Source of the DNA: Anaerolineaceae bacterium
GTDB taxonomy: Bacteria; Chloroflexota; Anaerolineae; Anaerolineales; UBA11657
NCBI GenBank assembly: GCA_003569365.1
Contig: BGOS01000016.1
Location: 93,948-157,947, forward strand
Direction of reading: 5' to 3'
DNA: 64,000 bases
Shown here: one piece after another, positions 1 to 64,000 of the stretch
Position numbering within the stretch: the stretch's first letter is position 1
How the letters are laid out: each line of letters starts with the position of its first letter
Program-made: the position numbers and the translations under genes
Notes under the pieces: generated by a model
What the model saw: only the letters and a program-made list of their open reading frames with translations
Told to the model about the DNA's origin: nothing
Databases searched by the model: none

Positions 1-844
1 GGTCCGCAAGGCCCGGATAGTGCACACTATCCACCCCTGTATGGTCGGCTAAAAATTCGGCAATGCGCAGCGCACTCGCCGACTGGGCCTGCACGCGCAA
101 CGGCAGCGTGGCAATTCCGCGCAGCACCAGCCAGCAATCAAAGGGGGCTGGCACCGCACCCGCAATTTCCTGCAGTGCGCGGATGCGCTCGAAGATGCCG
201 TCCGCCGCGCGCGCGACGACTGCACCGCCAAGTACATCACTGTGGCCGCTTAGGTACTTGGTAGTGGAGTGCACCACTAGATCCGCACCGGCCTGCAGCG
301 GATGCTGAAGCGCGGGTGTTGCCCAGGTGCCGTCCACTGCGCACAGCGCGCCGGCTGCGTGCGCAATCTGCGCCACCCGTTCAATGTCAACAATCTTGAG
401 CATCGGATTTGAGGGCGTCTCCAGCCACAGCAAACGCGTGTTCGGGCGCAGTGCGGCTTGTACTTTGGCCGGATCGCCCATGTCCACGCGGTCAACCTGC
501 AGCCCCCACGGCTGCAGCACCTCGCGCAGCAGGCGTGCCACGCCGTGATACAGGTCGTCATGCGCAAGCACGTGGTCGCCGGGGCGCAATGCTTGAAACA
601 CAGCTGCACAGGCCGCACTGCCTGACGCAAACGCAGCCGCGGCTGCACCGCCCTCAAGCGCAGCCAGGCACTCCTCAAGCATTTTGCGGTTGGGGTTGCC
701 ACTGCGGGTGTAAACAAAGCCGCGCGGGTAGCTTGTGTCCGCGTCGCGCTCAAAGGTGGTGGACAGATGCAGCGGCGGTGTGATTGCGCCGGTGGCCGGG
801 TCCACAGTGCGCCCGGCATGCACGGCGATTGTTTCAAGTTTCAT
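1..844 (-). CDS. PLP-dependent trans-sulfuration enzyme (cystathionine gamma-synthase/lyase family), partial at window edge
   Basis: Manual minus-strand translation from ATG at 844: MKLETIAVHAGRTVDPATGAITPPLHLSTTFERDADTSYPRGFVYTRSGNPNRKMLEECLAALEGG...VHSTTKYLSGHSDVLGG; Cys/Met metabolism PLP lysine motif. Runs off the left edge. Confidence 0.9.
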   Translation of the reverse strand, partial: MKLETIAVHAGRTVDPATGAITPPLHLSTTFERDADTSYPRGFVYTRSGNPNRKMLEECLAALEGGAAAAAFASGSAACAAVFQALRPGDHVLAHDDLYHGVARLLREVLQPWGLQVDRVDMGDPAKVQAALRPNTRLLWLETPSNPMLKIVDIERVAQIAHAAGALCAVDGTWATPALQHPLQAGADLVVHSTTKYLSGHSDVLGGAVVARAADGIFERIRALQEIAGAVPAPFDCWLVLRGIATLPLRVQAQSASALRIAEFLADHTGVDSVHYPGLAD

Positions 845-849
845 GCGCG

Positions 850-1717
850 CTATCCTCCGGTGAGTGTGATCACGGTGATCTCAGGCGGACAGTTGCGGCG
901 CAGCGGCAGCATCGCTGCGCCCACGCCGGGGTTTACATACAGCCACATGCCGCCAACCCGGTGCTGGCCGAGCACATACTTGCGGCCCATGCGGGTGTGC
1001 TTTACGGGACCCAATCCGGCAATCCGCAGCTGGCCGCCATGCGAGTGGCCGGAAAGCTGCAGGGCGATGCGCCCGTCTGCCGCAGCTTCATCAGCGTAGT
1101 CCGGCTCATGCGCCAGCAGCACCACCGGCGCATTGGCGGGCGCGGCTGCCAGCGCAGCCTGCAGGTCCGCAAACCCCAGCTGCGCGCAGTCCACGCCGGC
1201 CAGCCACAGCTGCGAGTTGCCAACTTGCAGCGCTGTCCCGCAGTTGCGCAGCAATCGGACACCGCTGCGGGCCAACGCTGCTGTCACGGCATCCGGGCCT
1301 GCGAAATAATCGTGGTTGCCCAGCACGGCGAACACGCCAAGCTTTGCGTGCAGCGGATTGAGTGTGGCGTCTATGTCCGGGCAGGTGCCATTGCGCGGGT
1401 GGCTGGTAAAGTCCACTAAATCCCCTGTGAACACAATCATATCGGCTTGCAGTGCGTTGACCTGCGCAGCCACCTGCGCACCATCCACCCCGCGCACAAA
1501 ACAACCCAGATGCAAATCAGAAAACTGCGCAATGCGCAGGCCGTGCAGCGCGGCGGGCAAGCCGGGCAGCTTGAAGCTCTGGTTGTGCACAACCAGACTG
1601 CCGGGCTGCAGTGTGGCGGCATAGCGCTCGCTGAAGCGGCTGCTTCGGTACCATCGGCCAAGCCGGCGCACAATCGGCCGATAGACGCGCCCCCAAAAAT
1701 GAAGATGTTCAGGCATG
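850..1717 (-). CDS. metallophosphoesterase (calcineurin-like)
   Basis: ORF 850..1755; motifs AQFSDLHLG, FTGDLVDF, VLGNHDYF, LSGHSHGGQ. Likely start MPEHLHFWG at 1717. Confidence 0.88.
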
Positions 1718-1771
1718 GTGGTGAAATGCCGGCAGGTAAAATACCGACGCTGCAATCAAAATGATAATATC

Positions 1772-2527
1772 ATGCGCGTGGCTTCATTGTTTGCAAATAA
1801 AACCGGAGCATTGCCGGGCAGCGGGAAGCTTTGGCTGCTTTTGCTGGCAGTGCTGGCCGCTGCAGGTGCAGCCGCATGGTGGTGGTGGCAGCCGCGCGCA
1901 AACCGGCCGGAGACCACGGCGCGTGTGCTCCGGCTGCGTGCGTGGCTTGCGGACCGGGGTGCATACGCCGCGTGGGAGGTGCGCGCGGGCCAGCGCTGCG
2001 CCAACGCGGCGCTGCTAATGCCCACCAATGGCCTGATTGGTTTTGGGTGGGACGATAGTTTTCGGCCTGGCCATCGCCACAGCGGCTTTGACATCTTTAG
2101 CCCGCTGGGCGTTGAAAATATGGAGCCGGTGGTTGCCGCGCATGCCGGCTATCTCACGCGCGAGCGGGACTGGATCAGCACCGTCATCATTCGCCACCCA
2201 AATTTCAGCGGCGTAAATCCGCCGGCGCAAGTGTGGACCTACTACACGCACATGGCTGCCGCAGATGGCATGCAATCTTTTGTGGCTGCGGAATTTCCAC
2301 CGGGAACGCATGAAGTTTTTGTGGAGGCGGGCACGGTGCTTGGAAAACAGGGCACCTGGTCCGGCACCCAGCACATGCCCACCGGATTGCATTTGCATTT
2401 TTCAGTTGTGCGCAGCAAGAGTGATGGTGGCTATGCCAACGAAACGCGCATTGACAACACCTACGACCCCGGGCCGCTGCTGGGCGTGACGGCTGATGCC
2501 AATGGAGTGCTGCGTTGCGCGAATTAG
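1772..2527 (+). CDS. membrane-anchored M23-like metallopeptidase domain protein
   Basis: Single N-terminal TM helix, then HRHSGFDIFSPLG... and GLHLHFSV, resembling the M23/LytM HxH arrangement. Confidence 0.65.
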   Translation: MRVASLFANKTGALPGSGKLWLLLLAVLAAAGAAAWWWWQPRANRPETTARVLRLRAWLADRGAYAAWEVRAGQRCANAALLMPTNGLIGFGWDDSFRPGHRHSGFDIFSPLGVENMEPVVAAHAGYLTRERDWISTVIIRHPNFSGVNPPAQVWTYYTHMAAADGMQSFVAAEFPPGTHEVFVEAGTVLGKQGTWSGTQHMPTGLHLHFSVVRSKSDGGYANETRIDNTYDPGPLLGVTADANGVLRCAN

Positions 2528-3669
2528 CGCCGCTGTACTACATAACCAGTGCGGCACTGCCAACGCCCAAGGCGAGCAGCGTGCAGGTGATGCAAATGTG
2601 CGCCGGCCTTGCCACGCAGGCAAAGACAACGCTGGTGCTGCCGCGCGCCGCACAACCGCAGCCGGCAGCCAGCCTGCTGCGCCATTACGATGTGCCCGCC
2701 AGCTTTGCAGTCTTGCGCCTGCCGCGCCGGGCGCATGCACAGCTGTGGCGCCTGCACGCGGTGCGGCAGGTGCACCGGCAGCAGCGCGGCGCTTGGCTGT
2801 GCTACGCGCGCGGCCGTGATGTGCTGGCTGCATGGCTTGCACTGCGGCTGGGTGCGCGCGCAATCTTTGAGGTGCATGGCCGCCCTGTATCGCGGCTGGA
2901 ACTGCACTTGCTGCGCAGCGTGGCCGCTCATGCGCGCGGCCAATTGGTGGCCATCTCTGCCGAGCTGGCAGCAGTTTACGGGCGCGCCTACGGTATTCCC
3001 GCAGAATGTTTTGTCATCGCGGCGGATGCGGTCAGCCTGGCCCGCTTTACGCCACAGCTGCAGCGCGCCGAGGCTTGCAGCGCTTGCGGCCTTGCGCCGG
3101 GCGTGCGTTACGCCGTGTATACTGGCGGCTTGTATCCCGGCCGCGGCCTGGAGGCGCTCTTCGCAGCCATGCGCTCGCAAACTGCGCAGCTGGTAGTGGT
3201 GGGCGGCGGCGCACCTGCAGAGGTGCAGCGGTGGCGCTCAATTGCAATTGCGGCCGGCGTGCCTGATGCTATTTTTACCGGTTACCAATCTCCCGCCCAA
3301 ATTCCAAATTATCTGCAAGCGGCGGATGTGCTGCTGATGCCTTACGGCGCGCGCACCCTGACGCCCAGCGGCGAAAACACCACTGCGTTTATGTCACCCC
3401 TTAAAATGTTTGAGTACATGGCGGCAGCGCGCCCGATTGTGGCGACCGATTTGCCGGCGCTGCGCGGGACATTGCGGCACGAGCACAATGCGCTGCTGGT
3501 TGCACCGGATGAAGTGGCGCCGCTGGCTGCTGCCATCGCGCGGGCACTGGCAGACAGCGGACTGGCGGCGCGCCTCGGCGCAGCTGCGCGGGCTGCGGTT
3601 GAGCCGCTAACGTGGGAAGCGCGTGCCCGTGCGGTGCTCGCCGGAGTTGGGCACGGGGTGCAAAGTTGA
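2515..3669 (+). CDS. glycosyltransferase, GT4-like
   Basis: 384 aa; YTGGLYPGRGLEALFAAM..., PYGARTLTPSGENTTAFMSPLKMFEYMAAARPIVATDLPALRG. Confidence 0.85.
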   Translation: MRELAPLYYITSAALPTPKASSVQVMQMCAGLATQAKTTLVLPRAAQPQPAASLLRHYDVPASFAVLRLPRRAHAQLWRLHAVRQVHRQQRGAWLCYARGRDVLAAWLALRLGARAIFEVHGRPVSRLELHLLRSVAAHARGQLVAISAELAAVYGRAYGIPAECFVIAADAVSLARFTPQLQRAEACSACGLAPGVRYAVYTGGLYPGRGLEALFAAMRSQTAQLVVVGGGAPAEVQRWRSIAIAAGVPDAIFTGYQSPAQIPNYLQAADVLLMPYGARTLTPSGENTTAFMSPLKMFEYMAAARPIVATDLPALRGTLRHEHNALLVAPDEVAPLAAAIARALADSGLAARLGAAARAAVEPLTWEARARAVLAGVGHGVQS

Positions 3670-3712
3670 ACCCGCCTGTGTTTGCAATTACCGGCATGAA
3701 TAAATTGGTGCA

Positions 3713-4633
3713 ATGAATATTCTGGTGACTGGCGGGCTGGGGACGGTGGGGGCGCCGCTTTGCACGGAGCTGCGCCGGCGCGGCCACAACGTGTGGGTGT
3801 GTGACTTGACGCATGCCCCGGCACCCAATTACATGCGCTGTGATATTGGCGACTCGCGCCAGCTGGCGCGCGTGCTGGATGCGGCGCAGCCTGAACTGGT
3901 GTTTCATCTGGCGGCGGAGTTTGGGCGCTGGAACGGCGAGGACTACTACGAACGCGTGTGGGCCACCAACGCCATTGGCACAAAGCATTTGCTGCGCCAG
4001 CAGGAGGCGCGCCGCTTCCGGCTGGTGTTCACCAGCAGCTCTGAGGTCTATGGTGATTACGAGGGGCTGATGACCGAGGCTGTGCTGGCGCAGCATCCCA
4101 TCCGGCAGTTGAATGACTACGCCATCTCCAAGTGGGTCAACGAGCAGCAAATCATGAATTCTGCCGACCGCCACGCAACAGAGACCGTGCGCGTGCGGCT
4201 CTTCAACACCTACGGCCCGGGCGAGTATTACAACGAGTACCGCAGTGTGGCGTGCCAGTTTATCTACCGTGCGCTGCACGATCTGCCGTACACCGTGTAC
4301 CTCAACCATCACCGCACTTCTTCATACATTGATGACACGGTACGCACGCTCGCAAATCTGGCGGATGCCGGCCGTTTTCTTGCGGGCAATGTTTACAACA
4401 TTGCCGGTGCCGAATACCACGATATCAAGCAGCTGTCGGATCTGGTGCTGCGCCTGACCGGGCGCGACGATAGCCGCGTGCAATATGTGGAGCGCGAGGC
4501 GCACAACACGCTTAACAAGCGCGGCGACCTGACCGATGCCAGCCGTGACCTTGGCCACGTGGCGCGCTTTGATCTGGCTGCGGGTGTGCCGCTCACAATC
4601 GCGTGGCAGCGCAAGGTGTACGGCGTGCAATGA
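3713..4633 (+). CDS. NAD-dependent epimerase/dehydratase (extended SDR)
   Basis: MNILVTGGLGTVGAPL; SSSEVYGDYEG; YAISKWVNE (YxxxK); RLFNTYGPGEYYNEYRS. Confidence 0.9.
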   Translation: MNILVTGGLGTVGAPLCTELRRRGHNVWVCDLTHAPAPNYMRCDIGDSRQLARVLDAAQPELVFHLAAEFGRWNGEDYYERVWATNAIGTKHLLRQQEARRFRLVFTSSSEVYGDYEGLMTEAVLAQHPIRQLNDYAISKWVNEQQIMNSADRHATETVRVRLFNTYGPGEYYNEYRSVACQFIYRALHDLPYTVYLNHHRTSSYIDDTVRTLANLADAGRFLAGNVYNIAGAEYHDIKQLSDLVLRLTGRDDSRVQYVEREAHNTLNKRGDLTDASRDLGHVARFDLAAGVPLTIAWQRKVYGVQ

Positions 4634-5835
4634 TGCAACCGCAAAAGATTGTGGTGATTGGGACCGGCTATGTGGGCCTGCCGGCTGCGCTGCTGCTGGC
4701 GCGCGCCGGCCACTCTGTGGTCGGGGTGGACATCAACGACAACATTGTGCGCGCCATCAATGAGGGCGTGCTGCACATTAATGAAGCAGCGCTGCAAGCC
4801 ATCATGGATGAGCCGGCCGTGCGCGCCAACCTCACGGCACAGGCCACGCCCTGCGCTGCGGATGTGTTCTTCATTGCAGTGCCCAGCCCGCTGGACCAGC
4901 GCAAAAAGGTGGCGGACCTGAGCATGGTTGTGGCAGCGGTGGAAGGCTTGGTGCCTTACTTGCGTGCCGGCAATCTGGTGGTGCTCGAGTCCACTGTGCC
5001 GCCGCTCACCTGCCGCGAGTTGCTCACGCCCATCCTTGAACGCTCCGGCCTGAAGGTTGGCGAGAACCTTTTTCTGGCGCACTGCCCGGAGCGCATTTTG
5101 CCTGGTGATGTGTTTTACGAAATTGTGCACAACGACCGCATCATCGGTGCGCGCGATGCGCATTCCCGCAAGCTGGCGGCTGCGGTATACAGCAGTTTTG
5201 TAAAGGGCGAGCTGCTCGAGACCGATGATGTGACCGCTGAGCTGTGCAAGTTGATGGAGAACACTTATCGCGATGTGAACATTGCGCTTGCCAACGAACT
5301 GGCTGCGGTTGCTGCGACGCTGGGCATTGACGCGCGCGCTGCCATTGCACTTTCCAACCGCCATCCGCGGGTCAACCTGATGGAGCCGGGCATCGGCGTG
5401 GGCGGGCATTGCATTCCCATCGACCCGTGGTTCATCAAGGAAGTTGATCCGGCCAACTCGCGCCTCATCTTTGCGGCGCGCATGGTGAACGATGAGATGC
5501 CGCACCGCGTGGCTGCGCGCGTGCGCCAGTCCGTGCGCGGCGTGCCGGGTCCGCGGATTGTGGCGATTGGGGCTGCCTACAAGCCAAACACCGAGGACAT
5601 GCGCGAGAGCCCGGCCGTGCATGTGGTGGAACTGCTGCGCGCCGATGGCTACGACGTGGCGCACTTTGACCCGCTGGTGAAGGGCATGGCGTATCCGGAT
5701 ACCCTGGCAAAGGCCTGTGCCGGTGCGGATTGCCTTGTAATACTGGTGGAACATGCCGGTGTGATGGCAGAGCTGGATGCCCAGCGCCCGGAAATTGACC
5801 GCAATATGCGCACGGCGCAGGTCTTGCGCTTTTGA
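4630..5835 (+). CDS. nucleotide-sugar dehydrogenase (UDP-ManNAc dehydrogenase-like)
   Basis: IVVIGTGYVGLPAALLLA; GGHCIPIDPWF; AYKPNTEDMRESPAVHVVELL; start overlaps the upstream stop (ATGATG). Confidence 0.88.
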   Translation: MMQPQKIVVIGTGYVGLPAALLLARAGHSVVGVDINDNIVRAINEGVLHINEAALQAIMDEPAVRANLTAQATPCAADVFFIAVPSPLDQRKKVADLSMVVAAVEGLVPYLRAGNLVVLESTVPPLTCRELLTPILERSGLKVGENLFLAHCPERILPGDVFYEIVHNDRIIGARDAHSRKLAAAVYSSFVKGELLETDDVTAELCKLMENTYRDVNIALANELAAVAATLGIDARAAIALSNRHPRVNLMEPGIGVGGHCIPIDPWFIKEVDPANSRLIFAARMVNDEMPHRVAARVRQSVRGVPGPRIVAIGAAYKPNTEDMRESPAVHVVELLRADGYDVAHFDPLVKGMAYPDTLAKACAGADCLVILVEHAGVMAELDAQRPEIDRNMRTAQVLRF

Positions 5836-5864
5836 TGCGGCTGGGTTATTATTTCCGTCGATGA
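5835..5864 (+). CDS. putative leader peptide 1: MRLGYYFRR
   Basis: ATG overlaps the stop codon of the upstream CDS (TGATG); YYF codons; its stop overlaps the ATG of the second short ORF (ATGA). Upstream of the aromatic operon terminator. Confidence 0.45.
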   Translation: MRLGYYFRR

Positions 5865-5932
5865 GCGCGAAGTATTTTGGAGGCTATTACTACTTCGGTG
5901 CCGCGCGTGCGGCCACCGTGGCTTCGCCTTAA
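5861..5932 (+). CDS. putative Tyr/Phe-rich leader peptide 2: MSAKYFGGYYYFGAARAATVASP
   Basis: 23-codon ORF with TAT TTT and TAT TAC TAC TTC runs, about 30 nt upstream of a perfect intrinsic terminator, directly before chorismate mutase and DAHP synthase genes. Confidence 0.65.
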   Translation: MSAKYFGGYYYFGAARAATVASP

Positions 5933-5962
5933 GTAGACTCGAGCCTTTTCGGATGAGTTCAC

Positions 5963-5995
5963 AAGCGCGGAGCAACCCTCCGCGCTTTTTGTTTT
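5963..5995 (+). terminator. intrinsic terminator (probable attenuator) upstream of aroH
   Basis: AGCGCGGAG-CAACC-CTCCGCGCT followed by TTTTGTTTT: 9-bp perfect stem, 5-nt loop, U tract. Confidence 0.85.
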
Positions 5996-6010
5996 ACATG
6001 AGGTGGCAAT

Positions 6011-6388
6011 ATGGCAAAGACTTGTCGCGGGGTGCGCGGCGCAATTACAGTGGAGCAAAACGCGCCGGAGGATATTCTCAGCGGCACGCGCGAGCTGCTG
6101 CAGGCACTGATTGCTGCGAATGGAATTGTGGTGGAGGATGTGGCGTCAGTGTTTCTGAGCGCGTCGCCGGATCTCACGGCCGAGTTTCCGGCATTGGCGG
6201 TGCGCGAGCTGGGCTGGCTGGAGACTGCCGTGCTCTGCACGCACGAGATGCAGGTGCCGCACGGCCTTGAGCGCTGTGTGCGCGTATTGCTGCACTGGAA
6301 CACTGAGCGCACGCTGGGCGAGATCGAACATGTCTATCTGAAGGGTGCGGTGAAGCTGCGGCCGGACCGCGCACCAAAAGGCAAGTGA
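6011..6388 (+). CDS. aroH: chorismate mutase, AroH type
   Basis: 125 aa; CRGVRGAITVEQNAPEDI, FLSASPDLTAEFPA, VPHGLERCVRVLLHWNT, HVYLKGAVKLRPD. Confidence 0.92.
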   Translation: MAKTCRGVRGAITVEQNAPEDILSGTRELLQALIAANGIVVEDVASVFLSASPDLTAEFPALAVRELGWLETAVLCTHEMQVPHGLERCVRVLLHWNTERTLGEIEHVYLKGAVKLRPDRAPKGK

Positions 6389-6465
6389 GTGTTGCGCAAT
6401 TGGATTGCCGGCGGATCTGCCGGCAGCGGATTATTGATGAGCAATCATCCAAGGAGTGATGTGAA

Positions 6466-7476
6466 ATGGTGATCGTAATGCAGGCGGGTGCCACACCCGC
6501 GCAGATAGCTGCAGTTGTGGCGCGGGTGGAACAGGACGGATTGAAGACGCAAATTGTGCGGGGCACAGAACGCAACATCGTGTGTGCACTGGGCGATGAC
6601 CGCCTAGTGGACAAGCGCGCGTATGCGGTGCTTGAAGGTGTGGAGACGGCGACGCCAATCCTCAAGCCGTTCAAGCTGGCGTCGCGCGAGGCGCAGCCGG
6701 CAGACAGCACCGTGCACCTCAAAACGCTGCGCGTGGGCGGCCCAACGATTGCGATTATTGCCGGCCCATGCTCCGTGGAGAGCCGCCCGCAGATGCTGGA
6801 AATTGCCCACGCTGTGAAAGAGGCCGGCGCGCATGCATTGCGCGGCGGGGCCTTCAAGCCGCGCAGCTCGCCGTACAGCTTTCAAGGCATGGGCGAGGAA
6901 GGCCTGATGATTCTGGCCGAGGCCGGTGCGGCTACCGGCCTGCCAGTAGTGACCGAGGTGATGTCTGCCGAGCAACTGGTGCTTGTGCAAAAGTATGCGG
7001 ATGTGCTGCAGATCGGCGCCCGCAACATGCAGAACTATGAGCTGCTGCGCGCCGTCGGTGCCGCCAAGCTGCCCGTGCTGCTCAAGCGCGGCCTGATGTC
7101 CACAATTGAAGAGCTGCTGATGAGCGCCGAGTACATTCTTTCATCGGGAAATCCACACGTGATCTTGTGCGAGCGGGGCATCCGCACTTTTGAGAAATAC
7201 ACGCGCAACACCACCGACATCAACGCCATCCCGGTGCTGAAACATATGACGCATTTGCCAGTAATGCTCGACCCCAGCCACGGCGTGGGACAGTGGGAGT
7301 ATGTGCCGGCTGTGGCGCGCGCGGCTGTGGCTGCCGGCGCTGATGGCTTGCTGGTAGAAGTGCACAATCATCCGGATCAGGCGCTGTCTGATGGCGCGCA
7401 AAGCTTAAAGCCCGAGGTCTTCGCGGCGCTGGTAAAAGAATGCCGCGCTGTGGCTGGCATTATCGGCCGCAATTAA
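6466..7476 (+). CDS. aroF: 3-deoxy-7-phosphoheptulonate synthase, type I-beta (copy 1)
   Basis: 336 aa; [74 protein letters not shown]. Confidence 0.95.
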
Positions 7477-7497
7477 CTTGTACAAATTGGAGGCGCA

Positions 7498-8508
7498 ATG
7501 ATCATCGTGATGCGCGCGGGCGCTTCCCGCGAAGAAATTGACAATGTGGTGGCGCGCGTTGCGCGTGATGGCTTCACGGCGCATTTGAGCGCCGGCGCGG
7601 AGCGCACCATCATCGGCCTGATTGGCGATGACCGGCCGCTCGATCGGCAGTTATATGAAGTGCTGCCCGGCGTTGAGAAGGCGATGGCCGTGCTCAAGCC
7701 GTTTAAGCTGGCGTCCCGCGAGTTCTCTGCCGCGGATACTTTGGTGAATATCAAGGGCGTGGTCATTGGCGGCTTGCCGGTGGTGCTGATGGCCGGGCCA
7801 TGCGCGGTGGAAAGCCGCAGCCAGCTGCTTGAGATAGCGCATGCGGTAAAGGCGGGTGGCGCCCAAGTGCTGCGGGGCGGTGCCTTCAAGCCGCGCAGCT
7901 CGCCGTATAGCTTTCAGGGGCTGGGCGAGGAAGCGCTGAAGATACTGGCGGAGGCGCGCGAGCAAACAGGCCTGCCAGTGATCACGGAAATCATGACGCC
8001 TGAGCATCTGCCCATGGTTTGCGACTACGTGGACATGCTGCAAATTGGCGCGCGCAACATGCAAAACTATGAGCTGCTTAAGGGCGTTGGCCGCACCACG
8101 CTGCCGGTGCTGCTGAAGCGCGGGCTGATGGCAACCATGGAGGAACTGCTGATGAGTGCGGAGTACATTCTGGCTGCCGGCAACCGGCAGGTGGTGTTGT
8201 GCGAGCGTGGCATCCGCACTTTTGAAAAATACACACGCAACACAACGGACATCAATGCCATTCCCGTGCTCAAGCACCTGACGCATTTGCCGGTAATGCT
8301 GGACCCCAGCCATGGCACTGGCACTGCGCGGTACGTGCTGCCCGTGGCGCGCGCAGGCATTGCTGCGGGTGCGGACGGGCTGCTGGTGGAGGCGCACTGC
8401 AATCCGGAGGAAGCGCTTTCAGATGGCGGCCAGAGTCTGCGGCCAGAACAATATTCCGAGCTGGTGCGCCAGGTGCGCGTCATTGCGCGCGCTGTCGAGC
8501 GCAGTTAA
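7498..8508 (+). CDS. aroF: 3-deoxy-7-phosphoheptulonate synthase, type I-beta (copy 2)
   Basis: 336 aa tandem paralogue: [60 protein letters not shown]. Confidence 0.95.
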
Positions 8509-8538
8509 TCGCAGCACATTTATTTGCACGGGCTTGCT

Positions 8539-9423
8539 GTGAATTCAACCCTGGCACTGCATAACGCGCGCATCACCATTGCGGGCATGGGCTTGATGGG
8601 CGGATCGCTGGCGCTGGCCCTGCGCGGCAAGTGTGCGCACGTGACGGGTGTGGATGTTGATGGTGAGGTGCGTGGCGCAGCGCTCGCGGGGCAGGTGGTG
8701 CACGCTGTCGAGAGTGAGCTGCATGCTGGCATGGCCGGGGCGCACTTGTTGGTGCTGGCCACGCCGGTGGGTGTGATCCTGCAGCAACTGCAAGAACTCA
8801 AGGCTCGTGCCGCAGCGTCCAGTGCGCCGCTGGTTGTGCTGGATTTGGGCTCCACCAAATCTGAAATTATGGCTGCCATGGAAACACTGCCTGCCGCTTG
8901 CGATCCGGTGGGCGGGCATCCCATGTGCGGCAAAGAAGTGGCTGGCTTGCAGCACGCGGACGCCGCGCTATATCACGGCGCAACCTTTGTGCTGGCGCCG
9001 CTGGCGCGCACCAGCCCGGCTGCGTTGCAGCTGGCGCATGCAGTGGTGGCAGCGGTTGGCGCGCACGCGCTGCTGCTGGATGCTGCGCGGCATGACCGGC
9101 TGGCTGCGGCCACCAGCCACGTGCCGTACCTGGTTGCATGCGCATTGATGTCCGCCGCCAGCGCGGCAGCGGTAGATGATGACGCGCTGTGGCAGCTTGC
9201 CGCCTCCGGCTTCCGCGACACGTCGCGCCTGGCTGCCAGTTCGGTAAACATGATGCTCGACATTCTGCGCACCAACCGCGCGCCTGTTCGGGCGGCGCTG
9301 CTGGCGCAGCGCGATCAGATCGACCGGCTTGCTGGGCTGCTGGAGGGGGATGAGGCTGCACTCGCGCAGTTTCTGCAGAGCATGCGCAGCGAGCGCAGCC
9401 GGCATTTCCCCTCCCCGCGCTGA
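8539..9423 (+). CDS. tyrA: prephenate dehydrogenase
   Basis: ITIAGMGLMGGSLALAL; LVVLDLGSTKSEI; VGGHPMCGKEVAGLQHADAALY; DRLAAATSHVPYLVA. Confidence 0.9.
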   Translation: MNSTLALHNARITIAGMGLMGGSLALALRGKCAHVTGVDVDGEVRGAALAGQVVHAVESELHAGMAGAHLLVLATPVGVILQQLQELKARAAASSAPLVVLDLGSTKSEIMAAMETLPAACDPVGGHPMCGKEVAGLQHADAALYHGATFVLAPLARTSPAALQLAHAVVAAVGAHALLLDAARHDRLAAATSHVPYLVACALMSAASAAAVDDDALWQLAASGFRDTSRLAASSVNMMLDILRTNRAPVRAALLAQRDQIDRLAGLLEGDEAALAQFLQSMRSERSRHFPSPR

Positions 9424-9467
9424 AATTGGAAGTCATTACCAAAAGATTTGCGCGGCGCAGCGCTTAG

Positions 9468-10751
9468 ATGAAAGTTCACGGACGAGCTGCAAATCTGTGC
9501 GGATCGGTTGCGCTGGCTGGCGACAAGTCCATGTCGCACCGGGCACTGCTGCACGCTGCCCTCAGCCCCGCGCGCAGCACGCTGCGCAATGTCTTGCGCG
9601 CCGGAGTTACCGCGGCGATGATTGGCTGCCTGCAGCGCCTTGGCGTTTCAATTGAGCAAGCGGGCGCCGAACTGCATGTGCAGGGCGGGGCGTGGCAGCC
9701 GGTACCAGACGCGCTGCATTGCGGCAACTCCGGCACAACGCTGCGCTTAATGCTGGGCGCGATTGCCAGCCAGCCGCTGCGCGCCACACTCAGTGGCACG
9801 CCCGGCTTGCAGCGCCGCCCGATGCAGCGCCTCGCCGATCCGCTGCGCCTGATGGGCGCGCAGATCGACAACGACTTTGCGCCGCTCACAGTTAGCGGCG
9901 GTGCGCTGCGCGGCATCGACTACGCCATTCCGGTTGCCTCTGCGCAGGTAAAAGCTGCGCTGCTGCTGGCTGCCTTGCATGCCAGCGGCCCCACCACACT
10001 GCGCGAGCCCGGCCCTTCGCGGGATCACTCTGAGCGCATGCTGCGTGCACTGGGTGTGGATGTGCGCTCGGAGGAAAATGTTGTTACGCTGTACCCGCTG
10101 TCGGCGGCGCTGCCTGCTTCACAAGTCACGCTGCCAGCCGACATGTCGGCAGCTGCCTTCATGCTCGCGGTGGCAGTGCTGGTGCCCGGCTCCAGCATTC
10201 AAATGCAGGGCGTCGGAATCAATCCCACCCGCACCGGCTTCCTTGAAACGCTGCAGGAAATGGGCGCAGACATCCGCATTACAAACCAGCGCGTGGAGGG
10301 TGGTGAGCCGGTGGCGGACTTGGAGGCACACCATAGCGCGCTGCGTGCGGTTGAGATTGGTGGTGTGCGTGTTGTGCGCATGATTGATGAGTTCCCGATT
10401 TTTGCCGTGCTGGCCACGCAGGCAGCCGGGCGCACGGTAGTGCGGGACGCAGCCGAGCTGCGCCTGAAAGAATCAGATCGCATTACAGTGCTGGCGGGTG
10501 AACTGCGCCAGCTGGGTGTAGCGCTGACCGAGCACGCGGACGGGTTTGAGTTGCATGGCCCGCAAGCCATCCAGCCGGCTGCGGTTGCCAGCCATGGGGA
10601 TCACCGGCTTGCAATGTCGCTGGCGATTGCAGGTTTGCTTGCGCCCGGCACAACCACGGTCCACGGCGCGGACGCAGTCGACGAATCGTTCCCCGGTTTT
10701 GGCGCTGTGCTGCAGCAATTGGGCGCGGCAGTTGAAGTTGATCCTGCCTGA
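9468..10751 (+). CDS. aroA: 3-phosphoshikimate 1-carboxyvinyltransferase (EPSP synthase)
   Basis: 427 aa; LAGDKSMSHRALLHAAL, LHCGNSGTTLRLMLG, LSGTPGLQRRPMQRL, AAELRLKESDRI, GDHRLAMSLAIA. Confidence 0.95.
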   Translation: MKVHGRAANLCGSVALAGDKSMSHRALLHAALSPARSTLRNVLRAGVTAAMIGCLQRLGVSIEQAGAELHVQGGAWQPVPDALHCGNSGTTLRLMLGAIASQPLRATLSGTPGLQRRPMQRLADPLRLMGAQIDNDFAPLTVSGGALRGIDYAIPVASAQVKAALLLAALHASGPTTLREPGPSRDHSERMLRALGVDVRSEENVVTLYPLSAALPASQVTLPADMSAAAFMLAVAVLVPGSSIQMQGVGINPTRTGFLETLQEMGADIRITNQRVEGGEPVADLEAHHSALRAVEIGGVRVVRMIDEFPIFAVLATQAAGRTVVRDAAELRLKESDRITVLAGELRQLGVALTEHADGFELHGPQAIQPAAVASHGDHRLAMSLAIAGLLAPGTTTVHGADAVDESFPGFGAVLQQLGAAVEVDPA

Positions 10752-10764
10752 TATCTTCCGGGCG

Positions 10765-11640
10765 ATGCCAGCCACTCCGCAAGCGCAAACCGGTTCAGTG
10801 CCAACGATAGTCATCCTTGGGCATCCGGTGCATCACAGCGTTTCGCCCGCAATGCAGGGCGCTGCATTTGCTGCGCTGGGTTTGCCGCACCGGGTGGTGG
10901 CGGTGGATGTGCCACCCGCAGAACTGCCTGCGGCAATTGCGCGCTTTCGCAGCGGCGAGTGGGCGGGCGGCAACGTGACCATTCCGCACAAGCGCGCCGT
11001 GCTGGCGCTGCTCGATGAGGTGACGGACACCGCAGCACTGCTGGGTGCGGCCAACACAATCATCAATCGCGACGGGCGGCTGGTGGGAGACAACACGGAT
11101 GCAGCCGGCTTCAGTGCAGATTTGGACACCCATGCGGTTGATGTGCGGGGCGCGCCCGTGCTTGTGTTTGGCACCGGCGGCTCTGCGCGCGCGGTGGCCT
11201 ATGCTTTGCTGCAGCGCGGGGCGGCCGAGGTGCGTTTGCTGGGCCGCAACATTCCGCAGGGCGCACAGCTTGCGCGCGAACTGCATGCCGTCACCGGCGG
11301 GCGGCTGATAAATTTTGCGTGGACACCAACCGATGTGGGCGATGCATCCCACGGCTGCGTGCTTGTGGTGAACTGCACCCCGCTGGGCATGACTCCGGAC
11401 ATCCACACCACGCCCTGGTTCCAGGTTGTGCCGTTCAACAGCAAGCCCTTCGTTTACGACCTTGTATATAATCCAGCGCAGACGCTCTTGCTGCGGCAGG
11501 CGCTCTCGCACGGCCTGCGCGGTGCCACCGGGTTGGGCATGTTGGTGCAGCAGGGCGCACTTGCGTTCCAGCGCTGGACCGGCCGCGCAGCGCCAGTGAA
11601 CATCATGCGTGCCGCAGCGGAAGCCAAACTTTATGCTTAG
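10765..11640 (+). CDS. aroE: shikimate dehydrogenase
   Basis: ILGHPVHHSVSPAMQ (canonical SxS), NVTIPHKRAVL, GDNTDAAGF, VFGTGGSARAV, GLGMLVQQGALAFQRWTG. Confidence 0.93.
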   Translation: MPATPQAQTGSVPTIVILGHPVHHSVSPAMQGAAFAALGLPHRVVAVDVPPAELPAAIARFRSGEWAGGNVTIPHKRAVLALLDEVTDTAALLGAANTIINRDGRLVGDNTDAAGFSADLDTHAVDVRGAPVLVFGTGGSARAVAYALLQRGAAEVRLLGRNIPQGAQLARELHAVTGGRLINFAWTPTDVGDASHGCVLVVNCTPLGMTPDIHTTPWFQVVPFNSKPFVYDLVYNPAQTLLLRQALSHGLRGATGLGMLVQQGALAFQRWTGRAAPVNIMRAAAEAKLYA

Positions 11641-12805
11641 ATTTATCACCGCCGGAGAATCGCACGGGCCGAGCGTGCAGGTCATCATCGAAGGCCTGCC
11701 CGCGGGCTTGCCGCTCTCGGCTGCAGACATCAACCCGGACCTCGCGCGCCGCCAGTTGGGCTACGGCACTGGTGCGCGCATGAAGATTGAGCACGATGTT
11801 GTGCAAATTCTGGCGGGCGTGATGAACGGCAGCACAACTGGCGCACCGATTGCGCTCACGGTTGAAAATGTGGATCACGCCAAGTGGAAAGGCGTCGCCA
11901 TCCCGGCGTTGACCACGCCGCGCCCCGGCCACGCCGACCTCGCCGCCGCCATCAAGTACGGCTACGACGATATGCGCTACAGCTTGGAGCGTGCCTCGGC
12001 GCGTGAGACAGCAGCGCGCGTGGCAGCCGCTGCTGTCTGCCGCAAATTCTTGCTGCAATTTGGGATTGAGATTGGCAGCTACGTAGTGGAGATTGGTGCG
12101 GTGGCGGCAGCAGTTGCGCACATGCCGGTGGCAGAACGCTGCCGGCTGGCAGAGACCTCCGATGTGCGCTGCCCGGATGCGGCGGCATCCGAGCGAATGC
12201 GTGTGCACATCCGCGAAGTAATGCTGGCCAAGGACACGCTGGGTGGAATCTTTGAAGTGGCGGCCATGGGTGTGCCGCCCGGCCTCGGCTCGCACGTGCA
12301 ATGGGATCGCAAGCTGGATGGCCGGCTGGCGCAAGCCATGCTCAGCATCCATGCCATCAAGGGCGTGGAGGTTGGCCCCGCATTTGAAAACGCGCGCCTG
12401 CCCGGCACGCAGGTGCATGATGAGTTGTTTCGTGATGGCGAGCGCATCGTGCGGCGCACCAACCGCGCGGGTGGCACTGAGGGCGGCATCACCACCGGCG
12501 AGGCCTTGCTGGTGCGCGCTGCTATGAAGCCCATCAGCACTACGCTTAACCCGCTTATGACGGTGGATCTGGCGACGGGCATCAGCGGCCCAACAACGTA
12601 TGAACGCAGTGACTTTTGCGCGGTGCCGCGCGCGGCTGTGATTGGCGAAGCGATGGTGGCGCTGGTGGTGGCCGAAGCGCTGCTGGAAAAGTTGGGCGGC
12701 GACTCGCTGGCAGAAATGCGCCCGCGTTTTGCGGCCCTGCGCGCCGCAGCGCTGCCGGATCTGGCGATGGCAAACTCGCCCATTACCTTCTGGCCGGCTG
12801 ATTGA
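11633..12805 (+). CDS. aroC: chorismate synthase
   Basis: MLRFITAGESHGPSVQVIIEGLPAG; GAPIALTVENVDHAKW; RPGHADLAAAIKYGYDDMRYSLERASARETAARVA; GGTEGGITTGE. Confidence 0.95.
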   Translation: MLRFITAGESHGPSVQVIIEGLPAGLPLSAADINPDLARRQLGYGTGARMKIEHDVVQILAGVMNGSTTGAPIALTVENVDHAKWKGVAIPALTTPRPGHADLAAAIKYGYDDMRYSLERASARETAARVAAAAVCRKFLLQFGIEIGSYVVEIGAVAAAVAHMPVAERCRLAETSDVRCPDAAASERMRVHIREVMLAKDTLGGIFEVAAMGVPPGLGSHVQWDRKLDGRLAQAMLSIHAIKGVEVGPAFENARLPGTQVHDELFRDGERIVRRTNRAGGTEGGITTGEALLVRAAMKPISTTLNPLMTVDLATGISGPTTYERSDFCAVPRAAVIGEAMVALVVAEALLEKLGGDSLAEMRPRFAALRAAALPDLAMANSPITFWPAD

Positions 12806-12831
12806 GGCACATGCTACAATGCGCAGCACTG

Positions 12832-12903
12832 TGGGCCATGGTGCAATTGGCAGCACAGCGGACTTTGGATCCGTCGATCCTGGTTCGAGTCCAGGTGGCC
12901 CAG
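12832..12903 (+). tRNA. tRNA-Gln (TTG anticodon)
   Basis: TGGGCCA/TGGCCCA acceptor stem, GTGC/GCAC D stem, anticodon loop CT-TTG-GA, T-arm CCTGGTTCGAGTCCAGG; CCA not encoded. Confidence 0.93.
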
Positions 12904-12914
12904 TAAAGATGATC

Positions 12915-12962
12915 AAGGGCGGAAAGCAGGCGGCAGTTGGCCCATTGCTTCCGCCCTTTTTC
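12915..12962 (+). terminator. intrinsic terminator downstream of tRNA-Gln
   Basis: AAGGGCGGAA(A)GCA ... TGCTTCCGCCCTT followed by a T run. Confidence 0.75.
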
Positions 12963-12985
12963 ATTAGCCCACTTTATAATCCAGC

Positions 12986-14368
12986 TTGCATAGCATGAAA
13001 ATAGCAGCAGTAATTCTTGCCGCCGGGCAGGGCACGCGCATGAAGTCCGCGTTGCCCAAAGTGCTGCAGCAGCTGGGTGGCCGCCCTCTGGTGCAATACG
13101 CTGCAGAGTTGGCGCAGGCGATTGGCGTGGCTGCGCCCACCTTTGTGGTTGGGCATGGCATGGATGCAGTGCAGGCGGCGGTGGGCAGTGCTGCGCAGTT
13201 TGTGGTGCAAGCCGAGCAGCTGGGCACCGGCCATGCCGCGCTGCAGGCGGCTGCGCTGCTGCGCGCCAGTGCGGAGCTTGTGCTGATCTGGTATGCAGAC
13301 ATGCCGCTGCTGCGCCCGGAGACACTGCACGCAGTGGTGGCAGCGCAGCAAGCCAACCGCGGGCCGCTCACCATTCTCACCGCCACCGCCGATGATGCGC
13401 GCGGCTTTGGCCGCGTACTGCGCGACCCAAAGCGCCGGGTGCGCGCGGTAGTGGAGGAAGCGCACGCAACACGCCGGCAGCTGGCCATGCGCGAGCTGAA
13501 CGCCGGTGTGTATTGCGCCCGCGCGGACTGGTTGTGGAAAGAGCTGGTGCGCCTGCCGGCATCGCCCAAAGGCGAGTACTACCTGACTGACCTTGTGGGT
13601 GTGGCCGTGGCGCAGCGGCGCAATGTGGCAAGTGTGCAGCTAAGTGCAACTGCCGAACTGATTGGCATTAATACCCGTGAGCATCTGGCTGAGGCGGAAA
13701 CTGCGCTGCGCCTGCGCATCAACCAGCACTGGATGGCGGCAGGCGTGCACCTCTTGGATCCGGCCAGCACATACATTGAGCCGGGCGTGCAGCTCGCTCC
13801 GGATTGCGTCATCCTGCCGAATACGCATCTGAGCGGCACAACCAGTGTGGGTGCGCACAGCACCATCGGCCCCAACAGCATTGTGCGTGACAGCGTCGTG
13901 GGTGCCAACTGCCGCATTGAATGCTCTGTGATTGAGTCCGCGGTGGTGGAAGAAGACGTGCGCATCGGGCCTTTTGCGCATCTGCGCCCGGGCGCACATC
14001 TGGCGCGCGGCGTGCACATGGGCAATTTTGGCGAGGTCAAGAACTCCTATCTTGGCCCGGAAGTAAAGATGGGCCACTTCAGCTACATTGGCGATGCGCA
14101 GATTGGTGCGCGCACCAACATTGGCGCCGGCACGATTACATGCAACTTTGGCATGGATCAGAAGAAGCACCGCACGGTGGTGGGTGACGATGCCTACATT
14201 GGCAGTGACACACTGCTCGTGGCGCCGGTAACGATTGGCGAACGCGGGCGCACGGGCGCGGGCTCTGTGGTGACGCACGATGTTCCGGCGGATGCGCTGG
14301 CTGTGGGCGTGCCGGCGCGGGTGATCAAGCGCACGCCGCCAGAAGCAAAGCCGGCGGGAGGCAGTTAA
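12986..14368 (+). CDS. glmU: bifunctional UDP-GlcNAc pyrophosphorylase / GlcN-1-P acetyltransferase
   Basis: 460 aa; AAVILAAGQGTRMKSALPKVLQ; C-terminal left-handed beta-helix repeats; NFGEVKNSYLG, GAGTITCNFGMDQKKHRTVVGDDAYIGSDTLLVAPVTIG. Confidence 0.94.
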   Translation: MHSMKIAAVILAAGQGTRMKSALPKVLQQLGGRPLVQYAAELAQAIGVAAPTFVVGHGMDAVQAAVGSAAQFVVQAEQLGTGHAALQAAALLRASAELVLIWYADMPLLRPETLHAVVAAQQANRGPLTILTATADDARGFGRVLRDPKRRVRAVVEEAHATRRQLAMRELNAGVYCARADWLWKELVRLPASPKGEYYLTDLVGVAVAQRRNVASVQLSATAELIGINTREHLAEAETALRLRINQHWMAAGVHLLDPASTYIEPGVQLAPDCVILPNTHLSGTTSVGAHSTIGPNSIVRDSVVGANCRIECSVIESAVVEEDVRIGPFAHLRPGAHLARGVHMGNFGEVKNSYLGPEVKMGHFSYIGDAQIGARTNIGAGTITCNFGMDQKKHRTVVGDDAYIGSDTLLVAPVTIGERGRTGAGSVVTHDVPADALAVGVPARVIKRTPPEAKPAGGS

Positions 14369-14416
14369 TATGAATGTCATTTTTGACGGTCGGGAACTTG
14401 CTTGCAGGGTGGCCGC

Positions 14417-14839
14417 ATGACCGCAGTTGCGGCTGCAGTGCCAACCGCCGACCAGCAGGCGGAGCTGGTGCAGCGCGCCGTGGCAGCAATGGACTGGGCG
14501 TATGCGCCGTACTCAAAATTCCCGGTGGGCGCTGCTTTGCTGGCCGCGTCCGGCCGCATCTATGACGGCGTGAATGTTGAGAACGCTGCCTATCCTGCTG
14601 GTGTATGCGCCGAGCGCACCGCGGTCTTCAAAGCTGTGTCGGAAGGCGAGCGTGAGTTTGTGGCCGTTGCCGTGGCTACGCGCGGCGCCGGAGCACCGTG
14701 CGGCGTTTGCCGGCAGGTGCTGGCAGAGTTTGGCTACAACATGGCCGTCATCCTTGCTGATAAGGATGGCAGCGTGCGCCTTGTGACCACGCTGGCAGCA
14801 CTGCTGCCCGAAGCGTTTCTCCCGCAGCATCTGGTCTAG
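14417..14839 (+). CDS. cdd: cytidine deaminase
   Basis: YAPYSKFPVGAALLA, NVENAAYPAGVCAERTAVFKAVSEGE, GAPCGVCRQVLAEF. Confidence 0.93.
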   Translation: MTAVAAAVPTADQQAELVQRAVAAMDWAYAPYSKFPVGAALLAASGRIYDGVNVENAAYPAGVCAERTAVFKAVSEGEREFVAVAVATRGAGAPCGVCRQVLAEFGYNMAVILADKDGSVRLVTTLAALLPEAFLPQHLV

Positions 14840-14992
14840 CGCAGGTACTGCGCACGCGCCCCGCTAGCTGCCCGGTTGTGTGCGCGGTGCTGGCTTCAAC
14901 GGGCGGGCAGCCTCGGCACAAAAACTGCTGCCGATGCACTTCAGCAGCGCAAGTAATCCCGTTCAAATTGTTCGCGTTGGTATAATCGCTGC

Positions 14993-15760
14993 ATGTTGCG
15001 CGCGCGCACAATTAAGACGGAAGCGATTGTGCTGCGCCAGCAGGAATTTGGCGAGGCAGACCGCCTGCTGACGCTCGTCACGCCCATGCTTGGGAAGCTG
15101 CGTGTGCTTGCCAAGGGCGTGCGCCGTGCCACCAGCCGCAAAGCCGGCCATGTGGAGTTGTTTGTGCGCTCAGAGATGCTGCTGTCCAAGGGGCGCGATA
15201 TGCATCTGGTAACGCAGGCGGACACCATTGCAGCGCATCGCCCGGTGCGCGAGAATTTGGAGCGCAGCAGTTACGCCACCTACTTTGCTGAATTGCTGGA
15301 TCGCTTTACGCCCGAGGAAGAAGCCGGCCCGGCACTGTACCAGTTATTTTCGTCCGCGCTTGGCTGGCTTTCTGAATCGGCGCAGCCCGAGCTCACTGCA
15401 CGCTTTTTTGAGACCCAGCTGCTGGGGCTGGCCGGTTACCAGCCGGAGCTGCGCCGCTGTGTTGTCCGCGGCTGCGCGATCACGGCGCGGGCGCAGTATT
15501 TTGATCCGCTGGCCGGCGGCGTGGCCTGCCCGCCGTGCGGCAGCGGGCGCGCCGGCGCGCTCGCCATAAGCCTTGGCGCACTCAAGGTGCTGCGCCTGAT
15601 GGAAAGTTGCCCGCACTCGCGGCTGATGGAGTTGCGCGTGAGCCCCGGCGTGGCGCGTGAGTTGGAGCTTTTGCTTTTGCGCTACATCACGGTCGCGTTG
15701 GAGCGCAGCTTAAAGTCGGTGGACTTTCTAAACCACGTGCGGCGCACTGCAAGTGCGTAA
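14993..15760 (+). CDS. recO: DNA repair protein RecO
   Basis: [40 protein letters not shown]; 255 aa; CxxxxC zinc motif region. Confidence 0.9.
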
Positions 15761-15846
15761 GCAGCGGGCAGCCGGCTGCCCAGGGGCAGCAGTTTGCAAC
15801 GCGCCCGAACCGTTGCTGTGTGCAACGATTAGTTCCGAGCTTAAAC

Positions 15847-17622
15847 ATGCCGGCTAGCCTGACTTTTCAAGAAGTGGTGATGGCGCTCGACAGCTTCTGG
15901 GCGCAGCACGGCTGCCTCATTTGGCAGCCCTACAACCATCAGGTGGGTGCCGGCACAATGAACCCCGCGACGGCGCTGCGCGTGCTCGGCCCCGAGCCGT
16001 GGAACGTTGCGTATGTGGAGCCGTCCATCCGGCCCGATGACGGGCGCTATGGCGAGAATCCCAACCGCCTGCAGCAGCACTTTCAATATCAAGTGATCCT
16101 CAAGCCGGACCCCGGCAATCCGCAAGAACTGTATTTGGAATCGCTGAAGGCGCTGGGCCTTAATCTGGCCGCGCATGATGTGCGTTTTGTGGAGGACAAC
16201 TGGGAGTCGCCCGCGCTGGGCGCCTGGGGCCTGGGCTGGGAGGTGTGGCTTGACGGGCAGGAGATCACGCAGTTCACATACTTTCAGCAGGCGGGCGGGC
16301 TGGTGCTCGATCCGGTTTCGGTGGAGATCACTTACGGCTTGGAGCGCATTCTGATTGCGCTGCAGCGCGTGCGTGGTTTTCGCGATATTCGCTGGAGTGC
16401 CGCACTCACATACGCGGATGTAAACCTGCAGTCTGAGCAGGAGTACAGCAAGTACTACTTTGAAGTGGCGGATGTTGAACGCTTGCGTACGCAGTTTGAT
16501 TCTTATGAAAGCGAGGCGCGGGCGGTGCTGGCTGCCGGGCTTGTGCTGCCGGCTTATGACAATGTGCTGCGCTGTTCGCATGCGTTCAATGTGCTGGATA
16601 CGCGCGGGGCAGTGGGCGTCACCGAGCGCGCGCAGTTTTTTAAGCGCATGCGCAACCTGACGCGGCAGGTGGCCGAAGCTTGGCGCGCGCAGCGCGCGGA
16701 GCTGGGCCATCCATTGCTGGCGGATGCTGCCGAACCGGCAGCCGGGCCGGCAGTGCAGCTGCCGCTTGCAAAAGCGCCGGCCACCTTTTTGCTTGAGATT
16801 GGCACGGAGGAGTTGCCCGCTGCGGATGTGGACGGCGCCATTGCGCAGCTGCAATTGCTGCTGCCGCAAATGCTGCTGGCTGAACGGCTGGCGCATGGCG
16901 AGATTGTTGTGAATGGCACGCCGCGCCGCTTGGCGGTGAGCATTGCCGGGTTGCCGGCGCTGCAGCCGGATGCGGAGACGGTGGCGCGCGGGCCGGCGGT
17001 GAGCAATGCATTTGATGCTGCGGGGCAGCCCACCAAGGCTGCGCAGGGTTTTGCGCGCGGCAAGGGCGTGGATGTTAGTGCGCTGCAGCGGCGCAGCATG
17101 GACGGCGGCGAATACGTGGTGGCTTTGGTGCGCGCCACTGGGCAGCCGCTGGCCGCGGTGCTGGCGGAACTGGCGCCGCGCATCATTGCAGCGCTTGAAT
17201 TTAAGAAGAGCATGCGCTGGCGGCCGGGCCGCGATGCGCCGGGGTTCTCGCGGCCGGTGCGCTGGATCACGGCGATGATTGATGCGCAGGCGCTGCCCTT
17301 TGCGTGGGGCGGGTTGCAAGCCGGCAGTGCTTCGCGCGCGCTGCGCTCGGATGCGGCGCCGGGCGGTACTGTGATTGAGATTGGCGCGGCCGGTAGTTAC
17401 AGCCAGAGTTTGCTGGCGCACGGAATTGTGCTCGAGCATGAAACGCGCGCCCGCATAATCATGGAGCAGGCGCAGCAGTTGGCGGCGCAGGTGGATGGCA
17501 CGATTGCGGCGGATGCTGCGCTGCTGGCCGAGGTTGCCAATCTGGTGGAGTGCCCAACCGCATTTTTGGGGCGTTTGAAGAAGCGTTTCTGGATCTGCCG
17601 CAAGAGGTGCTGGTGTCGGTGA
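15847..17622 (+). CDS. glyQS: fused glycyl-tRNA synthetase alpha/beta, 5' part (frame changes after about 17571)
   Basis: Gly[39 protein letters not shown]...; GlyS N-terminus: [15 protein letters not shown]; ends [18 protein letters not shown] out of frame. Confidence 0.9.
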
Positions 17623-18845
17623 TGAAGCAGCATCAGCGCTACTTTCCCGTTTGGCGGGCAGGCCGGTTGCTGCCGTTTTTTGTGGGCGTGCGCAATGGCG
17701 CTGCTGTAAATCTGGCGCAGGTGGTGGAGGGCAACGAGCATGTCATTCGGGCGCGCTTTGCCGACGCCAGTTATTTTGTTCGCGACGACCTGCGCCATGA
17801 CCTTGCAAGTTTTCGCAGCCGGCTTGCGCGCCTCACGTTTCATGAGCAGCTGGGTTCAATGCTGGACAAGAGCACGCGCGTGGAACAAATTGTTGAGCGC
17901 CTGGCGCCGGCGCTGCAGCTTGCCACTGGCGAGCTGCCGGTTGCAATGCGGGCTGCCCATCTCTGCAAGGCGGACCTGGCCAGCCGCATGGTGGTGGAGA
18001 TGACGGCGCTGCAAGGTGTGATGGGGCGCGAGTATGCCTTGCGTGCGGGCGAGCCGGTTGCGGTGGCGCAAGCGATTGAGCAGCACTACTGGCCGCAAGC
18101 TGCCGGCGACCGGCTGCCCGAATCCGCTGCGGCAGCGGCCGTGGCGCTTGCGGACCGGCTGGATACGCTGTGTGGACTCTTTGCGCTGGGTTTGGTGCCC
18201 ACTGGTTCGGCAGACCCGTTTGGCTTGCGGCGCGCAGCGCTTGGTGTGGTGCAAATTTTGCTGGGGCGTGCGCAGGCGCTGGATCTGCGCAGTGCGCTGG
18301 CAGTTTGTGCCGCGTGCCAGCCGCTGGCTGTGGGCGCTGCAGCGCAACAGGATGCGCTGGCTTTCATTGCCGGCCGGTTGCGCGGTGTGCTGCTGGAAGC
18401 CGGTCACCGGCATGATGTGGTGGAGGCCGTGCTGGCAGCGCAAGGGCATGATCCGCATGCTGCGCAGCAGGCGGCCGGGCAGCTTTCCGCATGGCTGGCG
18501 CGCACGGAGTGGGCAGCGCTGCTGGAAGCGTTTGCGCGATGCGCGCGCATGACGCGAGAACTGGCCGGTACAATGCCAGTACTGCCCGCTGCCCTGCAGC
18601 ATCCAGCCGAGCAGGATTTGTGGCGCGGCTTGCAGGCTGCTGAAGCCGCGTGTGCGCAGCACCGCACGGTGGACGGGCTGCTGCGCGCATTTCAGCCGCT
18701 GGCTCCGTTGGTTGTAAAATTTTTTGAGGATGTGCTTGTGATGGACGAAGACGCGGCGGTGCGCAGCAACCGGCTGGGGATGCTGCAACGGGTGGCAGCA
18801 CTGGGCGCAGGCATTGCAGATCTTTCAAAGCTGGAGGGCTTTTAG
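17550..18845 (+). CDS. glyQS: glycyl-tRNA synthetase beta region, 3' part in -1 frame
   Basis: [44 protein letters not shown]..., continues the GlyS reading at the exact point where the upstream ORF loses it. Confidence 0.9.
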
Positions 18846-18936
18846 TGGCGGGCAGCGGCACTCCAAGGCTATCTGCAGGATTGGTTGTGCGCATGATTGT
18901 TGAATTCGCGTTCGGCATCAGCGCTGCGCCAAACTA

Positions 18937-20847
18937 ATGTCCAACCTGAACGCCATCCGTGAGCGCATTGATATTGTTGAGCTGATTGGCGAGAGCGTTA
19001 AGCTGCGCCGTTCCGGGCGCGGTTATAGCGGTTTTTGTCCTTTCCACCCCAACGAGAAAACGCCGTCCTTTTATGTGTGGGCGGATACGCAGCGGTGGCG
19101 CTGTTTTGGCGCGTGCAATACCGGCGGGGATGTCTTTGAGTTTGTCACGCGCCGCGAGGGGCTTACTTTTTCCGAGGTGGTGCAGCGGCTGGCCAAGCGT
19201 GCAGGTGTGGAGCTGGCTCCGCCCAACCCGCGCGCTGCGGAACAATCTGCGGTGCAGGATCGGCTGCGCACAGTGCTGGCGGCTGCCGCCAACTATTACC
19301 ACAATGCGCTGCTAAATAGCGCGGCTGCGCGCAGCGTGCGCGAGTATCTGCAAGGCCGCGGCGTAACGCCGGCGATGCAGCAGCGCTTTGTGCTGGGCTA
19401 CGCGCCCGACAGCTGGGATGCCGGCTTGAAGTTTTTTTGCGAGAGCGGCCATGCAATGGCGGATCTGGCAGCGGCAGGCCTGATCAACCAGACTGATGAC
19501 GGCCCGCCGCGCGACCGTTTTCGCAACCGGCTCATGTTTCCCATTCGCGACCGCGACGGGCGCACGGTTGGTTTTGGCGCGCGCGCACTTAACCCCGCGG
19601 ACAACCCCAAGTATCTCAACTCGCCGCAAACGGAGCTATTCACAAAAGGCGCGCTGCTTTACGGGTTGGACTTTGCGCGCAAGGCTGTGCTGGAACAGCG
19701 CGAAGCTGTGCTGGTGGAAGGCTACATGGATGTGATTGGCGCGCACCAGGCCGGGTTTGTGAATGTGGTCTCGCCGATGGGGACAGCGCTCAGCGACCGC
19801 CAGCTGCAGTTGGTGCGCAGCGGCAATCCGCGCATTGTGCTGGCGCTGGACGCGGACGCCGCCGGCGCGCAGGCCGTGATGCGCAGCTTAAATGTTGCAC
19901 GCGAGGATGGCGAGCGCGAGGAGACGCCGGCTTTTGATCCGCGCGGGCTGGTGCGCAATGAAGCGCGTTTGAAGCTGGATATTCGCGTGGCTGCGCTGCC
20001 GGCGGGCATGGACCCGGATGAGTTGATCGCCAAAGATCCGGATGCCTGGCGCGCTGCGGTTGCCAATGCGCAGCCGGTTGTGGATTTTGTAATGAACACG
20101 CTGGCCGCGGGGCGTGACCTGAAAAGTGCCAAAGTGAAAGCGGAGCTGAGCGATATTCTGCTGCCCATCATTCAGGATGTGAGCCACCCGACCGAGCGCG
20201 GCGCGTACATTCAAAAACTGGCGCGCTTGCTGCAAGTGGATGAACGCACGCTGGTGCAGGCTGCAAGCCCGCGCCAGCTGCGCCCGCAGCCTGCAGCAGC
20301 GGCAGCCGCTCCGCCGGCAGCGGTGGAATCGGCCACCACCAACTTGAACGCGCTCGAGACCCATTGCCTGGCGGCGCTGGTGAATGCGCCGGAGCAGCTG
20401 GCGCACATCAACCGGCAGCTGCGCGCGCTGCAGCTGCCAGTGCTGGGCCGCAACGACTTTGCCGAGACGCAATACAGTTTGGTGTTTCAACAGCTCACTG
20501 CGGCGCTGGAGCAAATGGACGCAGAGCCGCTGGATTATCTCAATGCGCACATTGAGCCTGCACTGGCAGACATACTGCAGGCGCTGCTGGAGCTCGGCCG
20601 CAAATCTGCATCGCCCGAAGAGCGCGTGCAGCGGGACTTGGTGGATTCGGCAGTGCGCCTGCGCCAGCGCGCAATTCGGCAGCGCCTAACGGAACTGCAG
20701 TTTATTGCAGAGCAGGATGGGGCAGTGCCGGATGTTGGCGAGCAAAATCCTGAACACAATGCTGGAACACTAACCATCGGGCTGCAGAGCATTCAAAGGT
20801 ATCTGGCGCCGGTCTCGCGCCGCGACAAAATTTCCAGTGGACTGTAA
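18937..20847 (+). CDS. dnaG: DNA primase
   Basis: 636 aa; YSGFCPFHPNEKTPSFYVWADTQRWRCFGACNTGGDVFEFV zinc domain; VLVEGYMDVIGAHQAGF and LALDADAAGAQA TOPRIM motifs. Confidence 0.95.
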   Translation: MSNLNAIRERIDIVELIGESVKLRRSGRGYSGFCPFHPNEKTPSFYVWADTQRWRCFGACNTGGDVFEFVTRREGLTFSEVVQRLAKRAGVELAPPNPRAAEQSAVQDRLRTVLAAAANYYHNALLNSAAARSVREYLQGRGVTPAMQQRFVLGYAPDSWDAGLKFFCESGHAMADLAAAGLINQTDDGPPRDRFRNRLMFPIRDRDGRTVGFGARALNPADNPKYLNSPQTELFTKGALLYGLDFARKAVLEQREAVLVEGYMDVIGAHQAGFVNVVSPMGTALSDRQLQLVRSGNPRIVLALDADAAGAQAVMRSLNVAREDGEREETPAFDPRGLVRNEARLKLDIRVAALPAGMDPDELIAKDPDAWRAAVANAQPVVDFVMNTLAAGRDLKSAKVKAELSDILLPIIQDVSHPTERGAYIQKLARLLQVDERTLVQAASPRQLRPQPAAAAAAPPAAVESATTNLNALETHCLAALVNAPEQLAHINRQLRALQLPVLGRNDFAETQYSLVFQQLTAALEQMDAEPLDYLNAHIEPALADILQALLELGRKSASPEERVQRDLVDSAVRLRQRAIRQRLTELQFIAEQDGAVPDVGEQNPEHNAGTLTIGLQSIQRYLAPVSRRDKISSGL

Positions 20848-20861
20848 ACTTAGCCATTCGC

Positions 20862-22565
20862 ATGCCACCCCGAAAGCCCGCCTCAAAACGCAAGCCGCCG
20901 CACTCGCTGCCCGCAATTAAGAAGGTGCCCGGCCCAGCGGCCGAAAGCAGCACAACCGACCCGGCCGGCGGAGCACATGCGTGGCTGCGCCGCAACACCG
21001 CCGGCCTGCAGGCAGCGGGCAGGCAATTTGCAGCGCATGGCTCTTCAGAAACGGAAGCAAAAAAATCCGAATCCGAATCCGAATCCGAAATTGAATTTGA
21101 AAACGAGGATGAAGATGAGGGTGCGGATTCAGGAAGGGAGGCGGTTGAAGAAGACTCCATCGGCGAAGAGGCTTCCATCGGCGAAGCAGCGCTGGCTGCT
21201 GCCGATGACCCGGTGCGTATGTATCTGCGCGAGATTGGGCGCGGGGACCTGCTGACCGGCGAGCAGGAACTTTGGCTTGCGCTTCAAATTTCGGCTGAAC
21301 ATTGGTTTGTAAAAATCAAGACTGACGGCGTGGATGGCCGGGGACCGGCAACCAGCGACAAGGAACTGCTGCGGCGGCTTTGGGCAGCCATTGGCGTGCA
21401 TTGGAGTCTGCTGGCAAAGGAACGCAAGCGCGCACCGGGGAAGTCGCTGAATTTTTCCAATGTGCTGGCCGAGGCAACCACCCTGCGCATTGGCCCCGGT
21501 TGGCCAGCCCATTCGGTGGTGCGGGGCTGGCTGCATAACGGGCGCTGGGGCACGGACCCCACCTGGAATGTTGTGGCGGAAAGTTTGCTGTATGTTTTGC
21601 GTGGCTTGTATTTGCTGCCGCTGAACATGCAGGTGGAACTTGCGCGCAAGGTCACACGCGCGCGAAGCCTGCCAACCGCTGCAGTGCTGGAGGCGATGCT
21701 GCCAAAGCGCGGCGCAGTGCCGTGGGACATGGCTGAAGTGCATCGCCGCTCCGAACAGGCCATGGAAACATTGGTGCGCAGCAACTTGCGCCTGGTGGTT
21801 AGCGTGGCCAAGCGTTATTTTGCCAGCGGCATGTCGATGCTTGACCTGATTCAAGAGGGCAATATTGGCTTGATGAAAGGCGTGAAGAAATATGATCCGG
21901 CCCGCGGCTACCGGTTGAGTACTTATGCCACGTGGTGGATCCGGCAGTCCATCACGCGCTCTATCGCGGACCAGGCGCGCACCATTCGCATTCCGGTGCA
22001 CATGACGGAGGCTATCAACCGCATCAACCGGGCGCGCCGCCAGTTGACGCAGCAGTTGGGCCGCGAACCGCGCTTGGAAGAGCTGGCACTTGAAGTTGAG
22101 GAGTTTGCGCCGGCTGAGATTGACGCGGTGCGCCTTGCGCTGGCGGGCACGGGAAGCATGGAGCCGGAACTGAAACGCAAGCTGGATCTTGCAACGCGCA
22201 AGATCGTCAAGACCATCCAGCTCACTGAAGAAACAGTGTCTCTGGATGCCCCCATGGGAAGTACCGGGACTGACGGCGATCTCGGTGACATCACCGCCGA
22301 TACTGGCGTGGCTGCGGTCAGCGAGCAGGCATCAAAGAACGCCCTGCGGGATTCCATACGCCAGAAGCTGAGCCTGCTGCTGGAAAATGAGCGCCGCGTA
22401 CTTGACATGCGCTATGGGCTTACAGATGGAAAAATCCGCACGCTTGAGGAAATTGGATCCACGCTCAAACTTACGCGTGAGCGCGTGCGCCAAATTGAAG
22501 CCAAAGCACTGCGAAAGTTGCGCAATACCAGCCGCAACGGAGACCTGCGCGGGCACCTACTGTAG
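20862..22565 (+). CDS. rpoD: RNA polymerase primary sigma factor, RpoD/SigA-like
   Basis: NLRLVVSVAKRYFASGMSMLDLIQEGNIGLMKGVKKYDPARGYRLSTYATWWIRQSITRSIADQARTIRIPVHM; C-terminal HTH TLEEIGSTLKLTRERVRQIEAKALRKLR. Confidence 0.95.
   Translation: MPPRKPASKRKPPHSLPAIKKVPGPAAESSTTDPAGGAHAWLRRNTAGLQAAGRQFAAHGSSETEAKKSESESESEIEFENEDEDEGADSGREAVEEDSIGEEASIGEAALAAADDPVRMYLREIGRGDLLTGEQELWLALQISAEHWFVKIKTDGVDGRGPATSDKELLRRLWAAIGVHWSLLAKERKRAPGKSLNFSNVLAEATTLRIGPGWPAHSVVRGWLHNGRWGTDPTWNVVAESLLYVLRGLYLLPLNMQVELARKVTRARSLPTAAVLEAMLPKRGAVPWDMAEVHRRSEQAMETLVRSNLRLVVSVAKRYFASGMSMLDLIQEGNIGLMKGVKKYDPARGYRLSTYATWWIRQSITRSIADQARTIRIPVHMTEAINRINRARRQLTQQLGREPRLEELALEVEEFAPAEIDAVRLALAGTGSMEPELKRKLDLATRKIVKTIQLTEETVSLDAPMGSTGTDGDLGDITADTGVAAVSEQASKNALRDSIRQKLSLLLENERRVLDMRYGLTDGKIRTLEEIGSTLKLTRERVRQIEAKALRKLRNTSRNGDLRGHLL
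21066..21089 (+). repeat. (TCCGAA)4 hexanucleotide tandem repeat within rpoD
   Basis: tccgaatccgaatccgaatccgaa; encodes alternating Ser-Glu. Confidence 0.95.
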
Positions 22566-22677
22566 GCCGCCAACCGGGCAACCCGCCTGCAATTTGGCAT
22601 CCATTGCGGGGATTGTGATAAACTACACGCACGTTTGTAAATAAAAGTACAAGCGTTTTTCAACCGGGACTATATCC

Positions 22678-23049
22678 GTGCCAGTACAGCTGCTTATCCA
22701 AGATTACTTGCCGATTGGGGTTTATCTGGCGGTTTCCGTTGGCTTGGCCGGCTTGATCGCATTTTTGGGTCACATGCTTGGCCCGCGCCGCGACACCCCC
22801 GAGAAGCTGATGCCCTACGAGTCCGGCATGACTCCCATTGGCGAGGCAGTGCGCCGCGTGCCGGTGCGCTACTACCTGGTGGCGGTGCTCTTTATTTTGT
22901 TTGATATCGAAGTGGTTTACTTTCTGCCGTGGGCGGTGGTGCTGCGCAAACTTGGCATGTTTGGGCTGCTGGAGATGCTGGTGTTTGTGGCAATTTTGCT
23001 GGTGGGCTATGTGTACGTATGGAAGCGCGGTGCGCTTGAGTGGGAATAG
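22678..23049 (+). CDS. nuoA: NADH-quinone oxidoreductase subunit A
   Basis: 123 aa; YESGMTPIGEAVRRVPVRYYLVAVLFILFDIEVVYFLPWAVVL. Confidence 0.95.
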   Translation: MPVQLLIQDYLPIGVYLAVSVGLAGLIAFLGHMLGPRRDTPEKLMPYESGMTPIGEAVRRVPVRYYLVAVLFILFDIEVVYFLPWAVVLRKLGMFGLLEMLVFVAILLVGYVYVWKRGALEWE

Positions 23050-23080
23050 ATTGACTGCCGGAATTTGGAGCGTGAAATAA

Positions 23081-23563
23081 ATGGGCGCGGAACAAAAGCT
23101 GGGCAACATGGGTGTGGTTACTACTTCGCTGGAGACAGTGGTGAACTGGGGCCGTGCCGGTGCAATCTGGCCGATGCTGTTTGGCTTGGCATGCTGTGCA
23201 ATGGAGATGATTGCGACCCAAGCCGGCACCTACGACGCCTCGCGCTTTGGCATGGAGCTGATGCGCGCCTCGCCGCGCCAGGCGGACCTGATGATTGTGG
23301 CCGGGCGTGTTACGCGCAAGATGGCGCCGGTGCTGCGCCGCCTGTACGACCAGATGCCGGATCCCAAGTGGGTGATCAGCATGGGCGACTGCGCTTCTTG
23401 CAGCGGCGTCTTCAATAACTACGCGCTGGTGCAGGGAGTGGATGAGGTGGTGCCGGTGGATGTTTACATTGCCGGCTGCCCGCCGCGCCCTGAAGCTCTC
23501 ATTGATGGCTTCCTCAAGTTGCACGAGAAAGTGCGCGGCGAAAAGCTTGCGCGCTGGGCATAA
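23081..23563 (+). CDS. nuoB: NADH-quinone oxidoreductase subunit B
   Basis: [98 protein letters not shown]. Confidence 0.96.
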
Positions 23564-23578
23564 CATCCGGAGCTGATT

Positions 23579-24100
23579 GTGAGCCATTTAGAGCGGACTA
23601 TTAGCGCGCTGCAACAGCGCTTTCCGCACGGCCTGCTGGGCACGGCGGAGTTTCGCGGGGACATCACGCTGCAGATTGATAGCGCCAGCCTCGTGGCAGT
23701 CTGCCGGTATTTGCGCGACGAGCCCACACTTTGCTACAACGTGCTGGTTGACATTGGCGCAGTGGACTATTCACCACAAGAGCCACGCTTCGCACTTTTC
23801 TACATTGTGTGTGCGCTGGCGCAGAACACGCGCCTGCGCCTGAAAGTATTGTTGCCCGGCACTGAGCCGGTTGCGCCGAGCATTTCCGGCATCTGGCCGT
23901 CCGCAAACTGGCCCGAGCGCGAAGCCTTTGACATGATGGGCATTGGCTTTGAAGGCCACCCGGATCTGCGCCGCATTCTGATGCCGGCAGATTGGGAGGG
24001 GCACCCGCACCGCAAAGACTACCCGCTGGGCTACGAAGAAGTGCAGTTCACATTCAACAAGCGCGAGATTGATGCGCGCAAGAAGTATGCGACCAGCTAG
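23579..24100 (+). CDS. nuoC: NADH-quinone oxidoreductase subunit C
   Basis: SGIWPSANWPEREAFDMMGIGFEGHPDLRRILMPADWEGHPHRKDYPLGYEEVQFT. Confidence 0.95.
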   Translation: MSHLERTISALQQRFPHGLLGTAEFRGDITLQIDSASLVAVCRYLRDEPTLCYNVLVDIGAVDYSPQEPRFALFYIVCALAQNTRLRLKVLLPGTEPVAPSISGIWPSANWPEREAFDMMGIGFEGHPDLRRILMPADWEGHPHRKDYPLGYEEVQFTFNKREIDARKKYATS

Positions 24101-24118
24101 CTGCACGGCAAAAACAAC

Positions 24119-25354
24119 ATGAGCCAGGTTCGCGAACTTGAAACCACGGTGGAGGAGCTGAAGCATCTCTTCAGCCCGCGCGCAGCCACCGGCGAGACCA
24201 TGCTGCTAAACCTTGGGCCGCAGCATCCCAGTACGCATGGCGTGCTGCGCCTGCTGCTGGAGCTGGACGGCGAAGAGGTGGTGTCTTGCATTCCGGATGT
24301 GGGCTTCCTGCACACCGGCATTGAGAAGAACATGGAGGCCAAAACCTTCCTGAAGGCGCTGGTGATGACCGACCGCATGGACTACCTCAACAACATGGGC
24401 AACAACCTGACGTATTGCCTGGCGATTGAGAAGCTGTGCGCGATTGAAGTGCCGGAGCGCGCACAGGTGCTGCGCGTCATTTGCGCGGAACTGCAGCGCA
24501 TTGCCTCGCATCTTGTGTGGCTGGGCACTTCCGCAATTGACCTGAACGCCAGCAGCATCCTCATCTACTGCTTCCGCGACCGTGAGCGCATCATGGACTT
24601 GTTTGAGCTGATTGGCGGACAGCGCATGATGACCTCCTACATTCGCCCGGGCGGCGTGTGGCGCGATGTGCCCGCCGAGTTTCCGGCGGCAGTTGAGTCG
24701 TTTCTGGATTACCTGCCTGCAAAGCTGGATGACTATGAGCGCCTGCTGGACAAAAATCCGATTTATCTGGCGCGCACAATCGACATTGGCATTGTGGATG
24801 GCGATGAAGCGCTGGCGTGGGGCATGACGGGCCCGGCGCTGCGCGGCTCGGGTGTGAACTTTGACGTGCGCCGCGCCATGCCGTATTCCGGCTATGAGAA
24901 CTTTGAGTTTGAGGTGCCATTGGAAACCGGCTGCGATGTATATGCGCGCTACCGCGTGCGCATGCGCGAGTTTCGCGAATCGATCAAGATCATCCGGCAG
25001 GGACTGCGCCTGCTGAAGCCCGGCCCCTTCATAACCTCTGACCGCAAGTTTGCACCGCCGCCACGGGCTGAGCTGGGCCGCAGTATGGAAGCAGTGATCC
25101 ATCACTTCAAGTATTGGACTGATGGCTTTCCGGCGCCGGACGGCGAAGTTTATGTTGCCACCGAGTCGCCGCGCGGCGAGCTGGGCTGCCTGCTGGCGGG
25201 CGATGGCGGGCCAAATCCGCGCCGCGTGCACTTCCGCACGCCGTCGTTCAATACGCTGCAGGTGCTTTCCTGGCTTAGCAAGGGCTATCTGGTTGCAGAC
25301 CTGGTTGCAATCATTGGCTCGATTGATATTGTGCTTGGCGATGTTGACCGCTAG
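24119..25354 (+). CDS. nuoD: NADH-quinone oxidoreductase subunit D
   Basis: LNLGPQHPSTHGVLRLLLELDGEEVVSCIPDVGFLHTGIEKNME; SIDIVLGDVDR C-terminus. Confidence 0.96.
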   Translation: MSQVRELETTVEELKHLFSPRAATGETMLLNLGPQHPSTHGVLRLLLELDGEEVVSCIPDVGFLHTGIEKNMEAKTFLKALVMTDRMDYLNNMGNNLTYCLAIEKLCAIEVPERAQVLRVICAELQRIASHLVWLGTSAIDLNASSILIYCFRDRERIMDLFELIGGQRMMTSYIRPGGVWRDVPAEFPAAVESFLDYLPAKLDDYERLLDKNPIYLARTIDIGIVDGDEALAWGMTGPALRGSGVNFDVRRAMPYSGYENFEFEVPLETGCDVYARYRVRMREFRESIKIIRQGLRLLKPGPFITSDRKFAPPPRAELGRSMEAVIHHFKYWTDGFPAPDGEVYVATESPRGELGCLLAGDGGPNPRRVHFRTPSFNTLQVLSWLSKGYLVADLVAIIGSIDIVLGDVDR

Positions 25355-25390
25355 CAATTTATTTGGATTGATTAGCGCACACCGATTACC

Positions 25391-25882
25391 ATGAGCTTGC
25401 TGCAAAAATACCCCGCTGAGGTCGCCGCCATTCTGGCGCGCTACCCCGCAGACAACAAGCGCTCGGCGGTGATGCCGCTGCTGTACCTGGCGCAGCGCGC
25501 TGAAAATTATGTGCCGGCTGCCGCAATCGATGAAGTGGCGGTGCTGTGCGAGATTGAGCCGACGCAGGTGGCGTCGATAGTGGGCTTTTACACGCTGTAC
25601 TACGACAAGCAGGCCGGCCGGCATCGCATTCAAATTTGCACCGACCTGCCGTGTGCTTTGCGGGGTGCTGACGAATTTGCCGCTGCAGTGTGCGCGCATT
25701 TGGGTGTGGAGATGGGCGGCACTACCGCAGACGGCAAGGTGACGGTGGAAGGCGTGATGTGCCTCGCAGCCTGCGATCGCGCGCCCATGTTTCAGGTTCA
25801 GAATGGTGCCGGGCTTACATTTCATGAAAACCAAACTTTGGATAGCGTAAAGGCCTTGGTGGCCAAGCTTCAAGCGGAATAG
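25391..25882 (+). CDS. nuoE: NADH-quinone oxidoreductase subunit E
   Basis: 2Fe-2S thioredoxin-like: VASIVGFYTLYYDKQAGRHRIQICTDLPCALRGADE; VTVEGVMCLAACDRAPMFQV. Confidence 0.93.
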   Translation: MSLLQKYPAEVAAILARYPADNKRSAVMPLLYLAQRAENYVPAAAIDEVAVLCEIEPTQVASIVGFYTLYYDKQAGRHRIQICTDLPCALRGADEFAAAVCAHLGVEMGGTTADGKVTVEGVMCLAACDRAPMFQVQNGAGLTFHENQTLDSVKALVAKLQAE

Positions 25883-25896
25883 CAGGGAGAATTATC

Positions 25897-27207
25897 TTGA
25901 TAGAACACATAGTCTTGCGCCACCGGTTGCCGGGTTTGGAGAACATCAACCAGTTGGCAGCGTACCAAGCCAGTGGCGGCTTCGATGCGTACCGCACGGT
26001 TGTAACCAGCATGACCCCGCAGGCCGTGATTGACCTGATCAAGGCCAGTGGCTTGCGCGGCCGCGGCGGTGCGGGTTTCCCCACCGGCGTCAAGTGGTCA
26101 TTCCTTAGCAATCGTTTCCCGCGCTATGTGGTGGCCAATTCTGATGAGTCAGAGCCGGGAACATTTAAAGATCGCGAGATTATGGAGCGCAATCCGTTCC
26201 AGTTTCTTGAGGGCTTGATGATCGCTTCTTACGCGGCGCAAGCCAGCACGGCTTACAACTATTTGCGCGGTGAGTTTTGGGAGCTGGCCGCGCGGCTGGA
26301 TGCGCAAATTGCGGAGCTGCATGCTGCGGGCCTGCTCGGCAAAAATGTGCTGGGCACGCAGTATTCATTGGATGTGCACAACCATCTGGGCGCCGGTGCT
26401 TACATTTGCGGTGAAGAGAGCGCGCTGCTCGAATCGATTGAAGGCAAGCTTGGCCAGCCGCGCCTCAAGCCGCCATTTCCCGCTGACCGCGGCTTGTACG
26501 GGCAGCCCACGGTAGTGAACAACACCGAGACACTGGCAAACATTCCGCCAATTGTGGCGCGCGGCGCGGAGTGGTACCGCACGCTGGGCACAGAGAGCAG
26601 CCCCGGCACAAAAGTTATGTGCCTGTCCGGCCATGTTGCCAACGCCGGCAATTATGAAGTGCCGTTTGGCATTACGTTTCGCGATTTGATTTATGGTTTG
26701 GCTGGCGGCATTCGTGGCGGCCGGACGCTCAAGGCCATTTTGCCAAGCGGGGCATCAGCCCCCATTCTGGCAGCCACCGACAAGGTACTGGACACACGCC
26801 TCACTTACGAGGACGTGGCCGCACTGGGTTCGCAGCTGGGTTCTGCGTCCATCATTCTCATGGACGAGACGGTTGATATGAGCTGGGTGGCGATGAAGAC
26901 CACGCATTTCTTCAAGCATGAGTCGTGCGGCAAATGCACGCCGTGCCGCGAAGGCACCTACTGGATGACGCATATTCTGGACCGCGTGCAAGCGGGCGGG
27001 GTGCAGGCGGCGGACCTGGCTTTGCTGAGCGATGTGACGCACCAGATAGGCGGAAAGTGCTTGTGCCCGCTGGGGGATTTTGCGACGAGCGCGGTGGTGT
27101 CAAGCCTCAAATTGTTTCCGGCCGATTACGAGCAGCATCTGGCGGTGGCAGCTGCCGTGCCCGCCAAGCCTGCTGCCCGCGCCAAAGTTGCGCAGCCGGT
27201 AAGCTGA
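25897..27207 (+). CDS. nuoF: NADH-quinone oxidoreductase subunit F
   Basis: GLRGRGGAGFPTGVKWSF; CNSDESEPGTFKDRE-like NSDESEPGTFKDRE; ESCGKCTPCREGTYWM. Confidence 0.96.
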   Translation: MIEHIVLRHRLPGLENINQLAAYQASGGFDAYRTVVTSMTPQAVIDLIKASGLRGRGGAGFPTGVKWSFLSNRFPRYVVANSDESEPGTFKDREIMERNPFQFLEGLMIASYAAQASTAYNYLRGEFWELAARLDAQIAELHAAGLLGKNVLGTQYSLDVHNHLGAGAYICGEESALLESIEGKLGQPRLKPPFPADRGLYGQPTVVNNTETLANIPPIVARGAEWYRTLGTESSPGTKVMCLSGHVANAGNYEVPFGITFRDLIYGLAGGIRGGRTLKAILPSGASAPILAATDKVLDTRLTYEDVAALGSQLGSASIILMDETVDMSWVAMKTTHFFKHESCGKCTPCREGTYWMTHILDRVQAGGVQAADLALLSDVTHQIGGKCLCPLGDFATSAVVSSLKLFPADYEQHLAVAAAVPAKPAARAKVAQPVS

Positions 27208-27280
27208 CACACTCTGCGCAAGCAAATTCTGAAAGTAAAATTGTTGACTGTGCCTTTTCTTTTTAACAGCAGCTGTGACC

Positions 27281-29803
27281 ATGCCTGAACCTGTTTCCTT
27301 TTTTGTTGATGGCCAGCCGGTGACGGCTGCAGCTGGCACAATTGTGGTGGATGCAGCCAAGACAGTGGGCAACGACATCCCCGTGTTTTGCTATCACCCC
27401 AAGCTGGACCCGGTGGGCATGTGCCGCATGTGTTTGGTGGAGATTGGCATGCCACAGCGCGACCGCGCCACCGGTGCCGCCGTGCTGGATGAAGACGGCC
27501 AGCCCAAAATTGCGTGGCTGCCCAAATTGCAAACCGCCTGCACGACGCCGGTGGCAGCCGGCATGCATGTGCGCACAACTACGGCTGCAGTGGAACGCGC
27601 ACGCAAAGATGTGGTGGAGTTAATTCTCACTTCGCATCCGCTGGACTGCCCGGTATGCGACAAGGGCGGCGAGTGCCCGCTGCAGAACCTGACGATGCGG
27701 CACGGCCCGGGCAGTTCGCGTTTCGTGTTCGACGAGAAGATCAAGCTGGAGAAGCACGTGCCGCTTGGCGACTTGATTTATCTGGATCGCGAGCGCTGCA
27801 TTCAGTGCGCGCGCTGCACGCGCTTTCAGGAGGATATTGCCGGCGATCCGGTGATCGGCTTTGACCAGCGCGGGCGCAGCCTGCAAATTGTGACGCACTC
27901 TGACCCCGGCTTCGATAGCTATTTCTCCGGCAATACCACTGACATCTGCCCGGTGGGTGCACTTACCACCGCCGACTTCCGCTTTGGTGCGCGCCCGTGG
28001 GAGCTCAAGCACTCCGATTCAATTTGCACGCATTGCCCCGTGGGTTGCAACCTGCATTTGAATACGCGCCGCTCGGGAGTGGCTGGTGATTTTGTAATCA
28101 AGCGCGTAATGCCGCGCCAGAACGAGCTGGTCAATGAAACGTGGATCTGTGACAAGGGCCGCTTTGGCCAGCACTTTGCAACCAGCCTTGACCGGCTGAC
28201 TGTGCCGCTGGTGCGGCGGGGCGGGCAGCTGGTGGAAGCCACTTGGGATGAGGCGCTGGCAGTAGTGGCGGCGCGCATGCAAGCTGCGCCGGGTGCGGTG
28301 GCAGCGCTGGCGGGCGAGCGCCTGTCTAATGAAGACTTGTTCGCGCTGCGGCGCCTGATGGAAGGCACGGGCGGGCGCGTGGCACAGTGGCCGGGCGCCA
28401 TGGGTGGCGGCGATGTTGTGCAGCAGGTGGGTGTTGGCATGGGCACTGATATTGCGCGTGCTGGTGGCGACACAGTGATTGTGCTGGTGGCGACTGACCT
28501 TGAAGAAGAAGCGCCGGTGTGGTGGCTGCGCGTGCGCCAGGCTGCCACCAAAGCTGGTGCAACGCTCGATAAAAGCCGCGCGCAGTTAATTGTGCTTAAC
28601 GGGCGCAGCACAACAGCGGATTCATGCGCGACACATGTGGTGCGCTATGTGTACGGCGAAGAAGCGCGCAGTGTGACGGCACTGACGGAACTGGCAGCGC
28701 AAGTGCGGGCAGGCAAAGCGCTGCCCGCGGGCGTGGCTGCTGCAAGCGCAGGCGCTGCGCAGGCACTGGCTGCTGCAAAAAATATTATTGTTTTCTACGG
28801 GCGCGACGGGTTGGGATACGCCGGCTCGGCGGCTGTGGCGCAGGCGTGCGCAAACCTGCTGATTGCAACCGGCAACGGCGGCCGCCATAACAGCGGCCTG
28901 GTGCCGGTTTGGCCGCACAGCAACACGCAGGGTGCGTGGGACATGGGCGTGCGCCCCAGTGGCCTGGGCGCAGCCGAGTTTGCGGCGGATGCTGCAGTGG
29001 TGATTGCAGCCGGTGCCGACCCGTTGGGCGATGGCGAGCAGCTGCCGGGCTCCACGTTTGTAGTGGCGGTGGAGTTGTTTGCCACGCTGACGGCGCAGCG
29101 CGCCGATGTGGTGCTGCCGGCGCGCGCGTTTACCGAACGCGAGGGCACGCTGACCAGTGGCGAGCGCCGGGTGCAGCGTTACTATCCGGCGCTGCCCGTG
29201 CGCGGCCAGGCGCGCGCAGACTGGCAGATCTTTTTTCAAATTGGTGAGGCGCTTGGGCTTGGCAAAAGCCCGGCATCGGCTGCGGCTGTCATGCTGGATA
29301 TTTCCCGCAGCGTTGCGCACTACTCCGCAATCAACTATCAGGCGCTTGCCAAAGTGGAAGCGCAATGGCCGGATGTGGGCGGCAGCGATTTATATTACGG
29401 TGGCACATCGTTCCAAAACAATGGCGGGCTGGGTGCGCAGACGCCGACGCTGATAGAGCGCGGGCAAGCTGTGGCTGCGGTGGCCGTGGCAGATTCTTCC
29501 GCGCCGCAGGGTGAACTGCAGGCCGTGCCGATTGCAGTGCTGTATGACCGCAGCACAACTTTTGGGCGGTCGGCTGTGATGGGGTCGCACATTCCGGCGG
29601 CGTATGTGGAACTAAATGCTGCGGATGCTGCGCGCATGCAGGTGGCCAATGGCGCGCGCGTGCGTGTGCGCGTGCAGGGGCGCGTAGCCGAACTGACGGC
29701 GCGCGTAAACGGGCGCGCACCTTTGGGCGTGGTGCTGGTGCCCCAAAGCCTGGGCGGGCTGGTGCTGCACAGCGCACAGCCGGCAACGGTGGAGCGGGCC
29801 TGA
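27281..29803 (+). CDS. nuoG: NADH-quinone oxidoreductase subunit G
   Basis: 2Fe-2S PVFCYHPKLDPVGMCRMCLVEI; CPVCDKGGECPLQNLTMRHGPGSSR; CIQCARCTRF; ICTHCPVGCNL; 841 aa. Confidence 0.95.
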   Translation: MPEPVSFFVDGQPVTAAAGTIVVDAAKTVGNDIPVFCYHPKLDPVGMCRMCLVEIGMPQRDRATGAAVLDEDGQPKIAWLPKLQTACTTPVAAGMHVRTTTAAVERARKDVVELILTSHPLDCPVCDKGGECPLQNLTMRHGPGSSRFVFDEKIKLEKHVPLGDLIYLDRERCIQCARCTRFQEDIAGDPVIGFDQRGRSLQIVTHSDPGFDSYFSGNTTDICPVGALTTADFRFGARPWELKHSDSICTHCPVGCNLHLNTRRSGVAGDFVIKRVMPRQNELVNETWICDKGRFGQHFATSLDRLTVPLVRRGGQLVEATWDEALAVVAARMQAAPGAVAALAGERLSNEDLFALRRLMEGTGGRVAQWPGAMGGGDVVQQVGVGMGTDIARAGGDTVIVLVATDLEEEAPVWWLRVRQAATKAGATLDKSRAQLIVLNGRSTTADSCATHVVRYVYGEEARSVTALTELAAQVRAGKALPAGVAAASAGAAQALAAAKNIIVFYGRDGLGYAGSAAVAQACANLLIATGNGGRHNSGLVPVWPHSNTQGAWDMGVRPSGLGAAEFAADAAVVIAAGADPLGDGEQLPGSTFVVAVELFATLTAQRADVVLPARAFTEREGTLTSGERRVQRYYPALPVRGQARADWQIFFQIGEALGLGKSPASAAAVMLDISRSVAHYSAINYQALAKVEAQWPDVGGSDLYYGGTSFQNNGGLGAQTPTLIERGQAVAAVAVADSSAPQGELQAVPIAVLYDRSTTFGRSAVMGSHIPAAYVELNAADAARMQVANGARVRVRVQGRVAELTARVNGRAPLGVVLVPQSLGGLVLHSAQPATVERA

Positions 29804-29820
29804 CGGCCGGAGCAGATTAC

Positions 29821-30837
29821 ATGGCTTGGCAGGAAATTGGTTTCATTGCGCTGGAAGCAGCGATCAAGAGTATTCTGCTGGCGTTTGTGCTGCTAACGGC
29901 TTTTGCTTACATGACTTTTGCCGAGCGCAAAGTTGCCGCGCTGATGCAGGTGCGCAGCGGCCCGAACCGCGTGGGTCCGTGGGGCCTGCTGCAGCCGGCT
30001 GCGGATGGCGTCAAGGCGCTTTTCAAAGAAGAGATTGTGCCCGCGGGAGCCGACCGCTTCTTGTTTATTGCCGCACCGATCCTGGTGGCGGTGCCGGCGC
30101 TGATCATCATGGCGGTGATTCCGCTGGGCCCGGATACGGTGCTGTTTGGCCGCCCCATGCGGCTCGCAATCACAGACATAAATGTTGGCACGCTGTATGT
30201 GCTGTCGGTTGCTTCGGTGGCAGTGTATGGAATTGTGCTGGCCGGCTGGTCATCCGCCAATAAATTTTCGATGATGGGTGGTATTCGGTCCACGGCTCAA
30301 ATGGTGAGTTATGAGCTGGCGCTTGGGTTGTCGTTTGTGGGCCCGATTATGCTGGCGGGCTCGCTGAGCCTGCGCGATATTGTGGTGGCGCAGCAGCAGT
30401 CGATCTGGTATGTGGTGCTGCAGCCGCTGGGTGCCCTGCTGTTCTTTGTGGCGGCGCTGGCCGAAGTCAACCGCGCGCCGTTTGACATGCCGGAGGCGGA
30501 GCAGGAGCTGACAGCTGGTTATTTCACCGAATACTCCGGCATGAAATTCTCGCTGTTCTTCATGGGCGAATACATCAAGATGATTGCCGTCAGCGCGCTG
30601 ACTGCGACGCTGTTTTTTGGCGGTTACCTGGGGCCGATGGTTGAAGAGTATCCGCTGCTGGGAATTGTGTATTTGGGCGGCAAGACGCTCGCGTTCCTGT
30701 TCGTGATGATCTGGATCCGCCTGACGCTGCCGCGCATGCGCTACGACCAGTTGATGGCATTTGGCTGGAAGCGCATGCTGCCACTGGCTCTTGCAAACGT
30801 AGTAATAACCGCGGTCGTGCTGGTGCTGGCGCAATAG
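29821..30837 (+). CDS. nuoH: NADH-quinone oxidoreductase subunit H
   Basis: AERKVAALMQVRSGPNRVGPWGLLQPAADGVKALFKEEIVP; RAPFDMPEAEQELTAGYFTEYSGMKF. Confidence 0.96.
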   Translation: MAWQEIGFIALEAAIKSILLAFVLLTAFAYMTFAERKVAALMQVRSGPNRVGPWGLLQPAADGVKALFKEEIVPAGADRFLFIAAPILVAVPALIIMAVIPLGPDTVLFGRPMRLAITDINVGTLYVLSVASVAVYGIVLAGWSSANKFSMMGGIRSTAQMVSYELALGLSFVGPIMLAGSLSLRDIVVAQQQSIWYVVLQPLGALLFFVAALAEVNRAPFDMPEAEQELTAGYFTEYSGMKFSLFFMGEYIKMIAVSALTATLFFGGYLGPMVEEYPLLGIVYLGGKTLAFLFVMIWIRLTLPRMRYDQLMAFGWKRMLPLALANVVITAVVLVLAQ

Positions 30838-30845
30838 GGGGCTGA

Positions 30846-31343
30846 ATGTTTATTGAGATTCTCAAAGGCCTGGGCACCACGCTCAAGCATTCCTTTCAGC
30901 CGCGCATCACACTGCAATACCCGGAGGAGAAGCGCCCGGTTCGGCCGCGCTTCAAGGGCCGCCACGAGCTGAAGCGCTACGACAACGGACTGGAGAAGTG
31001 CATCGGCTGCTCACTGTGCGCAGCGGCCTGCCCGGCTGACGCAATTTTTGTGGAGGCAGCCGAGAACTCCGACGCAGAGCGCTACTCGCCCGGCGAGCGC
31101 TTTGCGCGTGTGTATGAGATCAACATGCTGCGCTGCATCTTTTGCGGCTTTTGCGAAGACGCCTGCCCCACCGAGGCGATCGTGATGGAGCACGAGTACG
31201 AGCTTTCGTTCTATGACCGGGCGAGCGCCATTTACACCAAGGACATGCTGCTGGTGCCGCCGGCGGGCGCCCCGGACACGCCGCAGCAGGTGGCACCGGG
31301 CAGCTTCAATCGCTCGATCCCGGACATGCAAAACCCGGATTGA
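30846..31343 (+). CDS. nuoI: NADH-quinone oxidoreductase subunit I
   Basis: Two 4Fe-4S motifs: [16 protein letters not shown] and [18 protein letters not shown]. Confidence 0.96.
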
Positions 31344-31344
31344 C

Positions 31345-31887
31345 ATGACCGCCGCGCCTTTCATTACCTTTGCAGTTTTGGCGGCGGTGGCAGTGGCTTC
31401 GGGCCTGGCCATGATGCTCAGCCAGAACTCAGTTTACTCAGCGCTGTTCCTGGTGATTAACTTCACCGTGGTGGCGGTGCTGTTTCTTGTGCTCGGCGCG
31501 CCATTCATTGCGATGCTGCAAATTACGGTGTATGCCGGCGCGATTATGGTGCTTTTCATATTTGTGATCATGCTGCTGGGCGGAGAGCGCCTGCCGGCCC
31601 CGCAGCAGCGCTTGCGCTGGCAGCAGTCGCTGGCGGTGGTGCTGGTGCTGGCATTGCTGGCGCTGGCCGGTTATGTGTTTGCCCAGGGGGCTGCGCCAGC
31701 CGCCGTGCTGGCCGACCCGCAACAATATGGCAGCCCGGCTGCGCTGGGCATGCTGCTTTTTACAAAGTACTTGTTTCCGTTTGAATTCACCTCGCTGCTG
31801 CTGCTCGTGGCCATGATTGGTGTGGTGGTGCTGACGGCAGTGGAGGAGCGCCGGCGCCGGTTGCCGCGCGCGTCGCGCCGCACATGA
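31345..31887 (+). CDS. nuoJ: NADH-quinone oxidoreductase subunit J
   Basis: [74 protein letters not shown]. Confidence 0.94.
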
Positions 31888-32186
31888 TTCCGGTTAACTA
31901 TTACCTTGCGCTCTCGGCTGTGCTGTTTTGCATTGGCGCACTGGGCGTGCTGGTGCGCCGCAACGCGCTTGTGATTTTCATGTCGATTGAATTGATGCTC
32001 AATGCGGCCAATGTGGCGTTCGTGGCGTTCTCACGCCAGTTCGGGCACCTCGATGGGCAAATCATGGTGCTGTTTGTGCTTACAGTTGCAGCGGCTGAAG
32101 TTGCCGTGGGGCTGGCCATGATCGTGGCCATCTTCCGTGTGCGGGCGTCCATCAATGTGGACGAGCTCAACCAGCTGCGCGGCTAA
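31884..32186 (+). CDS. nuoK: NADH-quinone oxidoreductase subunit K
   Basis: 100 aa; [46 protein letters not shown]. Confidence 0.96.
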
Positions 32187-32194
32187 ACGAAATC

Positions 32195-34270
32195 ATGTTT
32201 GATCTAGCGCCCCTGGTGCTGGCTTTCCCGATAGCCGGTGTGCTGCTCAATCTGCTTTTCGGGCGCTACTTAAATGAGCGCTGGATCAGCATCATCGGCG
32301 TGGCGGCGGTTGCGGGGGCATTTGTTGTGGCCATCTTGCAGGCACTGGCGCTGGCCGCTAGCGGCCAGCATGCGCACCTCGCGCTGCTGGCAAACTGGAT
32401 CGAAGTGGGGCAGCTGCAGGCGCCCTGGCAGTTGCGGATTGACACACTGTCCGTGACGATGATGCTGCTGGTAACCGGCGTCGGCATGCTGATCCACATT
32501 TATGCCAGCGGCTACATGCATGGTGATGCGCGCTTCGCGCGCTTCTTCATCTACCTGAACCTGTTCATCACCGCCATGCTGGTGTTGGTGGGCGGCGACA
32601 ACTACCTGATGCTCTTTGTGGGCTGGGAAGGCGTGGGCCTGTGTTCGTTCCTGTTGATCGGATTTTGGTATGACGCCGGCGAGCCAAGTGCTTCGGCGCG
32701 CGTGGGTGGCGAGCCGCAGGCAGGTGCCGGCAATGCCCGTGCCGGGCGCAAGGCTTTCGTTGTCAATCGCATTGGTGATTTTGGTTTGCTGCTGGCAATA
32801 TTCATTCTCTTTTGGCAGGTGGGCTCGCTGCAGTTTGACGCCGTAGCTGAGTACTTTGCCGCGCAAGGGGCTGCAGTTGGCGGGCTGGCAACCGTGATCA
32901 CGCTGTTGCTGCTGGTTGGGGTGTGCGGCAAGTCGGCGCAGATTCCGCTGTTTATCTGGCTGCCCGACGCCATGGCTGGTCCCACTCCCGTTTCTGCGCT
33001 TATTCATGCCGCCACAATGGTCACTGCGGGCATTTACCTTGTGGCGCGCTCGGCGGTAATGTTTGAGCTGGCGCCTGTGTCGCAGATGGTTGTGGCGCTT
33101 GTGGGTGCGACGACGGCCTTCATGGCGGGTACGATTGCGCTGGCGCAGTATGACATCAAGCGCGTGCTGGCGTATTCCACAATCAGCCAGCTGGGGTTCA
33201 TGGTTGCGGCGGTGGGGCTGGGCGGCTACGTGGCCGGCATGTTTCATTTGCTGACGCACGCGTTCTTCAAGGCGCTGCTGTTTCTTTCGGCGGGGTCAGT
33301 CATTCATGGCGTTGAGCATGGGGCGCACGCCACGCACGCGCATGTGGATGCGCAGGATATGCGCGTGATGGGCGGCTTGCGGAATAAGATGCCCGTGACG
33401 TTTTGGGTTTATCTGATTGGCTCGCTGGCGCTGGCAGGCGTGTTTCCGCTGGCGGGCTTCTGGTCCAAGGATGAGATTCTGGCGGATGCGTGGCATGTGG
33501 GCATGGTGGAGGGGCACTGGCATGGTGTGCTGGTGTATGCGCTGCTGGCTTTGGCAGCGTTTTCCACTGCGCTGTATATGACGCGCCAGATCATTCTGGT
33601 GTTTTTTGGCGCAGCCCGTTCAGAGGCGGCTGCGCATGCGCATGAGAGCCCGCCCTTGATGACGGCACCGCTGGTGATACTGGCGCTGCTGTCTGTGCTT
33701 GGCGGCTTGCTAAACCTGCCGGGTTGGCACGCACTCGGCACGTGGCTGGAGCACACCCACGAATACTTTCACACGGGTGCGTTCAACCCGCTGGTGGCTG
33801 GCATCTCCACGGCGGTGGCGCTGGCCGGCATAGCGCTTGGGTATCGCGTTTATTATTTGGCGCCGCGCACCACGGCGGATGCTGCGGACCAACTGCAGCC
33901 GGCGCTGGGTTCCATGTTTGGCTTTCTGCGCGGCAAGTGGTTTGTGGACGAGCTTTACGACGCCGTGATTGTGCGCCCGTTTGAGCGCGGCGCGCGCAGC
34001 CTGGCTTTCGCGCTGGACTGGGACCTCTGGCACGACGGCTTTCACGACTCAGTGCTGGCTGCGGGCTTCCGCACGCTGGCGGCATTCCTTTCCGGGCCGG
34101 TGGACAAGACTGTGATTGACCGCCTGTTTGACGGGCTGGCGGGTGCAGTGCGGGTATTGGGCAGCCGGAACTTGCAGCGCGTGCAGACTGGTTACGTGCG
34201 CAACTACGCGCTGGGCGTGGTGCTTGGCGTGGTGGCGGTGATGGGTTACTTTGTGAGCCGGAGCGCCTAG
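32195..34270 (+). CDS. nuoL: NADH-quinone oxidoreductase subunit L
   Basis: 691 aa; LFVGWEGVGLCSFLLIGFWY; KSAQIPLFIWLPDAMAGPTPVSALIHAATMVTAGIYLVAR. Confidence 0.95.
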   Translation: MFDLAPLVLAFPIAGVLLNLLFGRYLNERWISIIGVAAVAGAFVVAILQALALAASGQHAHLALLANWIEVGQLQAPWQLRIDTLSVTMMLLVTGVGMLIHIYASGYMHGDARFARFFIYLNLFITAMLVLVGGDNYLMLFVGWEGVGLCSFLLIGFWYDAGEPSASARVGGEPQAGAGNARAGRKAFVVNRIGDFGLLLAIFILFWQVGSLQFDAVAEYFAAQGAAVGGLATVITLLLLVGVCGKSAQIPLFIWLPDAMAGPTPVSALIHAATMVTAGIYLVARSAVMFELAPVSQMVVALVGATTAFMAGTIALAQYDIKRVLAYSTISQLGFMVAAVGLGGYVAGMFHLLTHAFFKALLFLSAGSVIHGVEHGAHATHAHVDAQDMRVMGGLRNKMPVTFWVYLIGSLALAGVFPLAGFWSKDEILADAWHVGMVEGHWHGVLVYALLALAAFSTALYMTRQIILVFFGAARSEAAAHAHESPPLMTAPLVILALLSVLGGLLNLPGWHALGTWLEHTHEYFHTGAFNPLVAGISTAVALAGIALGYRVYYLAPRTTADAADQLQPALGSMFGFLRGKWFVDELYDAVIVRPFERGARSLAFALDWDLWHDGFHDSVLAAGFRTLAAFLSGPVDKTVIDRLFDGLAGAVRVLGSRNLQRVQTGYVRNYALGVVLGVVAVMGYFVSRSA

Positions 34271-34309
34271 CCGCGCAACGCTGCATAAAAGCATGAGGCA
34301 TTCTTCATA

Positions 34310-35830
34310 ATGGAAATTTTGAACTTTTTATTTTCAACACTAATGCTTGTGGTTTTCTTTCCACTGCTGGGTGCGGTCGTGTTGCTGTTCGTCAACCGCG
34401 AGCAAAAGGATCTCATACGCTGGCTGGCGGTTGTGTTCTCGCTGGCCACCTTTGCGCTCTCGCTGGTGATGCTGGCGCAGTTTGATGCGCGTGTGCCCGG
34501 GGAACAGCTCGCAGTGGTGGTCCCTTGGATTCAAGTGGGCTCCAGCTGGAACATTAATTTTCATCTGGGCGTGGACGGCATGAGCATTCTGCTGGTGCTG
34601 CTCACCACGCTGTTAATGCCGATTGCCATCTTCAGTTCATGGACTGCCATTCAAGAGCGGGTCAAGGAATACATGATCTTCTTCCTCATGCTCGAAACCG
34701 GCATGCTGGGCGTGTTCCTCTCGCTGGATTTGTTTTTGTTTTATATCTTTTGGGAATTCACGCTGGTGCCGATGTATTTTCTGATCGGGATCTGGGGCGG
34801 CTCAAACCGCATATATGCCGCGCTGAAATTCTTTCTCTATACGATGGCTGGATCCATCTTGATGCTGGTTGCCATCTTGTGGCTGGGCATTGCCCAGGGC
34901 AGCTTCTCTGTGCCGGAGCTGGCGGCGCGTGGCGGCATCGATCCCGGCATGCAGCGCTGGCTGTTTCTCGCATTTGCGGCTGCTTTCGCCATCAAGGTGC
35001 CCATGTGGCCGCTGCATTCATGGCTGCCGGATGCGCATGTGGAAGCGCCCACGGCCGGTTCGGTAATTCTGGCAGGTGTACTCCTGAAGCTTGGCACGTA
35101 TGGTTTTCTGCGGTTTAACCTCGCGCTTTTTCCTGACGCAGCGCTTTATTTTGCGCCGCTGATGGCAACCCTGGCCGTGATTGGCATTGTCTACGGGGCG
35201 ATTGTGTCCTACCCGCAGCGCGATGTTAAGAAGCTGGTGGCGTATTCATCCGTCAGTCATCTGGGTTTTGTGATGCTGGGTTTGTTTGCACTTAATACGC
35301 AGGGCATTCAGGGAGCCGTGCTGCAAATGGTGAATCATGGCCTCTCCACCGGGGCGCTGTTTTTGCTTGTGGGCATGATCTACGAGCGCCGGCATACCCG
35401 CGACCTGGGGGAGTTTGGCGGTTTGTGGACGAGCATGCCAGTGTATGGCACGCTGATGCTGATTGTGGTGCTGTCGTCCATGGGCTTGCCGGGCCTGAAC
35501 GGGTTTGTGGGCGAGTTCACAATCTTGCTGGGCGCGTTTGGGTCTGAGGCGCTGGCTTCGCCGGTTTATACAATCGTGGCTGCGCTTGGGGTAATTCTTG
35601 CGGCGATTTATCTGTTGTGGATGTTTCAGAAGATGTTTCTCGGCCAGGTTACTAATCCAAAGAACGAGAATCTGCCTGATCTCAACTGGCGCGAACTTCT
35701 TGTGCTGGCGCCACTGCTGGTGTTGATTTTTTGGATTGGCCTTTACCCGCAGCCATTCTTTAATTTGATGCAGTCTTCCGTCGGGAGCCTGGCAGATGTT
35801 TTTAGCGCGGCCAGCATTGCTGCGCGCTAA
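34310..35830 (+). CDS. nuoM: NADH-quinone oxidoreductase subunit M
   Basis: 506 aa; FYIFWEFTLVPMYFLIGIWGG; KVPMWPLHSWLPDAHVEAPTAGSVILAGVLLKLGTYGFLRF. Confidence 0.95.
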   Translation: MEILNFLFSTLMLVVFFPLLGAVVLLFVNREQKDLIRWLAVVFSLATFALSLVMLAQFDARVPGEQLAVVVPWIQVGSSWNINFHLGVDGMSILLVLLTTLLMPIAIFSSWTAIQERVKEYMIFFLMLETGMLGVFLSLDLFLFYIFWEFTLVPMYFLIGIWGGSNRIYAALKFFLYTMAGSILMLVAILWLGIAQGSFSVPELAARGGIDPGMQRWLFLAFAAAFAIKVPMWPLHSWLPDAHVEAPTAGSVILAGVLLKLGTYGFLRFNLALFPDAALYFAPLMATLAVIGIVYGAIVSYPQRDVKKLVAYSSVSHLGFVMLGLFALNTQGIQGAVLQMVNHGLSTGALFLLVGMIYERRHTRDLGEFGGLWTSMPVYGTLMLIVVLSSMGLPGLNGFVGEFTILLGAFGSEALASPVYTIVAALGVILAAIYLLWMFQKMFLGQVTNPKNENLPDLNWRELLVLAPLLVLIFWIGLYPQPFFNLMQSSVGSLADVFSAASIAAR

Positions 35831-35888
35831 AAAGTGCCAAGCGCACCCAGATCGTTAATTGCGCTAGTGCGCCAATTCATTTAGCCAC

Positions 35889-37340
35889 ATGCCTTTTCCC
35901 GATTTGAATTTATTCACAGCAGTGCACCTGCTGTTTCTTTCCGCTTGGGCTTGTGCTCTGCTGCTGGCAGATCTTTGGATTCCTAAAACGCACAAGCCGG
36001 TAACCGGCTGGCTGGCATTTGCCGGCCTCGTAATCACGCTGGGGCTGGTGGTTGCGCAGCTCGGCGCGCGGCAGGCAGCCTTTGGCGGCGCGCTTGCCAC
36101 CGATGGCTTCTCCACCCTCATGAACTTCATTTTTATCGGGGCGGGCATGCTATCTGTGTTGATGGCACTGAACTATCTGCGGCAGCACGATCTAGAGCGT
36201 GGCGAGTTTTATCCGCTGCTGCTGTTTTCGATTGTGGGCATGATGGCCATGGGCATGGCAAAAGATCTGATCGTTGTGTTTCTGGCGTTGGAGCTGCTGT
36301 CCATTCCGTTGTATGTGCTGGCGGGTTTTGGGCGCCCGCGCATTGAGTCGGAGGAAGCCGGCCTCAAGTATTTTCTGCTGGGGGCTTTTTCCTCCGCGTT
36401 TCTGGTGTATGGCATCGCGCTGGTGTATGGTGCCACGCAGGCTACTAGTTTTGCGGGTATCGGGATGGCGCTGGATGCCGGGCAGGCAACCTCGCCGCTG
36501 TTGCTGGCTGGCGTGGGCCTGATCATGGTGGGCATGGGCTTCAAAGTGGCGGCTGTTCCTTTCCATATGTGGACGCCGGACGTGTATGACGGCTCGCCTT
36601 CGGTTGTTACTGCATTCATGTCGGTGGGAGCGAAGGCGGCGGGATTTGCGGCTTTGGTGCGCGTATTGTTTGATGCACTTGCGCCGCTGGCTTCGGAGTG
36701 GGGTGTGGTGGTGGCAACGCTGGCCGCCTTGAGCATGGTGCTTGGCAATGTGGCTGCAATTGCGCAAACTTCCATGAAGCGCATGCTTGCATACTCCTCT
36801 ATTGCGCATGCGGGCTACGTGGCCGTGGCGGCGCTGATTGATGCGCAAGGAGCCCAGTCGAACTTTTCTGCCGGTGCAGCGATTTTTTACTTGGGCGCCT
36901 ACGCGCTCACGAATCTGGGTACGTGGGCGGTTGTGCTGGCAGTTGAAAAACCGGGCCGTATGACCACTGACGTTGCCGATTATGCCGGCCTCGGCCGCAC
37001 CCAACCGGCGCTGGCTGCAGCCATGACACTCTTCATGCTTTCATTGACCGGATTGCCGCCATCAATTGGATTTGTGGCCAAGTTTTATGTTTTCCGGGCT
37101 GCGCTGGAAGCGGGCTATACGTGGCTGGTGCTGCTGGGTGTGGTCACAGTCCTGATCTCTGCCTACTACTACCTGCGCGTGATTGTGGTGATGTGGATGA
37201 AGGAAGGCTTGGGCGAGGCCGTGCTGCCGCGCGCGCTGAACTTCACCATCTGGCTTACCGCTGTCGGAACACTGGTGTTTGGCATTGTACCGGGTCCCTT
37301 AATGAATTTTGTGGAGAGTTCAGTACGCGGAATCTTCTAG
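35889..37340 (+). CDS. nuoN: NADH-quinone oxidoreductase subunit N
   Basis: 483 aa; LELLSIPLYVLAGF; KVAAVPFHMWTPDVYDGSPSVVTAFMSVGAKAAGF; MLAYSSIAHAGY. Confidence 0.95.
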   Translation: MPFPDLNLFTAVHLLFLSAWACALLLADLWIPKTHKPVTGWLAFAGLVITLGLVVAQLGARQAAFGGALATDGFSTLMNFIFIGAGMLSVLMALNYLRQHDLERGEFYPLLLFSIVGMMAMGMAKDLIVVFLALELLSIPLYVLAGFGRPRIESEEAGLKYFLLGAFSSAFLVYGIALVYGATQATSFAGIGMALDAGQATSPLLLAGVGLIMVGMGFKVAAVPFHMWTPDVYDGSPSVVTAFMSVGAKAAGFAALVRVLFDALAPLASEWGVVVATLAALSMVLGNVAAIAQTSMKRMLAYSSIAHAGYVAVAALIDAQGAQSNFSAGAAIFYLGAYALTNLGTWAVVLAVEKPGRMTTDVADYAGLGRTQPALAAAMTLFMLSLTGLPPSIGFVAKFYVFRAALEAGYTWLVLLGVVTVLISAYYYLRVIVVMWMKEGLGEAVLPRALNFTIWLTAVGTLVFGIVPGPLMNFVESSVRGIF

Positions 37341-37367
37341 CACTGGTTTCTGGCTGTGAGGGGTGTT

Positions 37368-37393
37368 ATCGCGAGCCTGTCCGAGTGACGGGC
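37368..37393. repeat. 26-nt hairpin-forming repeat, copy 1 (degenerate outer stem)
   Basis: ATCGCGAGCCTGTCCGAGTGACGGGC; 25/26 identity with copy at 42860..42885. Confidence 0.85.
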
Positions 37394-37443
37394 GTGTGGT
37401 TTTTACGGTGTGCGCAAGATGCCTTGTCTGATGACAACGCTTT

Positions 37444-37791
37444 GTGTCGTGTGGCTGTATTGCCAATCTGGTTCCAAACGTTGGGTTTGGCGGAGAGAGT
37501 GTTCTCCAGTTAGGCGCTGCAAGATTTCCCCAAGTGCGCTGGGGCCCAATTGGTCCGGAAAGCTTCTACTGGAAATGCGGGAGCAAACCCTCAGGTGTCG
37601 TGCGCGAATATAAGGATTTCTGTAAGCGTGAGAGCCCTCGACATTCCGTAGTGGTGGTAACCATAGCGAATGAACCGTTGTATGACTTGGCAGTGTTCAC
37701 AGATAAAGGCTGGGATATTTATTACCGTACATTGCTTAATCAACTTAGGAGTGAAAGATGTCTAGGGATTTTAATTTCAAGCAAGAACTGA
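37444..37791 (+). CDS. hypothetical protein or gene fragment
   Basis: ORF only; contains ANLVPNVGFGGES and NEPLYDLAVFTDKGWDIYY; no clear family. Overlaps the start of the next gene. Confidence 0.3.
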   Translation: MSCGCIANLVPNVGFGGESVLQLGAARFPQVRWGPIGPESFYWKCGSKPSGVVREYKDFCKRESPRHSVVVVTIANEPLYDLAVFTDKGWDIYYRTLLNQLRSERCLGILISSKN

Positions 37792-38615
37792 CCGCATGTT
37801 TTGGGCAACCAGTAAGTGAAAATCCCACACAGGTAATGATTGAAGCGGCTTACAAATACCACCGCCTTGAATGGCGTTACTTGACGATTGAGGTTGCACC
37901 TGATCGCTTGGCTGAGGCTGTGAGTGGAGCCCGCGCTATGGGTTTCGCCGGGTTTAATTGCACTATTCCGCACAAGGTAGCCGTTATTGCACATCTTGAT
38001 GGTTTAGGAGAATCTGCCGCAATTATGGGTGCGGTCAACTGTGTAGTGCGCCGCGGAAATGAACTGATCGGTGAGAATACCGATGGCAAGGGTTTTCTCA
38101 AATCAATCAGGGAGGTAGCGGATCCCATGGGTAAACGCGTTGTTGTTTTTGGAGCGGGTGGTGCTGCGCGCGCTATCACTGTGGAATTGGCTCTTGCTGG
38201 AGCTCAACATTTTGATCTAGTCAATCGTAGTGTTAGCCGAGGCTTGGAACTGGCAGAACTGCTTAAAAGGAAGCTGGGCGTAAGCGTGGAGTTTGCGCCT
38301 TTGACCGGTGGTTATAAGTTGCCTGAGAATTGCGACGTTGTGATTAATGCTACTTCTGTTGGGCTTTACCCTAACGGAGATGCTCGGGTAGGGTTTGACC
38401 ATTCTAGTTTGAGGCCCAGCATGGTGGTGGCTGACGTTATTCCGAATCCTCCTGATACCCAACTTGTGCGGGATGCGCGGAAGATTGGGTGTAGGGTCAT
38501 CGATGGTCTTGGAATGCTTGTAAATCAGGGTGTAATCGGAATTAAGTATTGGACGGGCCTTGATCCGGATTCTGGCGTAATGCGCAGGGCATTAGAGGCT
38601 ATTTTTGCGGAATAA
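37758..38615 (+). CDS. shikimate/quinate dehydrogenase-like protein (AroE paralogue)
   Basis: NCTIPHKVAVIAHLDGL, GENTDGKGF, VVVFGAGGAARAI, DVVINATSVGLYPN, GLGMLVNQGVIGIKYWTG; lacks the canonical SxS (GQPVSENPTQVM). Confidence 0.88.
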   Translation: MSRDFNFKQELTACFGQPVSENPTQVMIEAAYKYHRLEWRYLTIEVAPDRLAEAVSGARAMGFAGFNCTIPHKVAVIAHLDGLGESAAIMGAVNCVVRRGNELIGENTDGKGFLKSIREVADPMGKRVVVFGAGGAARAITVELALAGAQHFDLVNRSVSRGLELAELLKRKLGVSVEFAPLTGGYKLPENCDVVINATSVGLYPNGDARVGFDHSSLRPSMVVADVIPNPPDTQLVRDARKIGCRVIDGLGMLVNQGVIGIKYWTGLDPDSGVMRRALEAIFAE

Positions 38616-38880
38616 TTTGGATCATTGCGTGAATTTGTGAGGGTTCGAGGGAGGCTGAGCATCTTCGATTTTAATCGTGGGAATTCTGGTAATATTTGGT
38701 TGGGAATAAAGTTCAAGTCACGGCAGCATGCGTGACACTGCACCACGGCTCTGGTGAGGGTTGGGGCTCGGGTGCTCTGTGGTAAGCTGCTTTGCCAGCG
38801 GAGGATGCCACTCAATATTATTTAGTTGATTGCTGCGGAAATTTGAGGCGTTGTATTAGTGACTATTGGAGGACTACAAA

Positions 38881-39789
38881 ATGAAAGTTTCAAGATTGTT
38901 TAATGTATTGATGGTTGCGCTTGTGCTGTTGGTTGCCTGCTCAGCTCCGGCACCAAAAGAGATTGTCATAGGGATGACAGTTCCGGGTCTTCAGTTTCCG
39001 TTCTTTGTGATAATGAAGGATGAAGCAGACGCGGCTGCTGCTAAACTTGGCGTCAAAATAATATTTGTGGATGCCCAGAATGACTCGGCCAAACAGGCCG
39101 CAGCTGTCGAGGGCTTTGTTGCTCAGAAAGTGAGCGCAATACTGATTTCCCCCATGACAGTTGACTCGTTGGTGCCATCCATTGAGGCGGCTGTTGCTGC
39201 GGGTATTCCTGTTGCGACTGTTGACCGCAAGGCAAACACGGATAAGGTACTAATTCATGTGGGCGCGGATAACGTGGAGGGTGGGCGGGCTGCGGCGCGT
39301 TTCATCATTGATAAACTTGGTGGAAAGGGTTCTGTTATTGAGCTTGAGGGTACCCCGGGTGCGTCTCCTGCTATCGATCGCAAGAAGGGCTTTGACGAGG
39401 TAATTGGCGCCTCTAGCGTGAAAATTATCGTGAGCCAGACGGCTGAATTTAACCGAGCCAAGGGCAATAGTGTCATGGAAAACCTGATGCAGGCGTATCC
39501 AGATTTTGACGCTGTATTTGGCGCAAATGATGAGATGATCATCGGTGCAATTGAGGCTATGTCTTCGGCTGGTGTTGATCCTAAAAGCAAGGTGACGGCA
39601 GGTTTCGACGCGACCCCAGACGCCTTTGCTTATATGAAAGATGGTAGGCTCGGTGCCACTATTGATCAGTATCCAGGCCAACAGGCTGGTAAGGCGCTTG
39701 AGGTACTGGTGGATTTCATCAAGAATAAGAAATCACCTCCAGAGTCGGTGGTTTTCATTTCGCCGAAGGCTGTGACAACAGCTCCCTAG
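38881..39789 (+). CDS. sugar ABC transporter substrate-binding lipoprotein (RbsB/PBP1-like)
   Basis: Lipobox VALVLLVACSAP; IVIGMTVPGLQFPFFVIMKDEADAAAAKLG; DNVEGGRAAARFIID; SD ggagga upstream. Confidence 0.92.
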   Translation: MKVSRLFNVLMVALVLLVACSAPAPKEIVIGMTVPGLQFPFFVIMKDEADAAAAKLGVKIIFVDAQNDSAKQAAAVEGFVAQKVSAILISPMTVDSLVPSIEAAVAAGIPVATVDRKANTDKVLIHVGADNVEGGRAAARFIIDKLGGKGSVIELEGTPGASPAIDRKKGFDEVIGASSVKIIVSQTAEFNRAKGNSVMENLMQAYPDFDAVFGANDEMIIGAIEAMSSAGVDPKSKVTAGFDATPDAFAYMKDGRLGATIDQYPGQQAGKALEVLVDFIKNKKSPPESVVFISPKAVTTAP

Positions 39790-40294
39790 GTTGGTTCTTC
39801 TGCAGGGAGGTCGTGGGTGTACAAGCCAAGGCCTCCCTCTTGGTTTTCGCTGTTTCGGCACATGTCTTTGAAGTCAGAGACCAGGCACTCGGTCATGTGC
39901 ATCAATAGTGTGTGAGAAGGCCCGGTGCTCGGTCGGGTGAAATCTTTGTTAGTTGTCTGACGGCATCGCGCTGCTACTATTGGATTCATCAGCGCCACAA
40001 TTTATCCTTCTACCAAGCTCAATGTATCAATAAGAATAAGGTCATGGGTGTCCCCACTAAATTTTTGTTGAGTGCTTGCCGTCCACTGTGAGGCACTGAC
40101 CTTTGCTTAGAACCGCCTGCTACTCGGCGGGTGTAATCCGTCCGGTCTGGGCACGCCACAGTTGACTGTGCGGCTCCCCGCAAGTTACCTGTCGGAAGCC
40201 GTGTCCCCTGTCCAATTGGTGACCGATACTCTAGTTTGTTTATTGTGCCTAATGAGTATTCGACCTCTGTGCGCTTACCTGCCCCAAAAGTAAA

Positions 40295-41824
40295 ATGAGC
40301 ACACTTATGCGGATGACTGGCATTAGCAAGAGCTTTCCGGGAGTTACTGCACTGAAGCGGGTCGATTTCGAACTCAGTTACGGCGAAGTTCATGCCTTGG
40401 TGGGCGAGAATGGCGCTGGAAAGTCCACTCTTATGAAAATTCTGGCAGGTGTCTATCGTGCCGACGAAGGGGAGATTTGGCTGAAAAACCAAAGGGTTGT
40501 GCCGAAGAGCCCGAAGACGATGATTGACGCGGGAGTAAGTGTCATTTATCAAGAGCTCACGCTCATACCTTATCTGTCGGTCGCTGAAAATATATTTCTC
40601 GGTCGGGAGCCCCTTCGTTCGAATGGACTGATCGATTGGAGCGCGATGTGGCTGGAGGTGGAAAAGCTTCTGGCTCCTTTTAATTTGTTTCTCAATCCCC
40701 GGTCGGTTGTCCACTCAATTGGTCCTGCTTTCCAGCAGGTTGTCGAGATTGCGAAGGCGCTCTCTTTAAAGGCGGATATCATCGTCATGGATGAGCCGAC
40801 TGCGCCGCTCACGGGCAGCGAAGTGGCAAGGCTTTTTGAGATTATCCGGAAATTGAAAGCAGATGGGGTAGCCATCGCGTACATTTCGCATCGTTTGGAG
40901 GAGATTCATGAGGTTGCGGATCGCGTGACGGTTTTGAGGGATGGAGAGCGGATGGTGACGGCCGCACTTTCAGATTTGACCGTGGACGAAATTGTCAGTC
41001 ATATGGTCGGCCGGAAGCTTACTGAGCAATATCCAACAGTCGAGTTCCCGGCTGGGGATGAACTTATCCGAGTGGAGGGCCTGACCAAGAAGGGGACGTG
41101 CAAAGATGTGTCTTTTAGCGTGCGGAGTGGAGAGATTCTTGGATTTGCGGGGTTGGTGGGGGCGGGACGCACAGAGATTATGCAGCTGATCTATGGTTAT
41201 CGTCGCAAAGATGCAGGTCGAATCTTCCTTCGTGGTCGTGAGGTACAGCTCCGAAATACCCGTGATGCAGTGCGGTGTGGTATTGCGCTGATTCCGGAGG
41301 AAAGAAAAAAGCAGGGGCTTGTTCTTGGACTTTCAGTCATTGATAATTCGGCATTATCTATTCTCGATCTCAACACCTCGTTTGGGTTCATTAAATGGCC
41401 GGCCATAGCTCGAATAGTGGGCGAGATGGTGCGCAGTCTCGAAATTCGGACACCCTCACTTTATCAGAAGGTCAAAAATCTTTCCGGTGGCAATCAGCAA
41501 AAAATTGTGCTTTCAAAATGGTTTGCGCGCAATTGTGACGTCTATATCTTTGACGAACCAACGCGCGGCATTGATGTGGGAGCCAAAGCCGAAATTTACA
41601 AACTCCTCTTGTCCCGGGCACGCAATGGCGCTGCGATTATTCTGGTCTCCTCTGACCTTCCAGAGGTCATGAACATGGCCACTAGAATTCTTGTTGTGTT
41701 TGGTGGACAAATTGTCAAGGAGTTTCGCCGAGGGGAGGCTACCGAGGAACAGGTTATTAGTTGTGCACTCGGCCTCGAGCGGCAATCAACGGTAGAAGCC
41801 CTGGCGGCAGGAGCACACAAATGA
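40295..41824 (+). CDS. sugar ABC transporter ATP-binding protein (RbsA/MglA-like, duplicated NBD)
   Basis: 509 aa; GENGAGKSTLMKILAGVYRADEGEI; DEPTAPLTGSEV; LSGGNQQKIVLSKWFARNCDVYIFDEPTRGIDVGAK. Confidence 0.95.
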   Translation: MSTLMRMTGISKSFPGVTALKRVDFELSYGEVHALVGENGAGKSTLMKILAGVYRADEGEIWLKNQRVVPKSPKTMIDAGVSVIYQELTLIPYLSVAENIFLGREPLRSNGLIDWSAMWLEVEKLLAPFNLFLNPRSVVHSIGPAFQQVVEIAKALSLKADIIVMDEPTAPLTGSEVARLFEIIRKLKADGVAIAYISHRLEEIHEVADRVTVLRDGERMVTAALSDLTVDEIVSHMVGRKLTEQYPTVEFPAGDELIRVEGLTKKGTCKDVSFSVRSGEILGFAGLVGAGRTEIMQLIYGYRRKDAGRIFLRGREVQLRNTRDAVRCGIALIPEERKKQGLVLGLSVIDNSALSILDLNTSFGFIKWPAIARIVGEMVRSLEIRTPSLYQKVKNLSGGNQQKIVLSKWFARNCDVYIFDEPTRGIDVGAKAEIYKLLLSRARNGAAIILVSSDLPEVMNMATRILVVFGGQIVKEFRRGEATEEQVISCALGLERQSTVEALAAGAHK

Positions 41825-42753
41825 AGCTGAACCTTCAGTCTATTATCCGGTCGTACGGTATCGTGATTGCATTCGTCATGATCTGTGCTGTTATGGCCGT
41901 GCTGTCCCCTGTGTTTTTGACCGTAACAAACGTGCTGAACGTGATCCGCCAGTCGTCGATTTTTGGGATTATGGCTATTGGTATGACTTTTGTAATTCTC
42001 ACCGGAGGGATAGACCTCTCCGTTGGATCCATTCTAGCGGTTGTGGGGGCGGTGTCCGCTGGAATGTTGAAGGGTGGAATGGAACTTCTTCCCGTTGTGA
42101 GCCTGGCGTTAGCGATTGGTGTTTCCTGCGGACTTGCGAATGGAGTGTTGATCACAGTTGGCCGTATCGCTCCGTTTGTTGTAACTCTAGGTATGATGAG
42201 CATCGCGCGGAGCCTTACCCTAATCTACACAACTGGATACCCGATTAGCGGATTTGCCGGCACCTTCCGATTTATCGGAGGCGGGGATATTCTTGGGGTA
42301 CCTTTTCCCATCGTCCTCTTTTTGCTTACCGCGTCCATTGCTTGGGTCATCCTGACTCAGACCCGCATGGGACGGTATACATACGCAATTGGCGGAAACG
42401 AGGAAACTGTAAAGCTCTCCGGAATTAACGCGGACTTCTACAAGACTACCGTATACGTCATTTCAGGAATTACTGCGGCAATTAGCGCCCTTATTCTTAC
42501 TTCGCGCCTAAATTCTGCTGAGCCGATGGCAGGGCAGGGTTACGAGTTGGATGTAATCGCAGCTGTGGTAATCGGAGGGACCAGCTTGAATGGCGGGCGC
42601 GGTAGCGTCTGGGGTACTCTTGTTGGGGCCCTTCTAATTGGTGTCATCAATAATGGCATGAATCTTCTCGGTATCCCTCCATATTTTCAGCTTCTCGTGA
42701 AGGGATTTATTATTATCGGGGCTGTACTACTCGATCGACTGCGTGAGGACTAG
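41821..42753 (+). CDS. sugar ABC transporter permease (RbsC-like)
   Basis: IFGIMAIGMTFVILTGGIDLSVGSILAVVGAVSA; DVIAAVVIGGTSLNGGRGSVWGTLVGALLIGVINNGMNLL; ATGA overlap with ATPase. Confidence 0.94.
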   Translation: MKLNLQSIIRSYGIVIAFVMICAVMAVLSPVFLTVTNVLNVIRQSSIFGIMAIGMTFVILTGGIDLSVGSILAVVGAVSAGMLKGGMELLPVVSLALAIGVSCGLANGVLITVGRIAPFVVTLGMMSIARSLTLIYTTGYPISGFAGTFRFIGGGDILGVPFPIVLFLLTASIAWVILTQTRMGRYTYAIGGNEETVKLSGINADFYKTTVYVISGITAAISALILTSRLNSAEPMAGQGYELDVIAAVVIGGTSLNGGRGSVWGTLVGALLIGVINNGMNLLGIPPYFQLLVKGFIIIGAVLLDRLRED

Positions 42754-42859
42754 GCTACAGCTGACGGATAGTTATCGATACGTCCGCTGGAGTGTGTCTC
42801 GATCATGTGGAGAGTGCCGGACGCGGTATTTTCTAGCATCCGGAGTGTGGTGTGACTGA

Positions 42860-42885
42860 ATCGCGAGCCCGTCCGAGTGACGGGC
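42860..42885. repeat. 26-nt hairpin-forming repeat, copy 2 (perfect stem extended to 42889)
   Basis: ATCGCGAGCCCGTCCGAGTGACGGGC; full hairpin GCGAGCCCGTC-CGAGT-GACGGGCTCGC. Confidence 0.88.
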
Positions 42886-43070
42886 TCGCATCATTTACAG
42901 GGCTTACAACGGGTATGCTGCAAGTATCAAGCTCTGGCCAGCTTTGTGACTGCTGTTTGCTGCGGGGACTTTCGCAATAATGCGCGTGCTATAGACTTTC
43001 TTCCCAAGGGCACTGCGTAGACCCGGGGTGCGGCGGAGATTCAATTAAATTTCTGTATTGGTCGTTCCAA

Positions 43071-44840
43071 CTAAGGGCGCGATAGTTCGATGTAATTCAA
43101 CATATCATCCATTGCCTGGTTTACCAGCTGGGGTGACTTCTCCACCAGCCGAAATGGGGTCGAAAACTCGAGGCTCGGCTTATCGTCTGTGATGATTGCG
43201 GCAGCTTCGTAATAACCTTTCAGCTCCTCGCCTTCGAACAGCAGCAAATTGAATATTGCTTCAGGAGAATCCAAACCAGTTAATTGCAGATAGCTCCGGT
43301 CCTCAGAGTTCAGGAGTGCGAAACTGGTGCGCAGGGCGGCTAAGCCAAGTGCAATTGGTTTTGCAGATCCGATGATTATTAGCTCGTTGCTATTTTGTTT
43401 TGCAAGATACTGCGAACGAAGGTTATTGGTGCCCTTTATCTCGTAATCAATGTTCTCCCCTTTGCGTAAGTTGACAAACACCATTTGGTGGGGAAAAACG
43501 GAATCGAAGGTTTTGTAAAACCCCTGATATTCCTCCGGCTTTAGATCGTAGAGCGGGAACCATTGAAAATAAAGTCCGTCCGCGCTGAGCCTGCTTTTTG
43601 CAATCTCCAAAAACTCTTTGGTGAATAGCAGAGACGAGAATGATTGGTAGAGCTCCAAGGGGTGATTGGCAATGAAATCGTACTTGTTGTCTGTCCTCAA
43701 TAAGAAATGTCTGGCATCATCATAAACAATTTCGTGGTTGGCATTGAAGACTCCGGCGTTTATCATTTCGAAGAAGCCTGCTGTTTTCAGGACCTTGGGT
43801 TCGATTTCCACGGTGGTTGTCTTGGTGTGCCGGCTCAGAATGCTGGAGGAGGCCCCCGTTCCAAACCCGATGACGAGCGAGGTTTGCGCGCGCGGATTGG
43901 CTAAAACGGGCAGATACCCCAGTAATGTGCTGGTTCTTACATCGCTGAGGCGCAGGCTGCTTGATCCTTGGCCGTTCAGCAACAGCCGCTTAACTGCGCC
44001 AAATTGGCCCTGCCCGATTACAGTCACGTAGCCATAGCTGCCTTCTTCATAAAACAGGAACTTTTGGTCACCCAAGTTATTTGCATTGTAAAAGCCACAG
44101 GCTCCGCCGTTATAAAGGCTGGTGAGGCTGTAGTTACCGCAATAACTCAGACCGACAAATACCGCTAGTAGCGGTGGAGCGAAGAACTTCAGTTTGTCTG
44201 GGTGGCTGTGAAAGAGTGTCAAAACTCCCGCGCCAACATTTAGCAGGGCACCGATTATTATTGTGTATCGGACCCCCAGGTTCGGCAGCAGTATGAAACC
44301 TGCCAGCAGGGAGCCCGCAACTGCGCCTAGATTGTTGGCGGAGTACAGCTCCCCAATGCCTTTCCCGACGCTAGAGCCCACATATGATTTGGCGAGTATT
44401 GGGAAGGTTGTGCCCATGAGGGTGGTCGGTATCAGGAGCAATAACAATATGCAGCTGAATTCGGCAAAGTAATACAGTAATGGTGTTTTGATAGCGGTGA
44501 CTGTCTGCAGGATCGTGGGCAGCGTTGAGAACAGGCTGAGCAGTAACAATGCATAGGCGGCGATGCCAAATTCAACGATTGAATAGAGAAGCAATGGCCG
44601 GCCAACAGCATCGATCCAAAAGCGCATGATGAAGCTGCCAAGCGCCAATCCCAGCATGAATGCGGTCAGAATGAGCGCAACAACATACACCGTGGACTGA
44701 AGAACCGAAGTGATCGGCCTGATCCATGAAACTTGATGTGTTAGTGCAGCCATGCCAGACAGAGAAAGGGCCAGCAGCAAGAACCAGGCGGGGCGCGGCT
44801 GATGTGGCGGAGTTTGGCTAGAGTTTGTGCTGGTTTGCAT
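43071..44840 (-). CDS. membrane protein with C-terminal spermidine synthase-like (methyltransferase-fold) domain
   Basis: 589 aa; multiple TM helices (LSGMAALTHQVSW), then VIGFGTGASSSILSRH, VEIEPKVLK, ARHFLLRTDNKYDFI. Confidence 0.8.
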   Translation of the reverse strand: MQTSTNSSQTPPHQPRPAWFLLLALSLSGMAALTHQVSWIRPITSVLQSTVYVVALILTAFMLGLALGSFIMRFWIDAVGRPLLLYSIVEFGIAAYALLLLSLFSTLPTILQTVTAIKTPLLYYFAEFSCILLLLLIPTTLMGTTFPILAKSYVGSSVGKGIGELYSANNLGAVAGSLLAGFILLPNLGVRYTIIIGALLNVGAGVLTLFHSHPDKLKFFAPPLLAVFVGLSYCGNYSLTSLYNGGACGFYNANNLGDQKFLFYEEGSYGYVTVIGQGQFGAVKRLLLNGQGSSSLRLSDVRTSTLLGYLPVLANPRAQTSLVIGFGTGASSSILSRHTKTTTVEIEPKVLKTAGFFEMINAGVFNANHEIVYDDARHFLLRTDNKYDFIANHPLELYQSFSSLLFTKEFLEIAKSRLSADGLYFQWFPLYDLKPEEYQGFYKTFDSVFPHQMVFVNLRKGENIDYEIKGTNNLRSQYLAKQNSNELIIIGSAKPIALGLAALRTSFALLNSEDRSYLQLTGLDSPEAIFNLLLFEGEELKGYYEAAAIITDDKPSLEFSTPFRLVEKSPQLVNQAMDDMLNYIELSRP

Positions 44841-45453
44841 CGGTTGGACCGTGTCCGGGCAGCATTGCCAGAATTAGCAGCAGGGTTCCGGCCCCGATGT
44901 TGATCATGCCCGCAATTGTGGAAGTTGTTCTGAAACCAAATACGGGCACTAAAAGGAAGCCGCTTGCAAAAGCTCCAAGCGCGGATCCAAGGGAACTGAC
45001 TGAATAAAGGGCAGCGCTTCTGCTTCCGACCATTCGCGGTTCTCTGATCAGGAGGCTGTTCAAAAATGGCCAAATCGCTCCGAAGAGAATTGTTGGCGGC
45101 AGCAGAACGGTGAAGAAAAGCAGCAGGGTGCTGAATTGGTTGGGTGGGAGGGAAAGGTAGACACTGTTGATGGCGCTAATGAGGGTGGTGATGGATATTC
45201 CGTACAGTCCGATGCAGAACTGTATGAGTGCAAGCTGTACGAGTGGTTTATTTGTGGTGTCTGCTTGGTTGCGCAGTACAAATGCACCGATAGAGAAGCC
45301 CAGCAAAAATGCCGCAAAGATGGTGGATGTGGAGTAAAGGGTAGAGCCGAATATTGTCTGGAGCAATCTCGACCACACAACTTCATAGATCAAAGCGGTG
45401 GCGCCGGATAGTCCAAAGACCAACAAGAGTACACTGCGGTGAAGTTTGGTCAT
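44818..45453 (-). CDS. membrane protein homologous to the N-terminal TM half of the fused spermidine synthase-like family (no synthase domain)
   Basis: MTKLHRSVLLLVFGLSGATALIYEVVWSRLLQTIFGSTLYSTSTIFAAFLLGFSIGAFVL...; stops before any SpeE-like domain; overlaps the downstream gene. Confidence 0.75.
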   Translation of the reverse strand: MTKLHRSVLLLVFGLSGATALIYEVVWSRLLQTIFGSTLYSTSTIFAAFLLGFSIGAFVLRNQADTTNKPLVQLALIQFCIGLYGISITTLISAINSVYLSLPPNQFSTLLLFFTVLLPPTILFGAIWPFLNSLLIREPRMVGSRSAALYSVSSLGSALGAFASGFLLVPVFGFRTTSTIAGMINIGAGTLLLILAMLPGHGPTDANQHKL

Positions 45454-45900
45454 TGAACTGTTTGGGAAAACCAAACTGACTGAGTTTCCTGCGTGGAGTT
45501 TAAGGCTTTTTAATAACTTCGGGATAACTCGTCTGGTGGGCAAGGCAACGGCATGAGTTTTATTCAGGCAGCTTGGTTGTTGGATGATGCGGGGCGCGAG
45601 GTGCGCAAGGCCTGAGATTGCTGTGATTTGCGCGCTTGGGGCACGGCGCTGCGCAGCTGGCGAAAACGCCTTGCGCTCGCACGTGCGCATTTTCTGAGCA
45701 GCACCGATTAGTGCAACGCAAGGCAGCATCCGGAAGCCGCATACTCGCTGGGCGCCTGAATTCCGGCTGCGCAACCTCCCCGGCTGGTGACAGTGGGCAG
45801 CATAGATGACTAGACGCGGTATGGCGTGACGACAGTGCGCATGTATCCGGCGGAGTGCAGTTGGTGTTTGGGGCTGCGGGGCGCCGGTGGAGTAGTGGCG

Positions 45901-46110
45901 ATGAACGCGACAACAGGGAGATCGGTGATCGTAGTGGGCGCAGGAATGGCAAGATTGGTGGCCGCTCTGCAAGCCCAACAACTTGGCGGGCAGGTAACAC
46001 TGTTGGAAAAGGGCAACGCGCCCGGTGGTTCGTTGGCGCTATCGGGCGGTACGCTGCGGTGCGCCAGAGCTATGCAGATTTGCGCCGCCTCGTGCCACGT
46101 GGTGATAGAT
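45901..46110 (+). pseudogene. remnant of an FAD-dependent oxidoreductase N-terminus
   Basis: RSVIVVGAGMARLVAALQAQQLGGQVTLLEKGNAPGGSLALSGGTL (dinucleotide-binding motif), continuing after a frame change as QSYADLRRLVPRGD; no further domain follows. Confidence 0.6.
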
Positions 46111-46264
46111 TTGCGCGGGTCGCGGTGTATCAGCGCTGGCAGCCAGAACGGAGTGCGGCGTATCAAGTGGTGCGTTAGAATTTGGCATTGCAGCTGGCGC
46201 GGCGCGTGGGTGCGCCTGGTCGGCTTCATCACAGAGCCAGCGACGGTGCGACAGATACTGGCGC

Positions 46265-46483
46265 ATGCCGGCGAGCCAACAACTGCATTGGTCCCGCGCA
46301 ACCGAGCGACTCTGGTGTCGCGCCCAAGGGCCGGGCAGCGGCCTGGGGCTGTCGATTTTGCAGGCCATCTGCGAGCGCTATGGTGCAGTGTTGAAACTTC
46401 AGCGCTGGACCATCGGCGGACTGATGGTTTGCCTAGCACTAGCGCTGGCGCCTACGTCAAACATTCACCAACTGTCCATATAG
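46265..46483 (+). pseudogene. remnant of a sensor histidine kinase C-terminus
   Basis: RATERLWCRAQGPGSGLGLSILQAICERYGAVLKLQ: G2 box of a HATPase_c domain without the rest of the kinase. Confidence 0.65.
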
Positions 46484-46520
46484 TTTATCCGTCAGATCCG
46501 CATTCAAGCAGGGACAACAG

Positions 46521-46895
46521 ATGCCAAAACTAACGCAGATGCGCAGCGTGCTTGCTGTCAATGACCTCCAGGCCTCGGTCGCCTTCTACTGCGACCGTAT
46601 GGGCTTCGAGATTGATCTCGAAACCGAGGGCTGGTGTTTTGTCTCACGCGACAACTTCATTCTGATGCTGGGTCACTGCCCCGACGAAGTGCCCGCCAGC
46701 CAGATCAACGATCACTCCTACTTCGCCTACATCGAGGTCGACGACATCGATGCATTGCATCAGGATTTCTTGGCGCGGGGATTGTCGGCCCTCCCCGGCC
46801 CACAAAGTCAGCCCTGGGGCATGCGTGAGTTTCTAGTCAAAACGCCCGATGGCCACCGCATCATGTTTGGTCAAGCCGTGCAAAAAGTGGGCTAA
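46521..46895 (+). CDS. VOC / glyoxalase-bleomycin resistance family protein
   Basis: 124 aa; RSVLAVNDLQASVAFYCDRMGFEID..., YFAYIEVDDIDALHQDFLARG, MREFLVKTPDGHRIMFGQ. Confidence 0.88.
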   Translation: MPKLTQMRSVLAVNDLQASVAFYCDRMGFEIDLETEGWCFVSRDNFILMLGHCPDEVPASQINDHSYFAYIEVDDIDALHQDFLARGLSALPGPQSQPWGMREFLVKTPDGHRIMFGQAVQKVG

Positions 46896-46938
46896 GCCCC
46901 TGGCTAAATCATTTCTGGCGCTGCGTTAGACTGAGCGC

Positions 46939-47727
46939 ATGCCCGAGGGCCACACCATTCATCGGCTGGCTCGACTGCTTAACGGTTCACTTGCTGGCAA
47001 ACCTGTTCGGGCATCCTCGCCACAAGGGCGTTTTGCAGACGGTGCCGAGAGACTTGACGGTCTTACACTGCTCGGTGCTGACGCTTGGGGCAAGTACCTC
47101 TTCTGTAATTTTGACTCGGGAGAGGTACTGCACGTTCATCTTGGTCTGATCGGCAAGTTCCGCGCCCGGAAAGCGCCAATCCCCGACCCTGTTGGAGCTG
47201 TGCGCCTGCGCCTACAGAACGGAGCCATCGCTTGGGATCTGTCTGGGCCCACTCGTTGCGAGATTATCAGCCCGATCGAGCAAGAGCAAATTTGGTCCCG
47301 GCTCGGCGCCGACCCGCTGCGTTCCGATGCCGATGTAGCAGCTGCCCGAGACAAGTTCACTCATTCAAAGCGCGCTGTGGGGGCTTTAGTTCTTGATCAA
47401 TCGGTGGTGGCCGGAATAGGCAACGTCTATCGGGCGGAACTGCTATTTTTGTGTGGCATTCACCCAGCCCGCCCTGCAAACAGTCTCACTGAGGAAGAGT
47501 TTGCTCAGCTCTGGAGTGAAACGGTGCGCCTGCTTCGCCTCGGCGAGCGCATGGGTCGCATTGTCACCACTGACCCGGCCGAGATCGGCGCTACCCGCTC
47601 GCGGATGAAGGCCGAGGAGCGCTTGTACGCCTATCACCGTCAGATTTGTAAGCGCTGTGGGTCGGGTATCGAGGTGCTCAAAATTGGCGGACGTCCGATC
47701 TGGTACTGCCCAAGCTGCCAGCCTTAA
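46939..47727 (+). CDS. Fpg/Nei family DNA glycosylase (endonuclease VIII-like)
   Basis: MPEGHTIHRLAR start; QSVVAGIGNVYRAELLF; C-terminal zinc finger CKRCGSGIEVLKIGGRPIWYCPSCQ. Confidence 0.92.
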   Translation: MPEGHTIHRLARLLNGSLAGKPVRASSPQGRFADGAERLDGLTLLGADAWGKYLFCNFDSGEVLHVHLGLIGKFRARKAPIPDPVGAVRLRLQNGAIAWDLSGPTRCEIISPIEQEQIWSRLGADPLRSDADVAAARDKFTHSKRAVGALVLDQSVVAGIGNVYRAELLFLCGIHPARPANSLTEEEFAQLWSETVRLLRLGERMGRIVTTDPAEIGATRSRMKAEERLYAYHRQICKRCGSGIEVLKIGGRPIWYCPSCQP

Positions 47728-47912
47728 TCGGTTGGCTCTGTGGCGTGTTTCTCAGCCGTTGCCAGGTTGAAATTTACGCAAAGTAACGCAGCAAGCCCGC
47801 GGACGTGGGTTGTTCGATAGATGACTGCGGCTTGTATTTTCCATCCTTTACCAAAGTAATCTGGATTGGCAGCCCCAATTTGGTCGAGGTGTTTCGAAAT
47901 TGAAAAAGAAAA

Positions 47913-47940
47913 ACCGGGCAGGTAAAATTACCTGCCCGGT
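47913..47940 (-). terminator. intrinsic terminator of the FAS1 gene
   Basis: ACCGGGCAGGTAA-AA-TTACCTGCCCGGT perfect 13-bp inverted repeat; on the minus strand followed by TTTTTCTTTTTC. Confidence 0.88.
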
Positions 47941-47976
47941 CTCTTTCAAACCACATTCTGGCGGAGAAGTGATTGT

Positions 47977-49362
47977 TTACTTGGGCAGTAGTACTGCATC
48001 GATCACGTGGATCACGCCATTGGAGGCCGCGATGTCTGTGATAACTACCTGAACCGTTCCGTTCAAGTAAACATTGCCGTAGTTCTCGGAGATCTTCAAA
48101 TTCTGGCCCAACACTGTCGGGGCGCTGGAGAGACCAACCACATCGGCCGCCATCACCTTGCCGGAAACCACGTGGTACAACAAGATGTCCTTCAGCTGCT
48201 TGATGTTGGCAGGCTTGAGCAAATTCTCGACGGTGCCAGCGGGCAACTTTGCGAAAGCATCGTCAGTTGGCGCGAAGACCGTGAAAGGACCGGCTCCGCT
48301 CAGTGTTTCCACCAACTCAGCGGCTTGTAGAGCGGCTACGAGGGTGGTGAAGCGACCGTCCGCAACCGCGGTATCGACAATCGTGCCGACCTGCGCTGGA
48401 GGCACAATAACGGTGTCGATTACGTGGATAACACCATTGGATGTTACGATGTCGGTAATGATCACCTGAGCATCATTGATGTAGACGTTGCCCATGTCTA
48501 CTTTGATGGCAACATCCTTGCCGAGCACTGTGGATGCGCTGGTAAGGCCGGTTACATCCGCGGCCATGACCTTGCCGGAAACCACATGGTAAAGCAGCGT
48601 GTCAATCAGAGCTTGTTTGTTCTCGGCTTTGAGCAGGCCTTCAACTGTGCCCGCGGGCAATTTGGCAAAGGCATCATTAGTCGGGGCGAAGACCGTGAAA
48701 GGACCCGCTCCGCTCAATGTTTCAACCAAATCAGCGGCAGTAAGGGCAGCCACGAGCGTCGTGAAGCGGCCGTCAGCTACAGCAGTGTCGACAATCGTGC
48801 CGACTTCCGCAGGCGGCAAAATAACACTATCGACGACGTGAATAACACCATTTGATGTTTCGATGTCGGTGATGATCACCTGGGCATCATTGATGTAGAC
48901 CTTGCCCATGTCAACTTTGATGGCAACATCCTTGCCGAGCACCGTGGACGCGCTGGTGAGGCTAGTTACGTCCGCAGCCATGACCTTGCCGGAAACCACG
49001 TGGTAAAGCAGCGTATCAATCAGGGCTTGTTTGTTCTCCGGCTTGAGAAGACCTTCAACAGTGCCAGCGGGCAACTTGGCAAAGGCATCATCCGTCGGGG
49101 CGAAGACCGTGAAAGGACCCGCTCCGCTCAATGTCTCAACCAAATCGGCAGCGGTAAGGGCGGCCACGAGCGTCGTGAAGCGCCCGTCCGCTACAGCGGT
49201 GTCAACGATGGTCCCAAGCTTCGCCTCAGGTGCAGCTGTCGGTTCCGGTGCGGCTGTTGGTTGCGGCACCGCGGTCGGGGCGGGTGTCGGTGCAGGCGCA
49301 CACGCGGCAACTACAAAGGTTAGAACCAGTAAACTGGATACAACAATACTCGAACTTTTCAT
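47977..49362 (-). CDS. lipoprotein with three fasciclin (FAS1) domains
   Basis: 461 aa; lipobox [11 protein letters not shown]; three copies of [20 protein letters not shown]...[22 protein letters not shown]...[13 protein letters not shown]...NGVIHVID. Confidence 0.95.
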
Positions 49363-49744
49363 TTTCTAATCTTCCTCTAAATCTAGTGTCTGTCTGATTA
49401 GCTATGTGCACATAACTTCTTACACAGCCTGAGGAGTGTATGTCTTTTGAGTAGCACGCCCACAACCTTATACGCTCTCTAAACAGTCTTATGTTTTTGC
49501 AAAATATTTTAAATTGCACGGCATTGCCGCCTCTGGCACAAATTGAAACTCTTCTGCTTCACCAGCTGCCACCCTTGGGGAACGCACACATGCATTTGCA
49601 TCTGTGCATGCGGGACGGGGTGGTGGCGCAGGGGCGTTAGGGGCTGGTGTTTCGCGCGGCGCGGGTGGAGAAGCTTGTGTGCAGCGCGCCACGGTGTATC
49701 AACGCCGGCAGCTTAATTTGACCGCGGCTGGTGCGTAATAATTT

Positions 49745-50152
49745 TCAGAGAGGGGCCAGCGGTAGCACCGCGTCCACCTCAATTTCCAGCAAGCACTCCG
49801 GCGCGGCGAGCGCTGCCACTGCCAAAGTGGTGTTGACCGGCCGCACATCGGCAAAGAATTCATGGTGCACCTGCCCCACAGCCTCGATGTCCGCAATGTT
49901 TGTCAGGTAAACGCGTACGCGCACTACATCGCGCAGGCTCGCTCCGGCCTGCTCCAGCGCGCGCCCGATCTTTTCGTAGATGTAGCGCGCCTGTGCAGCT
50001 GCATTACCGGGCGCGTGAATGCGGCCGGTGTGATCTGCGGCCACCGTCCCGGCGACAAACACCATGCCGCCAGCCACCACCACGCGGCTGTAGCCGAAGC
50101 GGGTTTCCCAAGGTGTGTTGGTGGAGATGTTGCGGCGTGGCTGTGAATTCAT
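49745..50152 (-). CDS. RidA/YjgF family protein
   Basis: 135 aa; PWETRFGYSRVVVAGGMVFVAGTVA; RYIYEKIGRALEQAGASLRDVVRVRVYLTNI. Confidence 0.92.
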   Translation of the reverse strand: MNSQPRRNISTNTPWETRFGYSRVVVAGGMVFVAGTVAADHTGRIHAPGNAAAQARYIYEKIGRALEQAGASLRDVVRVRVYLTNIADIEAVGQVHHEFFADVRPVNTTLAVAALAAPECLLEIEVDAVLPLAPL

Positions 50153-50216
50153 AATGAGCGCGCTGGTTGTTTTACTTCAATATCGGGGTGCAAGTGAAAG
50201 TGTAGCAGGCTGAACA

Positions 50217-50969
50217 CTAGCGGCTTTGCCAGAGGAGCAGTCCCGCTGCGGACAGCAGCATGGCCATCACTACACGCTCGAACCAAAGCTGGTTGAGGCG
50301 CACCACTAGGAAGCGCGCAGCCATTATCCCCAACGGTATGAACGGAAACACCCACCACAACGAAAGCAGGCGCGGCACATCTAATATTCCGGTATACAGA
50401 AAGCCCGGCACTTTGATTATGTTTATCAGGGTGAAGAAAAGCGTGGCGGTTGCAATGAATGTCCGCGGGGGCAGCTGCAATAACAGCATGTAAGCGTTGA
50501 AGGGCGGTCCCCCATTGTTAAATAAGCCCGAAGCCAGGCCCGCCAGGGCACCAGCTGCCGGCGCGTGCCAGCGGCTGGCGGTGTAGCGCCACTGCTGCAG
50601 CCGGTCGCTTAGCAGCTTGTAGCCTATCAGTAGCAGTACAAAAATTGCCAGCACCAGGCGCAACGCGGTGGGCGCCAGCAGCGTCAGTAGTGCGGTGCCG
50701 GCCAGCGCCCCCAGCGCACCGGGCAGCAACATGCGCCGCAAGAGCTGCAAGTCCCATTCCTGCCAGTAGGTATAAACCGCAAATGCATCGCCGGCCATCA
50801 ACATGGGCAGCAGCACGCCCACTGCCGTGGCGACTGGCAGCACCAGGCTGAGCAGCGGCACCAGCAGCGCTCCCAATCCGCTGAAACCGCCTTTGGCTGC
50901 GCCCACCAAAAAGCCGAGCAGTGCAATGAGCAGCACAACTTGCAGCGGGTCCTGGATCAGCACTGGCAT
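50217..50969 (-). CDS. TauE/SafE family membrane transporter
   Basis: LLIALLGFLVGAAKGGFSGLGALLVPLLSLVLPVATAVGVLLPMLMAGDAFAVYTYWQEWD; GGPPFNAYML. Confidence 0.88.
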   Translation of the reverse strand: MPVLIQDPLQVVLLIALLGFLVGAAKGGFSGLGALLVPLLSLVLPVATAVGVLLPMLMAGDAFAVYTYWQEWDLQLLRRMLLPGALGALAGTALLTLLAPTALRLVLAIFVLLLIGYKLLSDRLQQWRYTASRWHAPAAGALAGLASGLFNNGGPPFNAYMLLLQLPPRTFIATATLFFTLINIIKVPGFLYTGILDVPRLLSLWWVFPFIPLGIMAARFLVVRLNQLWFERVVMAMLLSAAGLLLWQSR

Positions 50970-51177
50970 GAAAAAGGGGTGGGCTGGCGGTTGTGGATGC
51001 TTGCGCCCGGTAGGTTTGCGCGGCCTTGCGCAAGCTATTGCGGGCGGGCCGGCTACCGCGTATGCGCAGCAGTTGCTGGCGCCGCCCCATTGTAATGGAT
51101 GCGCGGTTTGGCGGCGGCGCGGGTGCGGTAACATCATGGTTCAGGTGCCGCCGCGGGTGGCGCAGGAGGAATCGTCC

Positions 51178-52110
51178 ATGCCAATTATGCGCAGCGTTCT
51201 GCTCGCAATTTCTGAAAATCGCTGGATGCGCGCACACGGGCAGCGCCTGTGGTTTGTGCGCCGCGCGGTAAGTGCCTTCATGCCGGGCGAGGAGCTGGAA
51301 GACATGTTGCGCGCAGCCGCAACGCAGGCGCCGCACAACATCGGCACAGTGTTCACGCGCCTGGGCGAGAGTGTTACGGAGTGGAGCGAGGCGGATTTTG
51401 TAATGCGCCACTATTTGGATGCGATGGAGCGCTGCCGCAGCGCCGGGGTGGGCAGCGAGCCTTCGGTGAAGCCCACACAGCTGGGGTTGGATATGGATGC
51501 CGGGCGCTGCCACCAGAACTTGCGGGCGCTGGCCGAACGCGCGCGCCAGCTTAATTCCTATTTATGGATAGACATGGAACAGACGGCGTATGTGGATGCG
51601 ACGCTTGAAATTGTGCGCCGGCTGCAGGCGGAGTTTGGCAATGTGGGCGTTTGCCTGCAGGCGTACTTGCACCGCACGATGGATGACCTGGCCGCACTGC
51701 GGCTGCTGGGTGTGGGCGTGCGGCTGGTAAAAGGCGCGTACAGTGAGCCGCCGGCGCTGGCGTTTCCGCGCAAGGCGGATGTGGACGAAAACTTTTTTCG
51801 GATTGCGGTGGCAATGCTGGCGCCGCTGGGGCGGCCGGCTGCATTCCGCGCGGTGTTTGGCACGCATGATGCCGTGCTGATTGCGCGCATCCGGGCGCAC
51901 TGCAAAGCCATCGGCGTGGCGGACAGCGCGCTGGAGGTGCACATGCTGTACGGCATTCAGCGCGCGGAGCAGCTGCGTCTGGTGCAGGCCGGCGTGCGTG
52001 TGTGTGTGCTGATTGCCTACGGCGCATTTTGGTTTCCGTGGTACATGCGCCGCCTCGCAGAGCGGCCCGCGAACGTGGGCTTTGTTATTCGCAGCATGTT
52101 TGCGCGTTAG
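51178..52110 (+). CDS. proline dehydrogenase
   Basis: QLGLDMDAGRCHQNL..., YLWIDMEQTAYVDATLEI, GVCLQAYLHRTMDDL, VRLVKGAYSEPPALAFPRKADVDENF, EVHMLYGIQ; SD aggagga upstream. Confidence 0.9.
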   Translation: MPIMRSVLLAISENRWMRAHGQRLWFVRRAVSAFMPGEELEDMLRAAATQAPHNIGTVFTRLGESVTEWSEADFVMRHYLDAMERCRSAGVGSEPSVKPTQLGLDMDAGRCHQNLRALAERARQLNSYLWIDMEQTAYVDATLEIVRRLQAEFGNVGVCLQAYLHRTMDDLAALRLLGVGVRLVKGAYSEPPALAFPRKADVDENFFRIAVAMLAPLGRPAAFRAVFGTHDAVLIARIRAHCKAIGVADSALEVHMLYGIQRAEQLRLVQAGVRVCVLIAYGAFWFPWYMRRLAERPANVGFVIRSMFAR

Positions 52111-52220
52111 CAGCCAGCCGGGCGCAGCGGCGGCCACATGGCTGCGCAACACTTGTTCCACCGCAATCTTATGTGCGCTGCGCCAAACCGTTTGCAACCC
52201 GTCGCCGTCGCAAGGCGGCG

Positions 52221-54227
52221 CTAAATAACATCACGCTCCAGGTTCAGCCACGCCAGCTCGCGCGCGGACAACTGCACGCCCACGCATTCCAGTGAGCTCA
52301 CGGTCTCGCTTATCAGCCGCGGCCCGATCAGCGCAAACGTGGGGAAGGGCTGCGCAAGCACGTAAGCGGCCGCGATTGCGATGGGCGCAACCTGTTTTGT
52401 TTGTGCCAGCTGCAGCGCGCGCTCGCGGCGCGTAAAGTTGTCATCCGCGTACCAGCAGCGCACCAGCTCCGCATCGCCTAGCTTGTCGGCGCCGGCGCGC
52501 TCCGTGAAGAAGCCGCGCGCCTGGCTTGACCACGCCAGCAGCGGCAGCTGCTGCTTGGCCAGCCAGCGGCGCGAGGCCGGGTCGGCAGCCGAGATGCTGC
52601 CAGCCCACACCGGCTCCACCATGCGCGCCAGGCTGAAGTTGTTGCTCATCACGCTAAAGCCCTGCAGGCCTTTGCGCTTGGCGTAGCGGTTGGCGGCGCT
52701 GATGCGCTCGATGGACCAGTTGGAGCCGCCAAATAAATGCATGCGGCCCGCGCGCGCGTGCATGTTGAGCACATCCACAAATTCACCCACCGGCACAGCC
52801 AGGTTGTCGCGGTGCAGCAGGTAGATGTCGGCGTAGCTGGTTTGCAGCCGGTCAAGCGATTCCTCCAGCTGGCGTGAAGCCCACTCTGGCGTGCAAAGCG
52901 GCGTGTGCGCGCCTTTCGCAATCACCGTTGTTGTTTCGCGCACGCCGCGGCTGCGCAGCCATTGGCCCAGCAGGCGCTCTTGCAGCCCGCCTGCATAAAT
53001 ATTGGCGGTGTCAAAAGCATTGCCGCCGCGCTCGTAGTAGTCATCCCAGATTGCTGCAGCATGCGGCATGCTGGCCTGGTTGTCGCAGCCCATTACCAGC
53101 CGCGCCACCGGCTTTGCCAAGCCGGCAATGGTGCCGTGCGGAATGACCGCATGCGGCTGGCGGCGCAGCGGCCGGCGCGCGTGCGTGTGGGTGAACTGCT
53201 CTGGTGTTTCCTGCGCATACACAAGGCCGGCAGCGTTGCGCCAGGCGTCAAGCGCGGCCATATTGCCGAGCGTGTCTGCAACCGTCACCGCTGCAACTTC
53301 GCGCTGGCCCGCAGCCAGTGCCAGTGCCACCGCATCCGCTTCGAGGCCGTAAAGGTTGCCGGGCGTGGTGCACACAATCTCCTGCGCGCTGCCAGCGGCG
53401 TGCAGAAACATGGTGCTGGCCGCACCTTCAGCCGGCGGCACCCATGGCTGCGGAATGTGCAGCATGGCTTTGGTGCCGTAGATGCGTGCGGAGTTGTCCT
53501 GGTCGAGGCCGACACTGCAGGAAACCTGGGCGATCATGCCGTTGGCAAATTGCAGCGTGGCCGCTGCGGTGTCGTCAACGCCAGTGGCCGGGTGCAGGCG
53601 CGCACTGCCGCTGACGCTTTCCGGATTTAAAAAGGGCAGTGCGCTGCTGGCGCCTGCAATCAGGCGCGCGAAAGAAACCGGGTAGCAGCCCACATCCAGG
53701 ATGCCGCCGCCGGCCCCGGCGTTGTTCCATAACCGGCCGCCGGCTGCCGGGTCTGTGTAAAAACCGAACGCTGCCTGTACCAGCTTGACGGTGCCGAGCG
53801 CCCCGCTGCGCACCAGCTCCACAATCTTTTCTGTTTGCGGGTGGCAGCGGTACATAAATGCTTCCATCAGCAATACGCCGTTTGCGCGCGCGGCTTCGGC
53901 CATCACCATGGCTTCGGCATGGTTCAGGCCCAGCGGTTTCTCGCACAGGATGTGCTTGCCCGCCTGCGCTGCGCGGATTGCCCACTCACAGTGCTGCGGG
54001 TGCGGCGTGGCAATGTAGACCGCCTGCACTGCCGGGTCTGCCAGCAGAGCGGCGTAGCTGGCATGGGCCACAGGCACCCCAAACTCGGCCGCGAAGCGCG
54101 CGGCGCTTGCCTGCGAGCGGCTGCCAACGGCAGCAAGCCGGCCGTGCTGAGATTTGGCAACACCTTTTGCAAAAGTGCCGGCAATGCTGCCGGTTGCCAA
54201 AATTCCCCACGCGAGGCGGTTACTCAT
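52221..54227 (-). CDS. fusion: Gfo/Idh/MocA-family oxidoreductase (N) plus aldo/keto reductase (C)
   Basis: 668 aa continuous ORF; N: WGILATGSIAGTFAKGV...CEKPLGLNHAEA; C: GGNAFDTANIYAGGLQERLLGQWLRSRG...SYADIYLLHRDN...GGSNWSIERI. Confidence 0.9.
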   Translation of the reverse strand: MSNRLAWGILATGSIAGTFAKGVAKSQHGRLAAVGSRSQASAARFAAEFGVPVAHASYAALLADPAVQAVYIATPHPQHCEWAIRAAQAGKHILCEKPLGLNHAEAMVMAEAARANGVLLMEAFMYRCHPQTEKIVELVRSGALGTVKLVQAAFGFYTDPAAGGRLWNNAGAGGGILDVGCYPVSFARLIAGASSALPFLNPESVSGSARLHPATGVDDTAAATLQFANGMIAQVSCSVGLDQDNSARIYGTKAMLHIPQPWVPPAEGAASTMFLHAAGSAQEIVCTTPGNLYGLEADAVALALAAGQREVAAVTVADTLGNMAALDAWRNAAGLVYAQETPEQFTHTHARRPLRRQPHAVIPHGTIAGLAKPVARLVMGCDNQASMPHAAAIWDDYYERGGNAFDTANIYAGGLQERLLGQWLRSRGVRETTTVIAKGAHTPLCTPEWASRQLEESLDRLQTSYADIYLLHRDNLAVPVGEFVDVLNMHARAGRMHLFGGSNWSIERISAANRYAKRKGLQGFSVMSNNFSLARMVEPVWAGSISAADPASRRWLAKQQLPLLAWSSQARGFFTERAGADKLGDAELVRCWYADDNFTRRERALQLAQTKQVAPIAIAAAYVLAQPFPTFALIGPRLISETVSSLECVGVQLSARELAWLNLERDVI

Positions 54228-54574
54228 GTTGAACTCCCCTGCTTGTATTGGCTGCGGATTTATCAGCGCAATGCGATCGAAACACGCGCTTGCATGCGAG
54301 TGGATTATATATTCAAGCGGGGGCCGACTGCAGTCATGACAATGTGGTCTGTCACACGACCGATTGGCTTTGGTGAGCGGTGGGTGTCGTGCCGGATGGT
54401 GCCGGCCAACTGCTTTGCGGCTGGCAAGTGCCTGTCAGGTGGTTTAGTTCGGCAATATGCAAGGCGACGCGCGCTGGGAGTGCGGGCTTATGAAACTCAG
54501 CTAACAGCGGGCAGCAGTTGCTGCGGTTCGAATGGTGTGCGTCGCAGTGTTTAATTTTTGGTAAATGTATCTTT

Positions 54575-56995
54575 TCAGCCGCCCGCCAGTGCTTGGGAGT
54601 AAAACCGCAGGTAGTCCGGCACATGCTGCACCCAGTACACCGGCCCATGAAAGCCCGGATAGAGATGCCATTCGTGCGGAATTTTGCGGTCAGTGAGCGA
54701 ATTGTGGATCGCGGTCAATGTGCCCACCCACGGATCTTGTTCGCCAATGTCCAGCCAAATCTTCAGGGAGGCTGCACCTGGCGCTGTTTGGGCAAGCACC
54801 ACCGGATCTTTACTGGTGAACTCGGCGCCGGTCCCCAGGAAGTTCAGTTCTTCTGTGCCTTCATACAAGCTGGGGCTGCTGCTAGCAACCACGCCAAACA
54901 CATTGGGGTATGTGAAGCCCTGGTGCAGGGCACCCCAGCCGCCGATTGAAAGTCCGCCGACCGCACGCGCGGCCGGGGAACGCACGGTGCCAAAGTTCTG
55001 GTCAACTTCCCCCACTATTTCGTATGCGAGGTATTCACCCCAAGCCGGGTCATTGGCGGCCCAGTTGGTGAAGTAGCTGCGCTCGCCATGCGGCAGTACG
55101 ATGATGAACGGCATTAAGGCGCCGGCGGCCATGCCCCGGTCTGCCATGTCAAATAGACCATACGCAGCCCACTCGTCCTGCAGCCCGCCGCCACCATGCA
55201 GTGCATAGACCACGGGATAACGCCGGTCAGTATCCCCGTACCCGGGCGGCAGGTAGATCCAGTAGATCATGTCACGGTAAAGGAGCGGGCTGTACATGCT
55301 GCGGGCATAGGCGCGCCCCTTTAGGTTGCCTACATACTCGCTTACCAAGGTCTGGTCATCCGGCGGCAGCGGCGGAAATTCCAGCGGCGTCTGGGCTGTG
55401 GCAGGTGCAGCAGTAAGTTCTGGCTCAACTACAAGCGTCGGTTGCGCATCTGTTTGCGCGGCAGGTTTGGGGATTGGCGGAATTAGAGTGGCAGGCGGCG
55501 CTTGAGTTGCCACAATGGCGATTGAGATATCACTGCTGGCGGGGGTGGCCTGCGCCATCGCTGTGCCAGTTGCCGGCACAGCGATGGCGGCAATCACGGT
55601 GCCATAAGCTTTTGCCCGCGCAATAACTTTCGGATCAAGCTCCAAGGGCTGCGCAAGCACCGGTTGCACCCGCAGCAGTGGCAGAAATACAAGTGAGGCG
55701 AGCACCATCATGACCGGACTGGCGTACCAGAATGGGAGCGTTCTGTGTGTGGGCATTAGAAACCGGCTGCGCGCCAGCACCCAGATCAGCGCCACGGCAG
55801 CAATCTGGAAAGCAGCGTTGATGGCGGGCGGGCTAACATAGTCCACCCCTAGTGGCGTAAGCAGCAGCTGTGCGCCCACTGCCACTGCTGCGTGCAATGC
55901 AAAGGCGTACAGTGCATTCTGCCCGAGCGGCGCCAGCAAGCCGCGGGCGTGGCGCAGGTACTTCCACCAGCGGGTGAGGCATAGGAACATGAAAGTAAAG
56001 ACCACTGCCGAAGCAAGCAGGCGCCCCACTTGCAAGTCTGATTTCCCGAATACATTTATTTGCAGCCAGAACTCAGCTTCACTGATTGTGCCACTTAGGT
56101 CCCGGATCGGGGCGGGCAACCTGCTTGGCGGCAGGTACATTGCGGCGCACAACAGAAGCAGCGCCAGCGTACCCGCTCCGGTTATCCAATGCAGGCGCCG
56201 GGCACCACGGGTTGTTGGCGCTCCCATGCTGTTGCGCTTGTAGCCGAGTGCCAGCCCGCCAAAAAACAAAAGTTGCCAGGCGGAAAACTCAAACAGGTAG
56301 TTGCCGGCGATGGGCCACATGACCGTTACCGCATCCGGCACAATCTGGTGCAGCGCCCAGATTGCCACAGACACACCGAGCAGCCATGCGGTCCAGCCTC
56401 GTTCCAGCATAAACAGCGCAACCGGCGTAATCATGAAGAACACTGTGTAAAGCAGCATTACATCGGCCAGGTAGTAAGTGCGATGCAAGGTCAGCACGTT
56501 CAACAAGTAAGTTACCGGGTCTGAAAGGTCCAGCCCTTGCGCCCAGCGCAGCCCGAAGACTTCAGACACCGGTACTATCAGCAGGGTCATGGCCACAGTG
56601 AGCAGGTACAGCGCAATCATGCGCAGCATGATTTTTTGAACGGCTGCAACCAAGCCGGCTTGCTGTACCACCCGGTGATAAACCAGGCCGGCCATCAGGC
56701 CGGAGGTGAGAATAAAGCCTTCCGCTGCGGAGGTAAAAAACCGGTTGCCACCGGTGATCAGCCACAGCGGTGAGACACCGAGCACATGGTCGATGATCAT
56801 CGCCAGCGCAAAATACCCGCGCAAAAGGTCGATGCGCAGGTCGCGGCCGGCAGCTGTGATGTATGGCGGCAGAACTACTGCGGGTTTTGCATCAGTGCCA
56901 GCCGGCAGCGGTGATGGCACGCTCCCGATCCACGGCAGCAGAAATTTATCTGGCGTGTCGGCAGATTGGAGCGTTGGCAGTGTGGCTGCTGGCAT
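54575..56995 (-). CDS. fusion: OpgC-like acyltransferase-fold membrane domain plus secreted esterase domain
   Basis: 806 aa; N: RDLRIDLLRGYFALAMIIDHVLGVSPLW... with multiple TM; C: YPVVYALHGGGGLQDEW...AVGGLSIGGWGALHQGFTYPNVFGVVASSSPSL. Confidence 0.85.
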   Translation of the reverse strand: MPAATLPTLQSADTPDKFLLPWIGSVPSPLPAGTDAKPAVVLPPYITAAGRDLRIDLLRGYFALAMIIDHVLGVSPLWLITGGNRFFTSAAEGFILTSGLMAGLVYHRVVQQAGLVAAVQKIMLRMIALYLLTVAMTLLIVPVSEVFGLRWAQGLDLSDPVTYLLNVLTLHRTYYLADVMLLYTVFFMITPVALFMLERGWTAWLLGVSVAIWALHQIVPDAVTVMWPIAGNYLFEFSAWQLLFFGGLALGYKRNSMGAPTTRGARRLHWITGAGTLALLLLCAAMYLPPSRLPAPIRDLSGTISEAEFWLQINVFGKSDLQVGRLLASAVVFTFMFLCLTRWWKYLRHARGLLAPLGQNALYAFALHAAVAVGAQLLLTPLGVDYVSPPAINAAFQIAAVALIWVLARSRFLMPTHRTLPFWYASPVMMVLASLVFLPLLRVQPVLAQPLELDPKVIARAKAYGTVIAAIAVPATGTAMAQATPASSDISIAIVATQAPPATLIPPIPKPAAQTDAQPTLVVEPELTAAPATAQTPLEFPPLPPDDQTLVSEYVGNLKGRAYARSMYSPLLYRDMIYWIYLPPGYGDTDRRYPVVYALHGGGGLQDEWAAYGLFDMADRGMAAGALMPFIIVLPHGERSYFTNWAANDPAWGEYLAYEIVGEVDQNFGTVRSPAARAVGGLSIGGWGALHQGFTYPNVFGVVASSSPSLYEGTEELNFLGTGAEFTSKDPVVLAQTAPGAASLKIWLDIGEQDPWVGTLTAIHNSLTDRKIPHEWHLYPGFHGPVYWVQHVPDYLRFYSQALAGG

Positions 56996-57146
56996 GCCGG
57001 GGCTTGCTTGCTTGTAATGAAGGTATGGACTTGCGGAAGGCGGGTATGCGAAGGTGCAACTTTCCCAAGCAAGTATATCTTGGCGGCAGATGGAAACTTC
57101 AACGGCGCGGATTGTGCTGGACAGCCGAAGATCCCTAGTTTGGGTT

Positions 57147-58631
57147 CTAATTTAGGGAGTTGTAAAACTCCAGAATTGCTTTGGTTGTCCGGTCGCCTGC
57201 ACTGCCCAGCAGATCGGAAAGTGTGGAGTGGGTGCGGTCTGGAATGTCGAGCAGGTCTGCGTGGACGCCGGCTGACTTCAAACTGCTGGCGAGGCTTACT
57301 GCTTGCTGTTTGCGGAACGCATTCAGGTGCGCATGCACAAGCAGGAAGGGCGCAATGTTTTTGGCGGGTGCCACATGATTTACCGCGGATGCATCGTCCC
57401 AAACCGGAGAATATTTGGGGCCAAATGCCAGTGCGTAGACATTATTGCGGTCGGTGTAGTGCCGCATGATCAGGGGGATGTCGTAGGCACCGCCATCCAG
57501 CGCCACAACGCCTTTGATGATCGAAAGGGGCTGAGATTCGGCAGCCAGATAGCGTTCATCTGTTGCAACAAGCGCCGCCAATTGGGCACCAGCCGAATGG
57601 CCCAGCAGGAACAAGCGCTTTGAATTACCGCCATAGCGCTCAATATGCTTTTGGATCCAACTGATGGCTTTTGCCAAATCCTTAACATTGTTTGGGTGTG
57701 CCCCCGCGGGCAGCAGCTGATAGTTGACACTTGCAAACACATAGCCGGCGGCCGTAAAAGCCTGGCCTTTTAGGCCCACCTCTGACTTGTCACCACCAGA
57801 CCAGCCGCCCCCATGTACATAAATGATCACCCCATGTTTCTGAGAGCTTGCTGGCACGTAGAGGTCAAGGCTTTGCCGCGGGTTGGCGGCTGCCACTTGA
57901 TCGTACGGCAGGTTGGGATAGATGCGCATGCCGCCGGTCGCGACGCTTGGCGCCTGTGCCAGTGCGCTTGGCACAGAAGCAGCTGCCGCTGCTGGCGCGG
58001 CTGCAGCACTGCCTATCCGCGGAACTTTTGCAAGATCGCCGGTTACCGTACCCACGCTTGTGGCGATCCATGTAGTGGTGCCAAATTTGGGAACATCCAC
58101 GCGCAGCCAGAAGCCGTCGTTGGTGACCCCGAGCACGGTTAATTTGTCACCCCTGAAAACTGCGCCCAGTACTGTGCCATAGGTGGCTGGTTTAGCGCGC
58201 ACATAGGCACTTGCTGCCGTCACAGACACCACCACCGGGGCGCTGGCGGCATGGCGGGCGGCAGGCTGCTGGCTTGAGTTTTCCACTCGACTGGTAGCGC
58301 GCATAAAAGTTGGGAGCACGCCAGAACCGGCTGCCGGTGCCAAGCGGGCAGCAATGGTGCGCATGGCTGACGGCGGGCTTGCCAAGCCAGCTATCCGGGC
58401 GAAAGATCTGCTGCCGGAGTTCAAGCCTGCCATCGGCAAGGCTGGAGCTGGTTTATGTGCCGAGCCTGTGGAATGTGAAGGACGGGTAGTTGCCGCAGTG
58501 CTTAAGCGCTGCGCATCCGGCATGCACATGCCCGCACACAAGAGAATACAACCAGGCAAAAGAATCTTGTTGAGCCCGATAAATCGGAACTTGCCCAGAG
58601 CTGGGGCTGATTTTCTAGCAATAATTTCCAT
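57147..58631 (-). CDS. exported protein with SH3-like domain and alpha/beta hydrolase (esterase/lipase) domain
   Basis: 494 aa; SH3-like AYVRAKPATYGTVLGAVFRGDKLTVLGVTNDGFWLRVDVP; hydrolase HGVIIYVHGGGWSGGDKSE, LFLLGHSAGAQLAALV. Confidence 0.88.
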   Translation of the reverse strand: MEIIARKSAPALGKFRFIGLNKILLPGCILLCAGMCMPDAQRLSTAATTRPSHSTGSAHKPAPALPMAGLNSGSRSFARIAGLASPPSAMRTIAARLAPAAGSGVLPTFMRATSRVENSSQQPAARHAASAPVVVSVTAASAYVRAKPATYGTVLGAVFRGDKLTVLGVTNDGFWLRVDVPKFGTTTWIATSVGTVTGDLAKVPRIGSAAAAPAAAAASVPSALAQAPSVATGGMRIYPNLPYDQVAAANPRQSLDLYVPASSQKHGVIIYVHGGGWSGGDKSEVGLKGQAFTAAGYVFASVNYQLLPAGAHPNNVKDLAKAISWIQKHIERYGGNSKRLFLLGHSAGAQLAALVATDERYLAAESQPLSIIKGVVALDGGAYDIPLIMRHYTDRNNVYALAFGPKYSPVWDDASAVNHVAPAKNIAPFLLVHAHLNAFRKQQAVSLASSLKSAGVHADLLDIPDRTHSTLSDLLGSAGDRTTKAILEFYNSLN

Positions 58632-58978
58632 GCTGGGTCCTAAATTTTGGCCGGAAGATTACCGTTATATCATTTATTTTGGAGATAGTCAGACTGCTTA
58701 AACTACCTGCAAGTGCCTGCTGCTTGCGCGTTTCATTCCTAAGTGGGGAACTGCGGGGCTCGGCCACGAAAAATCTGCGTGTTGCATCGGCGCCACTGTT
58801 GGTTTGCCCGCCAACTGTGCGCCGGAAGCACGCCGCCCGCCCCGCAGATCCCAGATTTGTATGGTACTATCCTGCCTATGTTCGGGAAGAATAGATTGGC
58901 GCTTGAGGCTTGCTTCTGTAGCACCTGCATTGGGGCGCCATAGTCTTTCGCTGTTTGTTTCGCGACGCGCTATGTAAC

Positions 58979-59010
58979 ACCCCCATGGAAACCAACCATG
59001 GGGGTTTTTT
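58979..59010 (+). terminator. intrinsic terminator in the 5' leader of the DUF4395 gene
   Basis: ACCCCCATGG-AAACCAA-CCATGGGGGT followed by TTTTT; only 24 nt before the ATG at 59034. Confidence 0.85.
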
Positions 59011-59033
59011 ATTTCTGGAAGGAGCTTATTGCA

Positions 59034-59546
59034 ATGACCGTTCAACAACCATCCTGGACCGCAAAGGTCTTTAGTTTTCCCAACCCCGTGAATGATTACG
59101 CAGCGCGGCTGGTAGCCGGCATGGTGGTTTTGATGGGGCTGTGGGTATTGGTTGACGATGCGGCGTGGCTGCTGCCGTTGCTGGCGGCTGGTTTTCTGGC
59201 GCGGGTGCTGGCCGGCCCGCGGCTGAGTGCTGCCGGCTGGCTGGCTACCCGCGTCCTAATTCCGGCGCTGGGCAATCCCTTTCGGCCGGTGGCGGGGCCG
59301 CCCAAGCGCTTTGCGCAATTTGTTGGTTTGTTGTTTTCCGGTGGCGCGCTGTGGCTGCACTGGGGCTTGCAGCTGGCCGGCGCTGCCAAGATCTTGATTG
59401 CAGTGCTGGTGCTGTTTGCCAGCTTGGAGACGGCATTGGGCTTCTGTGCCGGCTGCTTTGTGTTTGGCTTCTTCATTCGTTGGGGGCTGGTGCCGGCCGC
59501 CGTATGCGCGGAGTGTGAAAACTTTTCCAGCCGCGCACTGACATAA
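59034..59546 (+). CDS. DUF4395 family membrane protein
   Basis: FPNPVNDYAARLVAGMVVLMGLWVL...FARVLAGPRLS-like region, GNPFRPVAGPPKRFAQFVGLLFS, ETALGFCAGCFVF; SD ggaagga upstream. Confidence 0.8.
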   Translation: MTVQQPSWTAKVFSFPNPVNDYAARLVAGMVVLMGLWVLVDDAAWLLPLLAAGFLARVLAGPRLSAAGWLATRVLIPALGNPFRPVAGPPKRFAQFVGLLFSGGALWLHWGLQLAGAAKILIAVLVLFASLETALGFCAGCFVFGFFIRWGLVPAAVCAECENFSSRALT

Positions 59547-59651
59547 CGCGGTGCCGGAAGTGCGGCGCTGCAGCACCCCGGCTGGTGCGCAAACCGCAAC
59601 CGGGCGCGTGGGCAGCTTGCCGGCAGCTGGAGTGTAGAGTAAGGTTGGCAG

Positions 59652-60212
59652 GTGTTAGACCGGCAACTGTTCACAATGTTGTTCCAGCTTGCAACTACAA
59701 ACAGCTGGACCCAACAGTTCACGGTTTTTTTGGGCGTGCAGCTGCCGTATGTGGTCTGTGCAGTCGCTGCGCTATACGAATGGTTCGTGCGCGCGCACCA
59801 CGAAATGCCGCGCTCGCTGGTGCGCATTTTCCTGCCAGGGATTGTGGTGTGGCGGTTCGCATGGGTCTTGAAGGCATGGTTGTTCGTGGCACGCCCGATC
59901 CTTGTGCTCGGCATTGTGCCAATCATTGCCGTGTCTGATCAAAATGGCGCATTCCCTTCAGCGCACAGCACTTTTTTCTCTGCGATGGCCGTCAGTATTT
60001 TCTTTCGCAACCGGCGCGCGGGTGGACTGTTTTTTTGTGCAGCCCTGGTGGTGGCGTTTGCGCGCGTGGCCGGTGGCGTGCACTGGCCCTCAGATGCAGT
60101 TGGCGGCTTGGTGCTGGGAGCCGCGGGCGCTGTGCTTGGCCAGCTAGGGTTCAGGTGGTACGACTCGCTGGCACCGGCATCTGCTTTACCCCACAACAAA
60201 ACTGCGGGTTAG
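59652..60212 (+). CDS. PAP2-family phosphatase
   Basis: 186 aa TM protein; PSAHSTFFSAMA and RVAGGVHWPSDAVGGLVLG motifs. Confidence 0.88.
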   Translation: MLDRQLFTMLFQLATTNSWTQQFTVFLGVQLPYVVCAVAALYEWFVRAHHEMPRSLVRIFLPGIVVWRFAWVLKAWLFVARPILVLGIVPIIAVSDQNGAFPSAHSTFFSAMAVSIFFRNRRAGGLFFCAALVVAFARVAGGVHWPSDAVGGLVLGAAGAVLGQLGFRWYDSLAPASALPHNKTAG

Positions 60213-60317
60213 TGCAGCATTGTTGTCGAAGTAATGTATGGTGCGCCGCAAGCGCCACAGTGACTTGAGCAGCGGGCGCGCGTGCAGCGCAGTGGCCAGC
60301 TTGCAGCGCAGCAGCAG

Positions 60318-60875
60318 CTAGCTTTCCGGCAGCTTGTGGGCGGCGCGCTGTTGCAGGCGCTCCAGCTCGGCCAGCACATCCTCCGGCAGGGTCTCCTGTT
60401 CCAGTTCGGCCAACTCCGCATCCGCATCGTTCGCAATTCCCAGCTTGTCTTGAATGGCATCCAGCATGCGCAGGCTGCGCGTGAGTTCGTGCTCGGTGAG
60501 CAGGCCGATGTGCAGGTCAAGGTCGGCGCGGAAATCCGCCTCGCGGCTGAGGCGGTTTTGGCTGACGAGCACAAAGGTGGCCAGGAAGATGGCTTCAAGC
60601 GACACAATCATTGTGAGCAGGCCGTAGGGAAAGGGATCGAAGGGCGCGATGCCCAGGCGCCCGGTGTTGAGCGTGACCCACGCTGCAAACCAGAGCACAT
60701 GCAGCCACAGGAAGCGCATGCTGCCGGAGAAGGCCGTAATGAAGTCTGCGATGCGGTCTTGGATGCCACGCTGGCGCGCTGCTTTTTTGCGCAGTCGCAA
60801 AATGGTGCGCATGTTGCGCTCCAGTATCCGGCTGAGGTGCGGTTGCGGTGGCGGGCTGCCCGCAGTGGGTGGCAT
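60318..60875 (-). CDS. DUF1003 family membrane protein
   Basis: ADFITAFSGSMRFLWLHVLWFAAWVTLNTGRLGIAPFDPFPYGLLTMIVSLEAIFLATFVLVSQNRLSREADFRADLDL. Confidence 0.88.
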   Translation of the reverse strand: MPPTAGSPPPQPHLSRILERNMRTILRLRKKAARQRGIQDRIADFITAFSGSMRFLWLHVLWFAAWVTLNTGRLGIAPFDPFPYGLLTMIVSLEAIFLATFVLVSQNRLSREADFRADLDLHIGLLTEHELTRSLRMLDAIQDKLGIANDADAELAELEQETLPEDVLAELERLQQRAAHKLPES

Positions 60876-60896
60876 TGCTAATTTTGGCGGCGGGTT

Positions 60897-61469
60897 TCAG
60901 GCTGCGTCCGGATCCTTGGTGTTGATGCGCCAAACATCCAGAGCCCGGTCGATAAAGAGCACGCCTTCCAAATGATCGTATTCGTGCTGCAGCACGCGCG
61001 CCATCCAACCGTGGGTGTGCAGCTTGTGCGGCTGGTTGTGGCGGTCGCGGTACTTGATTGTGATGGTGCGCGGGCGCTCCACATCGCCGGCAAAACCGGG
61101 CAGCGAAAGGCAGCCTTCGGTGCCCACTTCAAGCTCTTCAGAAAAACGGGTAATCTCCGGGTTCACCATTACCAGCACGCGCCCCACGCCGGGTGGGGCG
61201 GGTTCGGCAGGCACTGGGCCGGGTGCCGTGGCCGCTGCGGTGGCAGTGTCATCGTCATCAGCTGCGGCGGGTTCACGTTCCAAGTGCGCCACAAACAGGC
61301 GCAGGCTCTCGCCCACTTGCGGCGCCGCGAGGCCCACACCGGGCGCAGCGTGCATCGTCAGCAGCAGGTCATCCACCAGCTGCTGGAATGTTTTGTCGAA
61401 GGAGGTCACCTTGAGCGCGGCGCGGCGCAGCCGGTCATCGGCCGGGGTGATGATATTGCGCAGTGCCAT
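60897..61469 (-). CDS. def: peptide deformylase
   Basis: PGVGLAAPQVGESLRLFV, EGCLSLPGFAGDVERP, RVLQHEYDHLEGVLFIDR. Confidence 0.95.
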   Translation of the reverse strand: MALRNIITPADDRLRRAALKVTSFDKTFQQLVDDLLLTMHAAPGVGLAAPQVGESLRLFVAHLEREPAAADDDDTATAAATAPGPVPAEPAPPGVGRVLVMVNPEITRFSEELEVGTEGCLSLPGFAGDVERPRTITIKYRDRHNQPHKLHTHGWMARVLQHEYDHLEGVLFIDRALDVWRINTKDPDAA

Positions 61470-61473
61470 GGCT

Positions 61474-63123
61474 TCAATTGGCGGGTGCGCCGGGCTGCGC
61501 CGGCGGCGGGGCGGGCTGTGTCACCTGTGCGTACGCTTTCAGCCAGTCCACCATCTCCGCGCGCCGGCGTTCGCGCTCGGCGGTCTGCTGCTGCTCCTGG
61601 CGCAGCTCCATGCGGTTCAAAATTGTCTGCTGCACAAGCAGCGGATCCATCACCATCTTAAAATCCAAGTCGCCGGTTTCGCCGCCGGTCTCAATTGTTA
61701 CGGTGCCAAAATTAAAAATACTGGCCCATAAGCCGGGGCGCGAGTACTGCACATTCACCAGATTGTCCAGCGGTGCGCTGCGCTGGATCAGGCTGCCCAG
61801 CAGCGGTTTTTTTTCCATGTCAATCAGGCGGTCGGGCGTGAGCGTGTAGGTGTCGTTGTGCCAGTCTGCATAGTAATACCAGGCCAGGCAAAATGCTGCC
61901 AGCGCCAAAAGCAGCAGGCTGCCGTTGACGAATGCGCCGGCGGGCATGCCCGCCTGGCTGAACAACAGCGCCAGCAGTGCGCACAGCAGCATGCCCAGCA
62001 GGCCCGGCGCCGTGCGCGAGAGCAGCACCAGCGGATGCTTGCGCCAGATGATGGTGTTGCCGGAGTACTCGGTAAAGGCCGGCAGCAAGCTGATCAAGAA
62101 TGCACCCACGCTGCGCAGCAGGGAGGTTTGCGGTTTTGGCAGCGCGGCTGGTTTTTCTGCTGCCGGCTCTGTTTGCCAGCCGATGCCCACGCGCACGGAC
62201 TGCACCAGGGATTGCTCATGCGCTTTGCGCTGCGCACTTTGCGCCCGCTGCACCAGCTCATTAATGATCTCGCGCACGGCCTGCGGCGCCTGAATGTTCG
62301 GGAAGTGCACGATGCCAGCCAGTGTGCGCGCACTGACGTCGCCCACGTTCAGCAGCTGCTCAATGAAGCCCTGCTCCAGATCCACCGAGCGCACGCGCTG
62401 CAGCGGCACCTCTGTGCGCGTGCGGTACAGCAGCAGCAGGCGCTGGTCGCTGATGATGCGCTTGTCGGTTATCACATAGGTGTCGTCCAGCCAGTCCACG
62501 TACAGCAGCAGCAGCCACAAAAGTGCGAGCGCGCTGCCCAGCAGCAGCGCAGGCCAGCCATCTATGGCCAGCCGCCGCAGCAGCCAAGCGGCACCCAGCG
62601 CTGCCACCAGCAGCAATCCGGGCTGCCAGATGCGCGCTGCCAGCCAAGCCCAGTGTGTGCGGCAGACTAGCTGCACATTCTCGTTGTCGCGCAGCCACGC
62701 GGCGTAGCGCCGGCGGCGCAGCAAGGCTGCGCTAGCGCGCTTTACCAACAAGGCGTCTTTTACGGAAGGGTGCGCGCGCTGCAGTTTTTGCAGCGCAGGC
62801 GCCGGCAGCGCCAGCAGTACTGTTGGCTCCAACGGTGTGGCTGCGGCCGGATGGCGGCCGTTGGGGCGCGCAGCCTCTGCGCCAAAATAATCGTTTTCGG
62901 CAAGCACTTGCGCAGCGGGTTTGCCGGTGCCCACGGCCACGCGCCCGGAAGCCACAATGAATAAAAAGTTGGCTGCAGCGCCGGCGGTAACCACCACCTC
63001 GCCGGCGGCAAATTCATGCACCTCGCACAGCGCGGCCAGCGCTTGCAGCGCCGGCGGTTTGAGCAGCCGGAAGACGTGCACCGGCTGCAGCACTGCCATC
63101 ATCTCTGTGGTGCTGATGCTCAT
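61474..63123 (-). CDS. cyclic nucleotide-binding domain protein with TM segments and bacterial PH-like domains
   Basis: 549 aa; N: FRLLKPPALQALAALCEVHEFAAGEVVVTAGAAANFLFIVASGRVAVG; two WxDxTYxxTxxRLI-type segments (DDTYVITDKRIISDQRLLLLYRTRTEVPL; NDTYTLTPDRLIDMEKKPLLGS). Confidence 0.8.
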   Translation of the reverse strand: MSISTTEMMAVLQPVHVFRLLKPPALQALAALCEVHEFAAGEVVVTAGAAANFLFIVASGRVAVGTGKPAAQVLAENDYFGAEAARPNGRHPAAATPLEPTVLLALPAPALQKLQRAHPSVKDALLVKRASAALLRRRRYAAWLRDNENVQLVCRTHWAWLAARIWQPGLLLVAALGAAWLLRRLAIDGWPALLLGSALALLWLLLLYVDWLDDTYVITDKRIISDQRLLLLYRTRTEVPLQRVRSVDLEQGFIEQLLNVGDVSARTLAGIVHFPNIQAPQAVREIINELVQRAQSAQRKAHEQSLVQSVRVGIGWQTEPAAEKPAALPKPQTSLLRSVGAFLISLLPAFTEYSGNTIIWRKHPLVLLSRTAPGLLGMLLCALLALLFSQAGMPAGAFVNGSLLLLALAAFCLAWYYYADWHNDTYTLTPDRLIDMEKKPLLGSLIQRSAPLDNLVNVQYSRPGLWASIFNFGTVTIETGGETGDLDFKMVMDPLLVQQTILNRMELRQEQQQTAERERRRAEMVDWLKAYAQVTQPAPPPAQPGAPAN

Positions 63124-63150
63124 GCGGGTGGCTGGGCTGGCGCCGGCTCC

Positions 63151-64000
63151 TTAGGTGACCAGCGGGCGCTGCTGCTGGTATTTGAGGTAGCGTTGCTCCA
63201 GCACCACAGTGCGCATGTGCTGCACGGCAGCATGCAGCTCGCTGAATGTGTTGTAGAGCGGTGCAATGCCAAGGCGCAGGTTGTCCGGCGCGCGGAAATC
63301 CGGCAGCACGTTCAGCTCTTCAATCAGCGCGCGGTCAATGCCCAGCGCGTGCTCATGGCCAAGCGAGATGTGCGAGCCGCGCTGCTGCGGATTGCGCGGT
63401 GATTGCAGCCGGTAGCCCAGCGGCTGCAGCTGCTGCTCCCACAATGCCACCAGGTACTCGGTTTGGCGCATGGATTTCGCGCGCACGCGCGCCAAGCCGG
63501 CTTCCAGCAGCAAGTCCAGGGCGGGCTCAATCGCCATCAAGGAAAGCACGGGCGGCGTGCCGGTTAGGAATTTGCGCAGATCTGTCTGTGGCACATAATC
63601 CGGCTCAAACGCAAACGGGTCAAGCTGCCCGATCCAGCCCTGAATGGGGTTTTGCAGGCGCGCTTGCAAATCTTCATGCACATACAGGAAAGCCGGTGCT
63701 CCCGGGCCGCCATTGAGGTACTTGTAACTGCAGCCCACTGCCAGGTCTGCATGCGCTGCATGCAGCTCCACCGGCACTGCGCCCACTGTGTGGCTCAGGT
63801 CCCACAGCGTCAGCGCACCGCGCGCGTGTGCCAGCGCGGTTATTTCTGCCAGCGGATGCACGAAGCCGCTCTTGAATGCAGTATGCGAGAGCATCACCAG
63901 CGCGGTGTGCTCATCAATGGCAGCGGCCAGGGCAGCGGGTGCCACGCTGAGGCCATCTGCTGCCGGCACAATGCGCAATGCCTCCGGCGGGTGGCCCAGC
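63151..64000 (-). CDS. kynU: kynureninase, partial at window edge
   Basis: VMLSHTAFKSGFVHPLAEITALAHARGALTLWDLSHTVGAVPVELHAAHADLAVGCSYKYLNGGPGAPAFLYVHEDLQ...PIQGWIGQ. Confidence 0.92.
   Translation of the reverse strand, partial: LGHPPEALRIVPAADGLSVAPAALAAAIDEHTALVMLSHTAFKSGFVHPLAEITALAHARGALTLWDLSHTVGAVPVELHAAHADLAVGCSYKYLNGGPGAPAFLYVHEDLQARLQNPIQGWIGQLDPFAFEPDYVPQTDLRKFLTGTPPVLSLMAIEPALDLLLEAGLARVRAKSMRQTEYLVALWEQQLQPLGYRLQSPRNPQQRGSHISLGHEHALGIDRALIEELNVLPDFRAPDNLRLGIAPLYNTFSELHAAVQHMRTVVLEQRYLKYQQQRPLVT

Follow-up and report, generated by a model that had tools for sequence, protein, structure and literature searches.

Attenuation by leader peptides belongs to the textbook repertoire of gene regulation, and most known cases come from Proteobacteria and Actinobacteria. 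According to a 2010 survey, leader peptides had been known only from these two phyla before its own His case in the Firmicutes (PMC2965389). Among published cases, the uORFC-13-1 motif of Acholeplasma comes nearest to the locus described here: it lies 5' of aroF and likewise combines a predicted Phe-coding upstream ORF with a terminator ahead of a DAHP synthase gene (PMC8632094). It differs in being known solely from reports on Acholeplasma and environmental sequences, in having a ribosome binding site, in having aroF downstream, and in its sequence. Here, we analyzed a 64,000-nucleotide stretch of Chloroflexota DNA (the window) and argue, from sequence comparison and folding, that a short Tyr/Phe-rich ORF (ORF2) and the terminator at 5963-5987 very probably constitute a ribosome-mediated transcription attenuator of an aroH-DAHPS-DAHPS-tyrA-aroA-aroE-aroC operon.

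Direct reading of the locus confirmed the coordinates and overlaps of two short ORFs that the initial annotation had listed, their nine Tyr/Phe codons (three in ORF1 and six in ORF2), and the position of a terminator and aroH downstream (Table 1). The perfect terminator stem and U tract that it described are present, with the stem measuring 10 bp rather than 9. In ORF2, Tyr/Phe codons make up 6 of the 23 codons and occupy positions 5, 6, and 9-12, the putative control codons. The terminator (5963-5987) was the sole terminator-like match in a scan of positions 4500-7500. The operon that follows runs from 6011 to about 12805 and was confirmed with Pfam: aroH, two DAHP synthase genes, and genes for prephenate dehydrogenase (tyrA), EPSP synthase (aroA), shikimate dehydrogenase (aroE), and chorismate synthase (aroC). 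A further scan found no convincing terminator between 5987 and the end of aroC; a match at 11143 falls within aroE. The two DAHP synthases, encoded in tandem at 6466-7476 and 7498-8508 in this one operon, belong to one type, combining a ferredoxin-like domain with DAHP_synth_1, and perhaps differ in feedback control. In the genome that contains the window (assembly G000, 95.5% complete), no match was found to PF04715 (TrpE N-terminal domain) or TIGR00468 (pheS), reflecting either gaps in the assembly or a Trp requirement together with a divergent PheS.

Table 1. Features of the aroH leader region, in window coordinates.
Feature	Position	Strand	Remarks
UDP-sugar dehydrogenase (upstream gene), stop TGA	5833-5835	+	read directly
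Probable sigma70-like promoter	5824-5852	+	-35 TTGCGC 5824-5829, 17-nt spacer, -10 TATTAT 5847-5852
ORF1 MRLGYYFRR, ATG to TGA	5835-5864	+	ATG overlaps upstream stop as TGATG
ORF2, leader peptide MSAKYFGGYYYFGAARAATVASP, ATG to TAA	5861-5932	+	homologous ORF in relatives
Local hairpin GGUGCCGC-GCGU-GCGG(C)CACC	5897-5917	+	from folds; 3' of the Tyr/Phe codons, includes CCGCGC
Segment 2, predicted antiterminator 5' strand	5918-5930	+	last leader codons into the stop codon; partner 5963-5976
Segment 3, predicted antiterminator 3' strand (terminator 5' arm + loop)	5963-5976	+	terminator scan, folds
Intrinsic terminator	5963-5995	+	10-bp stem, arms AAGCGCGGAG/CTCCGCGCTT (5963-5972/5978-5987), then TTTGTTTT; loop CAACC 5973-5977, T tract to 5995
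aroH, chorismate mutase type I	6011-6388	+	Pfam; first gene of operon

Short start-to-stop ORFs with at least six aromatic residues are common enough in the window (46 of 2577) that the Tyr/Phe run of ORF2 is, on its own, within chance; among these 46, ORF2 has the highest aromatic fraction. The folding free energy of the leader region was unremarkable compared to shuffled sequences and uninformative (z -1.27). Because neither measure exceeds chance, the case for an attenuator rests on conservation in relatives. We searched for AroH in 80 related genomes and oriented 50 upstream regions (L001-L050), about 48 of which were long and complete enough to judge. A single aromatic-rich leader ORF and a terminator lie directly 5' of aroH in 44 of these roughly 48 readable same-order relatives. 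The leaders are 20-30 codons long, contain five to ten aromatic residues (about 30% Tyr/Phe/Trp), as in MKNNNFIFYYYFTLGKGPRVVLA, MRTWFASYRYFYYFGRVPPVAVGGA, MKGYWSFFYAYFYGAPKAAVASR, and MLKSARWFAYFYFYGFRNSAAVGGA, and stop 76 to 163 nt short of where the AroH match begins; 19 of the 44 contain Trp codons beside Tyr/Phe. ORF2 of the window is the homologue of this single leader. No such leader was found in the aroH upstream regions that we checked from Planctomycetes, Dehalococcoidia, and Acidobacteria. The initial annotation had proposed a Tyr/Phe-sensing leader attenuator of the aro operon, and the retention of both the Tyr/Phe codons and the terminator in nearly all relatives supports this proposal. 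The same genus is represented by two metagenome-assembled genomes, one of them ZSMay80m-chloro-G1; from names such as this we infer that the lineage is a lake bacterium.

In addition to the conserved Tyr/Phe-rich leader, an alignment of 42 relatives (A1) revealed covariation in both the terminator and an alternative pairing. Counting changes without correction for relatedness, the terminator is 94.8% paired with both-side changes in 8 of 10 pairs (slid controls, 36-48%), and the antiterminator is 83% paired with both-side changes in 6 of 9 pairs (slid controls, 31-49%). In most relatives the last leader codons read GCCGUUGGC or similar, complementary to GCCAACGGC, which comprises the inner 5' arm of the terminator, the loop, and the first 3' bases. 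L039, for example, has GGCUGUUAG/CUAACAGC in place of the usual GCCGUUGGC/GCCAACGGC. Segment 2 is kept as RNA despite a different reading frame in seven loci (L027, L031, L035, L041, L047, L077, and L078), which points to selection on the RNA itself; assembly errors could explain some of these frame changes, but hardly all. At the level of sequence, these comparisons establish a leader, a terminator, and a covarying antiterminator complementarity positioned before aroH. A protector hairpin (ACGGC:GCCGU) that follows the aromatic codons and would hide segment 2 has weaker support in A1 than the antiterminator; it is predicted in 31 of 40 relatives and is weak in the window's genus. A further pairing (P1) between the aromatic-codon region and sequence past the stop codon is strong in roughly one genome in three (for example CUGUCCGCUU/AAGCGGACAG in L036) and is not strong in the window.

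The antiterminator suggested by the initial annotation paired CCGCGC (5901-5906) with GCGCGG (5965-5970). The complementarity is genuine, but the conserved antiterminator is 5918-5930 with 5963-5976. CCGCGC:GCGCGG was the best isolated duplex (-16.3), but in context CCGCGC is tied up in the local hairpin at 5897-5917, and conservation of the pairing was not seen outside the genus. For segment 2 of the window, the complementarity by itself was not significant in the isolated duplex test (p 0.30), and the fraction of shuffles in the context fold was 0.03; the assignment of segment 2 in the window therefore rests on homology and the context fold. A small hairpin at 5936-5956, between the leader stop and the terminator, lies within the predicted antiterminator fold, and its sequence is kept in both same-genus genomes.

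We then folded the leaders with all nucleotides up to 15 nt past the A-site excluded and the transcript ended before the 3' arm of the terminator. In all 40 genomes, the antiterminator was predicted to form with the ribosome on the aromatic codons (mean probability 0.68) and to be lost with the ribosome at the stop codon (0.00); dinucleotide-shuffled leaders gave 0.31 in the masked folds. In the absence of a ribosome, segment 2 pairing averaged 0.18 and was below 0.3 in 31 of 40 genomes, with values of 0.51-0.85 in the window's genus. In the window, pairing of 5918-5930 with 5963-5976 is available through A-site codon 16 and lost from codon 18 on, placing the predicted switch between antiterminator and terminator at codon 17, past all the Tyr/Phe codons (5-12). 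At equilibrium, the terminator of the window is favored at every ribosome position (P about 0.96). Accordingly, the switch must be kinetic and decided during transcription. Classic attenuators likewise switch kinetically.

The probable promoter overlaps the 3' end of the upstream gene and ORF1, and its -10 element ends 8 nt before the ATG of ORF2. A generic promoter scan of the window reported no promoter there, because the -35 element matches at only 3 of 6 positions. Among the 44 relatives, 36 have a promoter-like site (TTGAC-like/TAnnAT, at least 8/12) whose -10 element ends 5-14 nt before the leader ATG, compared to 4% of shuffles. Since a promoter-like site sits just before the leader ATG both in the window and in relatives, the leader mRNA is probably nearly leaderless. 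These observations bear on the idea, put forward in the initial annotation, that ORF1 and ORF2 are translated as a coupled chain with both sensing Tyr/Phe. Both frames are real, the TGATG overlap with the upstream gene and the ATGA overlap of the ORF1 stop with the ORF2 start would allow coupling on transcripts reading through from upstream, and both same-genus genomes carry an equivalent of ORF1 (MGYYFAR in L002 and MRLGYYLSV in L003). However, ORF1 is confined to the genus: it is absent from the same-family loci L006, L010, L011, L014, and L017, and in 40 or more relatives a single leader is enough. Moreover, its tyrosine codons TAT TAT are, letter for letter, the -10 hexamer at 5847-5852, ORF1 would lie outside the main transcript if this promoter is used, and its Phe codon is lost in L003. 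We consider a coupled double leader highly improbable; ORF1 is probably not a functional leader and the doubling an artefact, although readthrough transcripts of the upstream gene may still allow some translation of ORF1.

Three other explanations take ORF2 itself to be incidental or to serve another purpose. The terminator might merely end the upstream nucleotide-sugar operon, with the short ORFs arising by chance as other aromatic-rich short ORFs in the window do; ORF2 starts 26 nt past the dehydrogenase stop, and the terminator would also halt upstream readthrough. The leader and terminator, however, stay with aroH across dozens of genomes while the sequence farther upstream varies, and mere termination does not need the conserved alternative pairing, so that we regard this possibility as next to negligible. 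A function of the leader peptide as a small protein, for which peTrpL of Sinorhizobium meliloti provides a comparison (PMC7298713), could account for the similarity of the peptides among relatives (MLKSARWFAYFYFYGF...). It is made very improbable by the C-terminal half, which is in different frames in several genomes with the RNA unchanged, and by a conserved part that tracks the RNA pairing. Finally, the RNA might sense a protein or metabolite (as a T-box, a riboswitch, or an RNA-binding protein site), with the leader ORF a bystander; such systems all combine an intrinsic terminator with an alternative fold. This reading is extremely unlikely: no Rfam family matched the window leader, with neither the leader families (Phe, Trp, His, Leu, Thr) nor T-box giving a covariance-model match at gathering score, and nothing relevant came up in 11 relatives at E up to 1. 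What is conserved amounts in essence to the leader ORF with its 3' end and the terminator, and the codon content of the leader tracks the amino acid of the operon.

We therefore favor attenuation by a ribosome translating ORF2, and infer the following course of transcription start, stalling on starvation, and readthrough in vivo. RNA polymerase would start immediately before the leader ATG (5861), and translation of ORF2 would begin on an mRNA with hardly any 5' untranslated region or none. When charged tRNA-Tyr or tRNA-Phe runs short, the ribosome would stall on codons 5-12, leaving 5918-5930 free to pair with the emerging 5963-5976; the terminator would be blocked and polymerase would continue into aroH through aroC. 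When Tyr and Phe are plentiful, the ribosome would reach the ORF2 stop and cover 5918-5930, the terminator would form, and transcription would end at about 5995. In most relatives, but only weakly in this genus, the further hairpin is predicted to sequester segment 2 in ribosome-free RNA, which would complete the classic 1:2 / 2:3 / 3:4 arrangement.

A covariance model (R1) built from A1 matched one copy in the genome containing the window, 41 of 298 genomes of the class, and 30 of 350 genomes of the phylum, the last including six genomes of one genus outside the class. We read the weak matches, namely those beyond the order together with that in G591 and the second match of G012. Most are leaders of aroH/DAHP synthase, aspartokinase (Thr/Met), or pheS (Phe) genes; in a few (L105 and L115) the leader frame or downstream gene is ambiguous, and the G591 match (L140) was clearly false and not an attenuator. 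In three loci from outside the class (L138, L139, and L141), the leader MQSFNSFNSYAFFSSYFYYFSCHIELSLPTKD lies 5' of aroH and a DAHP synthase gene, indicating that the aro attenuator occurs outside the class too. In other Anaerolineae, Thr/Met-rich leaders (for example MSISPFTTTNTMTTTARTRQPSLPVG) precede aspartokinase genes (L106, L107, L112, L127, L129, and L137), with an antiterminator/terminator core nearly the same as that of the aroH leaders; the region upstream of aspartokinase in the window's own genome has no clear Thr leader. In L114, a Phe-rich leader without Tyr or Trp (MMNTRFFSFFFRNAAQLFAQEVVSA) and a terminator lie 5' of a pheS-like gene, named from its sequence. Upstream of hisG, a leader with a His run was present in 19 of 19 readable regions, the window's own genome included, and in nearly all of them a T tract lies a short way 5' of hisG. 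The copy in that genome (L145; contig C18, hisG from near C18:10843) lies about 150 nt 5' of the gene; it encodes MAILVCKHHHRQCSTAPRI from a GTG start 6 nt past a TACTAT -10-like box and has its terminator directly before hisG; its antiterminator probability was weak in the same masked-folding test. Codon content follows the downstream gene: aroH leaders are 14% Tyr, 14% Phe, and 1% His, hisG leaders 20% His and 1% Tyr, and aspartokinase leaders 27% Thr and 12% Met. On balance, we lean toward the view that in Chloroflexota, chiefly Anaerolineae, leader-peptide attenuation is a general form of amino acid control, in which a near-leaderless mRNA and a shared core (GCCGUYGC...GCCAACGGC) are re-used with swapped codons (Tyr/Phe for aroH, Thr/Met for aspartokinase, and Phe for pheS, with the His leaders of hisG similar in layout). 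If true, this would represent a phylum-level regulatory strategy so far undescribed.

Conservation of the putative aro attenuator appears to span an order; beyond it, further copies occur across the class and in one additional lineage of the phylum, and the codons match the operon. The switch offers an explanation of how aromatic amino acid synthesis may be tuned in uncultured freshwater Chloroflexota, and the analysis yields a covariance model as well as sites that can be tested. We found no Chloroflexota case of such an attenuator in the open-access literature, and novelty for the phylum is not certain; the attenuator is of a familiar type, but for this phylum it seems undescribed. With the pheA, trp, and his attenuators of E. 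coli it shares a short ORF rich in the end product, mutually exclusive antiterminator and terminator, and placement before a biosynthetic operon. It differs from the E. coli Phe, Trp, and His leaders in Rfam in its sequence, its phylum, and its mixed Tyr/Phe codons (with Trp in 19 of 44); in addition, its mRNA is probably nearly leaderless with no Shine-Dalgarno site, and the antiterminator strand reaches the leader stop codon. The His leader attenuators of Firmicutes were likewise found by comparison outside Proteobacteria (PMC2965389, PMC9413887), in another phylum and before another operon, of which the hisG leader in the window's own genome is an analogue. The predicted 5'-terminal position of the leader ORF and its amino-acid-matched codons recall the leaderless trpL attenuator RNA of Sinorhizobium meliloti (PMC7298713) and, as far as their citation in PMC13236596 describes them, the leaderless polycysteine ORFs of mycobacteria (Canestrari 2020). 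Those systems belong to other phyla, carry Trp and Cys codons, respectively, and have measured transcription starts, whereas the present leaders carry Tyr/Phe codons and a predicted start. The present case suggests that sensors of this kind are naturally built on leader mRNAs that are themselves nearly leaderless.
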